Both the position numbers and the translations under genes were made by a program. Positions 1 through 62,864 of a stretch of DNA of 62,864 bases are shown one piece after another. Position 1 is the stretch's first letter, and every line of letters starts with the position of its first letter. The notes beneath the pieces were generated by a model. The model worked only from the letters and a program-made list of their open reading frames with translations, was not told the DNA's origin and did not search any database. The DNA is taken from IMG/VR virus record IMGVR_UViG_3300032241_001240, positions 1 to 62,864 of that record. One strand, written 5' to 3'. Source of the DNA: a virus.

Positions 1-1175
1 CCGCCTAAATTATTTTGCTGTGCATCAACAATTATATTAACAACTCCGTTGTCTCTAACACAAGGAAGAGCATCAAACACATCACCCATACTTCCATTTA
101 ATGTTGCGCCGGTGCCCCAATATATATGATAACCTCCTGTGTTATGGCCGTTACTGTTGAACATATTACCAAAACTTGTTACGCCAGGATTTGTACTTTC
201 TACTATTATACCAAAATTATCTAAACTGTAAAAATAACTCTGAGTTACTGTTGTCCAGCTAGGACCGTTATATGCCGGTGTTGTACCAACAGAGAGCCCA
301 TAATAGCAATATTCAAAAATACTTCTGGCTATTGTTGTATAAGAAACAGGATCATTTATGAGAATACCATTTGTAAAATTTTGAAACTGACAATCGATAA
401 ATTGTGCATCATATGTTGAAACAGCATTGCCTATACTTTCAAGTGTAACAGCAGAATCAGTAAGTAAGCCATCTCCATTAGACCAACCACCAATAAATGA
501 GACTCGTTCAAATCTAATATGATTATAACGCACCAACTGAGCTGCATTTATTCTTGCACCGTTGGTATTAACGGTAATATCTGTTACTCGTATTCTAGTT
601 GGCAAAATTGCGCTATTCAACCCAATATTTGCCGCAGTTTGACCTAGATTATCTGCGGTCTGGATCATATAATATAAATCACTATTCCCGCATAATATTG
701 TGGTACCGCCTTCGCTGTCGCCAATTAAATTCAAATACGGATATAACAATATCGGGCTGTTTATTAGATATGTACCTGCCGGCATGTGCAATTCTGTCGC
801 GGTAAGACCATTCCTCGGATAATTTTTTAGCAAGCTGGTTATAGCGTTGTTAATAGCTGGAGCATCATCCGTTATCCCATCCCCAACTGCGCCAAAATCT
901 TTTACACTAGCAATATCATTTAACTTGTCATTGAGAGTTCTAACAGAGGCAGCAGCTAGTTGGGCAGAGGAATTATTATATATTGTGGTAATAAGTGTGG
1001 TATTTGGACTATATTGCGTTAATATTTCAGTATTACCGCCATAACCGTTACTGTTACCGATAAACAGTTCTCTAGTGTCCAAACACCAGCCTAATTCTCC
1101 TTCTGCTAATGCGGTTGGCAAATCGGCATATAAACCTCTGCGATTTTGAATTCTTGAGATGGTTGTTACAGCCAT
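1..1175 (-). CDS. tail fibre/tailspike with beta-helix domain, 3'-truncated by window edge
   Basis: Open reading frame starting ATG at 1175 on the minus strand, preceded by CGGAGATAATAACAAT (good GGAG site), and running off the left edge without a stop. The first ~40 residues (MAVTTISRIQNRRGLYADLP, then LAEGELGWCLDTRELFIGN) look like the N-terminal module of the major tropism determinant type, found at the start of many phage fibres. About residue 90 follows DFGAVGDGITDDAPAI, the typical start of a pectate-lyase-like right-handed beta-helix (Pectate_lyase_3). After that come short hydrophobic and Asn-rich rungs. The family forms trimeric receptor-binding or glycan-degrading spikes. The C-terminal, host-specific part is outside the window. 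A late promoter-like octamer lies at 1202-1209. Fold and role are inferred from motifs. Confidence 0.8.
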   Translation of the reverse strand, partial: MAVTTISRIQNRRGLYADLPTALAEGELGWCLDTRELFIGNSNGYGGNTEILTQYSPNTTLITTIYNNSSAQLAAASVRTLNDKLNDIASVKDFGAVGDGITDDAPAINNAITSLLKNYPRNGLTATELHMPAGTYLINSPILLYPYLNLIGDSEGGTTILCGNSDLYYMIQTADNLGQTAANIGLNSAILPTRIRVTDITVNTNGARINAAQLVRYNHIRFERVSFIGGWSNGDGLLTDSAVTLESIGNAVSTYDAQFIDCQFQNFTNGILINDPVSYTTIARSIFEYCYYGLSVGTTPAYNGPSWTTVTQSYFYSLDNFGIIVESTNPGVTSFGNMFNSNGHNTGGYHIYWGTGATLNGSMGDVFDALPCVRDNGVVNIIVDAQQNNLG

Positions 1176-1201
1176 ATTGTTATTATCTCCGTTGTGTTAG
1201 A

Positions 1202-1209
1202 TATTTACC
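1202..1209 (-). promoter_or_regulatory. T4-type late promoter-like octamer (GGTAAATA)
   Basis: On the minus strand the octamer GGTAAATA sits 26 bases before the ATG of the tail fibre gene, with a GGAG site in between. It resembles the T4 late consensus TATAAATA at six of eight positions. Confidence 0.4.
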
Positions 1210-1263
1210 TAAGATTAGATATCAATTGACCTATTTTTAAATCTATGTTACAAACGTTAAACT

Positions 1264-2457
1264 ATGGAAAAATTCACAGTGAACGAACCAAACATTATAA
1301 CGCAATCTCTTCGAAATCTACGAGCACTTTTTGTTGATCGTGGGTTCGATATTCGTCTTGTGGGCGGATGCGTTCGTGATCTTATGGCAGGAGTTGAACC
1401 AAAAGATATCGATCTTTGCACTGATGCCAATCCTGATGAACAAATCGAGATTTATAAATCTGCTAATATTCGATATATTGAAACCGGTCTTAAACATGGT
1501 ACCATTTCTGTAGTGCTAGACAACACTACCTATGAAATTACCAGCCTAAGAACTGATGTAGAAACAGACGGTAGGCATGCCACTGTGGCTTATACTCGCG
1601 ATTGGTTAATTGATCTAGAGAGAAGGGATTTTTCAATTAATGCTATGAGCCTAACATTTGACGGCGAACTGATTGATCCGTTTAATGGCCTTGCTGATTT
1701 GCATCAAGGATTGGTAGCATTTGTCGGAGATCCAGAACGACGAATTAAAGAAGACTATTTGCGTATTCTTCGTTGGTTCCGTTTCCGCGGCAGATTTGGC
1801 ATGAGTATGAGTTACAGCAGCCGTCGTGCTATTGAAAAATTGATGCCCGGGCTGAATAATATCAGTAGAGAACGTGTATGGAGTGAAGTCCGCCAGATAA
1901 TTTCAGGAAATAATGGCCCTTACATTATGACAGAAATGCAGTTAATGGGCATCAATCAATATATTAATTTACCAAATGATTATAATTGGTTTGATGTAGC
2001 AGAACCAGTCCATGCTATTAGTAAAAATCCAGTTACACTTCTGGTAGCGATGTATAAACCTTCAGTTTTAGAAACGTTAACCGCTTGGAAAGCAAGTAAC
2101 GAAGAAATGAAATTAGCATCCTGGCTGTGTAAAGCATGGTGGTCAAATGAGAAAGAATCAGAACTCGCATTATGGTCACCTTTTAAATACATGGCTGTAA
2201 AAGGTATCAGTAGAGAATGGGCTCTAGAACTTGCGGCATTACGACAAATGGATGGATTTGACCGTGCTATTTTAGAAGTTTGTAAAGTGCCAATTTTTCC
2301 AGTAAACGGATATGACCTTATTGCATTGGGTATGAAACCTGGACCACATTATACCGAAATCATGTCAGATTTAAAAGAAAGGTGGGCAAATAGCAACTAT
2401 ACATTGTCAAAAGAAGATCTTTTGTCATTCGTAGATCATCTTTATAAAATTAAATGA
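1264..2457 (+). CDS. cca: CCA-adding enzyme / poly(A) polymerase-type tRNA nucleotidyltransferase
   Basis: Full-length (397 aa) class II nucleotidyltransferase. The head domain shows RLVGGCVRDLMAGVEPKDID followed by LCTDA (G-G-x-VRD and the metal-binding D-x-D), then HGTISVV. Next come RRDFSINAMSL and LRILRWFRFRGRF, the motifs that select ATP/CTP in CCA-adding enzymes. The C-terminal ~220 residues are helical neck, body and tail. The family adds or repairs the CCA 3' end of tRNAs, and some members are poly(A) polymerases. It is transcribed away from the tail fibre gene, with no clear Shine-Dalgarno before ATG 1264. A second, shorter homologue is at 52113-52871. Which nucleotides it adds cannot be read from sequence. 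Confidence 0.88.
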   Translation: MEKFTVNEPNIITQSLRNLRALFVDRGFDIRLVGGCVRDLMAGVEPKDIDLCTDANPDEQIEIYKSANIRYIETGLKHGTISVVLDNTTYEITSLRTDVETDGRHATVAYTRDWLIDLERRDFSINAMSLTFDGELIDPFNGLADLHQGLVAFVGDPERRIKEDYLRILRWFRFRGRFGMSMSYSSRRAIEKLMPGLNNISRERVWSEVRQIISGNNGPYIMTEMQLMGINQYINLPNDYNWFDVAEPVHAISKNPVTLLVAMYKPSVLETLTAWKASNEEMKLASWLCKAWWSNEKESELALWSPFKYMAVKGISREWALELAALRQMDGFDRAILEVCKVPIFPVNGYDLIALGMKPGPHYTEIMSDLKERWANSNYTLSKEDLLSFVDHLYKIK

Positions 2458-3144
2458 TCAAATCAGATTGTAATATTCTGCTACTCGTCTCCACCAACGA
2501 TTAGTATATTCTTCAAATTCTTCTCCTCGTACTATCCATTGTTGCGGATCTAAATCTTTAGAACACATAAGGATTACTCCTTGTTTGATGTCGGTTCCGT
2601 AAATTACATTATGCGATAATGCATAAGCTACCAATTGTGCCTTGTAATCCTCTACCCGTTCATCTGTTTTTGGACGATTAGTTTGTTTGAAATCAACAAT
2701 GCTTGGTATCCCTTGATACACACCTAGTAAATCTGTGGTACCTGCATACAGTTCTGGATAATATAGGTTTACTTCTAATCCCCATATTTCGTCTAAAAAT
2801 GGTTTAAGATAATTTTCTAGAATGACATTAGCCATTTTAGAGCTTTGTTTATGATAAAAATTGGTACCTGGTGTTGGATTTTCGCCATTTAGATATCTTT
2901 CTAAAAACGAATGCATAAGTGTACCTCTAAACGCAGCCTCTTTTGTAATTTCTGCCGCTTTCTTATCTCCTACACTACGTCTCCATGCTTCGAGAGCTTT
3001 TTTTGACTCTTCTGATTTTGTTTTATCCAAGATAGTCGTAACAGAAGCGAGCCTATTTCCGTTTGGATCAACATACTTTCTGCCATCCTGACCGCCGTCT
3101 TCGCGTGTTAATGGTTGATAGTTATATTTGTTCGTTATTATCAC
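2458..3144 (-). CDS. PD-(D/E)XK (RecB/Cas4-like) exonuclease
   Basis: 228 aa with a GTG start at 3144 and an upstream AAAGG. The core signature of the PD-(D/E)XK superfamily is clear: AGTTDLLG (the D), then IPSIVDFKQTN (D-F-K) and a C-terminal YKAQLVAYAL helix, as in RecB-, Cas4- and T4-type phage exonucleases. An N-terminal substrate segment (SVTTILDKTKSEESKKALEAW, then GTLMHSFLERYLNG) also matches this family. It probably degrades or processes DNA in replication, recombination or host DNA breakdown. It ends against the stop of the convergent CCA-type gene (2457/2458). Exact activity is inferred. Confidence 0.8.
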   Translation of the reverse strand: MIITNKYNYQPLTREDGGQDGRKYVDPNGNRLASVTTILDKTKSEESKKALEAWRRSVGDKKAAEITKEAAFRGTLMHSFLERYLNGENPTPGTNFYHKQSSKMANVILENYLKPFLDEIWGLEVNLYYPELYAGTTDLLGVYQGIPSIVDFKQTNRPKTDERVEDYKAQLVAYALSHNVIYGTDIKQGVILMCSKDLDPQQWIVRGEEFEEYTNRWWRRVAEYYNLI

Positions 3145-3185
3145 TTGTTTTTAACCTTTGATAGAAAAGAAAACTATATATGATT

Positions 3186-3671
3186 TTATATTAGGCTATT
3201 TCGTCTGGCATCTTCTAATTGTTTAAATTCAATTGTATCGGAAGTTTTGATAAATTTGCTAGACTGAATCAACATATCAAGAATTTGTTGCGTAGCTGCA
3301 ATATAATTGTTGCTTATAAGTATTTGTTTATTTTCTAACCATATCCAATACCATCCTTTTTTCACTTCAAGATGTGTAGAATTGATTGATACCCAAGTTC
3401 CTTCTGCAGCAATTTGATATATATTACCGTTCATTATCAATGGACCTTGCGAATTATTTCTAGATCTCTCCATAAGATTTGCAATTTTCTCAGGGATAGT
3501 TAGTTTTGGTCCATTTTTGCCAAATTCTTTAATATACAACAATCCTTTAATGGTGTCTGACTTTTCGTGTAACGATTTTATCTCATCGATACTTAAAGTG
3601 TCTACCATTTTTACCAATTCAATGATGTGAGGTTTTTTGCTGGCCAATAATAATGTATCTGGCCCATACAT
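3186..3671 (-). CDS. hypothetical protein
   Basis: 161 aa if read from ATG 3671 (MYGPDTLLLASKKPH). The frame is open to a TTG at 3734, but that would overlap the upstream gene by 50 bases and has no ribosome binding site. ATG 3671 lies just past the upstream stop and follows GTGAG. The protein is mixed alpha/beta with a short Lys-rich N-terminus and a segment WVSINSTHLEVKKGWYWIWL. No family recognised. It follows a putative virion gene and may be co-transcribed with it. Confidence 0.55.
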   Translation of the reverse strand: MYGPDTLLLASKKPHIIELVKMVDTLSIDEIKSLHEKSDTIKGLLYIKEFGKNGPKLTIPEKIANLMERSRNNSQGPLIMNGNIYQIAAEGTWVSINSTHLEVKKGWYWIWLENKQILISNNYIAATQQILDMLIQSSKFIKTSDTIEFKQLEDARRNSLI

Positions 3672-3684
3672 TGATCTCACACTA

Positions 3685-4368
3685 TCACCATTGCAGAACC
3701 CAGGTAAATGTGTTACTTGTTGAAGTATTGACAATTCGATTTACAATATAACCAAGTGTTGCAAAATAATTAATCACAGCATTCATTTGTGTATTATATG
3801 GCGGAGACAATAATGGATTACTCATAATTTGCCCCTGCCAAGCCCCGTAATAATCCTGACTTGGATAATAAGCATATACATAAAATATACCAGAACCAGT
3901 AGAAGTTAGTGGAATATAAATTGGTCTCTGAGCTATAGAATTTGCATAACTAGCTGCCAACATAATTGTATTAACATCAACATAAATTACATAGTAATAT
4001 GTGGCTTGCATCAAAGGATCTGGCAATGTTTCTGTGCTGCTAACAGTGACAATATCTCCTGTATTAAACGGATGATTTGGTATTGTTAACATATTGCCGC
4101 TAACAGTCCATGTTAACGGTATGAAAGGAGTACTATATGTCATCAATGTATTATTCGATACCTGCACTTGATAAACACCTTGGCTAATTGCGCCGTAAAC
4201 CGCTTGTTGTAATTTATTAATTTCTCCATTTACAGCTTCATCTGACGGCAAACTATTGCGTACATCTATTGCATTAGTGAAACTTGACGAAGGTGCCGGC
4301 GACGGATTATAAGCGTAATTATAATAGAAGCTGGTCCAATAATTTGCATTGTTTAGCGAACAAGACAT
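3685..4368 (-). CDS. putative virion structural protein
   Basis: 227 aa from ATG 4368 with an AAGGAT site. Rich in Tyr, Asn, Ser and Thr, with low charge. Residues ~85-155 show the NHPFNTGDIVTVSSTETLP ... YYVIYVDVNTIMLA ... PLTSTGSG pattern, a beta-rich module common in phage fibre and baseplate proteins. The N-terminus has SLPSDEAVNGEINKLQQAV and the end is a short WVLQW. A structural role, perhaps on the baseplate, fibre or whisker, is inferred from composition and this module only. Confidence 0.6.
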   Translation of the reverse strand: MSCSLNNANYWTSFYYNYAYNPSPAPSSSFTNAIDVRNSLPSDEAVNGEINKLQQAVYGAISQGVYQVQVSNNTLMTYSTPFIPLTWTVSGNMLTIPNHPFNTGDIVTVSSTETLPDPLMQATYYYVIYVDVNTIMLAASYANSIAQRPIYIPLTSTGSGIFYVYAYYPSQDYYGAWQGQIMSNPLLSPPYNTQMNAVINYFATLGYIVNRIVNTSTSNTFTWVLQW

Positions 4369-4384
4369 GATTTTATATCCTTGA

Positions 4385-4750
4385 TCATAACTCTAACTCA
4401 CCCGATTTGACTGCTTTTTCGGCTTGTTTATCTGCAGTTTTTGCAATAGTCTCTGCTTCTTTTTCGGCTGATTTATCACTTAGGGTGTCGGGTATGCCGG
4501 TTTTTATTTTGATGTTTTTTGGGCCGCTGCGTTCTACAATATCAGCAAACATAGGACCTGATAATAACTTCATGAGATCGTCAGCAGTCACATCATGCCC
4601 TAACTTTCTCATGTAAGTTACTGCTCCATCTTCCCCTGACATCGGTGCCCAAGGTTTATTTTTACTGTGATATGTTATAACAAAATCCATAAGATTATTG
4701 TTCATATCATCAGTAATTTCACCTTCTTGTAGTAGTTCTCTAATTAACAC
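4385..4750 (-). CDS. small protein with capsid-targeting-like N-terminus
   Basis: 121 aa, GTG start at 4750 (AAAGG nine bases upstream). It begins MLIRELLQEGEI, which resembles the T4 capsid-targeting sequence that ends in an L/I-x-E cleavage site for the prohead protease (LQE followed by G). The middle contains WAPMSGEDGAVTYMRKLGHD and the C-terminus is a charged Ala/Lys/Glu helix (AEKEAETIAKTADKQAEKAV). Its stop and start lie close to the 1230-aa gene upstream, suggesting co-expression. Possible internal head or core protein; family unknown. Confidence 0.6.
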   Translation of the reverse strand: MLIRELLQEGEITDDMNNNLMDFVITYHSKNKPWAPMSGEDGAVTYMRKLGHDVTADDLMKLLSGPMFADIVERSGPKNIKIKTGIPDTLSDKSAEKEAETIAKTADKQAEKAVKSGELEL

Positions 4751-4754
4751 GCAA

Positions 4755-7700
4755 TTAGGCCTTTATTTTATTGATAATTGCTTGATCAAATGTTTCTGGT
4801 TCGATCATACGTACATTAGAAATCTTACTACCGTGTAGCTCTAACCAATAAGCACGAGTGTCTGCACTTTCGAACATTTTTTTACTTTTACGACCGACGG
4901 CTGTGTTATAATGTACTCCGTAAGGTGTTGAATTTTTAACAGCTTCTAATTTTCGAGCTTTATTAAGAGCGTTGATATTTTGTATCATGCCTATTACACC
5001 TTCTTGCATGATTTGTCTCACAACACTCTTTTGTTCAGCAATCTTTTTGTTAGCGAGTATCATCTGTTGGCGAATTGCTTCTCCTTCTAGTCCATAACCA
5101 ACATTTAGCGGATCAGTTGCTAGACCTTCTGATACCATCTGTTTGAACGAAATTTTATGAGTTTTCATTTCCGAAGTTAGCTTTTCTAGGTGCAATTTAG
5201 TTTCTGCTAATGCTGCTAATGCTTGCTCATAGACTTCATGTTTCGGGCCAAATTGTTTCCATGCTGTAGCATATAGAACCCGTTCCCAGTTCTTGCCATA
5301 TCTCTTCTTGAAATCTTCCTTTCGATCATTGATAAATTCTTCAGCTTTTTTTCCAGGAGGTGCAACTTCAGTAACCTTAGACCCAGACTGCTTGCGCAAG
5401 TAAGCTGGGACATCTTCTTTATCAATGGCCTGATCAGGAGACATCTTTGTTATACGTTTTTCACCAGGTCGCATAGGCACTGAATTTTTAGCCGCTATCA
5501 TCGACGGAGTATCTGGTGATATTCGTGTTAAAACAGGCTTAGATTTTTTTGAAAAAATACCTTCAACAACAGGATGATCGCTATTAATCTTGGTGATTGA
5601 ATTCCATTCTTTGTCGGTGCGACTCATAACCTTTTTTTGATTAGCTATATTCTTCTTATAACCCGGCCAACCTTCTGACATCATCATAGCACCGCATTCA
5701 TTGCAACGCATCTGGCCATCCTTATCTTCCATATAAGTACCTGTACCACATTCTGTGCAAGTCATTGCGCCTTCTTTAATTTTGCCCCAGTGATCTTTTT
5801 GTTTAGCACGTATAGCAAACTCAATCTGTTTAACCTCTTTTTGTTCAGCGGCTGTGCGAGATTTCTTCTTCATTAACTTGTCTTTTTTAGCTTTTAATTC
5901 GGCAATTGTAAAGTTGTCCCACTTACCTTTGTCCTTCTTAGCTGTATGCATTTTTGTATCCCAAGCTTCTTCTAGCTCTGGCTTTTTAGCACGACCAAGA
6001 GCAGGTTCTTCAGATGCTGGTTCTTCAGCAGTTAAATCGCCCTCTGGCGGAGTACCCGCCGGAGCAGCCTGTTCAATATCAGTGGTTTCTGCTGGTACTC
6101 CCCCGCCTTGCAAGGTAGTTACAGCAGAATCTATTGTATCTTTAGTTTGTGTTGTTGTATCTAGCAATTGATCTAGTGCTGCTTTGACGGTTTCATTGAA
6201 CCCAGATGCAGATTCTGGCCCAAATTGAGTTCGCATGCTATCAACTAACGGCATAAGATCATTAACACTTAATTTAGCAACGTCTTCTGCCATATCTTGA
6301 ACTTTTCCGGATAGAGCTTTAGCATTTAGAATTAATTGTGCCTTGGCTAAATCTTCATTGTTAGGATCTTCATCTTCTAGTAATTGTGATTCTGAAACAG
6401 ATTTGCGCGTAGCACGACGTGCTTCATCAAAATGGTCATCCATTGCATGTTCTTCAAATTGAACATAATCCATATAATGTTTGCTACTGCTAATACATTC
6501 GCTTGCAGTTGTCAGCTTCATTGCTACCCACCCTTCTAATTTGTCTCCGGGTTTGATCATGTTAAACAACTTTGTACTGTATTCCATGATTAACATTAGA
6601 TTTTCGCGCGCAATGCTACCACTTGTTTCACCGAGTTCCATATCACTACCCATATCTTCTGGTAACTGTTGAGGCTCGAATGTTTTATAATAATCTAAAT
6701 AATGAAAGATTTTGTCTAAAATGTTTGCAGATTTTGTTAAACAACCGGCTATCCATGGTGGCACCTCACCGTTAGGATCAACTTGTTTAATCATGCTCAT
6801 TGCATATTTGGCATTGCGATATAACTCGCTACGAGCCATACTGGCTTGATATTCATAATGATGTGCTTGACTAAATGTAGCCTGCCCCGGCATTGATGAG
6901 GTATCAACGGTTCCTCTTGATAATGTATCGCTTTCTGCTAATACACCTTCTTTGTTGTAGCTCTTATTCTTTGTTTTAGCAATAGCTTCTGCGCGACTCA
7001 TACCGCTCCTCATCATTCTAGCAATCATTACGTCTGCAAAATCATGATCGCCGTCATGATCTTGATCAAGTGTGTCTTCATGAACATTATCCATGCCTGG
7101 ATTAGCAACATCATTTGTTTCAGCTGTCATTATTTCGAGGTCTTCATCTAAATCTTGATCTAGTTGGCCAGCAGCTTTCATTTTCAATTGTGCCAATTTA
7201 ACAATTTTTTTCTCATTATCTGTTAGTCTGCTTGGTCCAAATGCTGTACCCATATGTGATAGTTTATCACCAACTCTGCTAATTGCATTGAGACTGGTTA
7301 ATTCTTTTGCATCAGTGCCATGCGTTTTAGTTGCGTAATCAACCATAGCACGACCGAGGGAAACTATTTTGTTCAACTGATCAGGCGATAAATTTTCATT
7401 TATACGAGTTTCTTTAGCTGGCACTTTTGTACGTAAACCATATCCTGGTACACCTAGCTTACCACGTGCTAGATCTAGACCTCGTTCTCTCTTTTGCATT
7501 CTTTTTTCTGAATCAGGGTCAACTGTTGTGCTAGTATAATCACTTGAATGCTTTTTATCGGCGTTGTCGTAAGTTTTCCAATAATCATCGTGTGCTGCTT
7601 TATCATATCTTTTAGCGAGATCTTTTGAAATTTCATTCAAATCATCGCGATTTGCTGGTGCTGCACTGAAATTAAATCCGCCTTTTCCTTTATTTTTAGC

Positions 7701-8447
7701 TTTAACAGCTGATATAGCTGTTTGCGCATCTTGTGCAAAGATATATTGGGTTTGCGGTTTTCCGTGTTCGTTGTCAAAATTCACTTCCCAATAATTACCT
7801 TTTTCATTTTCTTCATCTAGGTCAACCTTTGGCAAACTTTTAACATGAGCCATGCGTTTGGCTAACAAATCTGAACCAAATTTTTCAACCCCAGATTTAA
7901 TCATATTACCGACATGTATTGGTCTAGGTAATGTCTTGATCCAGCCTAGGATCATTTTTTCATCTGGATCTAATTTACTGTCGTGAGTTGCAAATGCGGT
8001 AGTACTGGCAGCTAGTTTATCGGCTATACTAGCTAGTGCATTAGAAAATGCAGTTGCAGATTCACTGGTTTGTGGTACCTTTGCAGCAATTGCGCTTAAT
8101 TGTGTTGATATAGTTGGTTTGCCTTCCATAGCTTCATCCATTGTTGATTCGTTCATTTTCTTGGTTCTGCGACGTTTTGGAGCAATTTCTGTTAGCATAA
8201 GTTTAACAGCTTCAAGAATCAACATGCTTTTGATATACTCTGGATTCTGCTGATAACTATTGAAATCACTTTCTCTAACAATACGATCTCGCATTGTTTC
8301 ATATGATTTTTTGCATTCTGCTAAGTTAGATGCCGCATTAGAATTGTTGAGATCTATGTTAATTTTTATGCCATGAATATTTTCAAGTGTAGCCAGTATC
8401 TGAGATAATCTGACTTTATCGGTTGATTCAAACTGGTTTAAGTACAT
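4755..8447 (-). CDS. very large putative virion/core protein with zinc ribbon
   Basis: 1230 aa from ATG 8447 (GGGAG site; late promoter TATAAATA at 8490-8497). Mostly charged and Ala-rich, consistent with helices. A C-x2-C...C-x2-C zinc ribbon (CTECGTGTYMEDK, then MRCNECGAMMM) lies near residues 890-920. Residues ~1030-1080 contain PPGKKAEEFINDRKEDFKKR followed by YGKNWERVLYATAWKQFG, a segment I associate with structural proteins of marine T4-like phages. Around 455-490 there is DQDHDGDHDFADVMIARMM with an acidic DxDxDG run. Numerous L/I-x-E sites could be cut by a prohead protease. Likely a virion-internal or scaffold-associated polyprotein, but function is unknown. Confidence 0.65.
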   Translation of the reverse strand: MYLNQFESTDKVRLSQILATLENIHGIKINIDLNNSNAASNLAECKKSYETMRDRIVRESDFNSYQQNPEYIKSMLILEAVKLMLTEIAPKRRRTKKMNESTMDEAMEGKPTISTQLSAIAAKVPQTSESATAFSNALASIADKLAASTTAFATHDSKLDPDEKMILGWIKTLPRPIHVGNMIKSGVEKFGSDLLAKRMAHVKSLPKVDLDEENEKGNYWEVNFDNEHGKPQTQYIFAQDAQTAISAVKAKNKGKGGFNFSAAPANRDDLNEISKDLAKRYDKAAHDDYWKTYDNADKKHSSDYTSTTVDPDSEKRMQKRERGLDLARGKLGVPGYGLRTKVPAKETRINENLSPDQLNKIVSLGRAMVDYATKTHGTDAKELTSLNAISRVGDKLSHMGTAFGPSRLTDNEKKIVKLAQLKMKAAGQLDQDLDEDLEIMTAETNDVANPGMDNVHEDTLDQDHDGDHDFADVMIARMMRSGMSRAEAIAKTKNKSYNKEGVLAESDTLSRGTVDTSSMPGQATFSQAHHYEYQASMARSELYRNAKYAMSMIKQVDPNGEVPPWIAGCLTKSANILDKIFHYLDYYKTFEPQQLPEDMGSDMELGETSGSIARENLMLIMEYSTKLFNMIKPGDKLEGWVAMKLTTASECISSSKHYMDYVQFEEHAMDDHFDEARRATRKSVSESQLLEDEDPNNEDLAKAQLILNAKALSGKVQDMAEDVAKLSVNDLMPLVDSMRTQFGPESASGFNETVKAALDQLLDTTTQTKDTIDSAVTTLQGGGVPAETTDIEQAAPAGTPPEGDLTAEEPASEEPALGRAKKPELEEAWDTKMHTAKKDKGKWDNFTIAELKAKKDKLMKKKSRTAAEQKEVKQIEFAIRAKQKDHWGKIKEGAMTCTECGTGTYMEDKDGQMRCNECGAMMMSEGWPGYKKNIANQKKVMSRTDKEWNSITKINSDHPVVEGIFSKKSKPVLTRISPDTPSMIAAKNSVPMRPGEKRITKMSPDQAIDKEDVPAYLRKQSGSKVTEVAPPGKKAEEFINDRKEDFKKRYGKNWERVLYATAWKQFGPKHEVYEQALAALAETKLHLEKLTSEMKTHKISFKQMVSEGLATDPLNVGYGLEGEAIRQQMILANKKIAEQKSVVRQIMQEGVIGMIQNINALNKARKLEAVKNSTPYGVHYNTAVGRKSKKMFESADTRAYWLELHGSKISNVRMIEPETFDQAIINKIKA

Positions 8448-8489
8448 GCGACTAGATCTCCCGGCCCTTCGGCCATTTTATTGTTCGGT

Positions 8490-8497
8490 TATTTATA
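8490..8497 (-). promoter_or_regulatory. T4-type late promoter (perfect TATAAATA)
   Basis: Exact TATAAATA on the minus strand, 43 bases upstream of the ATG of the 1230-aa gene and just after the stop of the IscA-like gene. The leader contains a small GGCC/GGCC hairpin directly before the GGGAG site. Confidence 0.65.
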
Positions 8498-8517
8498 TCA
8501 AATAGCCTGGAGATCGA

Positions 8518-8835
8518 CTAGATCGAAAAAGAAACTCCACAACCGCACGTACTTGACGCCGAAGGAATGTCAACTGAAAAATATGAACCATTTAGCTCAT
8601 TTTTATAATCGATGACTGCTCCTTGCATGATATCAAGACTTATCGGATCTATGAGCAATTTACCGTCGTCTAATTCCCATACTTCATCGTCATCTTCGAT
8701 GTGATCTGTTAAATCCCATACTTTTGAAAATCCCTGGCACCCGCCACTGTTGATAGATAGTCGAACAATTTTGCCAGTTTGTGCACAAAGAAGGCTGATC
8801 TGTTTACTTGCAGACGGTGTAATATTAATTTGCAT
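8518..8835 (-). CDS. iscA: IscA/HesB-family A-type iron-sulfur carrier
   Basis: 105 aa, the usual family length. It has all three conserved cysteines: C33 in INSGGCQGFSK and C97/C99 in the C-terminal STCGCGVSF. The fold pattern (ITPSASKQISLL at the start, then LLIDPISLDIMQGAVIDY) matches IscA/ErpA/HesB proteins, which accept and hand over Fe-S clusters. The first bases overlap the end of the upstream gene (8825-8835), so translation is probably coupled. In a phage it may support an Fe-S phage enzyme or keep host cluster delivery going. The family call is strong; the phage role is inference. Confidence 0.9.
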   Translation of the reverse strand: MQINITPSASKQISLLCAQTGKIVRLSINSGGCQGFSKVWDLTDHIEDDDEVWELDDGKLLIDPISLDIMQGAVIDYKNELNGSYFSVDIPSASSTCGCGVSFSI

Positions 8836-9490
8836 TTCCTGCCAACATTTTAATAGTTTTTTTAGCGGTCATGCAACGATCCATACTACCTTGCATACGA
8901 CTTTCGTAAATATCACGTTTGGTAGAATCTGTTACAGTTGATAATCTACGTTTATATCTAACCGCATCAACTTTATGACTGGTATAAAGATCATCTTGCT
9001 CAAACAATTGTCTTATTTCTGGGCAATTAGCAAATTTGCCACTATTTAAAAGTTTTACAACTGTTATAGCTGTTTCATAAAGGCTTATATCGTCAGCTAT
9101 TGTGTCATTTGTTAAACTGTTATATATGCTGAAAAATTGCTTACCTGCTAGGCGTGTTTTATCTTCTTTAATAAGAATTTGATAACGTCCAACCTTAACG
9201 CCATTTTGAATTCGTTCGGTTACTATAGCATCTCTTACAATTGTATTTTGTGCAGACTCTGTTATCATGTCATCTACAACATGATTGCTGAGGCTGTTTA
9301 ATCTAGTTAAAACAGATGCCATCGCATCAACATCAGCAGATGTCACTTGTCCAGGACCTGCTAATTCAACAACAGTGGATTCACTCAACGACCTGTTATT
9401 ATTTTTAGTTGGCAATTGCTCTGGGACCGTGCCTTCCATGATGCTACGTAAACGTATCATAGCATCACGCTCTTCTGGTGTTATTGTCAT
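8825..9490 (-). CDS. hypothetical protein, probably virion-related
   Basis: 221 aa from ATG 9490, preceded by GGGAGAG. Helical and charged, beginning MTITPEERDAMIRLRSIMEG. The centre has a beta segment (VKVGRYQILIKEDKTRLAGK) and a C-terminal helical region with basic residues (DAVRYKRRLSTVTDSTKRDI). It overlaps the IscA-like start by 11 bases. No family recognised. Its neighbours are core- or virion-like proteins, so an assembly role is possible but unproven. Confidence 0.55.
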   Translation of the reverse strand: MTITPEERDAMIRLRSIMEGTVPEQLPTKNNNRSLSESTVVELAGPGQVTSADVDAMASVLTRLNSLSNHVVDDMITESAQNTIVRDAIVTERIQNGVKVGRYQILIKEDKTRLAGKQFFSIYNSLTNDTIADDISLYETAITVVKLLNSGKFANCPEIRQLFEQDDLYTSHKVDAVRYKRRLSTVTDSTKRDIYESRMQGSMDRCMTAKKTIKMLAGNAN

Positions 9491-9491
9491 A

Positions 9492-9722
9492 TCAACTCTC
9501 CCATAACTCTTCTAAATCGTTAACAACAAAACAAAGAATACCTTCATGCATAAAACGAGTCAAGAATCCTCGTTTAACCAAATTGCGCGCAAGTTCTCGT
9601 TCTCGTTCATCTAATACAGCTTTTGGTAAAGGTCCAGAATGACCCCTGACTCGTTCTAATACAATATTTTCTTCATTACTAATGGGTTGTAACCAACCGC
9701 CATTTACTTCGATAAATTTCAA
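9492..9722 (-). CDS. small hypothetical protein
   Basis: 76 aa. It starts at TTG 9722 (MKFIEVNGGWLQPISNEEN), which has GGGAG eight bases upstream. The nearby ATG is in another frame that closes quickly. The middle helix LDERERELARNLVKRGFLTR followed by the short strand GILCFVVND looks like a small winged-helix-type fold, but this is only a shape impression. Packed between two genes with gaps of 1 and 3 bases. Confidence 0.55.
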   Translation of the reverse strand: MKFIEVNGGWLQPISNEENIVLERVRGHSGPLPKAVLDERERELARNLVKRGFLTRFMHEGILCFVVNDLEELWES

Positions 9723-9725
9723 GTA

Positions 9726-10469
9726 TCATGCTCCCGGTTGCTGAGGTTTCAACATAGCCTTTGCGGCGGTTATTAATGCAGCACCAAGGCCTACTGCTAC
9801 ATTGAGCTTGCTTTCTAGATCTGGTGTAACCTTACCGTGTAATGGTGTAATCTGACTTTCTAAGCCTACCATAATATCTCCTATGGTCGCAAGTCGTGCG
9901 GCATCAGGATTATTGCGATATTCTCCATTTAAATTGGCTCTAAACAATGATTCAAACATGTTAGTAGAATCAGCTTCTTCTAATATATCGTCAACAACAT
10001 CTTCATTATTAATAGCAGACCCTGCAGATTCTTCTGTTCTTTCTGCAGCAGGTTCTAACGTCGCTGGTACACTTATTCCTGCTAATTGCATGATACGATT
10101 TATAGGATTAAGAGGTTGCATACCACCCAATACATTTTCATCTAATTTTGTTAATTTTGATGTCATAACCATTTTGGTACGACCTTCTAATATAATACCT
10201 GTTGTACCATCTGGTCCATCTGGAATAGATATTTCAACTTGTTGAGATTCGTATATTGCTATTTCACCTTGTTCCCAAACAACAGGATTTTCAATAGAAA
10301 TTTCATTTATACGTAACGGATGCTTTGCTCGACGACTCCACCTATCTTGTTCGGTATTCCATAATGCAATACCCTGGTCGTTTTGCTCAGCAACAATTTT
10401 CTTAAGTCTCATGTTAGCATCCCCCGTGTTAACCTGCAAATTTTCAAAATAATCTTTGAGTGTTTTCAT
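9726..10469 (-). CDS. hypothetical phage protein with LAGI motif
   Basis: 247 aa from ATG 10469; the ATG overlaps the stop of the 52-aa ORF upstream (ATGA) and has AAGGAT before it. It begins MKTLKDYFENLQ, similar to capsid-targeting-like starts elsewhere in the window, but without a clean L/I-x-E cleavage site. A beta-rich middle (IAIYESQQVEISIPDGPDG) is followed by NRIMQLAGISVP, a short motif shared with two other proteins here. The C-terminus is helical (LESKLNVAVGLGAALITAAK). Function unknown; T4-like phage virion or assembly role suspected. Confidence 0.6.
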   Translation of the reverse strand: MKTLKDYFENLQVNTGDANMRLKKIVAEQNDQGIALWNTEQDRWSRRAKHPLRINEISIENPVVWEQGEIAIYESQQVEISIPDGPDGTTGIILEGRTKMVMTSKLTKLDENVLGGMQPLNPINRIMQLAGISVPATLEPAAERTEESAGSAINNEDVVDDILEEADSTNMFESLFRANLNGEYRNNPDAARLATIGDIMVGLESQITPLHGKVTPDLESKLNVAVGLGAALITAAKAMLKPQQPGA

Positions 10470-10624
10470 GATCTATCCTTGCTTATAGGAAATAAAGGTT
10501 TGTCCGATTGGTCATTATCAGTAGTTTGGGGTAGAGGACGTACTTCATGTTTTAATTGTCCGTCTTTACGAATGATGACAATTTCTTGAGGACCCGCTGG
10601 TCTAAACATATGATCTAATAGCAT
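10466..10624 (-). CDS. short ORF, 52 aa
   Basis: Reading frame MLLDHMFRPAGPQEIVIIRK then DGQLKHEVRPLPQTTDNDQS and DKPLFPISKDRS, ending in TGA that overlaps the next start codon as ATGA. That coupling and the codon usage support a real gene. There is no Shine-Dalgarno. A late promoter-like CATAAATA (10632-10639) ends seven bases before the ATG, so the mRNA could be almost leaderless. No family recognised. Confidence 0.6.
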   Translation of the reverse strand: MLLDHMFRPAGPQEIVIIRKDGQLKHEVRPLPQTTDNDQSDKPLFPISKDRS

Positions 10625-10631
10625 GATCTGA

Positions 10632-10639
10632 TATTTATG
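10632..10639 (-). promoter_or_regulatory. T4-type late promoter-like octamer (CATAAATA)
   Basis: Minus-strand CATAAATA. By T4 geometry transcription would begin at about 10626, only two bases before the ATG at 10624. Confidence 0.55.
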
Positions 10640-10650
10640 ACTTGATCGTT

Positions 10651-10678
10651 AAGAAAGGCGCATTTCTGCGCCTTTCTT
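10651..10678 (-). terminator. rho-independent terminator (bidirectional)
   Basis: Perfect 12-bp stem AAGAAAGGCGCA / TGCGCCTTTCTT with a 4-base loop, 26 bases past the stop of the 268-aa gene. It separates that gene from the 52-aa ORF promoter. Confidence 0.85.
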
Positions 10679-10703
10679 ATTAATATACCATTTAACCCAC
10701 GTA

Positions 10704-11510
10704 TTACGGAGTAGGTAGTGCGTTTTGATTTGGTACGTTTGGCGAACCAGCGGCTGCCAATGTAGCAACGTATGCAACTGTATTTAGATAGGTTGTATCT
10801 GCCTGATTTGTTACAAAATAATTTGGATACAAACTTACAGTCTGATTGCTCAGTGATGTTACAGATCCGCTTGCAGGTGTAAGAACACCTGAGGAATTGT
10901 AAATAACCTGACTTGTTGCATTGTCATAAACGTTTACTCCAGACGAGCTAGCTGCACCAATTGCATCAAGTAATTGATAACCAGTTGTATTGCTATCCCA
11001 ATTTGGGCTATCGTATGTCGATCCGCTTACATACCAATACTGTGTACGTTCAGTAATAAACTTAACATAATATACAGTCTGGCTACTGCTATAAAGTGAA
11101 CCAAAATTGCTGCTATAACTATAGTTGGTTGTTTGGCCAAGCTGTGTTGCTGTTAAGGCAACAGCACTTGGGTTACTTGACGTTGCATAGTTGACGCTAA
11201 CTGCAACAGGATTTACATTCTGTGCAAAAAGCTGTGTAAGCAGGTTTAGGTTGTACTGCTGAGTAAAAGCAGTCTGATACGCTGCTGCTGTATTATAAGT
11301 CTGTGCAGTTCCTGTTCCGTCAATAACGGTTACAGGCTGCCAGGTGCTGTAACCTTGCTGAGTATAAAGCAAATTGATCGGGGTATCAACGTTGGTCTGG
11401 AAGCATGGTACCAAAGTAGCAATGGTGAAAAAATCCATACTACCTGTGAGGAAGTTACCTCCAAGAGCTCCACCGTTAACTTTGTTAGATGTGCCTGTAT
11501 TGTAGGCCAT
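10704..11510 (-). CDS. putative abundant virion structural protein
   Basis: 268 aa from ATG 11510 with an AAGGAG site. Very low charge, rich in Ser, Thr, Asn, Tyr and Val, with repeated beta-like segments (NYATSSNPSAVALTATQLGQ, YSSSQTVYYVKFITERTQYW, VTSLSNQTVSLYPNYFV). It is its own unit: late promoter-like octamer at 11553-11560 and a strong terminator at 10651-10678. This suggests high, independent expression, as for a decoration, fibre or other major virion protein. No specific family identified. Confidence 0.65.
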   Translation of the reverse strand: MAYNTGTSNKVNGGALGGNFLTGSMDFFTIATLVPCFQTNVDTPINLLYTQQGYSTWQPVTVIDGTGTAQTYNTAAAYQTAFTQQYNLNLLTQLFAQNVNPVAVSVNYATSSNPSAVALTATQLGQTTNYSYSSNFGSLYSSSQTVYYVKFITERTQYWYVSGSTYDSPNWDSNTTGYQLLDAIGAASSSGVNVYDNATSQVIYNSSGVLTPASGSVTSLSNQTVSLYPNYFVTNQADTTYLNTVAYVATLAAAGSPNVPNQNALPTP

Positions 11511-11552
11511 AGTGTGTTCTCCTTAATAAAGTGCAAACTTTGTTTTGCGAGT

Positions 11553-11560
11553 TATTTATT
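11553..11560 (-). promoter_or_regulatory. T4-type late promoter-like octamer (AATAAATA)
   Basis: Minus-strand AATAAATA, 42 bases before ATG 11510. Together with the terminator at 10651-10678 it frames a single-gene transcription unit. Confidence 0.55.
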
Positions 11561-11572
11561 CCAAAATGTTTT

Positions 11573-11770
11573 TTAGCTGCGTTTAGCCTTTTTCTTTTTA
11601 ATTTTTGATTGTTTTGGGGGTAAAGTGCCAGCAGGACCGAAAAAGCTTTGACCAGCAGGCATCCTACGTATGACCGGCATCATAGGACCGCCAGCCCCGG
11701 GGATGCTTGCAATGCTACCGGCAGATGTACTTCCACCAGAAGCATATTCTAATAATTCTCGAATTTTCAT
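11573..11770 (-). CDS. small basic protein, candidate internal head/core peptide
   Basis: 65 aa from ATG 11770 (AAAGGAT site). It starts MKIRELLEYASGG, much like the capsid-targeting-like starts at 4750 and 36603, followed by a Gly/Pro/Met-rich linker and a strongly basic tail (KQSKIKKKKAKRS). The ATG overlaps the stop of the following upstream gene (11767-11770). A basic, short, possibly protease-trimmed protein fits a DNA-associated internal head or prohead-core peptide. That role is inference. Confidence 0.6.
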   Translation of the reverse strand: MKIRELLEYASGGSTSAGSIASIPGAGGPMMPVIRRMPAGQSFFGPAGTLPPKQSKIKKKKAKRS

Positions 11771-13563
11771 ATTAATATTATCCTTTTGGTTTTGTTTTCT
11801 CTAATAGCACGCCGATAACCTAGGTGAGCCCAGCTTATGTGGTATTCTTTTAACATTTTATCGATTTTGTTAAATGTTGATTCTTTCATTTCGGTAACTT
11901 TTGGTGCGGTACTTATCAAAGTTACAAGAGATTTCTTTTGTTTGTCATCTAATTCTTTAGAGTTGTTTATATCAAACTTTATAGAGTTTTTGGCTCTTTG
12001 AGATATCTGGCCTTGCGTCTTGATAATTTCTTTGGCGCTATCAAAATCGCCAGCATCTAACGCTTTAGACATTTTTATAATAAATGTATTTTCATCGTCT
12101 GGTGCAGATTGTGACACCGAGTTATCTGAAGTTTCTGGTTCAATTTTTTTCTCAAGCTCGGGAAGTTTTTCTTTCCAAAAATCATCAAATGCTTTTTCGC
12201 CTTTTCTTTTAAATATTTCTTTAGCTTCTGAATCTAAAGATTCAATGCCACTAACAAACGGAACCTCTATATTATCGTCAGATTCGCCGCTAGCTAAACC
12301 TTTCATTGTTGCATCAACATCTTCTGGAGATAAACCGGCTTTGGTCATAAGATCGCGAATATCTTCGTCAGACATGCCTAAATTGGCCATCATTTCCGCA
12401 ACATCGACACTATCAGTTGGCCTGCCAGCTTGATTCCAAATCTTCATTAATTTGCCGGCACCAAATTGTAATGTTAAGTCACTCCATAATCCTTCCATAA
12501 CCGCTTGAGGTAATCGTTGAGTTTCTGCAGTTGATTTACGACCATTGACTTCTCCAGCAGCACTTCCGAGACCTTCGGCAGCCGCTCTAACAACAGTACC
12601 GATATGTTGCACACTGTCTACAAATGCTTGTTGTTCAATTTCGTTAGCAACCGCTTTTCCTGCTGCTTCATTAAGTTGATCAATGTAATCGGCACTCTGT
12701 AAATGCTGACTGAATTTTAATAATTCTTGATAAGCGGTGCCAATTTTTGTTGGATCGCCAAAGTCAGTTACCAATTGTTTTAGATGTTGATAATCTTTTG
12801 CGTCGGTCATTACATCTGGCAAATGAAATTCTGATGCAACTCCGTGTATGTTCTGACTTGCATTTATTGATACATGAACTACATCCGGAGCAACGGTATT
12901 ACCTGTTACATTCAATCCTTGGGCCCACCCTACAATAGACCCAACAATGTGACCAGCTAAATATCCAAAAGCGGCTGTTTTAATACCTTTACCTAATGCT
13001 GTGCTTAATTTTTCTCCTTTAAGCAATTCTGCACCGCCTTTAAGAAGAAACCCTACAATAGGTACACTAGCTGGGCCAAGCAACAAGCTTGAAGCAGCAA
13101 CAATAATACCGATAATAGCCGATTGCCAAACAGGGTGAGCTTTAGCTGAATTACCTAATTGATCTACAAAATTTAATATTTGTTGACCTTTTTCAGTTTG
13201 TCCAAGTTTCGACTTTATATTTCCTTTTAATTGTTCAAATTTTTGATCAAATCCTTTAACAGGGGTAGAATTTTGTAATGATGTACCAAATTTATTTAAA
13301 ACACCGTTAACCTTGACCAATGCATCTTTTGGTAAACTAACAGACTTACCAAAATTTGTTTTAAGGCCTTTTTCTTTACTGAGATTCTCAGCATTTTTAA
13401 ACAGTTGTTCGATTTGATCGTTTGAAAGCTCTGCCTCTGTTATAATTCTAATATTTCGCAGTAAAGGCATGGTATCTAATTCAATGCTTTCAAATAAAAA
13501 TTTGTTAGCTGGGGTCAAGTCTTCCCATCCATATTGCTTGTATGCCCATTGATGCTTTTTCAT
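11767..13563 (-). CDS. putative virion protein with glycine-zipper membrane segments
   Basis: 598 aa from ATG 13563, preceded by GGAGGGAG. Residues ~147-177 (QSAIIGIIVAASSLLLGPAS, then VPIVGFLL) and ~196-216 (AAFGYLAGHIVGSIVGWAQG) are hydrophobic, Gly/Ala-rich and could span or insert into a membrane. The remainder is charged helix. RIITEAELS near residue 39-46 contains an I-x-E/A site. Cyanophage- and pelagiphage-like genomes carry similar large proteins of unknown role. A virion protein delivered to the cell envelope is a reasonable guess, not shown. Its ATG shares one base with the stop of the previous gene (TAATG). Confidence 0.6.
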   Translation of the reverse strand: MKKHQWAYKQYGWEDLTPANKFLFESIELDTMPLLRNIRIITEAELSNDQIEQLFKNAENLSKEKGLKTNFGKSVSLPKDALVKVNGVLNKFGTSLQNSTPVKGFDQKFEQLKGNIKSKLGQTEKGQQILNFVDQLGNSAKAHPVWQSAIIGIIVAASSLLLGPASVPIVGFLLKGGAELLKGEKLSTALGKGIKTAAFGYLAGHIVGSIVGWAQGLNVTGNTVAPDVVHVSINASQNIHGVASEFHLPDVMTDAKDYQHLKQLVTDFGDPTKIGTAYQELLKFSQHLQSADYIDQLNEAAGKAVANEIEQQAFVDSVQHIGTVVRAAAEGLGSAAGEVNGRKSTAETQRLPQAVMEGLWSDLTLQFGAGKLMKIWNQAGRPTDSVDVAEMMANLGMSDEDIRDLMTKAGLSPEDVDATMKGLASGESDDNIEVPFVSGIESLDSEAKEIFKRKGEKAFDDFWKEKLPELEKKIEPETSDNSVSQSAPDDENTFIIKMSKALDAGDFDSAKEIIKTQGQISQRAKNSIKFDINNSKELDDKQKKSLVTLISTAPKVTEMKESTFNKIDKMLKEYHISWAHLGYRRAIRENKTKRIILI

Positions 13564-14255
13564 TACACAACTCCCTCCTTGCTAGCCAAATAAGTTTTTA
13601 TTTTATCAACAGCTTGCTTGATTTGTTCTGGATTTTCACTAGGTCCGGAACCTGTTGTGGGAGATTTCTCAGGTTCTGCTGTTTTGGTAGCTGCTGTAGG
13701 TGTAGGTGTTTGACTTTGGGGCTGTTTTTCGTTATCGGCAGCAGCGCTTTGTTCAATATAAGATAAACCGTCAATAACGGCAGTTGCAATAGCTTTTGAT
13801 AGATATTGTCTAGTTTGTTTGTCAATTGTTGCTGATATAAACCCAGTGTTGTTTTTAATTGTTGCACCGCTTAATGGGAGTGTAGGTTTTACAGTGTCAG
13901 CTGGTAATGTACGAAATAGTTGTTTGAGATTATTAGTGACTATCGGATTTTTAAGAGCTCTGTCTATGTCATTATCTGTAAATCCACTATGTTTTGCAAA
14001 GTCGTATAAATTTTTATACGAAAGTTTTGCCCACATCCAATCTTTGTTTGATTTTTGAGTTTGTTGTGGTACCGTAGCAGAATATTTAGATCGCAATTGA
14101 CTTGCGAGTTGTGCCGTTAATTCTTGGCCGCGTTGCTTAACGGGGTTTCCTAAACTTTGTACCCAATTTTTAATACTGTCTAATATACCTTCGTGTATGA
14201 TAGAATAACGATCTCCTACAAGATCGAGATAATGACGCATTTCATCAGTACTCAT
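13563..14255 (-). CDS. hypothetical protein
   Basis: 230 aa from ATG 14255 (AGGAAAG site), overlapping the upstream gene by four bases (ATGA). The N-terminal two thirds are helical (LDSIKNWVQSLGNPVKQRGQ, YKNLYDFAKHSGFTDNDIDR). Residues ~165-205 form a Pro/Thr/Ser/Gln-rich low-complexity linker, and the end is a short helix (IKQAVDKIKTYLASKEGVV). It is translationally coupled to the membrane-segment protein downstream, so the two may act together. No family recognised. Confidence 0.55.
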   Translation of the reverse strand: MSTDEMRHYLDLVGDRYSIIHEGILDSIKNWVQSLGNPVKQRGQELTAQLASQLRSKYSATVPQQTQKSNKDWMWAKLSYKNLYDFAKHSGFTDNDIDRALKNPIVTNNLKQLFRTLPADTVKPTLPLSGATIKNNTGFISATIDKQTRQYLSKAIATAVIDGLSYIEQSAAADNEKQPQSQTPTPTAATKTAEPEKSPTTGSGPSENPEQIKQAVDKIKTYLASKEGVV

Positions 14256-14497
14256 CGGTCTTTCCTAATCTCTTTTATTTTTCTGGTAAATTTACGATCA
14301 TCTTCGCTCATAATACTACGATATAGCCTCTTGACAAGATCATCTGCTTGTTCAGTTGGATAGCTCTCTCTAATAAGATGCACTAGATTGACAGCACTAG
14401 CTATAAGGTGAGTAGCACGGCTTTCAATAACAGTGTGCTTGTTTTTTGCCGGTATAATAGCATCAAGCTCATCTATGAAATTTTTAATCGAATCCAC
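14252..14497 (-). CDS. small helical protein, capsid-targeting-like start
   Basis: 81 aa, GTG start at 14497 with AGGAAGG four bases upstream. It begins MDSIKNFIDELDAI, where I-D-E resembles the I-x-E end of the T4 capsid-targeting peptide. The rest is helical and basic at the end (FTRKIKEIRKDR). It is the first gene of the chain 14497 to 11573, each coupled by 1-4 base overlaps. Its late promoter is one half of the palindrome at 14522-14556. Confidence 0.55.
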   Translation of the reverse strand: MDSIKNFIDELDAIIPAKNKHTVIESRATHLIASAVNLVHLIRESYPTEQADDLVKRLYRSIMSEDDRKFTRKIKEIRKDR

Positions 14498-14521
14498 AGT
14501 ACCTTCCTAATTAATCGTGAG

Positions 14522-14556
14522 GTATTTATGCATTGATACACCAAATGCATAAATAC
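14522..14556. promoter_or_regulatory. 13-bp inverted repeat forming two divergent late promoters
   Basis: GTATTTATGCATT and AATGCATAAATAC form a perfect inverted repeat with a 9-base centre. Each arm carries CATAAATA in the outward direction (14523-14530 minus, 14548-14555 plus). The element therefore places a T4-type late promoter in front of both divergent genes, 14497 and 14579. In RNA it would form a strong hairpin only if read through. Confidence 0.65.
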
Positions 14557-14578
14557 TTGGTTACTTCGGAGTATAACA

Positions 14579-15319
14579 ATGAGTCAATATACCGCAGCAG
14601 ATTTTAGAATCCTCGCTAATAAACTAAACGAATACACGTTCAATGAGGACGCCGATGACGATTCTGCTCCACAAGGCGATAATCAACCCATTGATAAAAT
14701 GTTAACCAAACCTGCTGGCATTCAGAAAATAACAGGAAGCTTAGACGTTGACGCACTTGTTAACAAGTTGAATATACCATCTAATCTTCAAAATGATTTT
14801 AAAAGTGCAGTCAGTTCTCTGCAGGACGATAACCCAACATTGAATGCTAACCAGGCAATGGCACTTGCTACAGCATTTGATCACATCCTTGCAGATAATT
14901 CTGCCGAAAAAAACTCTGTGGTATCTGACCTAAACAATGTATCAGCTGCAGAAGTAACAGAAGGTGATGACGATATTGATAATAGAAATATCAATATCGA
15001 ATCTGTAATTAAATCTATTAAATCAGCAAGCAACGTTAGTCCGGTAGCTAAATTACAGGCAGTTAAACTGGTTGATCATCTTACAAAAGGCGTTCATGGT
15101 AAACACAAAAATGGCGGTATCAGCCATGTACTGTCTGGTATAGTTACTGCAATTACCTCGGCTCAGCAAGGCAACGAAAGTGATGCGTTAAAACATATCG
15201 CATCAATGGTCAATCATACCGAAGGCGACAAACATGCTATCGACAGCAAAGAATTCCCTAATATAGTTGTTACATTGATGCTTTTAGTTGGTGATTTGTT
15301 ACAGCACACAGAAGAATAA
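14579..15319 (+). CDS. hypothetical helical protein
   Basis: 246 aa from ATG 14579, with CGGAG upstream and a late promoter-like octamer at 14548-14555. Acidic N-terminal ~50 residues, then helical repeats (LVNKLNIPSNLQNDFKSAVS, ALATAFDHILADNSAEKNSV) and a C-terminal region with GVHGKHKNGGISHVLSGIVT and a hydrophobic final helix. No family recognised. The late promoter and neighbours suggest a virion or assembly protein. Its stop abuts the stop of the convergent helicase gene. Confidence 0.6.
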   Translation: MSQYTAADFRILANKLNEYTFNEDADDDSAPQGDNQPIDKMLTKPAGIQKITGSLDVDALVNKLNIPSNLQNDFKSAVSSLQDDNPTLNANQAMALATAFDHILADNSAEKNSVVSDLNNVSAAEVTEGDDDIDNRNINIESVIKSIKSASNVSPVAKLQAVKLVDHLTKGVHGKHKNGGISHVLSGIVTAITSAQQGNESDALKHIASMVNHTEGDKHAIDSKEFPNIVVTLMLLVGDLLQHTEE

Positions 15320-16732
15320 TTAACGTCTAACCAGTGATGTTAACGCACTGAGATCTTTGATACTTTTATTCTGATCTAATACTTTTGTTTCTGTTTCAGC
15401 TTTCTTTGCTGCTGCGGTATTCTTCCTGCGTAAATCTGCAAATACATCAGCGGTAGTACCCACATTCGATATCATAGATTGTCCGTCGCCATCTCCATCA
15501 AATATACGCAATGTGTTTGGGTCAAATCCTAGATTAACTTTGCTACCAACACCACTCGACGAGCGTGTTTTCAAAAACTGTACCTGATATTGACCACGTT
15601 CCTTCATCGCAGCACTGGCAAAAATAGATATAACGTTGTCAGCTGTTTGAATTTTTGAAATCCCTCCTGAAATATGACTGTGATCATGTTCTTGCTCTTG
15701 AACAGCAGACCTGTTTAATTGTGCGGCGGTCATACCTAATAACTGCCGATCAACCATCAAACCTCGCAATTCTTCTGTGACAAATTTGTCTTTAACAAAT
15801 AAGTTGCTAGGATCAATTTTCTTGTTATTTGGGAATAACAAATCTAAATAATCAACAACCAATGCATCTGGCCGTTTACCTGTTTCAATTTCATATGTTT
15901 TGAGATATGCTTTGATATCGTTACATGTACTACCTTGCGGCATCTGTTTAATATGCAAACTACCACTTTTATGACTTGCTTGTTTAACACGTATTTCAAC
16001 TTCGTCAATTTTGCGAAAAATTTCTTTAGTCGATACCTCACTGATCATACTGTCCATACGCATTGAACATAATTCTTCGCTTAATTCTAGAGATATGTAG
16101 ATTACGTTCAAACCCTGTTTGATAAAATTTATTGCTAAATTTTGCAAAAACACACTTTTACCTGTGCCGCTTGCGCCGCACCATATAGTAATTTCGCCTC
16201 GATTAACTCCGCCGTATAATTTATCATCTACATCTTTCCAGCCTGTGCTAATTTGACCGTTGTTATTTTTGATTCTCATTAATCTAGCACGAGGGTCTTC
16301 AAAATAATTGGTACCAATATCGCTTTGTAGGCTAATCAGAATAGCGTCTCTAACTAATTTTTCTACCTCACTATAATTACCTTTTTCAATTAAATCTACG
16401 GCATTTAGAACGGCATCTGCTAAAGCACGATTTTTACAAAATTCTTCTATTTCATCTAAAAACGCATCTTGATGCTGTATCGTGATATTTTCAATTCTAG
16501 AGAAATTTATTCCGGTCTCTGCTGTTACCTGCTCAAATTTTGGCAAGACCCTGTATTTCTCAGCATGAGACATGATGTATCTCACAGCAGGTCTAAATTT
16601 ATTAATGAAGTATTTTGCATTGATAATATTCTGACATTGTGCAAAAATTTCTTCGCTGCTCAACAGCACGTCTATCAAAAGTTTTTGCTTATCTTCGGTA
16701 TATTCTTTAATTTCGGCCGGCTCTTTTGTCAT
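15320..16732 (-). CDS. gp41: replicative DNA helicase (T4 gp41 / DnaB-like)
   Basis: 470 aa. RecA-fold helicase with Walker A GASGTGKS (186-193), Walker B ALVVDYLDLL (~290-299), the DnaB-type motif SLELSEE (~214-220) and QLNRSAVQ (motif H4 region). The N-terminal ~150 residues are the helical domain used for hexamer formation and primase contact. It unwinds the lagging-strand template ahead of the fork. It lies directly upstream on the map of the primase gene, one base apart (16732/16734), as expected for a primosome pair. ATG 16732 has GAGGAT. Uninterrupted by inteins here, although helicase genes of related phages often carry them. Confidence 0.93.
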   Translation of the reverse strand: MTKEPAEIKEYTEDKQKLLIDVLLSSEEIFAQCQNIINAKYFINKFRPAVRYIMSHAEKYRVLPKFEQVTAETGINFSRIENITIQHQDAFLDEIEEFCKNRALADAVLNAVDLIEKGNYSEVEKLVRDAILISLQSDIGTNYFEDPRARLMRIKNNNGQISTGWKDVDDKLYGGVNRGEITIWCGASGTGKSVFLQNLAINFIKQGLNVIYISLELSEELCSMRMDSMISEVSTKEIFRKIDEVEIRVKQASHKSGSLHIKQMPQGSTCNDIKAYLKTYEIETGKRPDALVVDYLDLLFPNNKKIDPSNLFVKDKFVTEELRGLMVDRQLLGMTAAQLNRSAVQEQEHDHSHISGGISKIQTADNVISIFASAAMKERGQYQVQFLKTRSSSGVGSKVNLGFDPNTLRIFDGDGDGQSMISNVGTTADVFADLRRKNTAAAKKAETETKVLDQNKSIKDLSALTSLVRR

Positions 16733-16733
16733 C

Positions 16734-17756
16734 TTATCCTCTAATCATCTGTCGTTTCATACCAATTTGCAATTTACTATCAGTTTTTGATTGTATAATA
16801 CTATATAAGGTATATAGTTTTCCGTATTTTTTGCTAGCATCTGCTGCATCTTTAATACCTTCTTCCCATTCTGGAAAACTTACTGACCATCCTTGATCTA
16901 ATGCTACATCAATTAACTCTTGATTCTTTAATTGTCTATCTGGTACAATTATTTTTTCTTGTTCGCTAGAATTTAGCCATTCGATTTGCTGTTTGTTCAT
17001 TTTACTACCTAACGTAGCAACACCATCTACTGCAATAGCATCGAACGGTCCTTCTGATACTAGAACATACTTTCTAAATTTATTGGTTAATATTTTATTG
17101 TTGAACAGATAGCCCGTCGGTAGATCACTGTTGAAATATCTAGGTATATTTTTTGGAGGTACACCTGCATATCGACCAGTCCATCCTATTATTTTATTTT
17201 GATGATAAAATGGTATAATAATTCTGCAATTGAGATCCCAACGGTGGTTAGGTGTCCAGTGATACTGGTATCCTTCTGCAACGGCTCTACCTCTGGTTGT
17301 TAAATATTCTACACAAGCAGCAAATTCATCAGGAATTTCGTCTGCTTGCAACCATTCGTCAAATGAGTTGGTATATCTAGGTAGTTCTACTTCTGAAAAA
17401 TTCTCGGCTCGAAACCAGTTGCTGTTATCAATATTTTCTAATTCGCCGTTAAGTTTTTTGCTGAGTATCTCTAGTTTAGCTTCCTGAATTCGCGTGCGAG
17501 GTATTCCTAGATAAGTTAACCACAGCTCAAAATTGTTGGTTATATCGCCTCCTCGATAACCTGTTTTGAATCCACAATTATAACAATTAACAATTATAGC
17601 ACCATCTGCTGTTATCAATAAATTTCCACGAGAGCGTGTATCGTGATTATGGCCTCGATGATGACAGCAAACCGAATCGAATATCCACCAACCTTTAGGA
17701 TTTTGACGACGCTTAGACGGCAAATATTCTTGAACCAATTGATGTAATAACAGCAT
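16734..17756 (-). CDS. gp61: DNA primase (T4 gp61 / DnaG-like)
   Basis: 340 aa. An N-terminal zinc-binding module has C30, C31, H32, H33 and the later C58-x2-C61 (VNCYNCGFKTG). A central region includes RIIIPFYHQNKIIGWTGRY, and a TOPRIM-type segment follows (KYVLVSEGPFDAIAVDGVAT with E and D-x-D-like acidic residues). Makes RNA primers for the lagging strand with the adjacent helicase. ATG 17756 lacks a clear ribosome binding site. Confidence 0.9.
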   Translation of the reverse strand: MLLLHQLVQEYLPSKRRQNPKGWWIFDSVCCHHRGHNHDTRSRGNLLITADGAIIVNCYNCGFKTGYRGGDITNNFELWLTYLGIPRTRIQEAKLEILSKKLNGELENIDNSNWFRAENFSEVELPRYTNSFDEWLQADEIPDEFAACVEYLTTRGRAVAEGYQYHWTPNHRWDLNCRIIIPFYHQNKIIGWTGRYAGVPPKNIPRYFNSDLPTGYLFNNKILTNKFRKYVLVSEGPFDAIAVDGVATLGSKMNKQQIEWLNSSEQEKIIVPDRQLKNQELIDVALDQGWSVSFPEWEEGIKDAADASKKYGKLYTLYSIIQSKTDSKLQIGMKRQMIRG

Positions 17757-17798
17757 ATTAATGATCAGTTTAATGCTGATAACATTGATCGCACAATA

Positions 17799-18962
17799 TT
17801 AATTTTTATAGAGTATTCCTGAGAAATATCCGTGATTGCAACGAGGAAAAGTTGGTATACCAGGCTGTTGAGGATAAGGGATCGGCGCAGGTGGCGGCGG
17901 ATATGGACTCGGCGGCGGCGGATATGGAGCAGGAGGATACGGCGGCGGCGGAACACATGGTATAGGCGGCCATCCCGGCTGTGGATTTGGACCGCATGTC
18001 CATGGTCCAGACAATGGTTTAAATGCACGGTTATTTTTACTGCTGCACGGAAATGGTAAAGGTCCGCAGGGTATTGGACCGCACGAAGGGTATACAGGTG
18101 TGCATTGATAATATTGATCGCATTGGCTGCATTGTCGATACATTGGATTTTCAAAAACAGCTCTGACCCAATAATAATTGCCAGTAAAATTAAAGGCTTT
18201 TATTGTAGGACTATTATACGGAGGTATGTACTGAAAATAATCAGTTCCATTTCCTATAGGAATATTCGACCAATCAACTGCTGTCGGCGGACTAAGAGTC
18301 AAACTAACTTGAATCCAAAGCTTCCCAGCATATCCGTTGCCTGTATATGCTACTATAGTATGCATGCCATTACTACGTTCAGATTGAGCATCACCGGCCA
18401 ATGCTCCGCTAGCAAAAACATATTGATTAGTTAAGTCATCTATGGTTTCTGGAGTGAATTGGTATGCTGGCACATTAATAGCAGGAACAAGTGATGTACT
18501 CATACCTTCTATTAGTTCAAAATTACCATAGGTGCTGCGATTGATATCAGTGTAAAGAAATGTTTGAGCACCAGTTACATCTGTCAATCTAATTGTATAT
18601 CGGTAATATCCGCCGAGCCAATGCCCTATCTCGAGGTCAGTTAGTGTTAACCTGCAAGTTCCTGCTGTATCTTGCAGTGTTTGAACAGGTTGTATCAATA
18701 ATAATTCTGCAAGCGGCGAATACCCGTTACCGGAAACAGTTGTTACGCTTTCTACTCGTTGTATAAGAGCGTCAATTTGATAACCAACAAGATTAACTGG
18801 TTTTCGATCATTATTCCGTACCACGAAATCTATGTTGTTTGTTGCGCCCTTGTAGACTTTGGTATCATATTGTATCATTGGTCCATTTATGTTAGGAGCA
18901 TTGCCATTGGTGAACCAGAGTTGAACGTACTCTTTGAATTGAAACAAAACTTGGTCTACCAT
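17799..18962 (-). CDS. virion structural protein with Cys/Pro-rich tail
   Basis: 387 aa from ATG 18962, late promoter-like CATAAATA at 18989-18996. Residues 1-~270 are beta-rich with low charge (YKGATNNIDFVVRNNDRKPV, GHWLGGYYRYTIRLTDVTGA), a style typical of baseplate or fibre proteins. From ~275 the sequence changes: about ten cysteines spaced in pairs (CSQCDQYYQC and so on), then a long Pro/Tyr/Ala run, ending PRCNHGYFSGILYKN. The tail may be disulfide-stabilised or metal-bound and stick out of the virion. The opposite-strand and frame-shifted ORFs in this GC-rich stretch are by-products of the Pro codons. Confidence 0.7.
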   Translation of the reverse strand: MVDQVLFQFKEYVQLWFTNGNAPNINGPMIQYDTKVYKGATNNIDFVVRNNDRKPVNLVGYQIDALIQRVESVTTVSGNGYSPLAELLLIQPVQTLQDTAGTCRLTLTDLEIGHWLGGYYRYTIRLTDVTGAQTFLYTDINRSTYGNFELIEGMSTSLVPAINVPAYQFTPETIDDLTNQYVFASGALAGDAQSERSNGMHTIVAYTGNGYAGKLWIQVSLTLSPPTAVDWSNIPIGNGTDYFQYIPPYNSPTIKAFNFTGNYYWVRAVFENPMYRQCSQCDQYYQCTPVYPSCGPIPCGPLPFPCSSKNNRAFKPLSGPWTCGPNPQPGWPPIPCVPPPPYPPAPYPPPPSPYPPPPAPIPYPQQPGIPTFPRCNHGYFSGILYKN

Positions 18963-18988
18963 CTGTTGCCATCTGCCTCTCTTACAAG

Positions 18989-18996
18989 TATTTATG
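18989..18996 (-). promoter_or_regulatory. T4-type late promoter-like octamer (CATAAATA)
   Basis: Minus-strand CATAAATA 26 bases before ATG 18962. Confidence 0.5.
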
Positions 18997-19077
18997 GTTA
19001 ATAGATAATAAACTCGAGCAAGTTTCGATAAGACTTATAATATTTTATCTATTTCGATTTCAGCTGTAGATTTTGAA

Positions 19078-19085
19078 TATAAATA
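19078..19085 (+). promoter_or_regulatory. T4-type late promoter (perfect TATAAATA)
   Basis: Exact TATAAATA on the plus strand, 22 bases before ATG 19108. The gene has no visible Shine-Dalgarno. Confidence 0.6.
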
Positions 19086-19107
19086 CCATATAACCAAATT
19101 AGCAATT

Positions 19108-19485
19108 ATGACACCAGAAACACATAAACTACTACAGGAAAAATTTCCATTCCTGACTATCATAACATATCTCAATGCAGAATATATAGGTATTATGCAA
19201 AATGCTGACAATCAATTTGTCAGCATTTACATATTAGAGCCTACATTGCCTCAGCGTGTCAAAAAAGATTTTCTTTCGTGCGGTGAGACATGGTGGTGGG
19301 AAAGTAACAGAACTATACCAATCAATCTATTTCTTCGTGAAAGATTTAAACCATTCAAAAAATACCTAAAAACTTTTGCTAAGAAAGAGGTTACTATTAT
19401 TGAAGGTCCAACTGTTAATGTAATGGACCTTATCAACAAAAAATTGAAACGTCGTACCATACAACTTGTTAAGAATATGAATTAA
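19108..19485 (+). CDS. conserved-looking hypothetical protein
   Basis: 125 aa. A compact alpha/beta protein with a very distinctive segment FLSCGETWWWESNRTIPINL and a basic C-terminus (LINKKLKRRTIQLVKNMN). The pattern resembles small conserved proteins of other aquatic T4-like phages, but I cannot name a function. A perfect late promoter octamer precedes it. Its last four bases overlap the end of the convergent gene at 19482. Confidence 0.6.
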   Translation: MTPETHKLLQEKFPFLTIITYLNAEYIGIMQNADNQFVSIYILEPTLPQRVKKDFLSCGETWWWESNRTIPINLFLRERFKPFKKYLKTFAKKEVTIIEGPTVNVMDLINKKLKRRTIQLVKNMN

Positions 19486-19976
19486 CAATCTAAAGTTGTT
19501 ACAGATATCTTACCAACTAACCTTCCATCTTTTGTAATCGTGAGTTTGGTTGGTTTACGTGTAAACTCCTTTTGTGCGTCTTTTTCTTGTGCATCGCTCC
19601 ATTTTTGCCATTTTTCTACGTTAGCCCATGCAAATATTGCAGCATCGTCTTTGTTTTCAAAACGAATTAATCCAACTACCATATCTTCAGTATTTTTATT
19701 ATCATCGTTCGAGCTGCTGCGGTAAGCTTTGGCTTTGATAGAAAATTTACCATCAATCCTATCCAAAGTTTTAAGCATTTCTGCCCAATCTTCGGATTTA
19801 ATATTTGGACTTCTAAACAGGTAACCACCAGTCATTCTAGATTTGTTGTTACTTAGTGGATCTGTTTCTAGTCCTGTGACAAGACAAACTTCGTATGAAC
19901 CGTCTTTAGCAAAAAGATTGACCGACGTCCCCAGACTATTTGTCTTGCTAGCAAGGTGAAGAATTTTAGTTTTCAT
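19482..19976 (-). CDS. hypothetical protein
   Basis: 164 aa from ATG 19976 with an AGGAG site. It begins MKTKILHLASKTNSLGTSVN, followed by beta segments, a Ser/Asn/Asp-rich turn region (RSSSNDDNKNTED) and a C-terminal basic stretch ending ISVTTLDC. No family or motif recognised. It sits at the 3' end of the minus-strand run that includes the polymerase-like and clamp-loader-like genes. Confidence 0.55.
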   Translation of the reverse strand: MKTKILHLASKTNSLGTSVNLFAKDGSYEVCLVTGLETDPLSNNKSRMTGGYLFRSPNIKSEDWAEMLKTLDRIDGKFSIKAKAYRSSSNDDNKNTEDMVVGLIRFENKDDAAIFAWANVEKWQKWSDAQEKDAQKEFTRKPTKLTITKDGRLVGKISVTTLDC

Positions 19977-20013
19977 ATTGAACTCCTACACTATTTTAAA
20001 CAAATATAGAGTC

Positions 20014-20625
20014 TTAATCAACGCTGTCAATGTTATTTGTGGCTTGTTCGACAATTAGATTGGCATGTACCTTTACCAACATTGCATAACTTGTTGCATG
20101 GCTTTTGTGAAAGCTATACGATCCGTCAGATGAATCTAACCATATCTCACTTGCAATAGAATCAAATCCGTTTAGTTTGCATTTTTCTACCAAATGTCTT
20201 TTACCTGGGCGAATAAGGGCTAATATCATTGCTACATCTTGAATATTCTTTGGGCGCAAACTTGCAACCATGTCAGCATGTTTACCAAGATGTATCAGTT
20301 TCTCTGTAAATTCTGTATAGGAAAGTAGATTCCAGTCAAACTCTCTAGACATTAGATCTAATAAATGTTGTTCGTTTTTGACCATTTCGTACACATAAAC
20401 ATTGAGTAAATCTATTTTATACAACCCTTGCTGTTCTGCTGTTTCATAATGTAAACTAGCTAATCCTGTAATAGGATCTGTGGGAACAGTATGAAAATAA
20501 ACACCTGTGTTATGTTTTGTAATGGTATTATTTCGTATAATCGCCGCTGGTATATGATATAAAAATTTCAATGCTCGATTGCGATCTGCAAAATCTATAT
20601 CAACATCGCCTGCTAATTTAGGCAT
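20014..20625 (-). CDS. miniature DNA polymerase III alpha (DnaE, C-family) core-like protein
   Basis: 203 aa from ATG 20625; this start is chosen because GGGGAG lies seven bases before it (an ATG 15 bases further upstream has none). It keeps, in order, the landmarks of the C-family catalytic core: GDVDIDFADR (equivalent of PDFDVDF, two catalytic Asp), KHNTGVYFHTVPTDPITGLA (KHAGGVVIAPTKITDFAP), GLYKIDLLNV (GLVKFDFLGL, third Asp), LRPKNIQDVAMILALIRPGK ([20 protein letters not shown]) and YSFHKSHATSYAML (YGFNKSHSAAYALV). E. coli alpha is ~1160 aa, so the PHP, thumb, clamp-binding and OB regions are all missing. Whether it polymerises DNA is unknown. Confidence 0.75.
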   Translation of the reverse strand: MPKLAGDVDIDFADRNRALKFLYHIPAAIIRNNTITKHNTGVYFHTVPTDPITGLASLHYETAEQQGLYKIDLLNVYVYEMVKNEQHLLDLMSREFDWNLLSYTEFTEKLIHLGKHADMVASLRPKNIQDVAMILALIRPGKRHLVEKCKLNGFDSIASEIWLDSSDGSYSFHKSHATSYAMLVKVHANLIVEQATNNIDSVD

Positions 20626-20852
20626 ATAATATCTCCCCATGTTAGAACAAATTCTGCAGCAGTTTGCTGATTAACATCGATGTAAATTTGCCAAGGATTA
20701 ACTGGAATAAGTTCATATCTGATATTTCTATCTTCTAACCATTTACCTAACGGCGATTGGCTGTTGATAAAAGGTACAGAATATATAGACATTAACGGCT
20801 CGAACTGATAGACAATCCAGTCTTCATCTATTTCGACAAAGAACTTTCTCAT
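20613..20852 (-). CDS. small hypothetical protein
   Basis: 79 aa from ATG 20852 (AAGGT site; ATG overlaps the stop of the upstream gene). Sequence MRKFFVEIDEDWIVYQFEPL, then INSQSPLGKWLEDRNIRYEL and a short C-terminal hydrophobic strand. Its 3' end overlaps the start of the mini-DnaE gene, so the two are probably translationally coupled and may function together. No family recognised. Confidence 0.6.
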   Translation of the reverse strand: MRKFFVEIDEDWIVYQFEPLMSIYSVPFINSQSPLGKWLEDRNIRYELIPVNPWQIYIDVNQQTAAEFVLTWGDIICLN

Positions 20853-21160
20853 TCATAGCTTACCTTATTATCTAACTCTCGATTAATTGATTGAATATGT
20901 CGTTCATTACTATTGATTCTATTCCTCAAGGAACGCAAATCGTTTTCAAGCTTTGCAACAGTAGCTTGCAGAAGTTTTACAGTATTCTCAAGTCTCAGAA
21001 CCAATGTTGATTCAACAATAGAAATTTTCTTCCCATTAACTTCTATTTCTGTTACCATGCCATGTTCGTGTAAGGCAATTGCCGGCGGTTGCTGAGTGGT
21101 GTAACCAACATCATATTCCTCTCCGTCGTCTTCATACATGCCGTTATATGTATCACTCAT
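20849..21160 (-). CDS. acidic protein with C-terminal coiled coil
   Basis: 103 aa. The first ~30 residues are acidic and Tyr-rich, followed by a short beta segment (MVTEIEVNGKKISIVESTLV) and a heptad-like coiled coil (ENTVKLLQATVAKLENDLRS then LRNRINSNERHIQSINRELD). It probably forms an oligomer. Located between small replication-associated genes with 3-4 base gaps or overlaps. No homologous family recognised. Confidence 0.6.
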   Translation of the reverse strand: MSDTYNGMYEDDGEEYDVGYTTQQPPAIALHEHGMVTEIEVNGKKISIVESTLVLRLENTVKLLQATVAKLENDLRSLRNRINSNERHIQSINRELDNKVSYE

Positions 21161-21163
21161 TTA

Positions 21164-21850
21164 TTACATCCCATTTTCTCTAAGTGTATTGCGTATAAAT
21201 TCGCAACTGTCTCTGTTTTTATTGAATCGTATTTTCCAAGGCCCCGGCGGTGCATATTTTTTAATCATACTTATTTGTTCGGGTGTGCATCTTTCAAAAA
21301 AATCAACTGCGCTATCAACATTATACAACAGCCACGGTGATATCCTGCCACTGCGTATCCATGCTACTGCTTGATTGGTATTAACCTGTCTAAAAAATTC
21401 TGGCCACGGCTCCCCTGATTGCATGCTCCATTCATTCATTAACATGATATTTCGTTCAAGGGCATCCTCTGCTGATTCTTGTCGTGTTAATTCTCGAACA
21501 TATTGTTCGTAGACAAAATCATGAGTCCATTTGTCAAGAGGCAAATTGTTTTTGATAACATAATCAATAAATTTAGCAGGTTCCACTGCATTAAGATCTC
21601 TCATATGCATGCCAAATTTAACAAATGCAAGATAATATTGGCTATCTATAAAATTTCTATAATTATTTTTAAAATTCGTGTTTTTATTGAATGTGTTTAA
21701 TTCATAAAATCTACTCCAAGCTAGAAATCCAAATCTCACATGAGGATCGTCTCGTTGAAACCATCTTCGCTTTTTTTCACAACTATGATTTACAAGGCTT
21801 GATTCTTTAACAAATGTGCGTTTGCAAAATTCACATTCAAAAGATGTCAT
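21164..21850 (-). CDS. protein with N-terminal C2H2/C2HC-like zinc finger
   Basis: 228 aa starting at ATG 21850, which overlaps the upstream stop as ATGA; an in-frame ATG seven codons earlier lies inside the upstream gene. Residues 1-30 are FECEFCKRTFVKESSLVNHS followed by CEKK, a classical zinc-finger pattern with a C2HC-like ending. The remainder is helical and aromatic-rich (FGFLAWSRFYELNTF, YYLAFVKFGMHMRDLN). Translational coupling to the gp62-like gene suggests a role in DNA replication or transcription regulation. Exact role unknown. Confidence 0.65.
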   Translation of the reverse strand: MTSFECEFCKRTFVKESSLVNHSCEKKRRWFQRDDPHVRFGFLAWSRFYELNTFNKNTNFKNNYRNFIDSQYYLAFVKFGMHMRDLNAVEPAKFIDYVIKNNLPLDKWTHDFVYEQYVRELTRQESAEDALERNIMLMNEWSMQSGEPWPEFFRQVNTNQAVAWIRSGRISPWLLYNVDSAVDFFERCTPEQISMIKKYAPPGPWKIRFNKNRDSCEFIRNTLRENGM

Positions 21851-22371
21851 GCACTTTGTTGCTTCTTCCATGTGTCGATTAAATCCTTGACCTCTGCATC
21901 ACTTGCACCACTTCCTTTTACCAAGCTAGTCCAGCTTTCAATATCATAAGATGATTTTAGAATAGATAATTCATCGTCATTTAATTGAGGAAAACGATCT
22001 AACAACCATTGATCAATTTTATTTGATTGTTTGGTATTTTTCGCAGCTAACCAACTACGGTATTGTTTACTCCCTAAACCAGCTAAACACAACAATTTGT
22101 GTTGTAATTCGGGGTGCTTTGTTAAATTCCAAAATCCAAGATTAACAATCTCGTTTGTAGCCATAACCGCATATGCTGCGTTTGGATTTTGAGAATTTAA
22201 CGAACTCATATAACGCATGAGCACAAGTGGTGAGTAACCTTTTTTTTCGTCTTCTGTTAGGTTGTTATAATAATCAAAATTTCGAGTATCTATTGCGTGC
22301 AATGTTTCGAAAAGATCTAACTTTTGCGTTTTTTGTGATTTTTGTGATTTTTGTGATTTTTTTTCGGCCAC
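21847..22371 (-). CDS. putative clamp-loader small subunit (T4 gp62-like)
   Basis: 174 aa, GTG start at 22371 with GGAG nine bases upstream; the nearer ATG is in another frame. After a Lys/Ser/Gln repeat tail (KKSQKSQKSQKTQK) come LDLFETLHAIDTRNFDYYNN and LTEDEKKGYSPLVLMRYMSS, then GLGSKQYRSWLAAKNT. This layout resembles the clamp-loader subunit gp62 of aquatic T4-like phages, which pairs with gp44 to load the sliding clamp. The neighbouring mini-DnaE and helicase genes agree. The match is by pattern only, so moderate confidence. Confidence 0.55.
   Translation of the reverse strand: MAEKKSQKSQKSQKTQKLDLFETLHAIDTRNFDYYNNLTEDEKKGYSPLVLMRYMSSLNSQNPNAAYAVMATNEIVNLGFWNLTKHPELQHKLLCLAGLGSKQYRSWLAAKNTKQSNKIDQWLLDRFPQLNDDELSILKSSYDIESWTSLVKGSGASDAEVKDLIDTWKKQQSA
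22329..22365. repeat. 9-bp tandem repeat encoding SQK units
   Basis: About three to four imperfect copies of TTTTTGTGA (minus strand TCACAAAAA), encoding Ser-Gln-Lys repeats at the N-terminus of the gp62-like protein. The unit length is a multiple of three, so copy-number change would keep the frame. Confidence 0.7.
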
Positions 22372-22450
22372 GATGCATGTCTCCTAATATAATTGTTACT
22401 TAAATATCGTAGTAATACAAGACACAAAATGGTCTCTTTTTGATTATATT

Positions 22451-22458
22451 AATAAATA
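22451..22458 (+). promoter_or_regulatory. T4-type late promoter-like octamer (AATAAATA)
   Basis: Plus-strand AATAAATA about 70 bases before ATG 22527. The leader contains the hairpin GGCTAC / GTAGCC at 22478-22497 and then a strong AAAGGAG site. Confidence 0.5.
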
Positions 22459-22526
22459 ATATCATCTAGCATTATGCGGCTACCCAACCGCGTAGCCCTA
22501 GAACGGCAACACAAAGGAGAAACAAC

Positions 22527-23621
22527 ATGGGACGCCCGATTAATAACAGATATATTGGTAACGTAAGCGGTTCTGGCCAACAAATAGAAGCTACTGCATA
22601 TTTTACATGCAAGCCTGGTGCAGCTCTAGCATATATATGCTCTCAAAAAGCAACAAATACTTATAATATGGTTTCAGTTTGCGGAAATTATAGCAATCGC
22701 GTTGAATTGACCAACGGCGGAGTTGCACTACAACCTGGACAAGCTAACGTCACTGTCAAACCGTACGGATTTTCTGGTAGTGGGGCTACTGCTACTGCTA
22801 ATTTAGGTGCTACAAGTTTCACAGTTGTATCTGGTGGATCAGGTACTTATGCAAATGGTTATGTTCCTGGACAAATTTTATGTGTGTCAGGTGGTACTCA
22901 TACAGCTAATAAACAATCTAATGCCACAGTAACATCAGTCTCGCTAGGCGCTGTAGGCAATATATACTCTGACACCGGATATACTGTAGGAGACACATTT
23001 ACGTGGAATTACGCAGGTTGGTCGACACCTACCATTATTACAGTTGCAACAACAACAGGTAATGGTAATATCAGCGGCGTAACACTTACATCAGTAGGAT
23101 CAACAACTAATACCAGTGTTAGTAATACCACAGTATACAGCAGTGCAACTACAACTAACGCATGGGCTAATAGTGCAACATTTGGTCTAAGATGGGATGC
23201 CAGCGGACTTACGGTAAATCACGAAGGCGATTATACATCTCCACCAAGTAATCCTGTATCCTTTACAGCAGCGTCTGGTCACGGTACCGGTGCTACAGCG
23301 ACGGTTGGATACGGTCTATCGTCTGTACAGGTTACAGCCGGCGGCAGTGGTTATCAAGCTGTTACAGCAACCGTAAGCGGCAACGGCGGAGCCAGTGTTG
23401 GTGCTACAGTTACATGCGGCGCGGTTACAGCACTTTCAATTTGCGGACCAGGGTCGTATGGACCAACTCGTCCAACAATAACAATTGCACCTATTGCAAG
23501 CTTAGAATATGCGCAAGTTATCAGGAACCTTACGGTAACAACATTCTTATATAATACATATGAATGGGTTCCAACAGGTTGCACACCTCGACCAGGCCAA
23601 GCTGTTCTACAGACTGCATAA
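22527..23621 (+). CDS. virion structural protein with beta-sandwich repeats
   Basis: 364 aa. Strong AAAGGAG site and its own late promoter and terminator indicate high expression. The N-terminal ~75 residues (MGRPINNRYIGNVSGSGQQI, then YFTCKPGAALAYICSQ) precede Gly/Ser/Thr/Ala-rich beta modules (VVSGGSGTYANGYVPGQILC, VQVTAGGSGYQAVTATVSGN). The same kind of GSGY...GD.L.V.GG module occurs in the tail sheath insertion. Likely decoration or fibre-like virion protein. Charge is low and cysteine content is modest. No specific family name can be assigned. Confidence 0.7.
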   Translation: MGRPINNRYIGNVSGSGQQIEATAYFTCKPGAALAYICSQKATNTYNMVSVCGNYSNRVELTNGGVALQPGQANVTVKPYGFSGSGATATANLGATSFTVVSGGSGTYANGYVPGQILCVSGGTHTANKQSNATVTSVSLGAVGNIYSDTGYTVGDTFTWNYAGWSTPTIITVATTTGNGNISGVTLTSVGSTTNTSVSNTTVYSSATTTNAWANSATFGLRWDASGLTVNHEGDYTSPPSNPVSFTAASGHGTGATATVGYGLSSVQVTAGGSGYQAVTATVSGNGGASVGATVTCGAVTALSICGPGSYGPTRPTITIAPIASLEYAQVIRNLTVTTFLYNTYEWVPTGCTPRPGQAVLQTA

Positions 23622-23652
23622 TAACTGTCCTGCAAAAGCAGGCAGGCTCAGT

Positions 23653-23693
23653 GAAACCCCATTGATTAGCCCGAGCGACATCAATGGGGTTTC
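23653..23693 (+). terminator. rho-independent terminator
   Basis: 13-bp stem GAAACCCCATTGA / TCAATGGGGTTTC with a 15-base loop, 31 bases past the stop of the structural gene at 23621. It can also act for the opposite strand. Confidence 0.8.
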
Positions 23694-23699
23694 TGCTAT

Positions 23700-24200
23700 C
23701 TAGAACATTTTGCGAATATCTAAATTGTCAGGTATTTTGCCAACTTCTTTGACAAAAAATGCACATAAAGGATTTTCTCCGTCAGTTAGCGGTACCGATA
23801 ATAGATGTCCATTTTTAAGTTTAGGGAAATACCATTTTACATCTGGCCAAGTGTTGATAATTTCAAGTTTTAAAAATTTAGGCATATACCCTCGTATTGG
23901 GTTGAAGCAAAATACATCAAAGTCTTTATCCATTAGATATACCAACGGCATTACTTCGAGATCACCTAAATGTATATCACCTATGATAACACTCCAATCT
24001 AACGGCATTTGAATGTTGTATTCTCCAATTTTAATATCTATGCAAGGACTGTTGAAACTTTCTAGAAATATCAATGGTAAAAAATAATAATCAACATCAG
24101 ATTGATTTGAATAATCAAGTACGCAATAACGCAGATCTTCGACACGATCAGGTATTTGATTTATTGCATATGATCGATTTTCATGAGTTAAGATCCGTAT
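23700..24200 (-). CDS. conserved-looking phage protein with probable AUA start
   Basis: 166 aa if translated from ATA at 24200. No ATG or GTG exists in a usable position. AGGAG lies exactly seven bases before the ATA (24208-24212), and the resulting start (M)RILTHENRSYAINQIPDR looks like a natural N-terminus. A TTG at 24074 would remove the well-formed segment IPDRVEDLRYCVLD and has no ribosome binding site. The protein contains IQMPLDWSVIIGDIHLGDLE, FNPIRGYMPKFLKLEIINTW and KWYFPKLKNGHLLSVPLTDG. I regard it as a conserved phage family of unknown function. The same frame is open back to the UvsW stop codon (TGA 24267-24269). Confidence 0.65.
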   Translation of the reverse strand: MRILTHENRSYAINQIPDRVEDLRYCVLDYSNQSDVDYYFLPLIFLESFNSPCIDIKIGEYNIQMPLDWSVIIGDIHLGDLEVMPLVYLMDKDFDVFCFNPIRGYMPKFLKLEIINTWPDVKWYFPKLKNGHLLSVPLTDGENPLCAFFVKEVGKIPDNLDIRKMF

Positions 24201-24266
24201 AGCTGTTCTCCTACTAAAATATGTCAGCAGGTATTTACAGCTATTTTCGATAAAATTGTTTAAAAA

Positions 24267-25724
24267 TCAATAGACTATCTTTGAAATACTAGACGGATAC
24301 TGTACCTCTGTATAAAATTTACGTCGTTTTAATAAATGCTTATTACTGAATTTGCATTTACTAGCTATATCATATATAGAAACTTCGTTTTTATCATCGG
24401 CTTTTCGTAAGCCTCGACCAATACTTTGTATTACTCGAACAAAACTTTTACCTGGTTCTAGCAATATTAGATTGAATATTCGATTTATTGAGATTCCGGT
24501 ACTTGTGGTACCGTATGTAGCTATCATTATAGCATTGTCAGCGAGATTGATATCTTTATAATGTGCCTTACGTTTGGTACTTTTCATTTTCCCACTGATA
24601 AAGGTAGCATCAGGTATTAATTCTTGTAATATTTGGCCAGTTTCGATACGATCTATTAATACGAGTGTGTTGCCAGTTTTAGAAATTTCTATAATTTTTT
24701 CAGACAACCATTTCATTCGATCTCTATTGGTTACCAGATATTTTAATTCCTCTTGATAATTGTTGTATACTACTGATTCTTGTGTATGTAAAATATTCAC
24801 ATGACACTGAGCTAAATGTCCTTGATCTTGCAATTCTTTTGCAGTGAGTTGGCCAACTAATGGACCAATTGCACTATATAAACTTACTTGATTATATTCT
24901 TCTTCTGGTATTGTACCAGTTAACCCCCAGCGTATAGGTATGTTAGAAAATGTCGTTGTCAATAAACTGTGTAATACATTCATATTTTTTACTGAATGAC
25001 ATTCGTCGCATATCACAGCTACCAAATTGTCTAAAAACACTGTCATTTGTTCGTCGTCAAGCGCATCTTTGTGTTTTTTATCTAACACCATCAAACTTTG
25101 CCATGTACAGATAGTATGCGTTCGATCATATTCTTTACGATCACCGTATAATACACCAACATCTAACCCAATATTTCGATAATCTTCTTCTGTCTGTTGA
25201 ACTAGATTTTTGTTGGGGACTATAAGTATAGTTCTGCCATATCTTTCTGCTACCTTGGCTAGAGTGGCACTTACAATTGTTTTTCCTGAACTGGTAGGAG
25301 CAACACTAATACTCTGTAGATTATTGATACACTCGTTAATTGCTTGAACTTGATAATCTCGCAGAACAATAGGCTCTCCAGCAGCTCGGTGACCTACTGG
25401 CCATACAATATGACTTAGAAAGTTTTCGGTAATTTCGCTGAACTCGAATGTATGAGTAGGTCTCTGATCAACGAGTTCAAGTTCATAACCGTGATCAGTT
25501 AATATTGGAAGAATTTTGTCTAATAAATTTAGATAAGTTCTGCCACCTAATGTACAAAAACTTGTTGTACCGTCCCATCGACCAAGCTTATAAGCAGGAC
25601 TATAACGTGCATGAGGGAGAAAATATTTTACTGCATTTACGCATGCTCGGCGAGTCGGTAAATCTAATCCTTCTAGTTTTACAGATGTCTCATTTTCAAT
25701 AATTATTTGCGCAATTTTAATCAC
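24267..25724 (-). CDS. uvsW: UvsW-like SF2 DNA/RNA helicase
   Basis: 485 aa, GTG start at 25724 with AGAGG five bases upstream. The ~100-residue N-terminal domain is followed by SF2 motifs: VLRDYQVQAI (Q-motif region), Walker A APTSSGKT (142-149), DECH box (240-243), LTGTIP (motif III) and IQSIGRGLRK (motif VI). UvsW unwinds branched DNA and R-loops and drives the switch to recombination-dependent replication. The neighbour UvsY and the nearby UvsX match the T4 recombination module. Confidence 0.93.
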   Translation of the reverse strand: MIKIAQIIIENETSVKLEGLDLPTRRACVNAVKYFLPHARYSPAYKLGRWDGTTSFCTLGGRTYLNLLDKILPILTDHGYELELVDQRPTHTFEFSEITENFLSHIVWPVGHRAAGEPIVLRDYQVQAINECINNLQSISVAPTSSGKTIVSATLAKVAERYGRTILIVPNKNLVQQTEEDYRNIGLDVGVLYGDRKEYDRTHTICTWQSLMVLDKKHKDALDDEQMTVFLDNLVAVICDECHSVKNMNVLHSLLTTTFSNIPIRWGLTGTIPEEEYNQVSLYSAIGPLVGQLTAKELQDQGHLAQCHVNILHTQESVVYNNYQEELKYLVTNRDRMKWLSEKIIEISKTGNTLVLIDRIETGQILQELIPDATFISGKMKSTKRKAHYKDINLADNAIMIATYGTTSTGISINRIFNLILLEPGKSFVRVIQSIGRGLRKADDKNEVSIYDIASKCKFSNKHLLKRRKFYTEVQYPSSISKIVY

Positions 25725-25751
25725 ATTAGCCTCTTATAGTTGCAATATCTG

Positions 25752-26225
25752 TTAATTTATACGTGTGTTATTTTCGAGAGTTACTGTTTCGAGACCAACT
25801 ACGCGCAATTTTACAATGTGGCCAATTTGCCAAGCCTTGATATCTAATCCTTTCATAAGTGCTAGATATTTGTTGCGCACAAGACCTACTTCATTAATTA
25901 TTATCGCCATACCAACTACATCGTCTTCGCCATCTATATATTTTTCTATCGATCTATCAGTTAATTGGCGATTATATCTTTCTAGATATCTTCTATAATG
26001 ATCGCTTCTTATTTTATCATATTTGATATTTAGATGTTTCAATATCGCTTCGATTTCTTGTAGTTGTCCAAATCTATGAGAGGTTATACCAGATAGTTCT
26101 TGTGAATTCTTTTCTAGATTACCTATAATTTTCGTTTCATTCTTTGCTAATTCTAATTCATTATTATAGTAATCTATTGCAAACGGAATATCACTAAGAT
26201 TTTCTACTACCCGGTTATACCACAT
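25752..26225 (-). CDS. uvsY: UvsY-like recombination mediator
   Basis: 157 aa from ATG 26225 with GAGG. Helical, charged protein: long N-terminal helix, then YDKIRSDHYRRYLERYNRQL and DRSIEKYIDGEDDVVGM, and a C-terminal helix (LVRNKYLALMKGLDIKAWQI). This matches the shape and length of UvsY, which loads UvsX onto gp32-covered single-stranded DNA. Next to UvsW, as in T4, and two genes from UvsX. Identity rests on pattern plus synteny. Confidence 0.75.
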   Translation of the reverse strand: MWYNRVVENLSDIPFAIDYYNNELELAKNETKIIGNLEKNSQELSGITSHRFGQLQEIEAILKHLNIKYDKIRSDHYRRYLERYNRQLTDRSIEKYIDGEDDVVGMAIIINEVGLVRNKYLALMKGLDIKAWQIGHIVKLRVVGLETVTLENNTRIN

Positions 26226-26257
26226 ATTTCCTCAAACTTGTAAAATATTAAAAGATA

Positions 26258-26497
26258 TCATTCTTCGTTGTAATCTAAATCATCGTTATAATCGCCATCT
26301 AGATCATTTTTAAGTTCGTCTAGTGCGTAATCAATATGTTCATCTTCTTCGCGTAAATCCTCTAAATCATTAAGTTCAATATCTTGATCAATTAAGATAC
26401 GTAAAAACCTAGACGCAGCATCGTTCTTTTTACCCAGTGGAATAAAATCTGAGAAGTGCTCCCAGATTTCTAAAATTGCACGATCAGTAATTTCCAA
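26258..26497 (-). CDS. small acidic hypothetical protein
   Basis: 79 aa, strongly acidic C-terminus (DELKNDLDGDYNDDLDYNEE). The N-terminal half is a helix-turn-helix-like pair (ILEIWEHFSDFIPLGKKNDA, SRFLRILIDQDIELNDL). It lies between UvsY and the C-terminal UvsX fragment with a gap of 3 bases to the latter. Similar short acidic proteins occur near recombination genes of other aquatic T4-like phages. Function unknown. Confidence 0.6.
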   Translation of the reverse strand: MEITDRAILEIWEHFSDFIPLGKKNDAASRFLRILIDQDIELNDLEDLREEDEHIDYALDELKNDLDGDYNDDLDYNEE

Positions 26498-26500
26498 TTT

Positions 26501-27025
26501 TCATTCTCCTGTTTCTTCTGAAATATCATGTTCTTCATCTTGTATAGGATTTATCCTACGTTCATCCCATTCATCCATAATCTTATCTAAAAAGTCATTT
26601 GTGATGGAATTACGAAAATATTTGTGTTCTACATTCGACTTGTCAATATACTTGAGTTTATTCCCGTCTTTAACCAAAATACCTTTCTTCTCAAACAACT
26701 CAATCAATCCGCTATAAGGATCCATACCTGTTTCCCAAGGAATTTTGATTTCAACGTTTTCAAATGGCTTGTTATATCTAGTCTTCATAATTTTGCATGC
26801 AGCACGAATACCACGAACATCTGTAACCTTTTTACCATCTTCGTCTTCTTTAAGCTTGCGCTTTTGCATAGCTACAACAATTGATGATGCATAGATGAAT
26901 CCTGAGTTATGGCTGACTATTCCGCTATCTAATAGATAATGATGTGCAACAGGAACTGATATATCATATACTTTCTTAATACCTATATTTTTTTTACTTT
27001 TAATTCTAATTTTTTGTAGTGACAT
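26501..27025 (-). CDS. uvsX: UvsX C-terminal fragment fused to C-terminal split-intein half
   Basis: 174 aa from ATG 27025, with its own AAAGGAG ten bases upstream. Residues 1-40 are an intein C-terminal half ending LLDSGIVSHN (block F/G: His-Asn), followed by Ser41 as the +1 nucleophile. Residues 41-174 continue UvsX: SGFIYASSIVVAMQKRKLKE, then VEIKIPWETGMDPYSGLIEL, matching the part after the conserved GG-loop of RecA/UvsX recombinases. Joined with the fragment at 28064-29014, the spliced product would be about 357 residues, near T4 UvsX (391). Its 5' end overlaps the endonuclease gene by 20 bases. Confidence 0.9.
   Translation of the reverse strand: MSLQKIRIKSKKNIGIKKVYDISVPVAHHYLLDSGIVSHNSGFIYASSIVVAMQKRKLKEDEDGKKVTDVRGIRAACKIMKTRYNKPFENVEIKIPWETGMDPYSGLIELFEKKGILVKDGNKLKYIDKSNVEHKYFRNSITNDFLDKIMDEWDERRINPIQDEEHDISEETGE
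26906..27025 (-). other. C-terminal split-intein half (40 aa) in uvsX
   Basis: Encodes MSLQKIRIKSKKNIGIKKVY then DISVPVAHHYLLDSGIVSHN. Terminal His-Asn followed by Ser is the standard C-terminal splice junction, and the length matches known split-intein C-halves (about 35-40 residues). Confidence 0.9.
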
Positions 27026-27995
27026 TTTTGATATACTCCTTTATCATTTTAATTGATTCTAGTTTGTTATCTGATTCCCAAACTACTATAGTATGATACC
27101 CCTTGGTGTTCGACATACACTGCTGCTTATTCTTATCTCTGTTCCATATTTCTTGCGCTGTTAAATTTGTCTGTTTATGTAAGTATTCAGAATTATATTT
27201 TTTTGGATTACAATGCCAATAGTCTCCATAAAACTCAACACAAAGATTATATGCTGGGACAACAAAATCGAAGAAATAATAACAATGTAAATTTGAATCT
27301 AAAATTCCATATTCACCATTTTCATTGCATGCACTATAAATTTTGCAATCAGGAAATAAATTACTCAATTCTAAAAAAAATTTATTTGCTTTTTTAGAAT
27401 TATGTCTATTTTTAAATTTTTTAGACCATAACTTTCGTCCTGCATCGTCTCCGTGATTGTTAATATACCCTTCCAATGTATAATTTATTTTTCTAGATTC
27501 ACATAGAGCATTATATTTCAACGTTCCTTCAGTTTCTCCAAATTTTGATATAAAATATTGCAAAGACATATTATCAGAACGTTGCATAATGTATGATTTA
27601 GCTTCTTCCTCACTCATTCCTCGTTCCATCCAATATTCTTTGCAAAATGGAGATCTACGTTTTCTTTCATCTGTATCATATTTTTCTAATCTCAGTTTAC
27701 TGTTAGCACGTTGTACTCTAGAAACTTGCTCTACAGCACTTTCCATTGTGTAACCTAACTTGACCCAATAATCGATGCTACGTGGACTTCGAGATTTCTG
27801 AAGTTGAGATATTTTTTCTTGAGATTCCTGCAATGATAAGCCTCTTTTGATCCAATATTCAACCGAAGTTTGACCGATTTTTTTAGGCAGTTTTAACTTT
27901 CTGCTGTTTTTGCACAATGGCGAACATACATATTGTATAGTCATTATACTATCTTTTTTTCTTATCATTTTTCCGCATTCAACGCACGGTTTCAT
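27006..27995 (-). CDS. free-standing homing endonuclease (Vsr-like) inside split uvsX
   Basis: 329 aa from ATG 27995 with GGAGG; a late promoter-like GCTAAATA lies at 28029-28036. It begins with a Cys4 zinc-binding module (CVECGK...CSPLCKN), followed by three related helical repeats (SVEYWIKRGLSLQESQEKIS, SIDYWVKLGYTMESAVEQVS, CKEYWMERGMSEEEAKSYIM) that resemble DNA-binding modules. The C-terminal ~110 residues have a Vsr/PD-(D/E)XK-like nuclease core: YYFFDFVVPAYNLCVEFYGD, then YWHC and WNRDKNKQQCMSNTKGYHTI. It would cut an uninterrupted uvsX allele and spread the insertion. Nuclease class is by pattern. Confidence 0.85.
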   Translation of the reverse strand: MKPCVECGKMIRKKDSIMTIQYVCSPLCKNSRKLKLPKKIGQTSVEYWIKRGLSLQESQEKISQLQKSRSPRSIDYWVKLGYTMESAVEQVSRVQRANSKLRLEKYDTDERKRRSPFCKEYWMERGMSEEEAKSYIMQRSDNMSLQYFISKFGETEGTLKYNALCESRKINYTLEGYINNHGDDAGRKLWSKKFKNRHNSKKANKFFLELSNLFPDCKIYSACNENGEYGILDSNLHCYYFFDFVVPAYNLCVEFYGDYWHCNPKKYNSEYLHKQTNLTAQEIWNRDKNKQQCMSNTKGYHTIVVWESDNKLESIKMIKEYIKNVTTKN

Positions 27996-28028
27996 GTGAT
28001 TAACCTCCAGTAATTTGTGTGTTGTAGA

Positions 28029-28036
28029 TATTTAGC
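28029..28036 (-). promoter_or_regulatory. T4-type late promoter-like octamer (GCTAAATA)
   Basis: Minus-strand GCTAAATA between the N-terminal UvsX fragment and the endonuclease gene. It could give separate expression of the endonuclease and the C-terminal UvsX fragment. Confidence 0.4.
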
Positions 28037-28063
28037 AAATTACTGGAGGGCAAGGGTTATTAG

Positions 28064-28345
28064 TTACACAACTTGTAATATTTCATCATTTTCAGACAAT
28101 TCTGCTACAGTTTTCCACACCAATTGATTATCAAGCTGTTGCGTTAAAAACTTATGTTCGTTAGTGGCCTGAATTATTTCACCAGTTTCTAATTCAATTT
28201 CAATTACTTCTTTGTCATCAAATGTAAACGTTTCTGAAACATCGATATCACCATCTAATGTAACAACAACATCCCCTTGCTGAATATCTTCAATATTCTT
28301 TGATGAACCGTCTGCCATCCAGATTTTATGCCCGGCTGTTAAACA
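28064..28345 (-). other. N-terminal split-intein half (93 aa) in uvsX
   Basis: Starts with Cys (codon 28343-28345) directly after the UvsX Gly-Gly and ends at a natural stop after NDEILQVV. The length fits known split-intein N-halves of about 90 residues. Confidence 0.9.
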
Positions 28346-29014
28346 ACCTCCACTAATTTTGTCATCTGGATCAAACATATCTTGACTAGCATAGCTATGA
28401 TTGGTTACTACCATACCAACATCATATTCACCAAACATATTCACACAGTTACGAACTAGGGCTGTAAGTGCCTTTGGTTTACGACCCATATCACCCTTTA
28501 AATCGCCTGCTTCGAATTGATTCACATCAGTTGGGGTTAATAACATACCGAGACTGTCTAACACAAACAAAATCTTTGGTCGGTCCTCTTCTGGTACGGT
28601 GTCAAACCGCGACTTGTAATCTTTCATAAAGTCACTCATTAATCTAGCTACGTCGTCAATCATAGACATATTAACCTTAAGTAACTTTTCTTCACTGGTA
28701 TCAACACCAAGTGGCTTTAACCAATTTTCGTCAAGTGCATTTTCTGTGTCAATTAATACAACGAAAATACCCTGTTTTTGTGCATTGCGCACCAAATTAC
28801 CCGAACAAATATACGATTTACCGCTGCCTGACTGGCCTGCAAACATAGTAACCTTTCCTAGAGGGATACCGCGTCTAAAGTTACCAGATATACCATAATT
28901 AAGTGCATAGTTGCCGCTATCAATCCAATGCTTTGGATCGTGGAATCCAAGAGAAATACCTGGAATACTTTTTGTTAGGTCACGTCTAAACTTTGAAAGA
29001 TCAAACGGTTTCAT
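28064..29014 (-). CDS. uvsX: UvsX N-terminal fragment fused to N-terminal split-intein half
   Basis: 316 aa from ATG 29014 (AGGAG site). Residues 1-223 are the RecA-like recombinase: Walker A GQSGSGKS (60-67), Walker B LFVLDSLG (~149-156) and MVVTNHSYASQDM before the loop ending KISGG. Cys224 begins the intein: CLTAGHKIWMADGSSKNIED (block A), EHKFLTQQ near the block B position, and a stop 93 residues later without block F/G. UvsX forms the recombination filament for strand exchange and replication restart. It is separated from the rest of the gene by 1038 bases and needs trans-splicing to give full UvsX. Confidence 0.93.
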   Translation of the reverse strand: MKPFDLSKFRRDLTKSIPGISLGFHDPKHWIDSGNYALNYGISGNFRRGIPLGKVTMFAGQSGSGKSYICSGNLVRNAQKQGIFVVLIDTENALDENWLKPLGVDTSEEKLLKVNMSMIDDVARLMSDFMKDYKSRFDTVPEEDRPKILFVLDSLGMLLTPTDVNQFEAGDLKGDMGRKPKALTALVRNCVNMFGEYDVGMVVTNHSYASQDMFDPDDKISGGCLTAGHKIWMADGSSKNIEDIQQGDVVVTLDGDIDVSETFTFDDKEVIEIELETGEIIQATNEHKFLTQQLDNQLVWKTVAELSENDEILQVV

Positions 29015-29070
29015 GTTATTCTCCTGTTAATAAAATGACGATAGATAATGTGAGTTGTATTATTTAAAAA

Positions 29071-29099
29071 TATGGGGGAGGTCGTACACCTCCCCCATA
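29071..29099 (-). terminator. rho-independent terminator after gp32
   Basis: 12-bp perfect stem TATGGGGGAGGT / ACCTCCCCCATA with a 5-base loop. On the minus strand it is followed by ATTTTTAAAT, so it ends gp32 transcription before uvsX. Confidence 0.85.
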
Positions 29100-29103
29100 A
29101 TTA

Positions 29104-30156
29104 TCACTTTTGTTGCTGACGCTTACGAATCGCAGCAATGATCTCGTCTGGAGTCTGCATCTTTTTCTCAGAAGCAGGTGCAGACGAAGCCGTAGTATTA
29201 GGCTCTTCCCACGGTGGAGAATTATCTTCTTCAACTACTGCAGGCTTGGTAGGCAATCTATTTAGAATGCTGCTTGCAGTAACCTTTGGAGTAGAAACTG
29301 GTGTTGATACAGCAGTTGACGAGCTGTTATCGGAATCATTGTTAGCGTTATCTAAACGCATACCATTTGGTCGATAGAATTGACCCCATCGATCAACATC
29401 GTACAATTCCTCATCTACACTTGCTCTGAATAATTCCATAATAGCAGCTAAATGTGCATCATCAGGCTTCTTTGGTAAGAAACTTGATAAATTCCACAAA
29501 CCATGTTGGTTAATAGCAGTAATCTCAGCATCTGTTAAAGCACGCTCTTTCATTGCCCATTTGCTGCTAGCATAATTTGCATAGTTACCTTTTGAACTTT
29601 TGAGTAGATAAAAATCTCTACCTTTATCATAGTCAGTAGGACTGTGCTCGAGATCCTGGTCCATGAGAATAGACTTGACAATATCAAATACCGACGTATT
29701 TATGACAAATCGACGAATAGGATTCTCTGGTTCTTGATCATCCTTGTTAGGGTTTGACGTTACAAATCCTTGAAATAAATAGCTCTTCTTACGGTAATAC
29801 TTGCGAGCCATGTCTTCTAAGCTTTTGTCCTTCCACCAAGGACGAATTTCAGCTGTTATCGGACAAGTACCCGACTTCCACATATCGGTGCAAGGAACTT
29901 GAACTTCAACAGGCTTTGAAATTGGATCGCCTTTAACACCTGGGAACGGAAGCTTAATAATAAGTCGTTCTATCCAGAAAAAGTCATTTGATTCGTCGCC
30001 ATCTGGAAGGAATCGTAATGTTGCGCTTGATCCTTCAGGATTATTCCAGAATGGATAAATGGCATTATCGCCACCGAAGCCGCCGCTTTTTGCGCGGTCT
30101 TTATTAGCTTGTTGAGCCAATAGTTTTGCTTGTATTTCTTTAAGAGTTAGTGCCAT
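29104..30156 (-). CDS. gp32: single-stranded DNA-binding protein (T4 gp32-like)
   Basis: 350 aa. Basic N-terminal arm (LKEIQAKLLAQQANKDRAKS), then an OB-fold core with NAIYPFWNNPEGSSATLRFL, FFWIERLIIKLPFPG and CTDMWKSGTCPITAEIRPWW, typical of gp32 of marine T4-like phages. The C-terminal ~90 residues are low-complexity Ser/Thr/Ala/Asn, acidic and Pro-rich, ending in a helix (DEIIAAIRKRQQQK), whereas T4 ends acidic. It covers ssDNA and recruits UvsY and the helicase. Perfect late promoter TATAAATA at 30233-30240, leader hairpin at 30199-30222, terminator at 29071-29099. Confidence 0.92.
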   Translation of the reverse strand: MALTLKEIQAKLLAQQANKDRAKSGGFGGDNAIYPFWNNPEGSSATLRFLPDGDESNDFFWIERLIIKLPFPGVKGDPISKPVEVQVPCTDMWKSGTCPITAEIRPWWKDKSLEDMARKYYRKKSYLFQGFVTSNPNKDDQEPENPIRRFVINTSVFDIVKSILMDQDLEHSPTDYDKGRDFYLLKSSKGNYANYASSKWAMKERALTDAEITAINQHGLWNLSSFLPKKPDDAHLAAIMELFRASVDEELYDVDRWGQFYRPNGMRLDNANNDSDNSSSTAVSTPVSTPKVTASSILNRLPTKPAVVEEDNSPPWEEPNTTASSAPASEKKMQTPDEIIAAIRKRQQQK

Positions 30157-30198
30157 ATTGTGTGCCTCCTTGTGTGCCTATTAATGGGTTTAAGATAA

Positions 30199-30222
30199 CA
30201 AGGGAAACTCCTTCGTCCCTTG
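30199..30222 (-). promoter_or_regulatory. gp32 leader hairpin
   Basis: CAAGGGA / TCCCTTG stem with a 10-base loop containing AAGGAG in the ~75-base leader of the gp32 mRNA. T4 gp32 represses its own translation through a leader RNA structure, so an equivalent role is plausible. No pseudoknot partner for the loop was found. Confidence 0.45.
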
Positions 30223-30232
30223 CTAACAATAC

Positions 30233-30240
30233 TATTTATA
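30233..30240 (-). promoter_or_regulatory. T4-type late promoter (perfect TATAAATA)
   Basis: Exact TATAAATA on the minus strand about 77 bases upstream of the gp32 ATG. Confidence 0.65.
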
Positions 30241-30274
30241 CCAGACAGGTAATGCAAATTTAATTAAGGAATAA

Positions 30275-30302
30275 AAAAAATGGACCTTTCGGTCCATTTT
30301 TT
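30275..30302 (-). terminator. rho-independent terminator
   Basis: Stem AAAAAATGGACC / GGTCCATTTTTT, loop TTTC, overlapping the stop codon of the 747-aa gene. On the minus strand it ends in a U-rich tract. Confidence 0.85.
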
Positions 30303-32544
30303 ATAATCCTGCTAAACGTTTAATACGCTCTAGCATTACCTCGTTAACATCGTCTGCTTGCATGTTGTTATTTGTAGATGTTTCGTTATTACTATATTTT
30401 TTTACAAACATATCAACAGCTTCTCTAGGTTTAGCATACGGAGATATATCTAAGTGTTCTATCTCTGTAAACTTATCCCCGTCCTTTTTCCACACATACC
30501 ATTCATTTTTTGTTGTATGTCTATCATATTGATCCTCGGCATGCAAAAGATAATAATCTCCAGCTTGTGCAACGACCTCGCCGCGGGCATAAGGATCCCA
30601 AATATATTTCGTATCCGGGGTATATGAATTTTCTTCTAAATCACTGTCAGCCGGTGTTTCATCTTCTACAGGTTCACCAAAATTCCAACGTTTTTCACGT
30701 TGACCGTCGTTATATGTAATTTCTTCTCTTCTTTCGCGAGCTTTTTGTGTAATACCGTGAGAGTCATTTTCATCTATATCATCGTCATACTCACCTTCGC
30801 CTGAGTCTAACCCTAACTCGCGTGCATGTTGCATTGCTTCGTGTTCGTCAGTAAACGGACCTTCTACATGATTATAATTGCCGTATTCTCGTTTAATCCA
30901 TGTCATTACATCATCCGGCGATAGATAACTTTCATACCCACTAACACCCCAATTCTGCGGAGTATTCCCAGCTATTGTAGATTCTTTCCATTTTCCGCCT
31001 TCTTTGGTAACCATGCCAACGAACACGCCATTATCTTCATTACCTATAATAACAAAGAATCCATCGTCTGTGTCACCTATATTATTATAGTCGTCATTTT
31101 CAACAAGTTCTAAATCTTCGGCTGGCGTATAATAAATTTCCGGATCATCACCAAATCTCACAGGATATTCGTTGCCTTCGAGATCGGCAACTATTCGACC
31201 TGCTCCTAACTTTTGTGTTTTGTGCCTGACTTTATCTCCAATTATAAACTGGGATGTTGTTTCAGATTCTGCGGCAAAAATAACTTCTGGAGAAAATTCA
31301 CTAAAGAATTCATTTAATTCAACTTCTTCAGGTAGAACAGTTTCGGCTTCTGTATATGTCAAGCTACTAGCAATAGCTTCTCGTACCAAAGAGATATCTT
31401 CATCTGTTGGCTTCACATTGTCGGCGATCATTTCGGCAATTTCTGATAATCTAGCCGCTGCATGCGGATCTGAGCAAGCATCCGCTAATTCACTGATTTG
31501 CCAATGCAAGCGTTCTAATACTTCCTGCTTGTCAGGTGCACCACTGATGTTTGGTTTACGATTCCATGAAAATGATATAGGTTGTGGTTGATTATCAATG
31601 CCGCTTAGGTATTTTGCTGCAACGCCTAAATCACCGTAAAAAGGTTCGTCTTGACCACACGAGCATTCTTCTGCTAATTTTTGCCACATGCTGTTTGTTG
31701 CAGTTTCGTCGAGAATAATAGCCTGTGTTGCAAGAATAGATTCGGCTCTGGCATACCCTTTTGGACCGTGTAGACTTTTTAACCGACGATTAATATCGTT
31801 CATATTTTCTCTAACACTTACAATCCATTCTGTAACAATTTGATTCTGACGCATAACATGCGCTGCACGGCGTAGACTAATATAATCGCTACTCAAATTC
31901 ATAATACCTTCTGCGATTGCATCATGATTGCTGCCGCCATTGCTTATATGCCGTGCAAATGCCCTAGCTCCGCTCATATGTAAATGAGGATACGAAAAAC
32001 GTTCTCCTAATTTGTTTTCAACAAACAATGCACGAATGTGGCGTGTTCTTGCACCTGATTTTTCTTCATTTACAACATCACTATGTCGTATGATTAATTT
32101 AGCTTCGCCAATTCGTTGGAAGGAACTTTTGGTGGTTCCAAACCACTTGCTAACGTCTTTACTTTCCTTAATATTATGCACAGCTTCCTCCCTGGGGTCA
32201 ATAGCGTGATCAAATACTTGCCAGACCACTTTGATACCTTCTCGTTGGCTAACAGCTTTTCTTATATGATTTCTAAGTTGATATACAGTTTTAAAATCAT
32301 CATCATCTTTTAAATTAGGTGTTTTAATGTTAATATAACTGTTTTGGCCTTGATCGTGTAATGCTACCAATATAGTGAAATCATCTAATTCAGGATTGTA
32401 ACTAGTAAATGTAGCAAAAAATCTCGTAGCATCATCTGGGTCGATAGTCTTGTTGCCTTTGGCATCGTACATGACAAGTTTTTCACAAGATCCTTTGATG
32501 ATCCAATACAGTTTGTCTGTAACGATTTTCCAATTAAAACTCAT
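30301..32544 (-). CDS. large hypothetical protein, probably virion-associated
   Basis: 747 aa from ATG 32544 (CCGGAG site), with a late promoter-like ACTAAATA at 32571-32578 and a terminator at its end. N-terminal ~130 residues are alpha/beta (FNWKIVTDKLYWIIKGSCEK). The middle is helical with a Cys-containing segment (ECSCGQDEPFYGDLGVAAKY). Around residue 430-480 is a small beta-barrel-like piece (FIIGDKVRHKTQKLGAGRIV, then ADLEGNEYPVRF). The C-terminal part is acidic and ends MLERIKRLAGL, sharing the LAG motif with two other proteins here. Similar long proteins occur in other aquatic T4-like phages. No function assigned. Confidence 0.6.
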   Translation of the reverse strand: MSFNWKIVTDKLYWIIKGSCEKLVMYDAKGNKTIDPDDATRFFATFTSYNPELDDFTILVALHDQGQNSYINIKTPNLKDDDDFKTVYQLRNHIRKAVSQREGIKVVWQVFDHAIDPREEAVHNIKESKDVSKWFGTTKSSFQRIGEAKLIIRHSDVVNEEKSGARTRHIRALFVENKLGERFSYPHLHMSGARAFARHISNGGSNHDAIAEGIMNLSSDYISLRRAAHVMRQNQIVTEWIVSVRENMNDINRRLKSLHGPKGYARAESILATQAIILDETATNSMWQKLAEECSCGQDEPFYGDLGVAAKYLSGIDNQPQPISFSWNRKPNISGAPDKQEVLERLHWQISELADACSDPHAAARLSEIAEMIADNVKPTDEDISLVREAIASSLTYTEAETVLPEEVELNEFFSEFSPEVIFAAESETTSQFIIGDKVRHKTQKLGAGRIVADLEGNEYPVRFGDDPEIYYTPAEDLELVENDDYNNIGDTDDGFFVIIGNEDNGVFVGMVTKEGGKWKESTIAGNTPQNWGVSGYESYLSPDDVMTWIKREYGNYNHVEGPFTDEHEAMQHARELGLDSGEGEYDDDIDENDSHGITQKARERREEITYNDGQREKRWNFGEPVEDETPADSDLEENSYTPDTKYIWDPYARGEVVAQAGDYYLLHAEDQYDRHTTKNEWYVWKKDGDKFTEIEHLDISPYAKPREAVDMFVKKYSNNETSTNNNMQADDVNEVMLERIKRLAGL

Positions 32545-32570
32545 TGAATACTCCGGATATAGGTAAAGTA

Positions 32571-32578
32571 TATTTAGT
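32571..32578 (-). promoter_or_regulatory. T4-type late promoter-like octamer (ACTAAATA)
   Basis: Minus-strand ACTAAATA 26 bases before ATG 32544; the leader has a CCGGAG site. Confidence 0.4.
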
Positions 32579-32604
32579 CTTCAGGACATTTAGACAACAA
32601 CAGA

Positions 32605-34482
32605 TTAATTTATTATCACAGAGAACGGCAGAGGATCTCGATGTTCAGTTTCATTGTCATCGAACACATCTTTCATCAATTCTCCAACTTTATCATCCCA
32701 ATTAGTGACCATTTGCATCATACGTATACACAGGATTGTAGCCATAACACAGTCATCATTTTCGCCTTGTTTAGCCGAAAATCCATCGCCTTTGGATATG
32801 AAAAATTTCAATTGTTTGATTAACATTTTGCTTTTAATTTGCAATCTATTGCTTTCTACAAGACTCTTTAGTTTGCTACAAGCATTAGCTTTGCTGCGAC
32901 CATTCGTGTTCAAACCTTTACGATATCGCACTAATCCAGTTCTACGAGTTTCATTCAACAATTGACCCATAAAATTTTCTTCGCCTATATCATTTATCGT
33001 TTGTAGAGCAGCTTCTCCCCATGTATTGTTTTCAAAGGTAAAATAAATGTCTGGTTCACCTTTGAATCCAGATTTTTTACAATCGTCGTAAATCTTATTG
33101 ATGATAGTTTGCATTGTGCGTACCTGATTGGGGATACTGGTTTTACTACTGGTCCATTCTGCTATTTGTGACATATCTGGTAAACTCCAGACTTCGATAG
33201 CAGCAGGATCTTTCCCTACACCTGCACTCGGGTCTAGACTTACTAGATAAGTTCGATCTGTGGTTATGCGATCATACCAACGTATTTCGCCAGTTTTATA
33301 AAGAGGATCAGATCCTCGTAACCGTTGTAATGTAACCCCGCCTATAAGTGTACTTTCTTCACCGGCGAATTGACAGCAATATTCTCTTAGAAATCTCTCC
33401 TCTCCAATTTTAGCACGCTCAACATCTGCCCAAACTTCGTCGCGGCCTGGTACATCACTATAATGAGCAGAGAATCCTTTGAAGCCATTAACACCCACTC
33501 CATTCAGTATTTCATTACCGTGCTCATCAATGGTGTTTATGGCGCCAAACCATAATTCTGCAAACATATCTTCGTCACTTGCCGGAGTTGATGTTATGAT
33601 ACATTTACCACCTGTTGCCAATGTCGGTGCCATAGCCGTCCAAAATTCTCTTGCAACTCCTGGCCGAACGAACGCAAATTCGTCTAGATATAATAAACTA
33701 ATAGCCATACCTCGACCGCTATCTGGTGTAGTAGTTGTAGCAACTATGCGCGATCCGTTGTCAAATCTTATGCTTGTTACGTTATACTCTGTAACACCTG
33801 CACGTATATGATTTGGCATTTCTTCATATGCATATTTGATACGCATCATTATTTCGTTAGCTGCTTTGAATTTGTTTGCTGCTATTAACACTGTAACATC
33901 GTCGTGATACATAGCATACCATAACAAATAACCGGCCGCAGTCGTTGTATTATGACTTAAAATACCATTTGTATAATAACGATGATCGGGTGATTCCACC
34001 GAAACATCATACATGTTGTCATATAAATCACTGATTTTTAACGATTTTACTGATACTACACCAGAATCTGTTTGTATCAAACAACCAGGGGTTAGATCTT
34101 TAACAAAGATCTCATTATAATTTTCGTCAAATACAATATGATTGTCTGCACAAAAAAGGTGATACCCGTTGTCTAGCAACAATTCGTATACTTGATATTC
34201 TATGGTTTTTGATATTTCTGTACAAGGCTGCCAACCAGAGTCTGTTAATATATCCCAATCATCCAGGGATATTTGATCTATAAATTTTCGATCTACTGTT
34301 TCAGACATTGCATGCATTGTTCTATTACCTTTTTGGGTTTGATTTATATTACGATCAACCATACTACCGTCGTCGGGCTGTACTGACTGTGTCTCTTCTT
34401 TTGTATTGACTGATATCTGGTAAGGTTGTTCCTGCTCGCATACAAGCAGCCCATTCGTAATAGGTCCCAATTGGGATATCAT
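32605..34482 (-). CDS. gp17: large terminase C-terminal fragment with C-terminal intein part
   Basis: 625 aa from ATG 34482, preceded by AGGAGAAATTT (ideal site). Residues 1-178 are non-terminase; from ~68 they are intein (FIDQISLDDWDILTDSGWQP, ADNHIVF, ...DVSVESPDHRYYTNGILSHN with terminal His-Asn). Thr179 is the +1 residue and resumes the terminase exactly after its Walker A lysine: TTTAAGYLLWYAMY. Walker B is LLYLDEF (D267-E268). Nuclease motifs are YLVSLDPSAGVGKDP, FENNTWGEA and GENDDCVMA (acidic residues of the RNase H-like domain). It pumps DNA into the head and cuts it. It cannot work without residues 1-84 on the other ORF. Confidence 0.9.
   Translation of the reverse strand: MISQLGPITNGLLVCEQEQPYQISVNTKEETQSVQPDDGSMVDRNINQTQKGNRTMHAMSETVDRKFIDQISLDDWDILTDSGWQPCTEISKTIEYQVYELLLDNGYHLFCADNHIVFDENYNEIFVKDLTPGCLIQTDSGVVSVKSLKISDLYDNMYDVSVESPDHRYYTNGILSHNTTTAAGYLLWYAMYHDDVTVLIAANKFKAANEIMMRIKYAYEEMPNHIRAGVTEYNVTSIRFDNGSRIVATTTTPDSGRGMAISLLYLDEFAFVRPGVAREFWTAMAPTLATGGKCIITSTPASDEDMFAELWFGAINTIDEHGNEILNGVGVNGFKGFSAHYSDVPGRDEVWADVERAKIGEERFLREYCCQFAGEESTLIGGVTLQRLRGSDPLYKTGEIRWYDRITTDRTYLVSLDPSAGVGKDPAAIEVWSLPDMSQIAEWTSSKTSIPNQVRTMQTIINKIYDDCKKSGFKGEPDIYFTFENNTWGEAALQTINDIGEENFMGQLLNETRRTGLVRYRKGLNTNGRSKANACSKLKSLVESNRLQIKSKMLIKQLKFFISKGDGFSAKQGENDDCVMATILCIRMMQMVTNWDDKVGELMKDVFDDNETEHRDPLPFSVIIN
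33949..34482 (-). other. C-terminal part of TerL intein (up to 178 aa)
   Basis: Ends ILSHN followed by Thr of the terminase P-loop. Recognisable intein sequence begins near KFIDQISLDDWDIL; the first ~60 residues have no intein similarity that I can see and may be a spacer or result from a frame change. Confidence 0.8.
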
Positions 34483-34537
34483 AAATTTCTCCTGTGGATT
34501 GTTGTTTAATACTAATTAAAGTATCATGTACAACACA
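34364..34537 (-). other. N-terminal part of TerL intein (57 aa)
   Basis: Cys1 codon 34535-34537 follows the P-loop lysine of the terminase; reading stops at TAG 34364-34366. The short N-part and the break position after the first ~30-50 residues resemble the atypically split TerL inteins such as AceL-TerL. Confidence 0.82.
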
Positions 34538-34789
34538 TTTCCCACTCTGCCTCGGAATCATAGCCAGCACGTTTCTGTATTCATCATAAGCGTGTACCAA
34601 ATCACGCTGAAACAGATATGCTTCAAAAGGTACTTTACCTTTTGTTGGATGCTGGATATACATAAAATGTTCCATAAACCATAAAGGGTCTTTGTGACAT
34701 TTGACTAGCTCTTGTAGCTGTTCTTTAGTCATCGGAACTTTTAATCCAGGCGGTTTTAATTTTTCAAAATCTGTTGTATTCTTTCCCAT
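34364..34789 (-). CDS. gp17: large terminase N-terminal fragment with N-terminal intein part
   Basis: 141 aa from ATG 34789. Residues 1-84 are the TerL N-terminus: PLWFMEHFMYIQHPTKGKVP, FQRDLVHAYDEYRNVLAMIP and RQSGK, the Walker A motif up to its lysine. Cys85 begins an intein (CVVHDTLISIKQQSTGEIYD, block A), which continues as IPIGTYYEWAACMRAG and stops after TARRR. It overlaps the C-terminal ORF by 119 bases in another frame. The product would splice with the 34482 ORF to give a terminase of about 531 residues. Either a natural split intein or a frame-shifted continuous intein. Confidence 0.88.
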   Translation of the reverse strand: MGKNTTDFEKLKPPGLKVPMTKEQLQELVKCHKDPLWFMEHFMYIQHPTKGKVPFEAYLFQRDLVHAYDEYRNVLAMIPRQSGKCVVHDTLISIKQQSTGEIYDIPIGTYYEWAACMRAGTTLPDISQYKRRDTVSTARRR

Positions 34790-34796
34790 TTTCTCA

Positions 34797-35042
34797 TCAA
34801 TTCAAGGAGAACAACTCGTCTATCGATCTGTAAGATTTTACATAGTCTCCCGATATACTTATCAGTACTTCGTTTATAACTGCTTCTATATTAGTGTGCC
34901 AATGTTTTAAAAATTTATGAGTTCGATATAATTCCGGAATATGATCCTCAAAACCCCAGCAAAATTCTTGCAATAAACTGGGATGATCTGGGATGTAATA
35001 ATAAACTTTGAGCAATACAGGTTTGGTACTAAAAATCAACAT
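34797..35042 (-). CDS. usg: Usg-family protein
   Basis: 81 aa from ATG 35042, preceded by AAAGGAGGATAGTG, a near-perfect ribosome binding site. A longer frame (to 35087) lacks one. The core VYYYIPDHPSLLQEFCWGFE, then IPELYRTHKFLKHWHTNIEA carries the Usg signature (Y-x-x-PDHPSLLQ-x-x-x-W ... P-x-L-x-x-F-L-x-x-W). Usg is a short protein of unknown role known mainly from Alphaproteobacteria. Its presence between terminase and a virion-like gene suggests transfer from, and an infection link to, such a host. Family match is by motif. Confidence 0.75.
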   Translation of the reverse strand: MLIFSTKPVLLKVYYYIPDHPSLLQEFCWGFEDHIPELYRTHKFLKHWHTNIEAVINEVLISISGDYVKSYRSIDELFSLN

Positions 35043-35090
35043 CACTATCCTCCTTTTGTGAAAATAACACCAATAGAGGCCGTGCATTCA

Positions 35091-35813
35091 TTATTTGAAA
35101 GCGTGTTGCCTCACAATGGTACTCATCGGACTATGACTACCATCATCAACAGGCTCCTCATCACTAAGCGGATCTTTATCGAAACTTGGTTTGGTTGGGT
35201 CACTAAGAGGACTCATTACGCCCGTGTCATTTTCTCGTTCAGTTTCTTCGAGATATTGTTGATATTCTGTAGTCAAATGTGCATGCAATTCTTGAATCAA
35301 ACCGTTATCGCCAGCAGAACCTTTAATGCGTTGCGGGTTTTCTACTGCTTGCCAAATTAAATCTGGCTCGTCAATTTCTTCACCTTCGTCTTTGAATATA
35401 CGGTGCCCCCAGTCATATTCTGCAACATCTTCGTCTAGTGATAAAATTTCGTCAATTTCGTTATCGATATCTTGATCTGCATCGTCGATAGAATCATCGG
35501 TAATTGCATTTGTATCATCAATGTTATTGTTGGTAGGTTCTGCAGCCGGACTAGCCATTGGAGGCATACCAGCGTTTTTACGCATTACCGCTAGATCAGA
35601 ATCATAATCGTTAGTAGGTGACTGTACACTTGTTGTTGGTTCTGCAGGAGCAGCAGATAATGGGTCAGCACCGACTGGACCAGAAGCGGCAGATGTATTA
35701 GATGGTGCCATGCCTGCTAATTGAACAATACGCGCTACTTCGTCGGCATCAACACTGCTTACATCAATGTTGGTTGTGTCACTTGTTACTGAAAGTTGAT
35801 AATGTCTTTCCAT
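35091..35813 (-). CDS. acidic hypothetical protein with LAGM motif
   Basis: 240 aa from ATG 35813 (GGAGAAG site), starting directly after the preceding gene's stop. N-terminal ~35 residues contain DADEVARIVQLAGMAPS. Residues 40-130 are a Pro/Ala/Ser then Asp/Ile-rich disordered region (DDSIDDADQDIDNEIDEILS). The C-terminal half has YDWGHRIFKDEGEEIDEPDL and IQELHAHLTTEYQQYLEETE. Located between the small and large terminase genes with other acidic proteins. Virion or packaging-associated role suspected; no family recognised. Confidence 0.55.
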   Translation of the reverse strand: MERHYQLSVTSDTTNIDVSSVDADEVARIVQLAGMAPSNTSAASGPVGADPLSAAPAEPTTSVQSPTNDYDSDLAVMRKNAGMPPMASPAAEPTNNNIDDTNAITDDSIDDADQDIDNEIDEILSLDEDVAEYDWGHRIFKDEGEEIDEPDLIWQAVENPQRIKGSAGDNGLIQELHAHLTTEYQQYLEETERENDTGVMSPLSDPTKPSFDKDPLSDEEPVDDGSHSPMSTIVRQHAFK

Positions 35814-35814
35814 G

Positions 35815-36603
35815 TTAGTTCTTCTCCGCTGGTTGCACTACTTGCTTGGCCTTGCCAGTTTTTGGATCCTTAAAGAACTTTACCTTTGGGATAGAGTTAT
35901 CTGACATAGAACCCTTGCTGTTGACAAATTTGTCGTCAACAGGCTTGCGGTCACTGCCGCGGGTTGTTGGCTTAGGTGTATCAAACTGTGCGTTGAAATC
36001 ACTTGTGTCTTGAATAGGTTCACCGGGTGCAATATCTTCCATTTGCAACCAATTGAACAATGGAGCCGAAGGCTCTACCTGCATACTAGGTCTACTATCT
36101 GCTACTCCGGCTAGATATGATAATAGGTTTTTATTATATTCGTTGCCAAATAATGGCTCTACCGGTGGCTGCTCAGACGCATCATATTCTCGATTGGTGC
36201 TGAGACGTGCTGCATGAGCTTCTCCTGCGTTTTCTGCAGCAGCATCTTCTAGACGATTCCATACATCGTATTCAGCATATCGTTCAATCGGCTCGTTGGG
36301 TGATCGTACTACTATATATTTTTCTGGAATATTTGTGCAAAGACGTAAATCCTGCTGTAGTATATACGATACACAAGGTGTACCAATGGTAAATGTCATC
36401 ATGAATACATCTTTATTCGGAATATCAATAAAATCCTTATGATCCATTGGAACTTTTACTGGTGTTGTTATAGATTTTAGATCGTATCTCTTTAACCATT
36501 CACCGATAATCTGAACCTGTTCTTCAGTAGGTTGCTGAGAAAATTTAATCACATAATTGTGATCTTTCGAGCTTTCTTCTAGATACTCTTTAAAACTCTT
36601 CAT
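35815..36603 (-). CDS. hypothetical protein with capsid-targeting-like N-terminus
   Basis: 262 aa from ATG 36603 (TAGGAG site), late promoter-like GATAAATA at 36626-36633. It begins MKSFKEYLEESSKD, the closest match in the window to the T4 capsid-targeting sequence (MKTYQEFIAEA type), with L-E-E before Ser as the protease site. Residues ~18-120 are an alpha/beta domain (YVIKFSQQPTEEQVQIIGEW, DVFMMTFTIGTPCVSYILQQ), followed by a long Pro/Asp/Ser-rich tail. Likely packed in the head; function unknown. Confidence 0.6.
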   Translation of the reverse strand: MKSFKEYLEESSKDHNYVIKFSQQPTEEQVQIIGEWLKRYDLKSITTPVKVPMDHKDFIDIPNKDVFMMTFTIGTPCVSYILQQDLRLCTNIPEKYIVVRSPNEPIERYAEYDVWNRLEDAAAENAGEAHAARLSTNREYDASEQPPVEPLFGNEYNKNLLSYLAGVADSRPSMQVEPSAPLFNWLQMEDIAPGEPIQDTSDFNAQFDTPKPTTRGSDRKPVDDKFVNSKGSMSDNSIPKVKFFKDPKTGKAKQVVQPAEKN

Positions 36604-36624
36604 GTTAAGTGGCTCCTATGTTGT

Positions 36625-37086
36625 TTATTTATCATTGGTGCCAATTTGACGTAACTGTTTTAATATCTCATTGCGATCTAAAGTTACAGCAGTACCTTCT
36701 ACAGTTTTATCATTGCCAGCAATTCTATCAAGTTTCATTTTTTCTAATTGCAAGCGTAATAATTTTAACTTTTTTTCGACTTTGTTATTCTTAGCATCTA
36801 CTGCTATTTTCAACATTTGACTCGAACTTGAAAATATTTCCCCTGCATATCTAACTTCAACATTCATACCGAGATCTTGTAGATCTTTGTGTGATTGTAT
36901 AGCTAGATCTGCTAGCTCATCCATTTCGATATCATGTTGATCATACCCATCTATTTGATCAAATTGTTTTTCTAAATCTTTAGCATGCTCTAACGCTGCT
37001 TCAATATCTTCTGATGTAGCCTCGCTAATTTCGCTAATCGATGGCAACTCAAATGTTTCTTCTAATTTGTTAAATTTATTGCTCAT
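36625..37086 (-). CDS. gp16: terminase small subunit (T4 gp16-like)
   Basis: 153 aa from ATG 37086. Helical, acidic at the N-terminus, with HDIEMDELADLAIQSHKDLQ, DLGMNVEVRYAGEIFSSSSQ and MLKIAVDAKNNKVEKKLKLL, then RLQLEKMKLDRIAG. This is the typical central helical hairpin of TerS in aquatic T4-like phages. It forms a ring that recognises DNA and stimulates TerL. No ribosome binding site; the late octamer TGTAAATA (37092-37099) ends five bases before the ATG, predicting a leaderless mRNA. Confidence 0.78.
   Translation of the reverse strand: MSNKFNKLEETFELPSISEISEATSEDIEAALEHAKDLEKQFDQIDGYDQHDIEMDELADLAIQSHKDLQDLGMNVEVRYAGEIFSSSSQMLKIAVDAKNNKVEKKLKLLRLQLEKMKLDRIAGNDKTVEGTAVTLDRNEILKQLRQIGTNDK
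36626..36633 (-). promoter_or_regulatory. T4-type late promoter-like octamer (GATAAATA)
   Basis: Minus-strand GATAAATA overlapping the 3' end of the TerS gene, 22 bases before ATG 36603. Confidence 0.55.
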
Positions 37087-37091
37087 GCAAG

Positions 37092-37099
37092 TATTTACA
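37092..37099 (-). promoter_or_regulatory. late promoter-like octamer ending 5 bases before the TerS start
   Basis: Minus strand reads TGTAAATA-CTTGC-ATG. With T4 late promoter geometry the A of the start codon is +1. Confidence 0.5.
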
Positions 37100-37116
37100 C
37101 TAAATTTAGTAATAAT

Positions 37117-37563
37117 TTATTTTTTCTTACGTTGAATGCCTTTTTTGACAAAGATCTGATCTTCTGTAAGAATCCTAAAAGATAATCCATTCTTTTTACA
37201 ATAAGACATCGCAGCCGCCCATTTAGCAGTATTCAATAATAATGCCGCTTTATCTCTCTTGCTTTTGGCATTTTCGGCAATAGCTTCTTTAGCAGGTTTT
37301 ACCTCTACTAATTCTGCTCGTTGTTTTCCAGATTTATCATTATATACTATTAAAAAATCTGGAATGTACCTGTGAATTTTCCCGTCCAATGGACTTCTAT
37401 ATGGTATTGCAATACTTTCACTAGCCCAATTAATGACATTTGGATGTTGATCTAATAATGTCATTACTCTAAGTTCCCACCCAGATCTAAAAACTATTTT
37501 AGAATTCCCTACAATTTTATGTGGGTTCTTTGGAATAAATTCGCCCTGATTATATTTGCTCAT
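37117..37563 (-). CDS. gp4: head completion protein/nuclease (T4 gp4-like)
   Basis: 148 aa, the same size as T4 gp4 (150). Conserved segments: GEFIPKNPHKIVGNSKIVFR, SGWELRVMTLLDQHPNVINW, SESIAIPYRSPLDGKIHRYI, PDFLIVY...ELVEVKPAKE (PD-(D/E)XK catalytic pattern) and a C-terminal FRILTEDQIF. The family finishes packaged heads before tail joining and has a nuclease fold. The ATG overlaps the stop of the upstream gene (ATGA at 37560-37563). Confidence 0.88.
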   Translation of the reverse strand: MSKYNQGEFIPKNPHKIVGNSKIVFRSGWELRVMTLLDQHPNVINWASESIAIPYRSPLDGKIHRYIPDFLIVYNDKSGKQRAELVEVKPAKEAIAENAKSKRDKAALLLNTAKWAAAMSYCKKNGLSFRILTEDQIFVKKGIQRKKK

Positions 37564-38036
37564 GCTTGATCCGTAATAGCTGCTGCAATAGAGCCACGCA
37601 ACGTTGGATTATTTTCCCAAACAGGTGCAGTATTAATCATGGTAACTCCTATCTGAGATCCAACAGGAGCAAGTGCATTATATGCTTGTAAAAATGCTAG
37701 AGTTACACCATTTTCATCAAATAACATACCAATCGGAATACCTTGTGTTGCATTGATGTATGCTGCAACCGAAGCAATTGATTGTACAAGTGCAGGAGGT
37801 ACATTGGTATTAGCATAATAACCTTGTGCTAATGCTAGTGCTTGAGCAGACAAACGAGGATTAGCGCTTGTTATCGGATTATTAAGTATTGCAGACGAGT
37901 ACGGCGGTAAATTTAGAATTCGACCGTCTAGAGAATTGGTATATTGAAACCCCCCGCCGACTTGTGTTATAGCAATTTGTCCGCTTTGTTGTGCTATCTG
38001 TTGCTGTATGGTTTGTTGAGTGAAATTAACTGCCAT
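37560..38036 (-). CDS. putative structural protein
   Basis: 158 aa from ATG 38036. Low charge, rich in Gln, Asn, Ala and Ile (VNFTQQTIQQQIAQQSGQIA, ITQVGGGFQYTNSLDGRILN, then PPALVQSIASVAAYINATQG). No family recognised. Placed between the gp4-like gene and the tube-related gene and coupled to gp4 by overlap, so baseplate or head-tail connector role is plausible. In T4 the neighbour of gene 4 is gp53, but no similarity to gp53 is evident. Confidence 0.6.
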   Translation of the reverse strand: MAVNFTQQTIQQQIAQQSGQIAITQVGGGFQYTNSLDGRILNLPPYSSAILNNPITSANPRLSAQALALAQGYYANTNVPPALVQSIASVAAYINATQGIPIGMLFDENGVTLAFLQAYNALAPVGSQIGVTMINTAPVWENNPTLRGSIAAAITDQA

Positions 38037-38060
38037 GATATACCCGATTATTCAAAAATT

Positions 38061-39446
38061 TCATAAGCCAGCTGCGCACGAATTTATATACTGAGCTGCT
38101 TGATTACCAGCCGCTGAAACACAACCTGCTATGCATGTTGGAATTTGCGACAACGAACTAGACGTTGATGGTGTTTGACTACCAGACCCAGAGAATAATG
38201 AAGTCACTTGTTTTACACTGCCTGATGCAAACGATGATATCTGATTAACTCCGCTATTTAAATATGATGAAAATTGTGTTGGATTAGTCAAAGCTGCACC
38301 AAGACCTACAGACCCAAACGATACTATTTTACCGAGAACAGATGGGTTAAGCGCACCAAGTGCAGTGGTAGTACCAAGTAACGGAAGTGGATTAAAAGAC
38401 CCAAGTGCTGCAAGAGGATTAGACGCACCAGGAGCCAGTGATGCTTGTTGATTAATAAGAGTTTGAGCCGTTTGTGTAAATTGAGTAGGCGTAGGAATAT
38501 TACCACTTGGGTTTGATAAATTAGTAGTCAAATTAACAGGAGGTGTAGTGATATTTTGTGTAGCCGGAGAATTAAAGATTCTAGATTTTGCATCTGGATT
38601 TTTTATAACAGTTGAATTGGTAACACCATTGATGTAATCATCGGTATTATAGCCAAAATTTGGCATAAATCCAAGCGCATTATTTGGTGAGTTTGATCCA
38701 TTGTTAATTGGTTGGCCAAATGCAATATAATTGATAGCCTCATATTTAAATTGCACATTCACCTCTTCGGGATCGCTAGAAGAATAGTCAAATTGTTGCC
38801 AATCTATAGATGTAATTTTTGGATTCACATAACTCCATGCCGTAAATGTATTAGCAAACATTGCGTAAACTATGATATTAGTGAAAAAATTAGTATCATT
38901 GTTTACAATCGGTTGAAATCCCCATCCAGAATCCCAAGTCATGCTACTTGAATAAGGAGATTGCTCATAAGCCGCTGCTGGTGTAGAAGATTGATTAGAA
39001 AAACCAGCTTTTTGTCGACTATCAGCAAAATAATACGTAAAATAATCTACCCAGGTTGCTAATATACTATCGTCAACTGTATCGTGTAATCTAACAGAAG
39101 CTTCTCCGTATTCTATTTTCTTATAAACCAAAACTTTTTTATTATATTGGTTTAATTCTTCTGTTTGTAAATTTACCTTTGGTTTATCAACAGTTTTTAC
39201 TTTGAATGACATACCTCTACCACTAGGATCGGCGTAATTAGCCAATTGCGCGTTAGTCCCTATCATTTGCTGAGCAGACGGACCTAGAACGAATTGTACG
39301 TAAAATTCAAATTTAACTCGCGGAACTGCTTGCATAACATTTCCGGGAGAATTTACTCCAAATGCTCTAGTAGCAATCTGAGGAGATCGAAGACGTGTTA
39401 TGCCGCCTGCTGGCACAGTTGGATTGGTTGTAGTGGTACCGCTCAT
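38061..39446 (-). CDS. tail tube-related baseplate protein (gp54/gp48-like)
   Basis: 461 aa from ATG 39446 (a TTG five codons upstream lies inside the promoter). Residues ~40-230 follow the tail-tube fold pattern: RVKFEFYVQFVLGPSAQQMI, GRGMSFKVKTVDKPKVNLQT, KKVLVYKKIEYGEASVRLHD, SILATWVDYFTYYFAD and IDWQQFDYSSSDPEEVNVQF. T4 gp54 and gp48 (tube initiator and cap on the baseplate) also contain this fold. The C-terminal ~230 residues are Pro/Thr/Asn/Ser-rich and end in a Cys-containing segment (PTCIAGCVSAAGNQAAQYIN). Adjacent to the tube gene. Which of gp48 or gp54 it equals is unresolved. No ribosome binding site (see promoter 39452-39459). Confidence 0.68.
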   Translation of the reverse strand: MSGTTTTNPTVPAGGITRLRSPQIATRAFGVNSPGNVMQAVPRVKFEFYVQFVLGPSAQQMIGTNAQLANYADPSGRGMSFKVKTVDKPKVNLQTEELNQYNKKVLVYKKIEYGEASVRLHDTVDDSILATWVDYFTYYFADSRQKAGFSNQSSTPAAAYEQSPYSSSMTWDSGWGFQPIVNNDTNFFTNIIVYAMFANTFTAWSYVNPKITSIDWQQFDYSSSDPEEVNVQFKYEAINYIAFGQPINNGSNSPNNALGFMPNFGYNTDDYINGVTNSTVIKNPDAKSRIFNSPATQNITTPPVNLTTNLSNPSGNIPTPTQFTQTAQTLINQQASLAPGASNPLAALGSFNPLPLLGTTTALGALNPSVLGKIVSFGSVGLGAALTNPTQFSSYLNSGVNQISSFASGSVKQVTSLFSGSGSQTPSTSSSLSQIPTCIAGCVSAAGNQAAQYINSCAAGL

Positions 39447-39451
39447 ATATC

Positions 39452-39459
39452 TATTTATC
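39452..39459 (-). promoter_or_regulatory. late promoter-like octamer ending 5 bases before ATG 39446
   Basis: Minus strand reads GATAAATA-GATAT-ATG. By T4 geometry the start codon is at +1, so the mRNA would be leaderless. Confidence 0.55.
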
Positions 39460-39464
39460 AATTA

Positions 39465-39491
39465 AAAAACGGTGCAAGAAGCACCGTTTTT
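39465..39491 (-). terminator. rho-independent terminator after the tail tube gene
   Basis: Stem AAAAACGGTGC / GCACCGTTTTT with a 5-base loop, 28 bases past the tail tube stop. T-rich on both sides. Confidence 0.88.
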
Positions 39492-39518
39492 ATTTGAGCA
39501 ATAGAAGGTATAAATTTA

Positions 39519-40250
39519 TTAACCAGCAGCATTGGCACCAGAGGCTGCTGGTACACCAGTGATAGCTTCGTCACCTTGTGTTGCGTTGTCATACCGCACC
39601 GTTAGTGTGATCATTACAGGTTCAGAACTAGAAAAATCCAAACTGTCGTACGAAACTGTTTCCAAATAACAACCTTCGAGATACCATTGCTCAATAACAG
39701 GGCTTGAACTTACACCAGCGGCACTGGCAACAGCACCTATAACTGCACCTGCTGCTCCTCCTATTCCTGCCGCAACACCGCCGACCAATGCTCCTGCAGC
39801 ATTGGTAGCACCAACATTACCATTTAATGTTGAGATCATCATTTGAAATTTATAGTTATAACCAGCAGAGGCAGCCGACTGCGTATAATGGTTCATTTGT
39901 TTTTGAAGTTGATAACTTACACTAGATGTTATACCATTGGTGATATCATCTCTAAGAGTCAATTCAATTGGTTGCCATTCTGGCTTTTGTGCAATATACA
40001 TCACGTTGTTATAACTATGCAACGGAGTATTATTGAACTGAATACTCGGGCGACCGCAGGTAGCAACCTGTTGAGTGAAAATCTGAGGTGTAGTTGCTAT
40101 ACCAAAGTTAGTTACAGTTACCTGAAACCTGTGTTTAAGCTTTGGCATTAATATACCAAGGCCTGATCCAGACGCGTTTGGTAATACAGGTACACCAAAC
40201 TTATTAAGTGTGGTTCCTTGAGTGTTAAATTGCGGCACGCTAGCAGCCAT
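39519..40250 (-). CDS. gp19: tail tube protein (T4 gp19-like)
   Basis: 243 aa (T4 gp19 is 163). Conserved tube features: PKLKHRFQVTVTNFG (first strand), the strand PEWQPIELTLRDDITNGITS, QLQKQMNHYTQ helix, YNYKFQMMISTLNG, and the C-terminal LEGCYLETVSYDSLDFSSSE followed by PVMITLTVRYDNAT. Between ~150 and ~190 it has an unusual Gly/Ala-rich hydrophobic insertion (GALVGGVAAGIGGAAGAVIG). Forms the inner tube through which DNA passes. TGGAGG site, late promoter-like CATAAATA (40275-40282) and strong terminator fit high late expression. Confidence 0.85.
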   Translation of the reverse strand: MAASVPQFNTQGTTLNKFGVPVLPNASGSGLGILMPKLKHRFQVTVTNFGIATTPQIFTQQVATCGRPSIQFNNTPLHSYNNVMYIAQKPEWQPIELTLRDDITNGITSSVSYQLQKQMNHYTQSAASAGYNYKFQMMISTLNGNVGATNAAGALVGGVAAGIGGAAGAVIGAVASAAGVSSSPVIEQWYLEGCYLETVSYDSLDFSSSEPVMITLTVRYDNATQGDEAITGVPAASGANAAG

Positions 40251-40274
40251 GTGATACCTCCATATGTGTATAGC

Positions 40275-40282
40275 TATTTATG
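40275..40282 (-). promoter_or_regulatory. T4-type late promoter-like octamer (CATAAATA)
   Basis: Minus-strand CATAAATA 24 bases before ATG 40250. Confidence 0.6.
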
Positions 40283-40313
40283 TCGTGCGACAATTTTTTG
40301 AAATGGCGGTATA

Positions 40314-40868
40314 TTAGGCCGGACAACACACAAGATGGATACGAGGTGTCCATCTACCGTTATAGATAAAATGTTCTCTAGTTGTATCTACTTTATACCA
40401 ATAACCGTCAGCCGGAATATGATAACATATTGAGCGTACATTGTTGTTATCAAAACATTCTCCGAAAATACTGTTTTGATTAGTTTGCAAGACTAAATGA
40501 TATCTCGGTTCTTTGTCGATATGCATACTTAAACCAGTTTTTGAGTTAGACAGTCGAAAGGTTACTCTACCCCACGAAATACCTTCTAATTGTGCTAGTT
40601 CTTCAAGTAATGACCGAGTATATAACGGACAATTGTCATTCCATTGCGAAAAATCTTTTTCAACAGCAGTAAATTGTTGAGTAGATCTATCATATAGCGT
40701 GCTTGTTGACGAATCTATCCATTGGTCTGCACAATTTGGTCTATGCCTAAGTCCTATGATATTGTCTGGTTCCCATTTTTTAAAATTTTCAGTAATATAT
40801 GTAAGATCAGCAAGAACCGACGTTATATCTGCTTTATAAGAAAGTTTTTGAATAAAATCGGTCATCAT
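40314..40868 (-). CDS. 2-oxoglutarate/Fe(II) hydroxylase, aspartyl/asparaginyl beta-hydroxylase-like
   Basis: 184 aa from ATG 40868, overlapping the upstream methyltransferase stop (ATGA). The jelly-roll iron-binding pattern is visible: SMHIDKEPRYHLVLQTN (H-x-D), then WYKVDTTREHFIYNG (distal H) and RIHLVC (R for 2-oxoglutarate). Such enzymes hydroxylate protein side chains or small substrates. A second, unrelated-looking member is at 61782-62465. Substrate unknown; it may modify virion or host proteins. Confidence 0.78.
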   Translation of the reverse strand: MMTDFIQKLSYKADITSVLADLTYITENFKKWEPDNIIGLRHRPNCADQWIDSSTSTLYDRSTQQFTAVEKDFSQWNDNCPLYTRSLLEELAQLEGISWGRVTFRLSNSKTGLSMHIDKEPRYHLVLQTNQNSIFGECFDNNNVRSICYHIPADGYWYKVDTTREHFIYNGRWTPRIHLVCCPA

Positions 40869-41428
40869 GTTTTTCCTATAATCATAAATCTAGAAAATTT
40901 CCAGGTAGGGTAATCAAAATTTAACTGACCTTTATAAAATACATGGTCAAGTTTAAAAGCGTCAGTAAATTGATCACATGTATCGAAACAAAAATGATGA
41001 TCCTCGTGGACCATATTATTACTTTGAAGCGCAACCAATGTACCAGAAGGTATAACATCAAACCATTCTGTTGATGTAAAATGTTCTGTGCTGCAATTAA
41101 TTATTAGATCAGGTTTTTCGTTTTCGAAGTCAACTTTATTACAATCAGCGGTTATTGCTTTGAATTGCCATTGTTGCCATATCCAATTTTCTAACAATGC
41201 ATCTGCTATAGGTTCACAATCAGGATCGATATCGAAACTACGAATATGTTTAATTGGAAATTTTTGTCTCGATAATAATAAAAAACTTGCTATACCATAC
41301 CAGCCGCCATATACCCAAATAATTTGCGGCGTTTGCAGATTAAGATTTTCAAGTTCTTGACATAACCAAAGTTTACTAGAAATTTGCCCGCTGCTATATG
41401 CATCTGTATCTATTTCTATTTTAGACAT
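40865..41428 (-). CDS. class I SAM-dependent methyltransferase-like protein
   Basis: 187 aa from ATG 41428 (TGGAG site). Rossmann-type order: IIWVYGGWYGIASFLLL (glycine loop), IRSFDIDPDCEPIADALLEN (acidic end of strand 2), FKAITADCNK and DLIINCSTEH. Short for the class, so no separate substrate domain. Translationally coupled to the 2-oxoglutarate hydroxylase downstream, suggesting two steps on one substrate. Activity is inferred from the fold motifs only. Confidence 0.65.
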   Translation of the reverse strand: MSKIEIDTDAYSSGQISSKLWLCQELENLNLQTPQIIWVYGGWYGIASFLLLSRQKFPIKHIRSFDIDPDCEPIADALLENWIWQQWQFKAITADCNKVDFENEKPDLIINCSTEHFTSTEWFDVIPSGTLVALQSNNMVHEDHHFCFDTCDQFTDAFKLDHVFYKGQLNFDYPTWKFSRFMIIGKT

Positions 41429-41485
41429 ACCTGGTGTATCTCCATTATATAATCATAATAGCATCAAAACATTGTCAGATCAATA

Positions 41486-41510
41486 AAAAAGGGGCCTTAG
41501 GCCCCTTTTT
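41486..41510 (-). terminator. rho-independent terminator after tail sheath
   Basis: AAAAAGGGGCC-TTA-GGCCCCTTTTT hairpin adjacent to the sheath stop codon (41512). Strong stem and U tract. Confidence 0.9.
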
Positions 41511-41511
41511 A

Positions 41512-44500
41512 TTAGCCAACTCCACCGCCTGGCAACGGTGCACCAGTAGCTAGAACTCTTACAGGTATATAAATGAATTCAATTGCTATTTCTGGCTGTA
41601 TAGCTACGTCGATCCAAAGCTGGTTTGCATCGATGGTAGCAGGTGTGTTATTGCTGCTATCACAAACAACCGAGAAATCGTATAGTGCTCGTAATCCAAC
41701 CAAACTTTGTAGATACGAATTAAATACCGCCGTAACATTTTGTTGTGTTGTTGAATCGTTTTGTTCAAACAAGAACGGCTGCGCCAAGTTTGCCAGGTTA
41801 TAAGATAGATAGGCACACAATCTTGCAACATTGATACGATCGAGTGCGGTTTGTAGAGGATCAAGAGTTTTTTGACCAAACACAACAAGACCGCGACCTA
41901 CCATATATGCTATTGGATTAATGTCGTTAGAGTATAACACATCTCTCTGACCTTGGTTGAGTGTTACTGGTATGTAATTACCAGAAGAATCAAGATATCC
42001 TACACTTGATACCACACTAACTAGACCTCTGTTAAACCCTGCCGGTGCAAACCATACATAACTAACCGAATCGCTGTATGCAATTGTGGTAAGAGCAATT
42101 AAACTTGGCGGTACAACAACATTGTTACCTTGTAAATCACTGGTAAGACCCCATGGGTACCAAAGAGCAAGATAAGAGCTGTGTGTCACTAATCCAACTG
42201 ATCCGTCTGTTGCTGCATTAGCAGCATTGGTTGCCCAGTTCTGTATGCTTGTTCCAGTTGGTTGTAGAGTACTCGGGGTATCTCCTACTACAAATGCAAC
42301 ATTATTAATGTCAACATTTAATTGAACCATTTGTGCAATACATTCTGGATAACCAGGAGTTGAAATTAGGTTGAAATAGTTTTGCTCGGCTCTTGCATCT
42401 GTGCTGTCTTCTATTGCTGCATTTAATGCATTAACAATTACTGCTCGTTGAGCAGCAGAACCCATATAAGGTGTACCATCTGGCGCATTACCACTAAAGG
42501 TTACCCAAGTATCAGTAGGATATTCCGTACCATAATTTTGTGGGAAGTAATTAACTGTCCATCTTTTTACGTTATATGTGCTGTAACGAGTATTGAATAG
42601 CAGTATATACGGAGGATATAGTAATGCATCGGGGCAATCTGGGTCAACATAATTGCTTAGAACCATTGCCGACGGTAAAGTTGATCCGTCTGTCATACCA
42701 TTTGATGTGTAACGTGCATCTGCAAATATTACTCCGGCACTATTGATGTGATCAGTATTATCAATCAATACCCATGTTGCAGTTGATGCATTGTAACGAT
42801 ATATAGCTGGATATGGTACAATGTCGGTGTTTACCCAAATATCATAATCAACTAGTGCAGCACCTGTGCTTTGTGTTGTTGGTGTAGCAGAGCTCAATAT
42901 AGGTCCATTCGGGTCTGTTCCAGGATACATATTTCGATAACCTACCCATTCCTGCCCATTGTTGACCATTATATCAACCTTCAATGCGGTATTGTACCAT
43001 AGTGTACCATCTAACGGAGGTCCGGCTGGGGCAACTAGACTCGGAACGTATACCAATGATTCCCAAGCAGAACCGCTCCAAACTCGCAACATGATGTTGC
43101 CAATGCTTGGGGTAGAACCGTATGCATTATATTGTCCGTAAATGCTTCCTAGGCCTTTTAGAGCACCAAATGCAGTATTAGCAGCAGCATCCGAACTATA
43201 AAGAGGAATAGAACCAGTATTTGGGACCGTATTTTGTTGTACCCATGTACCGTTTTCATAACGCTTAACTACAATATTAGCTCCTAATCCGCCTGCCGTT
43301 GTGTTGATCCAAACATTGTTTGCTTTCAACGCTGCAGGTGTCGACGGTACAGTATTTGTAGGTTGATAACCTTGATATATCAATCCTCTAGCAAATTTTG
43401 TGCCTGTTGCTATTCCGGAATTATGTAACGGGGTACCATGTAGATCTTGCACAGCAAATGCGGTGCCGTTGTTGTTTGTTATAACCAATTTATTATTCGA
43501 AACCGATGCTACAATTGGCCCAACTGGGAACATTAGATTGATCTGATTTGCAACATCTGCAACAGACACTGATGATTCACTAGATGTTAATGCTGGTACA
43601 TGAACTATAGTAGGAGATAACCCAGGAAGCGCAATACTGAAACTATCACTGGTTAGCCATGTTGATGTTATATTAAATAATGCATCTGATCCACTTCCTC
43701 CGGTGATTGAGATCGGATTTGTTGGATATACACTATAATTACCAGGAGTAGACACTGTTACAGTGTTAATACCCCATGTGAGGTCAACAGTTGCTCCTAT
43801 ACCACTACCACTTGTTGCACTAGGTGATGTGTTGGTTGTTGGCGGAGTAACTCCTGTATATTGTCCAGATTGTGTACCTAGAATGCTTACACTTGTAATA
43901 CCACCAGATCCATCGATCCCGTCAACAACAAGTATAGCAGGAGTTGTGTAATTTATATCATTGCTACCGAAAGTAAGAGTATCATTAACACGATAACCGC
44001 TGCCTGCAGAATTTGGTGAAGCGCCTACTACTTGAAGACTTGCAACAGTCAATGCTGTTTGAGTATTATATATGCCACCGACTACTGTTAGTATGTCACC
44101 GTTTAGATAATTGGACCCAGGTGTAACTACAGATGCAGACAATGTTTGCAATGTAGCTGCATTATAAGTTGGGTTTGCAACACTGCCTGTTACAGTAGCC
44201 CAGTAATTGTTACTAGTAGAAATACCAGCGTCGGCCCATATTGAACCAGGTTGTCCAGGAGGTGTTACGCCATTACCGTATTGATCAACTATATCATGTA
44301 AAAATATCTGCGAAGCATCATAATTTGTTATAGTCAGGTAATTGTTACCTCCTATGGTAGTGATAGATGCTACAGCATTGGTCCCTGATCCGCTATTTAA
44401 TGCGGTGTTTATTGCACCGACAACACCCGATAATGTAGGATTAAGTGACGGCACTGTAATTGTTAACGGAGAACCTGTTCCAATTTGTATAATAGCCATA

Positions 44501-45657
44501 TCATTAGCATTAAAGGTTGGATTAGGTGTTGATCCTATTAATACAGACGGGACTGCGCTGGTCCACGAAAAACCTGGATTTTCACTTTCTGTTGTTCCTA
44601 CTTCGAACCACCAATTTGTTGTTGTATTGCTAGTAGTTAATGTAAGCATTTGAAACATAGTGTTATTCATTTCAAATGTTACTTCGCCTTCGTCGTTGGT
44701 AATTGCATCATACAATGTGTTGATAGCATATGTACCGGTACTGCCGAACGATGTCACAGGTTGTATGTAGTTAGCTGGTGAAGGGTTACCGTCACCTAAG
44801 TTGGTTGTAAATCCAAGATCTATAAGTATTTGATTAGTCGAGTTAACAAAAGAAATAGGTTGCTGATAATTACTGCTGATGACTCGTAAGCTGAAAATAT
44901 CTCCAGTAGCACTAGCAGTAGGAGAATATTTTCCTTGTCTAACAAATATAACTGCTGAAATACCAATTAATTGTAGGTTAGTGTTGGTGTTGATATTGCT
45001 AGCTACTTGTGCTAGACTTTGACCTGCTGTCATACCAACAGCTATTCCGTTAATTACGAGGTTACCTGACGAAGTAATGCAAGGTGCTGATCCGCTAACA
45101 ATAGGAACGGTACTATTACCTTGAACTAACAAGTTCAGCTGAGCTGCATTAGATATTATACTTGGAGTCTGAGACTGCCAAGTATACGCGGGATTTATGT
45201 TGCCATTGCTTTGAAAAATTCCCCAAGTTGACTGAGAAGTATCTAACCAATATGTACCGTTAACAGTTGGTCCAGTTGGTGCTACCGTGGTTGGTATCAA
45301 TTGATCTAGATCGATGTCAGCTCTTATGACATATGCGGTTGTTGCAACACCAAGATATGTATACAACGTAAACAAACCAAGTTCATTTAATTCATTGTTG
45401 TATTGCACAGATCCTGCGGCACTATAGAATGTTGGATTACCAAATGTTTGTAATGCATCACGTTGGCTGGTAATTAGATATAGATCTCCTGCGTTTTGCG
45501 GAAGAGTTCCGGGGGCCACAGTGGTGCCACCTGGTGCAATTTTATTAGCAGATGTAGCTATTACGATTAGCGGTACAGTTCCAGGACCTGACGTGCCATA
45601 AGCAGACTGATCGATTATACTTACTTTTACGCCCGGAGAAACTAATGAACCTGACAT
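41512..45657 (-). CDS. gp18: giant tail sheath protein (T4 gp18-like)
   Basis: 1381 aa, about twice T4 gp18 (659). The conserved ends are present: N-terminal SLVSPGVKVSIIDQSAYGTS, then PLIVIATSANKIAPGG. The C-terminal part contains YVWFAPAGFNRGLV, ARLCAYLSYNLANLAQPFLF and WIDVAIQPEIAIEFIYIPVR. Between ~130 and ~950 are large insertions of beta modules: several of the type GTLWYNTALKVDIMVNNGQE / YDIWVNTDIVPYPAIYRYNA and a GSGYRVNDTLTFGS ... ITGGSGSDALFNITSTW module like that in the protein at 22527. The sheath contracts to drive the tube; the insertions probably decorate its outside. Late promoter at 45692-45699, terminator 41486-41510. Confidence 0.9.
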   Translation of the reverse strand: MSGSLVSPGVKVSIIDQSAYGTSGPGTVPLIVIATSANKIAPGGTTVAPGTLPQNAGDLYLITSQRDALQTFGNPTFYSAAGSVQYNNELNELGLFTLYTYLGVATTAYVIRADIDLDQLIPTTVAPTGPTVNGTYWLDTSQSTWGIFQSNGNINPAYTWQSQTPSIISNAAQLNLLVQGNSTVPIVSGSAPCITSSGNLVINGIAVGMTAGQSLAQVASNINTNTNLQLIGISAVIFVRQGKYSPTASATGDIFSLRVISSNYQQPISFVNSTNQILIDLGFTTNLGDGNPSPANYIQPVTSFGSTGTYAINTLYDAITNDEGEVTFEMNNTMFQMLTLTTSNTTTNWWFEVGTTESENPGFSWTSAVPSVLIGSTPNPTFNANDMAIIQIGTGSPLTITVPSLNPTLSGVVGAINTALNSGSGTNAVASITTIGGNNYLTITNYDASQIFLHDIVDQYGNGVTPPGQPGSIWADAGISTSNNYWATVTGSVANPTYNAATLQTLSASVVTPGSNYLNGDILTVVGGIYNTQTALTVASLQVVGASPNSAGSGYRVNDTLTFGSNDINYTTPAILVVDGIDGSGGITSVSILGTQSGQYTGVTPPTTNTSPSATSGSGIGATVDLTWGINTVTVSTPGNYSVYPTNPISITGGSGSDALFNITSTWLTSDSFSIALPGLSPTIVHVPALTSSESSVSVADVANQINLMFPVGPIVASVSNNKLVITNNNGTAFAVQDLHGTPLHNSGIATGTKFARGLIYQGYQPTNTVPSTPAALKANNVWINTTAGGLGANIVVKRYENGTWVQQNTVPNTGSIPLYSSDAAANTAFGALKGLGSIYGQYNAYGSTPSIGNIMLRVWSGSAWESLVYVPSLVAPAGPPLDGTLWYNTALKVDIMVNNGQEWVGYRNMYPGTDPNGPILSSATPTTQSTGAALVDYDIWVNTDIVPYPAIYRYNASTATWVLIDNTDHINSAGVIFADARYTSNGMTDGSTLPSAMVLSNYVDPDCPDALLYPPYILLFNTRYSTYNVKRWTVNYFPQNYGTEYPTDTWVTFSGNAPDGTPYMGSAAQRAVIVNALNAAIEDSTDARAEQNYFNLISTPGYPECIAQMVQLNVDINNVAFVVGDTPSTLQPTGTSIQNWATNAANAATDGSVGLVTHSSYLALWYPWGLTSDLQGNNVVVPPSLIALTTIAYSDSVSYVWFAPAGFNRGLVSVVSSVGYLDSSGNYIPVTLNQGQRDVLYSNDINPIAYMVGRGLVVFGQKTLDPLQTALDRINVARLCAYLSYNLANLAQPFLFEQNDSTTQQNVTAVFNSYLQSLVGLRALYDFSVVCDSSNNTPATIDANQLWIDVAIQPEIAIEFIYIPVRVLATGAPLPGGGVG

Positions 45658-45691
45658 GATTTACCTCGCCATGAAAAAATGTGTTGTATCC

Positions 45692-45699
45692 TATTTATC
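45692..45699 (-). promoter_or_regulatory. T4-type late promoter-like octamer (GATAAATA)
   Basis: Minus-strand GATAAATA 34 bases before the sheath ATG 45657; the leader has a GCGAGG site. Confidence 0.6.
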
Positions 45700-45776
45700 A
45701 AAGCCTTCTTAAAATCATGAGGATTTCGTACCGACTATAGTTGACCTATCAACGATTATCATATAAGTTTATAATT

Positions 45777-46382
45777 ATGTCACAAAAAATTATAGGTATT
45801 GTAGGTTTCATTGGTAGCGGTAAGGGGACCGTCGGAAACTATCTAGTAAATAATTACAAATTCAAATCAGTTAGTTTTGCAAGCAGTCTGAAGGATGTAA
45901 CTGCTGCAATATTTGGATGGCCAAGGACTTTATTAGAAGGTGATACTGAAGAAAGTAGAGAGTGGCGAGAACAGGTCGACACATATTGGTCTAAGAAATT
46001 AGGATGCCAAATAACCCCTAGACAGGCATTACAGCAATTGGGCACCGATGTTATTCGAAATAATTTTTTTGATAATATATGGGTCGCAAGTCTCGAACGT
46101 AAAATAATGCAAGAACCCGGCAACATTGTTGTTACTGATGCGCGTTATCCAAATGAAATTGAAATGATACGCAAAATGAACGGCGAATTATGGTGGGTAC
46201 AACGCGGAGATTTGCCTCAATGGTATCAGTGTGCATTACACCTGCCATTGAATATGCCTTCTGCATGGCCGTCAGTGCATTCTAGCGAATATATATGGGT
46301 AAGTTGTGGCCCGTTTTCACTTATAAAAAACGACGGATCTTTAGAAGATTTGTATAAACAAGTAGTAGATGCATTGATATGA
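45777..46382 (+). CDS. gp1: deoxynucleoside monophosphate kinase (T4 gp1-like)
   Basis: 201 aa from ATG 45777 (the frame is open further upstream but starts with no RBS). P-loop GFIGSGKGT at residues 10-18, followed by KFKSVSFASSLKDVTAAIFG and an adenylate-kinase-like lid region. VVTDARYPNEIEMIRKMNGE corresponds to the conserved DxRFPNE segment of T4-type dNMP kinases. It converts dNMPs from host DNA breakdown to dNDPs. Stop overlaps the next start by four bases (ATGA). Confidence 0.9.
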   Translation: MSQKIIGIVGFIGSGKGTVGNYLVNNYKFKSVSFASSLKDVTAAIFGWPRTLLEGDTEESREWREQVDTYWSKKLGCQITPRQALQQLGTDVIRNNFFDNIWVASLERKIMQEPGNIVVTDARYPNEIEMIRKMNGELWWVQRGDLPQWYQCALHLPLNMPSAWPSVHSSEYIWVSCGPFSLIKNDGSLEDLYKQVVDALI

Positions 46383-46942
46383 CACCGATATGTTTTAGCG
46401 GCGGCGCACACGGTGCCGATCATGCATGGGGATTAATGGCAATTGATCGCGGGCATGATCTCATACATTATTCGTTTCCTAAACATAAACCTGCAGAAGA
46501 TAAATTTGTCAGGAGACTGAGTCGAGAAGAGCTTGATGAAGCCAACGACTATGTTGCACAAGCAGCAAAGACTATGAGAAGGAAATGGCCTAGCAAAAAT
46601 CCAATAGTCAATGACTTATTACGAAGAAATTATTATCAAATTCGTGATACTGAGAGAGTATATGCTATAGCCAATTATATACCAGATGATAAGAGCCCAT
46701 TAAAAATATCCGGCGGAACTCACTATGCTTGTCAAATGTATGTAGATAGATGGTACAGAGATCCAACTTTAAAAGAATGCGAATTATATCTATATGATAT
46801 GGTAACAAATAAATGGATGCAATGGTGGGAAACGTGGGAGGAGATAGCATCTCCTCCGGCCCCATATGGTCGTTATACAGGAATAGGTAGCAGAGATATA
46901 ACAGACGACGGCATACGTGCTATTTTTACAGTTTATGGATAA
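46379..46942 (+). CDS. SLOG/YspA-like Rossmann protein, apparently circularly permuted
   Basis: 187 aa from ATG 46379, coupled to the dNMP kinase by ATGA. It starts ICFSGGAHGADHAWGLMAID, the SGGAxGAD nucleotide loop, followed by HYSFPKHKPAEDKF. It ends YGRYTGIGSRDITDDGIRAI, the TGIGSR motif that usually begins such domains. The order of the two motifs is reversed compared with ordinary YspA-like proteins. SLOG-type proteins bind nucleotides or nucleotide-derived signals. Function in this phage is unknown. Convergent with the PTH2 gene, overlapping by 10 bases. Confidence 0.68.
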   Translation: MTPICFSGGAHGADHAWGLMAIDRGHDLIHYSFPKHKPAEDKFVRRLSREELDEANDYVAQAAKTMRRKWPSKNPIVNDLLRRNYYQIRDTERVYAIANYIPDDKSPLKISGGTHYACQMYVDRWYRDPTLKECELYLYDMVTNKWMQWWETWEEIASPPAPYGRYTGIGSRDITDDGIRAIFTVYG

Positions 46943-47424
46943 AGAGAAAGACCTTTGAAAATAGCAGTAAATTTAGGATCTTTACGATCTCCTAAATAAT
47001 ATGCACAAGTCAATTCTGGTCTAACCATTAAAACTTTACCGTTTTCTAAAACCTCAACGATCCTTATCTCAGAATATGGATGTTGAGGTATCAATTGAGC
47101 AATTTCCATATTTTCTACAATAAACGGATAGCTTGGATCAGTAATACTGCCGGTAAGACATTCTACATTAGATGATTCTTGCATTAACTTGCATTGTATA
47201 ATATCATCGATACTAGCACCAAGGACTATTGTAGTATTGAACCCATCTGCCCCGCTAGCTGCACCGTCGTCGATGTAATCTAATAAAAGCTGTCTTCCGT
47301 TGTAATGATGTGTTAGCTGAACGCCTGCGTGATGCACTTGCGCGGCTGCCTTTCCGGGATTCATGCTAGGCAAATCTGTACGCAATAAAACATAAACCGC
47401 TAGATTTCGTTCATTATTTTCCAT
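46933..47424 (-). CDS. pth2: peptidyl-tRNA hydrolase, PTH2 family
   Basis: 163 aa from ATG 47424 (TAGGAG site). The PTH2 start is clear: LAVYVLLRTDLPSMNPGKAA, then AQVHHAGVQL, with the conserved Gly-Lys-x-Ala-Ala-Gln and following His-Ala. Further, LDYIDDGAASGADGFNTTIV and IPFIVENMEIAQLIPQH-like region. The enzyme releases peptides from stalled peptidyl-tRNA and recycles the tRNA. PTH2 is typical of archaea and eukaryotes but scattered in phages. Together with the two CCA-type enzymes it suggests tRNA upkeep. Length is longer than the usual ~120 aa. Confidence 0.85.
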   Translation of the reverse strand: MENNERNLAVYVLLRTDLPSMNPGKAAAQVHHAGVQLTHHYNGRQLLLDYIDDGAASGADGFNTTIVLGASIDDIIQCKLMQESSNVECLTGSITDPSYPFIVENMEIAQLIPQHPYSEIRIVEVLENGKVLMVRPELTCAYYLGDRKDPKFTAIFKGLSLYP

Positions 47425-47470
47425 GTAATAACTCCTATTATTAGTAGAGTAACATGAAATATTTTAGACG

Positions 47471-48223
47471 TCAACCTATAACAATTAATGGAGGATTACT
47501 TGCATCAATATAATTATCTAATTCTTTTTCAAGCACTTCTCTCTCGGCTATTGCTTCTTGTTTCAATGCGTCGCCTTTGAGAGTTGTGCCGCCGCCGGGG
47601 CCAACAATTGTGTTGAATTTACTGTATGCTTCACCAAGTTGAGTTTTACACCATGTTAATGCATATGATCTAATCCAAGGACGTATAAACGGATCTTGCA
47701 ACAATTCCTCATCAACTCGTATGCGTTGACACCATAGCACAACAGTTTCTCCGCCAGTTGGTTTGCGAATTAATTGTAAAACTTTGGTAACAGGATTGAA
47801 CGTGTAATTCATATAAGCACCAAACATACGTCCAGCTTGCTTCAGATATTCGTTAAACAATTCGTATGTTAACAACCCGGCCGTATATCCGCCGCCGGCT
47901 CCTGCTTGCAACAAATACAAATTAGTATATGCAAGAGAAAAAGGATCTAGATAGGTACCACCTTGAGTTTCACCTAGACCGCGTCTATAAATTCCTCTCA
48001 CTTGAATAATTTCTTCTGGTAACGTATATTGGTTGGTTTCGTATAAAATATGTAAGAAATAATAAGATTCTTCTGACGAATTTCCTGCTCGTTGTCTATA
48101 GCGATCAAAAGCTAATGTCATTGCATTTTCATAATGCTCCGGATCAAGTTCAATATCAACTAATCCGCCGCCCATCATAAGGCGCATTTGATCAATAATT
48201 TGTTGTCTTAACGGAGTTGCCAT
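47471..48223 (-). CDS. gp13: neck protein (T4 gp13-like)
   Basis: 250 aa from ATG 48223. Pattern of gp13: N-terminal IIDQMRLMMGGGLVDIELDP and EHYENAMTLAFDRYRQRAGN, then YTLPEEIIQVRGIYRR, the middle aromatic region GRMFGAYMNYTFNPVTKVLQ, PFIRPWIRSYALTWCKTQLG (conserved helix) and the end AIAEREVLEKELDNYIDASN followed by PPLIVIG, matching the gp13 C-terminus (DPPFGILVG). It closes the head portal and binds gp14. Late promoter-like GCTAAATA at 48244-48251. Here it is transcribed opposite to gp14. Confidence 0.85.
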   Translation of the reverse strand: MATPLRQQIIDQMRLMMGGGLVDIELDPEHYENAMTLAFDRYRQRAGNSSEESYYFLHILYETNQYTLPEEIIQVRGIYRRGLGETQGGTYLDPFSLAYTNLYLLQAGAGGGYTAGLLTYELFNEYLKQAGRMFGAYMNYTFNPVTKVLQLIRKPTGGETVVLWCQRIRVDEELLQDPFIRPWIRSYALTWCKTQLGEAYSKFNTIVGPGGGTTLKGDALKQEAIAEREVLEKELDNYIDASNPPLIVIG

Positions 48224-48243
48224 GTGTTGTTCCTATATAAACC

Positions 48244-48251
48244 TATTTAGC
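48244..48251 (-). promoter_or_regulatory. T4-type late promoter-like octamer (GCTAAATA)
   Basis: Minus-strand GCTAAATA 20 bases before the gp13 ATG, on one side of the divergent gp13/gp14 region. Confidence 0.45.
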
Positions 48252-48311
48252 CATTAACCGCAACAGACTGTTGCCTTTTTAGACCGACAGTATTCATTCT
48301 TTTAACAGATA

Positions 48312-48319
48312 GGTAAATA
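48312..48319 (+). promoter_or_regulatory. T4-type late promoter-like octamer (GGTAAATA)
   Basis: Plus-strand GGTAAATA 24 bases before ATG 48344; leader contains TAGAGG. Confidence 0.45.
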
Positions 48320-48343
48320 AATTCAGTATTAGAGGATTATAAA

Positions 48344-49498
48344 ATGCCACCGTTAAGTCTTTGGCGAGGCCAAGCAGTTAGAACAAACGATTTTAAATTT
48401 TTTGATCGAGTAATTTCTGAAATGTATGATGTAGGTGGCACAGAATTTTATATACACAAATCTATAGGTGTATATCAACAAGATACTGGAGCAGATGATT
48501 CTCTCCCATTGAATGTCACAACATCAGGTTTGCCAGATCCAAGCGCAACTATACAAGACGTACTCAACATGGAAAATCGAGATCGTAAATATGATCCAAA
48601 TGTTTATAGTCTTAAAGGTCACTATAATGTGCAAGATTTAGAGTTTGACCTTCGTCAATTTGGTCTTTTTCTCAGTAATGACACAATATTTATTACATTT
48701 CATTTAGGCAAGATGCTAGATATGATCGGTCGCAAATTAATGAGCGGAGATGTGATTGAAATATTACATCAACGCGACGATGCTATTTTAGGATCTGATG
48801 TAGCTGTTAATAGGTATTATGTAGTAGAAGACGGTACTAAACCAGCCGAAGGTTACAGTCCAACGTGGTGGCCTCATTTATGGCGTGTAAAGTGCAATCC
48901 AATTACCGATAGTACAGAATTTAGAGACATCATGCAATCGCCGTTGTTAGATGCAAGCGGTGACCCGGTTCCTGCATTAGATGGCCAAGGAGGATTCGCT
49001 ACATTGGGCGATGCTCTTAGTACCCGTAATGCAGAAAATGCAATCAGCAACGAAATTGCAGCGGCAGCACAAAAAGAAGTTCCTTTTTATTATTTTCAAA
49101 CTCAACACTGGTATATTTTGCCAGGTCAGCATTCAACCGTCGGTAGCCCAATTATCGGCGATAATGATATCTGGACAGGCGATGGTATACCACCAAACGG
49201 AAGTAAACCAGTTCAAATGGGAACTTCGTGGCCTGCAACACCTCTCAATGAAGATTATTTTTTACGTACAGATTGGTCTCCGCCGCAATTATTTCAATAT
49301 AGAAATAAAATATGGCATTGGGTACAAACTGACTTTAGAAATCAGTGGTTACCTGCAAGTCAAGGTCTGGTTAGCTTCATAAATAATAAAAACATTACAA
49401 CCCTTTCTAACGGAACAGTGATTCCGGAACAACAAAATCTGCGTAATGTTGTTAAGCCTAGACTTGATCCAGACATTATACAAGGAGATTCTAAATGA
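48344..49498 (+). CDS. gp14: neck protein (T4 gp14-like)
   Basis: 384 aa. gp14 pattern: early DFKFFDRVISEMYDVGGTEF then YIHKSIGVYQ, LEFDLRQFGLFLSNDTIFIT, FHLGKMLDMIGRKLMSGDVI, and HLWRVKCNPITDSTEFRDIM. The gp13/gp14 pair forms the neck that joins tail to head. Longer than T4 gp14 (256), with an extra C-terminal part containing a series of aromatic residues (YYFQTQHWYILPGQHSTVGS, LFQYRNKIWHWVQTDFRNQW) that may be displayed. Start of the plus-strand late operon; stop overlaps the lysozyme start (ATGA). Confidence 0.78.
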   Translation: MPPLSLWRGQAVRTNDFKFFDRVISEMYDVGGTEFYIHKSIGVYQQDTGADDSLPLNVTTSGLPDPSATIQDVLNMENRDRKYDPNVYSLKGHYNVQDLEFDLRQFGLFLSNDTIFITFHLGKMLDMIGRKLMSGDVIEILHQRDDAILGSDVAVNRYYVVEDGTKPAEGYSPTWWPHLWRVKCNPITDSTEFRDIMQSPLLDASGDPVPALDGQGGFATLGDALSTRNAENAISNEIAAAAQKEVPFYYFQTQHWYILPGQHSTVGSPIIGDNDIWTGDGIPPNGSKPVQMGTSWPATPLNEDYFLRTDWSPPQLFQYRNKIWHWVQTDFRNQWLPASQGLVSFINNKNITTLSNGTVIPEQQNLRNVVKPRLDPDIIQGDSK

Positions 49499-50124
49499 GT
49501 TTTGATTTCGATTTTACTCAACAAAAACTCGAAGATTGTATTGATAATTCAGATATCGATGATTGGTTTCAGCCGATATGTGATATTCTTCCTAGTTATC
49601 AAATAACATCAATGTTACGAGTTGCAGCATGGCTAGCACAAATGGGGCATGAAAGCGAAGATTTCTGTGTTCTCGAAGAAAACCTTAATTACAGTGCAAA
49701 AGGTTTAAGAACCGTATTTCCTCGTTATTTTCCAACAGATGCACTAGCACTACAATATCAGCGCAATCCAGAAAAAATTGCCAACAGAGTTTATGATAAC
49801 CGTATGGGAAACGGCCCAGAAGAATCTGGCGACGGATGGAAATTTCACGGTCGCGGATTGATACAAATTACCGGGAAAGATAATTATACACATTGCTCTA
49901 ATGCACTGTACGGAGATCTACGTTTACTTGATAATCCAGAATTAATTTGCGATATGGACGGCGCTATTAGAAGTGCTTGTTGGTTCTGGAATAGCAGAGA
50001 ATTAAATGATTTCGCTGATAATAAAGATATGATTACAATTACACGTCGTATTAACGGAGGCACGAACGGTCTTACTGAGCGTGTTGAACGATATCAACGT
50101 ATATTAAATATTTTGAATTCTTAA
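49495..50124 (+). CDS. GH19-family endolysin/lysozyme
   Basis: 209 aa. Glycoside hydrolase 19 core: VAAWLAQMGHESEDFCVLEE (H-E-S and E-E, catalytic region), NLNYSAKGLRTVFPRYF, NRVYDNRMGNG, GWKFHGRGLIQITGKDNY and ITRRINGGTNGLTERVERYQ. Cleaves peptidoglycan (or chitin in other members). There is no signal peptide. Its ATG overlaps the gp14 stop, so it is made with neck proteins. It could be the lysis enzyme or be carried in the virion. Confidence 0.9.
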   Translation: MSFDFDFTQQKLEDCIDNSDIDDWFQPICDILPSYQITSMLRVAAWLAQMGHESEDFCVLEENLNYSAKGLRTVFPRYFPTDALALQYQRNPEKIANRVYDNRMGNGPEESGDGWKFHGRGLIQITGKDNYTHCSNALYGDLRLLDNPELICDMDGAIRSACWFWNSRELNDFADNKDMITITRRINGGTNGLTERVERYQRILNILNS

Positions 50125-50176
50125 TTTATCGCTATTATCAAATATAACAATAAGCTGCTAATAGTTAACAACACCG

Positions 50177-50184
50177 TATAAATA
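50177..50184 (+). promoter_or_regulatory. T4-type late promoter (perfect TATAAATA)
   Basis: Exact TATAAATA on the plus strand 21 bases before ATG 50206; the leader has GAAGG. Confidence 0.65.
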
Positions 50185-50205
50185 TACCCAAAGAAGGTGT
50201 AATTA

Positions 50206-52116
50206 ATGCAATATTGGTATTCTGCTCAGTTAAGACAATATCGTCTACAATTTATCAGAGCATTTAGCGGTTTTTCTGTCAAGACTGGCCGTGGCGGGCC
50301 AAATAACACCGAAGAACTTTTAAAGGTGCCATGCCGATATGGTGATCCATCTAGAGTAGCTGCATCAATAGTTAGAGGTAATAGCGAAAATAAGGTATTA
50401 ACCGTACCATTCATCACATGCTATATCAGTAGTCTAGTGATGAATGCAAGTCGCAGGCAAGATCCTTATTTTTCTAGATCAGTACAGGTTAATGAACGTT
50501 TATACGACGAACAATTAAACAGATATACAAACGAAATTGGTAATCGTTATCGAGTTGACATGTATATGCCTGTGCCATATGATGTAACCATGCAAGTTGA
50601 CATATGGACAAATAACGAGGATATAAAAGAACAACTTCTCGAACAAATAATGGTATTGTATAATCCAACTATAGATATTCAGACCTCGAATAATCCAATA
50701 GACTGGACCGTATTAACTTATATTGAAATGATGGAAAATATCAATTGGAGCTCTAGAACCATACCAGTTGGTACCGATAATCCTATTGATGTAGCAACAA
50801 TACAATTCAAATTTCCTATATGGATCAATCCTCCAGCTAAGGTTAAAAAACAAGTTCTTATAGAAGAAATTATAACCAACATTGTGCAAGGATATAAGTA
50901 TCCGAATGCTATGGAATGGTCTGAATATGAATTTCTAGCACGAGATATAACAACACCAGATGATGCAATTATACGCATTACAAACGTTGATCCTACTACA
51001 TACGCATTAAGTTTATGCGGGAGCAATGGATCGCCAATAGATTTATTGTCGCAACCAACCGTCACATTCGCTGCTGAATATCCAAAATTATTTGTTGGTA
51101 TGGTGTTTTTATGGAATACTATACAAATAACAATATCACACGATACATTAGCCGGAGCTATATCAGATATAAGAAGCTTTCTAGTAGGGACTCAATTAAA
51201 CTGTGTAATTTATAATAATACCAGTATGCAATTCATCAACACTGATGGAGGAGATAATGTATTTGTTGATATTGTACCAGGGTCTTTGAGCGCATTAGGG
51301 TTAGAGGGAACAACATATCCTGGAGGTAATCTTGCATGGTGGAGATTATTACAATTATACGGGACATTAAAACCTTATAGTCAGTATGGTGTGAATGCTA
51401 GTCAAATAAGACTGAAAACTATTGATGATCTAACCCAAACAAATACTGATCTAGTTGGTTGGATAGAAATTAACCCAACCAATCAAAATATACTTTATTG
51501 GTTTGCTGATCCAGAGAGTTTCCCGTCACAAACATTACCAGCAATAAATGCTATAGTAGATCCAACTGTAAGTGGTCCAAATATCAATTTACCAGCTGCT
51601 AGTATTGGGCAACGATATTTGTTGACTGATAATATACCAATAATTAGCCAGGCTTGGGGTAACATAAGTATCCCAGATTCGACGCCAGTAGCAATACAAC
51701 CTGCAATCTGGCAAGCTGAACAAACTGTTATTCAACTTAATTCTCCAAATGTACACATCAAATCTGGCCAACTTGTTACAAGCGGTAATGTCGGCATTCC
51801 TGATGGTACTGTTGTTTTAAATGTAGAAAATACAAAAATACAAATAATTAACGAACTAACACCGTTGTCTAGCAATTTAACCGTTACTAATAGTAATTTT
51901 GCGCCAGTAAATTTCTATTCTAGAGCAACCGCTAATGATATTATTACATACGATGGGAATAATTGGGTTGTTACTTTTGATTCAATAGCCGAGATCAATA
52001 CAACTCAATATACATTAAATTTAACGTCAAATCGATTGTATGTATGGAAAAATGATTTCTGGTCACCTGTAGTTGATTCTAAATATACTCCCGGATATTG
52101 GACAATATCTCTATGA
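50206..52116 (+). CDS. gp15: tail sheath stabiliser/completion protein (T4 gp15-like) with long C-terminal extension
   Basis: 636 aa (T4 gp15 is 272). The N-terminal ~240 residues match gp15: YWYSAQLRQYRLQFIRAFSG, VPCRYGDPSRVAASI, FITCYISSLVMNASRRQDPY, YRVDMYMPVPYDVTMQVDIW, NEDIKEQLLEQIMVLYNPTI, INWSSRTIPVG and FKFPIWINPPAKVKKQ. gp15 caps the tail and connects it to the neck. The remaining ~390 residues are beta-rich and low in charge (LTDNIPIISQAWGNISIPDS, DIITYDGNNWVVTFDSIAEI), ending GYWTISL. These are probably added surface domains. The stop overlaps the next gene by four bases. Confidence 0.85.
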   Translation: MQYWYSAQLRQYRLQFIRAFSGFSVKTGRGGPNNTEELLKVPCRYGDPSRVAASIVRGNSENKVLTVPFITCYISSLVMNASRRQDPYFSRSVQVNERLYDEQLNRYTNEIGNRYRVDMYMPVPYDVTMQVDIWTNNEDIKEQLLEQIMVLYNPTIDIQTSNNPIDWTVLTYIEMMENINWSSRTIPVGTDNPIDVATIQFKFPIWINPPAKVKKQVLIEEIITNIVQGYKYPNAMEWSEYEFLARDITTPDDAIIRITNVDPTTYALSLCGSNGSPIDLLSQPTVTFAAEYPKLFVGMVFLWNTIQITISHDTLAGAISDIRSFLVGTQLNCVIYNNTSMQFINTDGGDNVFVDIVPGSLSALGLEGTTYPGGNLAWWRLLQLYGTLKPYSQYGVNASQIRLKTIDDLTQTNTDLVGWIEINPTNQNILYWFADPESFPSQTLPAINAIVDPTVSGPNINLPAASIGQRYLLTDNIPIISQAWGNISIPDSTPVAIQPAIWQAEQTVIQLNSPNVHIKSGQLVTSGNVGIPDGTVVLNVENTKIQIINELTPLSSNLTVTNSNFAPVNFYSRATANDIITYDGNNWVVTFDSIAEINTTQYTLNLTSNRLYVWKNDFWSPVVDSKYTPGYWTISL

Positions 52117-52871
52117 TTAAAAATTTATTCGAAATAGAAAAATCAATTGACATAGAAACTTTCAGCAAGATTTTTACGCCAGATATCAAGAGAACCATCG
52201 AAATTATTCGAAAATACGGCTTTGATTTAAGAGTGGTAGGTGGTGCTGTTAGAGATTTTCTACGAGGTGTAATACCAAGAGATGTTGATTTCGCTACAGA
52301 CGCAGAACCAGCAGAATTAATTTTTATTTTTGATCTAGAAGGAATTGAATACGATGCAACAGGTATAGGACATGGGACTATAAAAGCCGTATTTGGTAAT
52401 GATAAAATTGACGTAACGAGTATAACTTATAAGATGCATGTAGTAGGTAATAAAATTAAAATTGCTAGATCAAAAGGTTGGGAATTTGATAGCTTACGGC
52501 GGGATCTCACGATCAATAGTATGAGCGTAGATCTTCATGGTAATTTATATGATTATCAAAATGCACAACTAGATTTAGAACGCGGTTTGGTAAAATATTG
52601 CCCAAACTCGCAAGAAAAAATTGATCAAGATCCTTTGGCAATATTGCGATGGTTTAGAGCCATGACATATTTTGATAACCCCAGATGGTTGAAAAAAGAT
52701 CGAAAAGTTATCGAACGCAATGCTGAAAAAATTGTAGATGTAAAAGATGACAAACGAGCAAAATTCTTGCTTTCCGATATATTGTCATCAAAAAATTCAA
52801 AGCAAATTTTTGAATTGATGTGTGATACTGGTGTTGCACAACCTCTCGATATAACTTGCAACATAAACTAA
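52113..52871 (+). CDS. second CCA-type tRNA nucleotidyltransferase, short form
   Basis: 252 aa from ATG 52113, which overlaps the gp15 stop as ATGA (a TTG 15 bases earlier lies inside gp15). Catalytic motifs: LRVVGGAVRDFLRGVIPRDV followed by DFATDAEP (D-x-D), GIGHGTIKAVF, SLRRDLTINSMSVD and DQDPLAILRWFRAM. The C-terminal body/tail is much reduced relative to the 397-aa protein at 1264. Short forms can be CC- or A-adding enzymes or altered NTases. In the late operon between tail and glycan genes, an unusual place for tRNA processing. Confidence 0.83.
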   Translation: MIKNLFEIEKSIDIETFSKIFTPDIKRTIEIIRKYGFDLRVVGGAVRDFLRGVIPRDVDFATDAEPAELIFIFDLEGIEYDATGIGHGTIKAVFGNDKIDVTSITYKMHVVGNKIKIARSKGWEFDSLRRDLTINSMSVDLHGNLYDYQNAQLDLERGLVKYCPNSQEKIDQDPLAILRWFRAMTYFDNPRWLKKDRKVIERNAEKIVDVKDDKRAKFLLSDILSSKNSKQIFELMCDTGVAQPLDITCNIN

Positions 52872-52880
52872 TTATCTATT

Positions 52881-52907
52881 ATAATTGATCTATAATGAAT
52901 CAATTAT
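52881..52907 (+). promoter_or_regulatory. hairpin holding the start codon of the next gene in its loop
   Basis: Perfect 9-bp stem ATAATTGAT / ATCAATTAT; the 9-base loop CTATAATGA contains ATG 52895. There is no ribosome binding site. TATAAT also fits a sigma-70 -10 box, so it may be promoter or translational control. Confidence 0.4.
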
Positions 52908-53752
52908 CATCTCGCGACTTAATAATCGGAGCCTACACTAACTACAACTGGAATCAGATAAAATATTGGGCAAATAGTATCGACCTTTGCGGATTCTCTG
53001 GAGATAAAGCAATGATCGTTTATAATAGCGATAAAGATACTGTTCAACGACTGATCGATCTAGGATTTAAAGTTTGGGCATTTAATCAAGACCCTGTAAC
53101 CGGAAACTATTTTTGGCCACATGATTTAATTATCGTTGTGCAGCGTTTTTATCATTTATGGTACTATCTAGACCAATTACCGGAAAACACTTATCGTTAT
53201 GTAATATCAACTGATGTTAAAGATGTTGTATTTCAAACTGATCCAAGTAAATGGTTAGAAAAAAATCTAGGTGACAAAGATATTGTTGCTTGCTGCGAAA
53301 GCTTGCTATATAAAGATGAGCCTTGGGGTGCCGATAATATGCAAGGCAGTTATCCGATGATATGGAATCGGATAAAAAATCAACCAATATGGAATTGCGG
53401 TGTTCAAGCAGGACGTGTAAATTCGCTCAGAGATTTATGGTTAAATATTTGGCTCACATGCCGCGCTGGCGGCAGACCTAATCCCGATCAAGCAGCATAT
53501 AATTTACTTCTCAATACCAAAGCATGGTCAAATATAACACTGAAAACAATGAGCGAAGAAGGTTTTGCTGCTCAAGTAGGAACAACAGTTGATCCCACCA
53601 AAATTAATAATTTTAGGGTTAACTTACTTGAACCAGAACCTATATGGAACGGAGAATTTTGTTGTACAAGTAAAAATATTCCTCATGCAATTTTACACCA
53701 ATGGGATCGTATACCTAATTGGAAAGCAGCAATAGAACAAAGGTACGGATAA
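52895..53752 (+). CDS. glycosyltransferase-like protein
   Basis: 285 aa. GT-A-like layout: SSRDLIIGAYTNYNWNQIKY at the start, then KAMIVYNSDKDTVQRLIDLG and the acidic STDVKDVVFQ motif (D-x-x-D, likely nucleotide-sugar/metal site), with NPDQAAYNLLL further on. The N-terminal strand order and absence of a signal peptide fit a cytoplasmic sugar transferase. It opens the plus-strand sugar cluster; its TAA stop shares a base with the next ATG. Donor and acceptor cannot be told. Confidence 0.7.
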   Translation: MNQLSSRDLIIGAYTNYNWNQIKYWANSIDLCGFSGDKAMIVYNSDKDTVQRLIDLGFKVWAFNQDPVTGNYFWPHDLIIVVQRFYHLWYYLDQLPENTYRYVISTDVKDVVFQTDPSKWLEKNLGDKDIVACCESLLYKDEPWGADNMQGSYPMIWNRIKNQPIWNCGVQAGRVNSLRDLWLNIWLTCRAGGRPNPDQAAYNLLLNTKAWSNITLKTMSEEGFAAQVGTTVDPTKINNFRVNLLEPEPIWNGEFCCTSKNIPHAILHQWDRIPNWKAAIEQRYG

Positions 53753-54738
53753 TGGAAATTAATCTCGATAAACTACATCAATCTAAAGAATATGTATTAA
53801 ACAATTTACTTCCTATACCAGAATATGAACCAAATAAAAGTATTGTAACAAGTTGTTATAGAAATGAAATCCCTGGTATGTTCATTCTTCTTAACGAACT
53901 TCAACGACTTGATTTTAACATACCTATTGAGGTTTTTTATCGAAATGGCGAATTAGATTCTAATGAAATTAATGAAATGTCTAACGTTTGGCCAGGACAC
54001 ATTGAATTCAAACAGATCAAAGCCAATGCTAAAAATTTTCAAGATCGATGGGGCAATACCAAAGGATGGAGTACAAAAGTACATGCCATCTGGGAAAGCA
54101 AATATCAAGAAAATTTTTGGATAGACGGGGATAATTTTCCTATTAGAAATTGTTTAGAGTTATTCGAAGATTCAGAATATAAAGAAAAAGGCAGTTTATT
54201 TTGGAGAGACGTATACAGCGTTGATAGGGCCAATCAATATCACGACGGTGGCCAAATGTGGAAAATATTTGATGTACCACCGAACGACGGTGAACCATTT
54301 GAAAGCGGCCAATTTCTCATAAACAAATCTAAGATTTGGCCCCAATTATGTTTGATGATGCATTTTACAGAAAATTGTGAAATATACTACAATTTTGGCG
54401 GTGACGCAGAATGCTGGCGAATGGCATGGCAATATGTATCTAGTAAAACTGGCGGATACCACGAACGTTTCAATTATCATGCTAGTGATAAGGTTCCGTA
54501 TGGATTCATCGAATATGGCCCGTTTCATAAAGGTGTACAAAATCCTTGGCACAAATATGGCGGAGGTACCGTAATGGTACAACGAGATAGAAGCGGAAAA
54601 GAACTATTCAACCACAGAAATATACACAAATTTAGATGGCAAGGAGAAAATCCTTTCAACGAAGATGTTGCTAATGAGATGACATATCACATGATTATGC
54701 GCCATCTCAAGACAAAATATGGGGTAAACGATGCCTGA
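53752..54738 (+). CDS. glycosyltransferase, alpha-mannosyltransferase-like
   Basis: 328 aa from ATG 53752 (overlapping the previous stop as TAATG). Motifs like MNN1/GT71-type mannosyltransferases: SIVTSCYRNEIPGMFILLNE, KHAIWESKYQENFWIDGDNF-like segment (here STKVHAIWESKYQENFWIDG and D-x-D in GDNFP), and FESGQFLINKSKIWPQ. The acceptor domain is Trp- and His-rich (GVQNPWHKYGGGTVMVQRDR). It overlaps the next gene by eight bases. Substrate unknown. Confidence 0.72.
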   Translation: MEINLDKLHQSKEYVLNNLLPIPEYEPNKSIVTSCYRNEIPGMFILLNELQRLDFNIPIEVFYRNGELDSNEINEMSNVWPGHIEFKQIKANAKNFQDRWGNTKGWSTKVHAIWESKYQENFWIDGDNFPIRNCLELFEDSEYKEKGSLFWRDVYSVDRANQYHDGGQMWKIFDVPPNDGEPFESGQFLINKSKIWPQLCLMMHFTENCEIYYNFGGDAECWRMAWQYVSSKTGGYHERFNYHASDKVPYGFIEYGPFHKGVQNPWHKYGGGTVMVQRDRSGKELFNHRNIHKFRWQGENPFNEDVANEMTYHMIMRHLKTKYGVNDA

Positions 54739-55897
54739 AATACTGAGTAAATTTACTTATCCAGATCAATGGGGATTCAAACGAACCCCTGCAAGACCAA
54801 AAAATTTACAAGTGTTAGATTTTGATAAAAACTATGATTACGACACTGTATGGAATGATGCTATACAAGTGAGTTCAGATTCAATGCTGCTGATAGGGCC
54901 ACCTCTTTATAAAACAGCACAATGGATTTACGATAATTGCAAATTTACCGACATGCAGGGGCGCGAATTATCATGGCAATACAGCGAGATAGACCGTGCA
55001 TGTGTTGTTCGTATAGCAACATATAGTTGGATGAAAGATTTTGTTTTTGAAACTCCCACAGAAAAATATATTGTTAAAGTAAATCATGCTCGTGGAGAAT
55101 TTTCTGGATTAAAAACTATTGTTACTATCAGCAAAAATCATCCAATTTCTTGGTTAAAACAATGGATAGATTATCATAGAACTGTCCATAAGATTGAAGG
55201 TCTATTGTTATACAACAATCAAAGTACAATATACACTAGCGAAGAATTAGAACATGAATTAAGTCGCAATGACATGACTATTAAAGTTGTAGATTATGAT
55301 GTTCCGTTTGGTGTTATGGGAGGAGGTTTGTGGGAATGGCAAGGAAAATCTGGAGATTATTTGCCGTGGGATAGCGATTTCAGCCAGTATGTTATGCTCG
55401 AACATGCAAAATGGAGATATCTATATTGTGCAAAACTTGTTATAAACGCTGATACAGATGAACTACTTGTCATAAAAAATTCCAATTTAGACGGAGTTGC
55501 AGATTATTGTGCAGTAGGCGAGCATTCTGTCTTATTGTATGACGGTGTGTGGGTAGAACCGGTCGATAGTCGTACAGGTATAATAGCCAAAAATATACCA
55601 TTTGATAATAGGCATTTTTCAAACTATTGGCATACTACAAATGGTGACGGCCGAGGTATCGGAGTGAAATGGATGCTGAACCCACAGCGCAACATGCAAT
55701 ATCAATGGCATTTGCATAAAACCTACGGGCCGCATGTCAAAACAAACGAGATAACATTTGGGCATTACTTTGCTATGAATACTAGTTGGAGCTATACCCG
55801 CGACGAGTTTTTAGGTGATACTAATAATTTAGTAGAATTTAGCGAATTAAAAGACAATTTAAGGTTGTGGGAACAACTATCTGGAGAACGTAGATGA
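54731..55897 (+). CDS. glycosyltransferase family 92-like
   Basis: 388 aa. After an N-terminal ~115-residue region the GT92-type core appears: TIVTISKNHPISWLKQWIDY, HRTVHKIEGLLLYNNQST and KLVINADTDELLVIKNS (D-x-D). Contains a C-terminal HHKTYGPHVKTNEITFGHYF-like block. GT92 enzymes transfer galactose or related sugars. Coupled by overlaps with the genes on both sides. Confidence 0.72.
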   Translation: MPEILSKFTYPDQWGFKRTPARPKNLQVLDFDKNYDYDTVWNDAIQVSSDSMLLIGPPLYKTAQWIYDNCKFTDMQGRELSWQYSEIDRACVVRIATYSWMKDFVFETPTEKYIVKVNHARGEFSGLKTIVTISKNHPISWLKQWIDYHRTVHKIEGLLLYNNQSTIYTSEELEHELSRNDMTIKVVDYDVPFGVMGGGLWEWQGKSGDYLPWDSDFSQYVMLEHAKWRYLYCAKLVINADTDELLVIKNSNLDGVADYCAVGEHSVLLYDGVWVEPVDSRTGIIAKNIPFDNRHFSNYWHTTNGDGRGIGVKWMLNPQRNMQYQWHLHKTYGPHVKTNEITFGHYFAMNTSWSYTRDEFLGDTNNLVEFSELKDNLRLWEQLSGERR

Positions 55898-56544
55898 AAG
55901 CTGCTGTACTAACAACACACGATGAGAATTATAAAATACTTGCTGATCTAACTTGGGATAAAAATCGATCGTTATATGCACGTAAGCATGGGTACGGAGC
56001 TCTTGCTAAAACAGACAATTTTCAGCAACCAATTATTGGCTGGGAAAAAATAGTGTTTTGTTTAGAGGTAATGAATAATAGCGATTATGAACTTCTTCAT
56101 TTCAGCGGTACAGACACATTAATTACTAATTGGCATATACCACTCACAGAATTTGTATACCCTAATTATCATATTACTATTGCAACAGACTTTAACGGAA
56201 TACAAATTGACAGTTTTGTAATTCGTAACACACAAGAAAGTCGAAATTGGTTGCAAATGATCATGGATAAACAAGCCGAATTCAGTCGGCATCCTTATTT
56301 TGAGCAAGGTGTTGTAATGACAACATATCCGCAATATAAGGATATTATCAAAGTTGTGCCGCAACGCTATCTTAATGCATATCACTATCCATTATATAAA
56401 AATAAAGGAGCAAAAAATAATCTTGATGCAATGGGTTTTAGCGGCCAATGGCATAAAGGTGATTTTTTAATTCATTGTCCAGATCATCCAATGCATGTAA
56501 GATTGGCATTATTCAACGAAATTCTACCAGAAGTTATTACCTGA
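55894..56544 (+). CDS. glycosyltransferase, GT34/GMA12-like
   Basis: 216 aa, ATGA overlap with the previous gene. KAAVLTTHDENYKILADLTW, RSLYARKHGYGALAKT, ELLHFSGTDTLITNWHIPLT (the position of D-x-D, here T-D-T), and SGQWHKGDFLIHCPD at the end resemble galactosyltransferases of the GMA12/MNN10 group. The changed D-x-D may mean altered metal use or loss of activity. Part of the same sugar cluster. Confidence 0.68.
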   Translation: MKAAVLTTHDENYKILADLTWDKNRSLYARKHGYGALAKTDNFQQPIIGWEKIVFCLEVMNNSDYELLHFSGTDTLITNWHIPLTEFVYPNYHITIATDFNGIQIDSFVIRNTQESRNWLQMIMDKQAEFSRHPYFEQGVVMTTYPQYKDIIKVVPQRYLNAYHYPLYKNKGAKNNLDAMGFSGQWHKGDFLIHCPDHPMHVRLALFNEILPEVIT

Positions 56545-56545
56545 A

Positions 56546-57370
56546 ATGAAAATTTTTATTACAGGGTCGACCGGATTTATTGGTCGAAATTTAGTTGAAT
56601 ATTATAAAGAACATGAGGTATTCGAGCATAAACGCGAAGATTCATTGATTGATAATTTGTTATCTGCTGATCCCGATGTAATCATCAATTGTGCAGCAGA
56701 AATATACAATCCAGATTTTATGTGGGAAGCCAACATAAACATAACAGCGTCTTGTTTAAATTTTCTTAAACAATCTAAAAAAAAGATGATACAAATAGGA
56801 TCTAGTTCAGAATATGGTCCAATGTCTAGAGCCAGTGCAGAAGTTGATCGAATAAATCCTATAGATATGTATCAGACTACAAAAGGTATGGCAACAATCT
56901 TGTGTCAGGGTATGGCTAGAACATATAATTTAGATGTCAAAATTGCTCGCCCATACAGTGTATATGGCAAATATGAAAAACCTCATAGACTGTTTCCTAG
57001 ATTATGGAGAGCTTTTTATCTTAACGAACCTGTGACATTGTATGACGGCGAACACGACTTTATCTATATCAACGATTTTGTTAGAGGTATAGATCTATTG
57101 GTCAATTCTGACAATAAAAAATACGGTGATATTGTTAATCTCGGATCTGGCACCCAGTATTCTAATGTAGAGGTTTTAAATATATTTGGTCAAATAATTG
57201 GCAGGAGTGCACCGATCACACATGTACCCAAAATGATAAAGAGCTTCGAATCAGAAATTTGGAAATGCGATATAAATTATGCACGAAATGAATACGGATT
57301 TAAATGTAGATACGATTTACCAGCCGGAGTTAGAGATTTTCTAAAAACCGCATATTATAATAAGGAATAA
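56546..57370 (+). CDS. NAD(P)-dependent sugar epimerase/dehydratase (extended SDR)
   Basis: 274 aa. Rossmann start KIFITGSTGFIGRNLVEYY (G-x-x-G-x-x-G), then DVIINCAAEIYNPD, IQIGSSSEYG and the catalytic YQTTK (Y-x-x-x-K). C-terminal part IYINDFVRGIDLLV and GSGTQYSNVEVL. Modifies a nucleotide-activated sugar. Two bases after the previous stop. The exact reaction cannot be told. Confidence 0.85.
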   Translation: MKIFITGSTGFIGRNLVEYYKEHEVFEHKREDSLIDNLLSADPDVIINCAAEIYNPDFMWEANINITASCLNFLKQSKKKMIQIGSSSEYGPMSRASAEVDRINPIDMYQTTKGMATILCQGMARTYNLDVKIARPYSVYGKYEKPHRLFPRLWRAFYLNEPVTLYDGEHDFIYINDFVRGIDLLVNSDNKKYGDIVNLGSGTQYSNVEVLNIFGQIIGRSAPITHVPKMIKSFESEIWKCDINYARNEYGFKCRYDLPAGVRDFLKTAYYNKE

Positions 57371-57372
57371 CA

Positions 57373-58086
57373 ATGAAGCTTTTTCGCCAACTTGTGACAG
57401 CAAATAAAAGTGTGGTTACAATAGATACCGAAGATAAACGTATAGTCGATCATTTTGCTAATCCGGCAAATTATGCAGATGTTGTACTGGATATGTTCAA
57501 CAATGATAGATTTTATGATCAATTTTTTAAAGGGTGGTCTGATATTACTGTTTTAGACATCGGAGGAAACATAGGTTTGTTTTCACTTTATGTGCACGAC
57601 ATAGCTAAAGTTGTTTATACACTAGAACCCACTACTAGCCATTATGCTATTTTACAAGAATTGACAAAAAATTATCCTACAATTTGTCCAATCAATATAG
57701 CGTTGCATAATAATGACGAAGATATTCCGTTTTATATAAGCAACGAAAATAGCACCATGAACAGTACCGTTAATCAATATGGTACAAAAACCATGGTAAA
57801 AGGTCGAACATTGAATACCATAGTTAACGAACTTGGACTAACCACTGTAGATTTTGTAAAGTGTGATATCGAAGGATCTGAAATGATTGCATTAACACAC
57901 GAAACGATTTCGGCAGTCAAAGACAAAGTTAAAGTATGGAGTATTGAGGTACATGCCACAGATAAAAATTTGCATCCAGAAATTAGTTTAAATCTCAATA
58001 GAGATCACATAATAAAAATCTTAGAAGATAATGGTTATAATGCATACCGTCATAGGTATGACTGTATATATGCATATAAGGTTTAA
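57373..58086 (+). CDS. FkbM-family methyltransferase
   Basis: 237 aa. SAM-binding TVLDIGGNIGLFSLYVHDIA, then YTLEPTTSHYAILQELTKNY, NSTVNQYGTKTMVKGRTLNT and VDFVKCDIEGSEMIALT, the characteristic FkbM segments. Usually O-methylates sugars or glycans. AAGGAATAACA precedes ATG 57373. Its place in the sugar cluster suggests it caps or modifies the glycan. Confidence 0.88.
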   Translation: MKLFRQLVTANKSVVTIDTEDKRIVDHFANPANYADVVLDMFNNDRFYDQFFKGWSDITVLDIGGNIGLFSLYVHDIAKVVYTLEPTTSHYAILQELTKNYPTICPINIALHNNDEDIPFYISNENSTMNSTVNQYGTKTMVKGRTLNTIVNELGLTTVDFVKCDIEGSEMIALTHETISAVKDKVKVWSIEVHATDKNLHPEISLNLNRDHIIKILEDNGYNAYRHRYDCIYAYKV

Positions 58087-58088
58087 TA

Positions 58089-58697
58089 ATGCATCCTATA
58101 GAACAAAGAATAATTGATATAACATATCAAGAAAAATTAAGCCATTTAAGCAGTGTGTTAAGTGCATGGCCTATTATACACGAAATATATAACGAAAAAG
58201 CAGAAGATGAGATATTTGTGTTAAGCAATGGCCACGCAGGATTGGCATTGTATTGCGAATTAGAATATAGATACGGTATTGATCCAGTCATGCTGCTGCA
58301 TAAACACGGAATACACCCCGGAAAAGATCTAGAGAACAAAATTTATTGCAGCACAGGAAGTTTAGGTAGTGGATTACCTATAGCTGTTGGTCATGCACTA
58401 GCTGATCGTTCAAAAAATGTTTATTGCATGATATCAGATGGTGAAGCAGCGGAAGGTAGCATTTGGGAAAGCCTGAGATTTATTAATACATCAAAACTTG
58501 ATAATTTACAGGTTTTTGTTAATGTTAACGGAATGAGCGCATACGAATACCTAGATGTAGATTATCTCATTCAACGTTTGTTGGTATTTTTGCCGTCTAT
58601 ACGAATAAGAATTTCTAAGCCTCCTGAATGGAATTTTGCCAAAGGATTGCTGTCGCATTATTATGTCCTTAAAGAAGAGGATTACAAACTATTATGA
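58089..58697 (+). CDS. transketolase N-terminal (TPP-binding) subunit-like
   Basis: 202 aa. FVLSNGHAGLALYCELEYRY, STGSLGSGLPIAVGHALADR and YCMISDGEAAEGSIWESLRF are the thiamine pyrophosphate/magnesium motifs (G-D-G-like: S-D-G-E) of transketolases. Compared with bacterial transketolase (~330 residues for this part) it is short. Coupled by a 4-base overlap to the second half-gene, so a two-subunit enzyme. It may form an unusual sugar precursor for the cluster. Confidence 0.83.
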   Translation: MHPIEQRIIDITYQEKLSHLSSVLSAWPIIHEIYNEKAEDEIFVLSNGHAGLALYCELEYRYGIDPVMLLHKHGIHPGKDLENKIYCSTGSLGSGLPIAVGHALADRSKNVYCMISDGEAAEGSIWESLRFINTSKLDNLQVFVNVNGMSAYEYLDVDYLIQRLLVFLPSIRIRISKPPEWNFAKGLLSHYYVLKEEDYKLL

Positions 58698-59176
58698 GAA
58701 AAGAATGTGCAGATTTACTTTTTAATTCGATGGCAGATAATGAGAAAATTGTGGTGCTCACAGCTGATCTTGGGTTCGGTCTGCTAGATCACATACGCGA
58801 CACATATTCTAACAGATTTTGGAATGTGGGAGCTGCAGAACAACTTTTGATTGGTGCAGGTATAGGATTAGCCGAATCTGGAAAGATTCCAATTTGTTAT
58901 AGTATGAGCAGTTTTATTTTATATCGTCCGTTTGAATTACTACGCAACTATCTAAATTACGAAAATATTCCAGTTAAATTAATCGGTAGTGGTAGAGATC
59001 GAGATTACTCGCACGACGGCATAAGCCATTGGGCACACGATGACGAAAATGTGTTACAAGCACTACCTAATATAGAGATTTACAAACCAAAAGATTTGAG
59101 AGATTTAGCAGAGAGTTGGCCCAGTTTTTTATTCAACAATAAACCATCTTATCTTAATTTAACGAGGAAAATATGA
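58694..59176 (+). CDS. transketolase pyrimidine-binding subunit-like
   Basis: 160 aa. IVVLTADLGFGLLDHIRDTY, then RFWNVGAAEQLLIGAGIGLA (the A-E-Q with the catalytic Glu that activates TPP), YSMSSFILYRPFELLRNYLN and GSGRDRDYSHDGISHWAHDD. Lacks the third transketolase C-terminal domain. Works as a pair with the preceding gene. ATGA overlaps link both neighbours. Confidence 0.83.
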   Translation: MRKECADLLFNSMADNEKIVVLTADLGFGLLDHIRDTYSNRFWNVGAAEQLLIGAGIGLAESGKIPICYSMSSFILYRPFELLRNYLNYENIPVKLIGSGRDRDYSHDGISHWAHDDENVLQALPNIEIYKPKDLRDLAESWPSFLFNNKPSYLNLTRKI

Positions 59177-60123
59177 ATACCAAAGTAGTTTATATAGCTG
59201 GTTGTCTTGGATTTATAGGTGGATATGTTACACGTACCTGTTTGATGCGAGGGTGGCAGGTTATGGGCGTAGATTGTCAAACTTATGCAGCGAATAAAGA
59301 TCTACTTAACGAGTTCGATCAATATAAAAATTTTACCTTTTGTAATAAAAATATTAACGATCTCAATATGTTATACGACTGCGATTATATTTTGAATTTG
59401 GCCGCGGAAACACATGTTGATAATAGTATAACAGGTAGTACCGAGTTTATTCGCAGCAATATTGACGGAGTACACAATTTATTGCAGTTGATACAAAACA
59501 AACATCGTTTTAAAATGCCAATGCTTGTGCATTTTTCTACCGATGAGGTCTATGGAGACTCTGTAGAAAAAGGATTTGACGAAACTCAACTATTAAGACC
59601 TAGTAACCCATATTCGGCGACTAAATCTGCAGCAGATATGCTGATAACCGCTTGGCACAGGACTTACGGAGTACCATATCTCATTGTAAGGCCAAGTAAT
59701 AATTACGGTGTTGGTCAGTATATAGAAAAATTTATTCCAAAAAGTATACAATATCTATCATTAGGAAAACGAGTACCGTTGCACGAACACGGTACTCCTC
59801 GCAGAACCTGGCTACATGCACAAGATACAGCAGATGCGGTAATGTTACTGTTAGAAACAGGTGCAGAAAATGAAATTTACAATATTTCTGGAAATTATGA
59901 AGATAGCAATCTAAATATTTTTAAGAAAATACTGCATTGTATGAGTTTTAATCCAGACAATTATCTTGATTATGTAGATTTTTCTGTTATGAGACCAGGG
60001 CAAGATGTTAGGTATAGCATAGATGATACCAAGCTTAGAAATCTAGGTTGGACTAACAAAAAGATCTTTGACAAAGAATTGTCAGAAATTGTAGATTATC
60101 ACAGAACGAGGTTCATCTGGTGA
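59173..60123 (+). CDS. dTDP-glucose 4,6-dehydratase-like SDR (RmlB-like)
   Basis: 316 aa. VVYIAGCLGFIGGYVTRTCL (Rossmann G-x-x-G-x-x-G), ILNLAAETHVDNSITGSTEF, VHFSTDEVYGDS (T-D-E catalytic, as in RmlB), PYSATKSAADML (Y-x-x-x-K), IVRPSNNYGVGQYIEKFIPK and RTWLHAQDTADAVML. Produces 4-keto-6-deoxy or related sugar nucleotides. Start overlaps the transketolase stop by four bases. Confidence 0.85.
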   Translation: MNTKVVYIAGCLGFIGGYVTRTCLMRGWQVMGVDCQTYAANKDLLNEFDQYKNFTFCNKNINDLNMLYDCDYILNLAAETHVDNSITGSTEFIRSNIDGVHNLLQLIQNKHRFKMPMLVHFSTDEVYGDSVEKGFDETQLLRPSNPYSATKSAADMLITAWHRTYGVPYLIVRPSNNYGVGQYIEKFIPKSIQYLSLGKRVPLHEHGTPRRTWLHAQDTADAVMLLLETGAENEIYNISGNYEDSNLNIFKKILHCMSFNPDNYLDYVDFSVMRPGQDVRYSIDDTKLRNLGWTNKKIFDKELSEIVDYHRTRFIW

Positions 60124-60833
60124 ATATTGCGTTACAACTTAGTGGTAGATTGAGATTCACAGAAGCAAGCTTATCTAGTCTTATCGGTGCTATAATTGAA
60201 CCTCTTAGGCCAGATATATTTTTTAGTTTTTGGAATCCAGAACAACTGTCTACATTATACTATTATAAACAGGTACTTGAGCCAAAACTTGTTGAGGTCG
60301 AAAATCAAAATATCATAAAATCTTACCTCGACGATTTGTTTCATTTTAATGTACATAAAAATATGCCATCTATGAGTTATAAATTTTATCGCGTTAGTCA
60401 ACTGCGAAAATCATGGGAAATAGCAACCGGAACAAATTATGATTTAGTGATTCAAGCACGCAGCGATAATATATTTTATGAAAAACTTGATTTAGAGAGA
60501 TGTAATCGTGCAATTGAGGAAAATGCAATACTTTGCGCTAACCAAGGTTATAATCAAATAATAGACGATTATATACCGCAGCCTAGAATGGTAGACAATT
60601 TTTATCTTGGTCCAACATCACTAGTTGATCAAGCAAATGAAACTTTTTGGCAACTTAGATATCAAGCACAAGAATGGACAGAAAAAGGAATGCTGCATCA
60701 AGTAAGAATTCCAGAAATCATTCAATCTAAGATATGGCAAGATTCTGGTATAAAAATTAGAGGATTACCCGGTAGTGGGCATGTTGGTAATTTTTGGTAT
60801 GACATTGATAGATCGGAGACTAAGTGGAAATGA
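60120..60833 (+). CDS. putative glycosyltransferase-like protein
   Basis: 237 aa with a GTG start at 60120 overlapping the previous stop (GTGA). NIALQLSGRLRFTEASLSSL, DIFFSFWNPEQLSTLYYYKQ, and YDLVIQARSDNIFYEKLDL (an R-x-D-N acidic turn typical of certain capsule and LPS transferases). Ends with a GLPGSGHVGNFWYDID segment. Likely a sugar transferase of the cluster; exact family not determined. Confidence 0.6.
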   Translation: MNIALQLSGRLRFTEASLSSLIGAIIEPLRPDIFFSFWNPEQLSTLYYYKQVLEPKLVEVENQNIIKSYLDDLFHFNVHKNMPSMSYKFYRVSQLRKSWEIATGTNYDLVIQARSDNIFYEKLDLERCNRAIEENAILCANQGYNQIIDDYIPQPRMVDNFYLGPTSLVDQANETFWQLRYQAQEWTEKGMLHQVRIPEIIQSKIWQDSGIKIRGLPGSGHVGNFWYDIDRSETKWK

Positions 60834-61780
60834 AATTATTATTTGTTGTTCATAGATACGGATATCCTGGCGGTAGTGAACAATACACAAAATCAATGGC
60901 CGAAGAAAGTCTACGCCGAGGTCACACCGTAGCTGTTTTTGCCGGAGAACATACTGGGGATATAAATGGTATTCATGTAACCAATAATACCAATATACTT
61001 GCTGCAAACTGGGATCTTATAATTGTCCACGGTGGAGACGTGGCTGTACAAAATTTTGTATTATCGAATGCAAAAAATATACCTAGCCCTATTTTGTATT
61101 TAATTGTGCTACCTAGCACCACAGATGTTTGTATTAAAGCATTACAAGATTGTGCATTTATAGGATGTAGTACACGGCAAGATTGGATACATTGTGAAAA
61201 ATATGGTGTAACGAACAAGGCAGTAAATGTAAGACACGGAATTGCATGGCAAGATTGCATGGGGAAATCTGGGTTTAAAGTTAAACACGGAATAACCGGT
61301 AAAATGTTTTTGAGTTGTGGTGGTTATTGGCCGAACAAAGCAATGAAAGAACTTGCTACTGTATTTGAAATTTGTAATCCACAAAATGCCACTTTAGTAA
61401 CAACCGGGTACGATAATCGAATGAATCTCATGCCAACTCATTCATCTCTCGTTAGACCAATGTTGATCAATAATCGAGAAGAAGTTTTATCAGCAATATA
61501 CGATGCAGATTGTTTGTTGATGCACAGTTATCAAGAAGGGTTTGGTCTTGTATTATTAGAAGCAATGTTGAATCAAACACCGTGGATAGCTCGAAAAATT
61601 GCAGGAGCCGAGTTGATGCAGCAATATGGTTGTACATACGAAAGTGACGCAGAACTTATATTTCACATTCGCACGTTTAATCGCAATGATTTTGATATTA
61701 AAGGCGCTTACGATTATGTCTGTGCAAATCATTTGATCTCACACACAATAGACGATATTGAATTAATCACAAAGTTGTGA
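60830..61780 (+). CDS. GT-B glycosyltransferase (GT4-like)
   Basis: 316 aa from ATG 60830 (ATGA overlap); a GTG six bases upstream with GGAG five bases before it is an alternative. KLLFVVHRYGYPGGSEQYTK at the N-terminus (GT4 Gly-rich loop), LSCGGYWPNKAMKELATVFE, and SYQEGFGLVLLEAM (E-x7-E donor motif). Transfers a sugar from a nucleotide donor. Last gene of the plus-strand cluster; it ends at 61780, one base from the convergent stop. Confidence 0.85.
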   Translation: MKLLFVVHRYGYPGGSEQYTKSMAEESLRRGHTVAVFAGEHTGDINGIHVTNNTNILAANWDLIIVHGGDVAVQNFVLSNAKNIPSPILYLIVLPSTTDVCIKALQDCAFIGCSTRQDWIHCEKYGVTNKAVNVRHGIAWQDCMGKSGFKVKHGITGKMFLSCGGYWPNKAMKELATVFEICNPQNATLVTTGYDNRMNLMPTHSSLVRPMLINNREEVLSAIYDADCLLMHSYQEGFGLVLLEAMLNQTPWIARKIAGAELMQQYGCTYESDAELIFHIRTFNRNDFDIKGAYDYVCANHLISHTIDDIELITKL

Positions 61781-61781
61781 A

Positions 61782-62465
61782 TTATAAATCAACTGCATCG
61801 AATAATTCTAATGGATGTATTTTTCCACAAAATTCATTTGGAATCCACTTGTCATCTTCTTTTTTGAACCAAGTTACAAAACTCAAGATTAAATGTATTC
61901 TCGAAATAGAACTAGGTTCTGCAGTGAAAACACGATGATATTGACTTTGGTCAAATGCATAAACGTTTCCGGGTTCTAAGAAAAAATCTAGTTGATTTTC
62001 CATTTGAAAACGATAAGATTGACTGCTGATAATCGGAACTATAACACGCAACACCTCAAAAGGTGTTTCATCTTTATGCCAGTTGTTTATATTATATTCA
62101 GGCAATGTTCTTCCATCTAAACATCCAATTTTACACCTAACCAAACAAAAATTTCCAAGATCGTCTAACAAATCTTGTTCTATTAATTGATCATACTGCA
62201 AAGTATCTTGATAATCTTGCCTATTACCGTGATTACCGCACAACTGTTTTGTATATGGCTGTAACGAACAATACCTATTATAGTGAAGACCAGTGCCTGT
62301 ATAATATGCAGCATTGGGCCATGTATGATGCTCAACAGATTCCCAATAGGTTATTACCTTATTGATTAATTCTGTCTTTACCAAAGGTCTTGATAATATC
62401 TTGTTATGTTTCCATGGTATAGATTTGAATTTATAGATTTTTTTCAAACTTTTAAAAACAGTCAC
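61782..62465 (-). CDS. 2-oxoglutarate/Fe(II) hydroxylase, aspartyl/asparaginyl beta-hydroxylase-like
   Basis: 227 aa from GTG 62465, which overlaps the previous stop as GTGA; a TTG one codon earlier is also possible. Jelly-roll motifs: NINNWHKDETPFEVLRVIVP (H-x-D), FLEPGNVYAFDQSQYHRVFT (distal H) and ISRIHLILSF (R). It probably modifies a side chain or small molecule with 2-oxoglutarate and oxygen. Faces the glycosyltransferase cluster tail to tail. Confidence 0.78.
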   Translation of the reverse strand: MTVFKSLKKIYKFKSIPWKHNKILSRPLVKTELINKVITYWESVEHHTWPNAAYYTGTGLHYNRYCSLQPYTKQLCGNHGNRQDYQDTLQYDQLIEQDLLDDLGNFCLVRCKIGCLDGRTLPEYNINNWHKDETPFEVLRVIVPIISSQSYRFQMENQLDFFLEPGNVYAFDQSQYHRVFTAEPSSISRIHLILSFVTWFKKEDDKWIPNEFCGKIHPLELFDAVDL

Positions 62466-62864
62466 CAATATCCGCCTTTGGCACTGCTGCTAGGTGCCCT
62501 ACAACTCCAGTATCGAGCAGTTTTCGGATCTTTTGCTGTAGAACAATGATGTCTAGCTGCAAAGCTTTTCCTTCGTGATGCGCTGCCTTTCCTGATACGC
62601 AGTTTGCTACCATGAGGACTGCCAAACTCAACCTTTTTAGCTATAACATGCCCTTCTTTATCCTTGCGACCGCTGTTCACATATACCTTATGACGTTTCG
62701 AGTCACCTTTCATTACCTTACGTAATGGTACGGTTCTCCCAGCATATACCGCTTCTTCCACGGTGTCCCTGCCGTCCTCGATCCACCCATAGCGCAGGAA
62801 AAACCTGTCATCATCATCATATTGTTCATCCAACACGGTAGTGGATTCATTCAAGGTGTTGTAG
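62462..62864 (-). CDS. C-terminal part of a phage virion/capsid-associated protein, 5' end beyond the window
   Basis: The frame is open to the right edge; the first possible start in the window is TTG 62854, so the gene probably continues upstream. Visible residues: TLNESTTVLDEQYDDDDRFF (L-N-E before Ser is like a prohead protease site), then KVYVNSGRKDKEGHVIAKKV, EFGSPHGSKLRIRKGSASRR and KSFAARHHCSTAKDPKTARY followed by WSCRAPSSS. The basic segment with RRKSFAARHHC...KTARYWSCR recurs, as I recall, in many marine phage structural proteins. Exact role unknown. Confidence 0.6.
   Translation of the reverse strand, partial: YNTLNESTTVLDEQYDDDDRFFLRYGWIEDGRDTVEEAVYAGRTVPLRKVMKGDSKRHKVYVNSGRKDKEGHVIAKKVEFGSPHGSKLRIRKGSASRRKSFAARHHCSTAKDPKTARYWSCRAPSSSAKGGYW

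What the first reader, a model, noticed from the sequence alone, without database searches (positions are those of the whole stretch)
26501..29014. Fractured uvsX: split intein with a free-standing homing endonuclease between the halves
Seen: the UvsX N-part (28064-29014) ends in a 93-aa intein half beginning with Cys. 36 bases after its stop codon, and 69 bases before the next ATG, a late promoter-like octamer leads into a 329-aa endonuclease gene. The next ORF begins with a 40-aa intein half ending His-Asn, followed by Ser and the rest of UvsX. The break is in the conserved loop ISGG / SGFIYAS. Known: fractured genes with split inteins and Vsr-like endonucleases were found in phage metagenomes for other genes. 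Inferred: the essential recombinase is rebuilt by protein trans-splicing, and the endonuclease spreads the whole cassette. Because the C-part overlaps the endonuclease by 20 bases, its expression is tied to it.
Basis: partly seen in the sequence, partly recalled or inferred. Interest (0 to 1): 0.92.

Follow-up and report, generated by a model that had tools for sequence, protein, structure and literature searches.

The report
Split uvsX recombinase with homing endonuclease
In this large phage, the gene for the DNA-recombination protein UvsX is broken into two pieces by a split intein (a protein segment that joins its flanks and drops out), and a mobile DNA-cutting gene sits between the pieces; nearly identical copies of this cassette have jumped recently between distantly related phages.

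Summary
UvsX is encoded in two ORFs that end and begin in the halves of a class-1 intein with all catalytic residues. A Vsr-like homing endonuclease (HEN) gene lies between them on the same strand. The arrangement recurs in 9 further phage contigs with a near-identical HEN, and in 6 contigs with a HEN only 41-48% identical, so it is not an assembly error. Mobility is shown by sequence. In two phages (L009, L012) the cassette is identical over 1,481 bp while the flanking uvsX is about 77% identical. Across relatives the cassette has dS 0.27-0.45 against mostly saturated exteins. Relatives hold empty sites (nearly all with Gln where the intein allele has Ser), HEN-less split alleles, and a uvsX in three pieces. 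The HEN's ribosome-binding site is locked in a 14-bp hairpin whose loop carries a T4-like late promoter, as for I-TevI. This is a new member of the known 'fractured gene' kind (Dassa 2009), in uvsX. Trans-splicing and cleavage remain inferred. The window's terL is also split, its HEN lost.

The parts
28064..29014 (-). UvsX N-part ORF (316 aa)
   Evidence: phrog_97 UvsX-like 6e-47
28346..29014 (-). UvsX N-extein (aa 1-223), ends ISGG in the RecA-type L2 loop
   Evidence: contiguous with the C-extein in about 70 intein-less relatives
28067..28345 (-). Intein N-half (93 aa), Cys1, block B T..H
28004..28049 (-). 14-bp hairpin; 3' arm holds the HEN Shine-Dalgarno (GGAGG)
   Evidence: conserved in all HEN+ relatives of this clade, lost in L008
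28029..28035 (-). T4-like late promoter core CTAAATA in the hairpin loop
   Evidence: TAAATA upstream of ORFs 18 vs 2.2 expected
27006..27995 (-). Vsr-like (EDxHD-type) homing endonuclease gene, 329 aa
27075..27311 (-). Predicted nuclease domain of the HEN (aa 229-307: D243, E254, G257, H261, D287 invariant in 40 relatives)
27036..27042 (-). Shine-Dalgarno of UvsX-C, inside the HEN 3' end
   Evidence: kept in HEN-less L008
26501..27025 (-). UvsX C-part ORF (174 aa); overlaps the HEN by 20 nt (27006-27025)
   Evidence: phrog_18112 recombinase 2e-22
26906..27025 (-). Intein C-half (40 aa, ends His-Asn)
26504..26905 (-). UvsX C-extein (134 aa), +1 Ser

Best explanation
A mobile 'fractured gene' cassette. 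UvsX-N and UvsX-C are translated separately, the intein halves find each other and trans-splice, giving a 357-residue UvsX with a Gly-Gly-Ser junction (inferred from intact chemistry). The HEN between them cuts intein-less uvsX at the L2-loop site; repair from the occupied allele copies intein-N, hairpin, HEN and intein-C together with the Ser codon that replaces Gln (horizontal spread shown by sequence; cleavage inferred). In early read-through transcripts the hairpin hides the HEN's ribosome-binding site. Late transcripts starting in the loop lack the 5' arm and allow HEN translation (inferred from anatomy and the T4 precedent). UvsX-C is translated from its own Shine-Dalgarno embedded in the HEN's 3' end, which protects that end from deletion.
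For: Intein: Pfam Intein_splicing 1e-7; PDB split DnaE inteins 3e-10 and gp41-1 1e-3; Cys1, T..H, block F Asp, His-Asn and Ser/Cys+1 kept in 10-11 alleles with 53-96% identity. HEN: profile of 40 relatives hits Vsr (E 0.004), I-Bth0305I only weakly; AF2 model (pLDDT 90) matches 1vsr at prob 0.97. HENs cluster by insertion site on the tree. Mobility: dS 0.27-0.45 in the cassette vs mostly saturated exteins; 1,481 bp identical in L009/L012 inside about 77% identical flanks; occupied/empty pair L011/L021 differing at the site by exactly the cassette plus a Gln-to-Ser codon. HEN dN/dS about 0.15, intein-N about 0.06. Regulation: with the T4 HEG precedent in PMC2988022.
Against: No protein-level evidence of splicing and no cleavage assay. 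The insertion site is not unusually conserved as DNA (rank 465 of 945 windows), so the HEN must tolerate wobble differences. The fold match to Vsr has a weak E-value (0.09). The late promoter is a motif, not a mapped start.
Confidence: 0.88

Rival explanations
1. UvsX works as two unspliced chains, like NrdA of Aeromonas phage Aeh1, and the intein halves are dead remnants.
For: Genes in pieces without splicing are known (nucleotide reductase split by a HEG, cited in PMC10448857).
Against: All intein catalytic residues are invariant in diverse alleles; intein-N dN/dS about 0.06; the break lies in the L2 loop; a continuous intein sits at the same site in SCTP-2.
Confidence: 0.05
2. Assembly error or pseudogene: HEN wrongly inserted, or uvsX broken.
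For: Metagenomic origin of the window (virus record).
Against: Same arrangement in 9 further contigs from different data sets, in 6 divergent alleles, and in GenBank phages for other genes; exteins stay highly conserved.
Confidence: 0.01
3. Split intein with an inert or domesticated HEN: the cassette spread by general phage recombination, not by HEN cutting.
For: Phages of this family recombine often; L008 is itself a recombinant.
Against: Identity borders fall at the insertion site, 3 nt before and 41 nt after it; HEN under purifying selection (dN 0.05, dS 0.34) with an intact catalytic core; HEN clades match insertion sites.
Confidence: 0.06

Closest known systems
Fractured genes with split inteins and Vsr-like HENs (Dassa et al. 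2009, NAR; not held here, abstract recalled)
   Same: Conserved replication/repair gene broken by a split intein, free-standing Vsr-like HEN between, control elements brought with the HEN
   Different: Host gene uvsX at the L2-loop site; population evidence of transfer, empty/occupied pair, HEN-less alleles, three-piece uvsX; whether Dassa's eight enzymes include this site could not be checked
Aes123 PolB1 split intein (Aeromonas phage; PMC11923092) and MIJ3 split PolB (PMC6892783)
   Same: Split intein in an essential phage gene; the Aes123 'VSR endonuclease' is a relative of this HEN (29%, 7e-13); the Aes123 intein is shown to trans-splice
   Different: Different gene and intein; Aes123 is cysteine-less, this one has Cys1; the MIJ3 paper reports an HNH-family HEN
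Canonical naturally split inteins: Npu/Ssp DnaE, gp41-1
   Same: Split at the HEN position, about 93 + 40 residues
   Different: DnaE halves have no HEN between them; low sequence identity
Atypically split inteins (VidaL, AceL-TerL)
   Same: VidaL, from memory a Lake Vida UvsX intein, resembles the short intein-N at uvsX site a in relatives
   Different: The window intein is canonically split and at another uvsX site (L2 loop)
T4-type homing endonucleases I-TevI, SegB, Aeh1 MobE; SegA cuts uvsX (PMC2988022)
   Same: Late promoter within a hairpin that hides the HEN ribosome-binding site
   Different: GIY-YIG/HNH enzymes in introns or free-standing

Membership tests
Fractured gene (Dassa type) | Essential gene in two ORFs ending/starting in complementary intein halves | tested here: met
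Fractured gene (Dassa type) | Free-standing endonuclease gene between the halves, same strand | tested here: met
   recurs in 9 + 6 further contigs
Fractured gene (Dassa type) | Endonuclease is Vsr-related | tested here: met
   Profile vs Vsr 1odg/1vsr/1cw0 E 0.004-0.005; Foldseek 1vsr prob 0.97 but E 0.09
Fractured gene (Dassa type) | Protein trans-splicing occurs | not testable with these tools
   Only residue conservation and selection
Fractured gene (Dassa type) | Mobility of the cassette | tested here: met
   Identical 1,481-bp cassette in diverged backgrounds, low dS, empty/occupied pair
Canonically split class-1 intein | Cys1, block B T..H, block F Asp, His-Asn end, Ser/Thr/Cys +1 | tested here: met
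EDxHD homing endonuclease (I-Bth0305I) | EDxHD active-site motif and fold | tested here: inconclusive
   Invariant D243, E254, G257, H261, D287; hit to 3R3P only E 1.1
T4-type hairpin-regulated HEG | Hairpin sequesters RBS with late promoter inside it | tested here: met
T4-type hairpin-regulated HEG | Late transcript starts in the loop | not testable with these tools
   needs RNA mapping
Group I intron-encoded HEN | Self-splicing intron RNA around the HEN | tested here: not met
   No Rfam match at E <= 1 in 25500-30200

The most novel reading that the evidence does not exclude
In related phages (L013/L014/L016, and probably L149) uvsX is fractured at two sites, Walker A (intein-N of about 15 aa) and the L2 loop. 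One recombinase would be rebuilt from three polypeptides by two different split inteins, each site having its own HEN clade. Because UvsX carries out recombinational repair, these elements sit inside the enzyme that their own homing is likely to need.
Probability: 0.75. Interest if true: 0.68.

Novelty: new member of a known kind. Interest (0 to 1): 0.55.

Why it matters
It gives a natural set of alleles of one fractured gene: empty, occupied, freshly transferred, HEN-deleted, HEN-decayed, free-standing HEN beside an intact gene, and a continuous mini-intein. This makes the life cycle of split-intein homing, and the origin of split inteins, directly testable. The uvsX intein is a new canonically split candidate for protein engineering, and the three-piece uvsX offers a natural pair of split inteins that must work without cross-talk.

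Tried and rejected
Group I intron around the HEN: no Rfam hit. HEN targeting an unusually conserved DNA site: not so, rank 465 of 945. Single-sequence HEN search of the PDB found nothing useful; only the 40-member profile did. Pfam on the HEN alone is uninformative. Co-conversion in L011 from L009/L012 as donors: differences cluster in the first 205 nt of the C-extein (15/205 vs 16/869, Fisher p 2e-4) but mostly do not match those donors, so only suggestive. Dassa 2009 is not held, so the exact eight gene types were not verified; Thiel 2014 and Burton 2020 did not appear in the searches.

Full report
Observation. The minus strand reads, in order, SSB-like gene, UvsX-N, HEN, UvsX-C, small ORFs, UvsW-like helicase. 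UvsX-N (28064-29014) ends ISGG followed by 93 residues starting CLTAGHKIW; UvsX-C (26501-27025) begins with 40 residues ending SHN and continues SGFIYAS. The HEN (27006-27995) lies between and overlaps UvsX-C by 20 nt. All stated features exist; only the promoter distances were muddled (the CTAAATA core is 28 nt after the stop and 33 nt before the HEN ATG).

What the pieces are. The joined intein halves match split DnaE inteins (3e-10) and gp41-1 (1e-3) in the PDB. Residues of the splicing chemistry are invariant across 10-11 alleles. PHROG family 18112 already groups UvsX C-parts that start in an intein-C. A 40-member profile of the HEN hits Vsr endonucleases and, weakly, the phage recA-intron enzyme I-Bth0305I (3R3P, 'mobile intron protein'); the AlphaFold2 model (mean pLDDT 90) finds Vsr and Vsr-like PvuRts1I/AbaSI (E-values 0.06-0.4, so supportive only).

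Relatives. Of 80 IMG/VR loci found with UvsX-C, most carry an uninterrupted uvsX reading ISGG-Q-GFIYAS. Every intein allele of the window's clade reads GG-[intein]-S. Near-identical HEN alleles occur in 9 contigs. Six further contigs hold HENs 41-48% identical, five of them distinct alleles of the same uvsX site (L136-L141, L136 and L137 being copies). L008 has lost HEN and hairpin (27 HEN codons remain) but keeps both uvsX parts. L149 keeps only the HEN's catalytic end. L135 has an intact uvsX with Ser at the junction and a free-standing HEN 54 nt downstream that nests among the uvsX-site HENs. Salicola phage SCTP-2 has continuous mini-inteins at both uvsX sites. L013, L014 and L016, three assemblies of one phage (99.98-100% identical over 4.4 kb), have uvsX in three pieces with a HEN in each gap.

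Mobility. Between the window and other occupied alleles, intein and HEN have dS 0.27-0.45 and dN 0.01-0.06, while the exteins and neighbouring genes are mostly saturated at synonymous sites; the lowest flank value is 0.58, the L013 C-extein, whose first 50 codons are unusually close to the window, as expected if flanking sequence was co-copied. L009 and L012 share an identical 1,481-bp block that starts 3 nt before the insertion site and ends 41 nt into the C-extein, in backgrounds about 77% identical. L011 and L021 (uvsX exteins about 97% identical) differ at the site by exactly the cassette plus the Ser/Gln codon. This shows horizontal transfer of the cassette as a unit; that the HEN drives it by cutting is inferred.

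Regulation. TAAATA is the most enriched element upstream of ORFs in the window (18 vs 2.2 expected), matching the T4 late promoter TATAAATA. One copy lies in the loop of the hairpin whose 3' arm contains the HEN Shine-Dalgarno. The stem is almost unchanged across the clade (one substitution in L015) while the loop varies. L138 and L155 carry different stems with the same design. TAAATA occurs within 90 nt upstream of 22 of 44 HENs, expected about 3.3. T4 I-TevI, SegB and Aeh1 MobE use this design (PMC2988022).

UvsX-C has its own Shine-Dalgarno in the HEN's last codons; in 33 of 35 HEN loci with a recognisable intein-C, the C-part ORF overlaps the HEN end. L008 shows the HEN is dispensable for the arrangement. 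The overlap protects the HEN's 3' end; it does not tie UvsX-C to HEN translation.

Wider picture. HENs of this family (511 candidates, best 80 examined) lie between intein halves in uvsX (two sites), polB, dnaB/gp41, uvsW, gp46/SbcC-like genes, terL and others; at least 35 of 49 have a strict intein-C motif downstream. HEN clades track insertion site (9 changes for 10 groups, shuffled mean 28). Gene names other than uvsX, polB and terL were judged from motifs and partial similarity, not by a family scan.

Verdict. A real and active-looking mobile element, a new member of the fractured-gene kind. Splicing and cleavage remain to be shown at the bench.

Noticed in passing
window 34364-34789(-) and 32605-34482(-): The terminase large subunit (terL) is also split by an intein at its Walker A (PRQSGK|C...HN|TTTAAG), about 46 nt between N-part stop and the likely C-part ATG at 34317, with no HEN. 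Relative L098 still has a HEN C-terminal remnant there, so the HEN was probably lost. Many relatives (e.g. L103, L112, L116) have an uninterrupted terL.
   Followed up: partly
L013 2412-6528, L014, L016; L149: uvsX in three pieces with split inteins at Walker A (intein-N about 15 aa) and at the L2 loop, each gap with its own HEN in L013-type; L149 shows the second piece and the start of the third with a decayed HEN.
   Followed up: partly
L003 (Pseudomonas phage PA5oct) 920-3926: PA5oct uvsX is fractured at Walker A with a HEN between; its N-part and HEN are annotated as hypothetical proteins. The related MIJ3 genome paper reports only a split PolB.
   Followed up: partly
L135 1717-3906: Intact uvsX with Ser (not Gln) at the insertion site and a free-standing HEN 54 nt downstream that nests within the intein-site HEN clade; possible intein loss with HEN relocation, unexplained.
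   Followed up: partly
L006 (Vibrio phage VPALA), L007 (Klebsiella phage KP13-7): PolB fractured by split inteins with relatives of this HEN between the halves; in KP13-7 the C-part also overlaps the HEN by 20 nt.
   Followed up: yes
window, upstream of many ORFs: TAAATA element 18-52 nt before 17 ORF starts (a further one at 11 nt), consistent with T4-like late promoters.
   Followed up: partly
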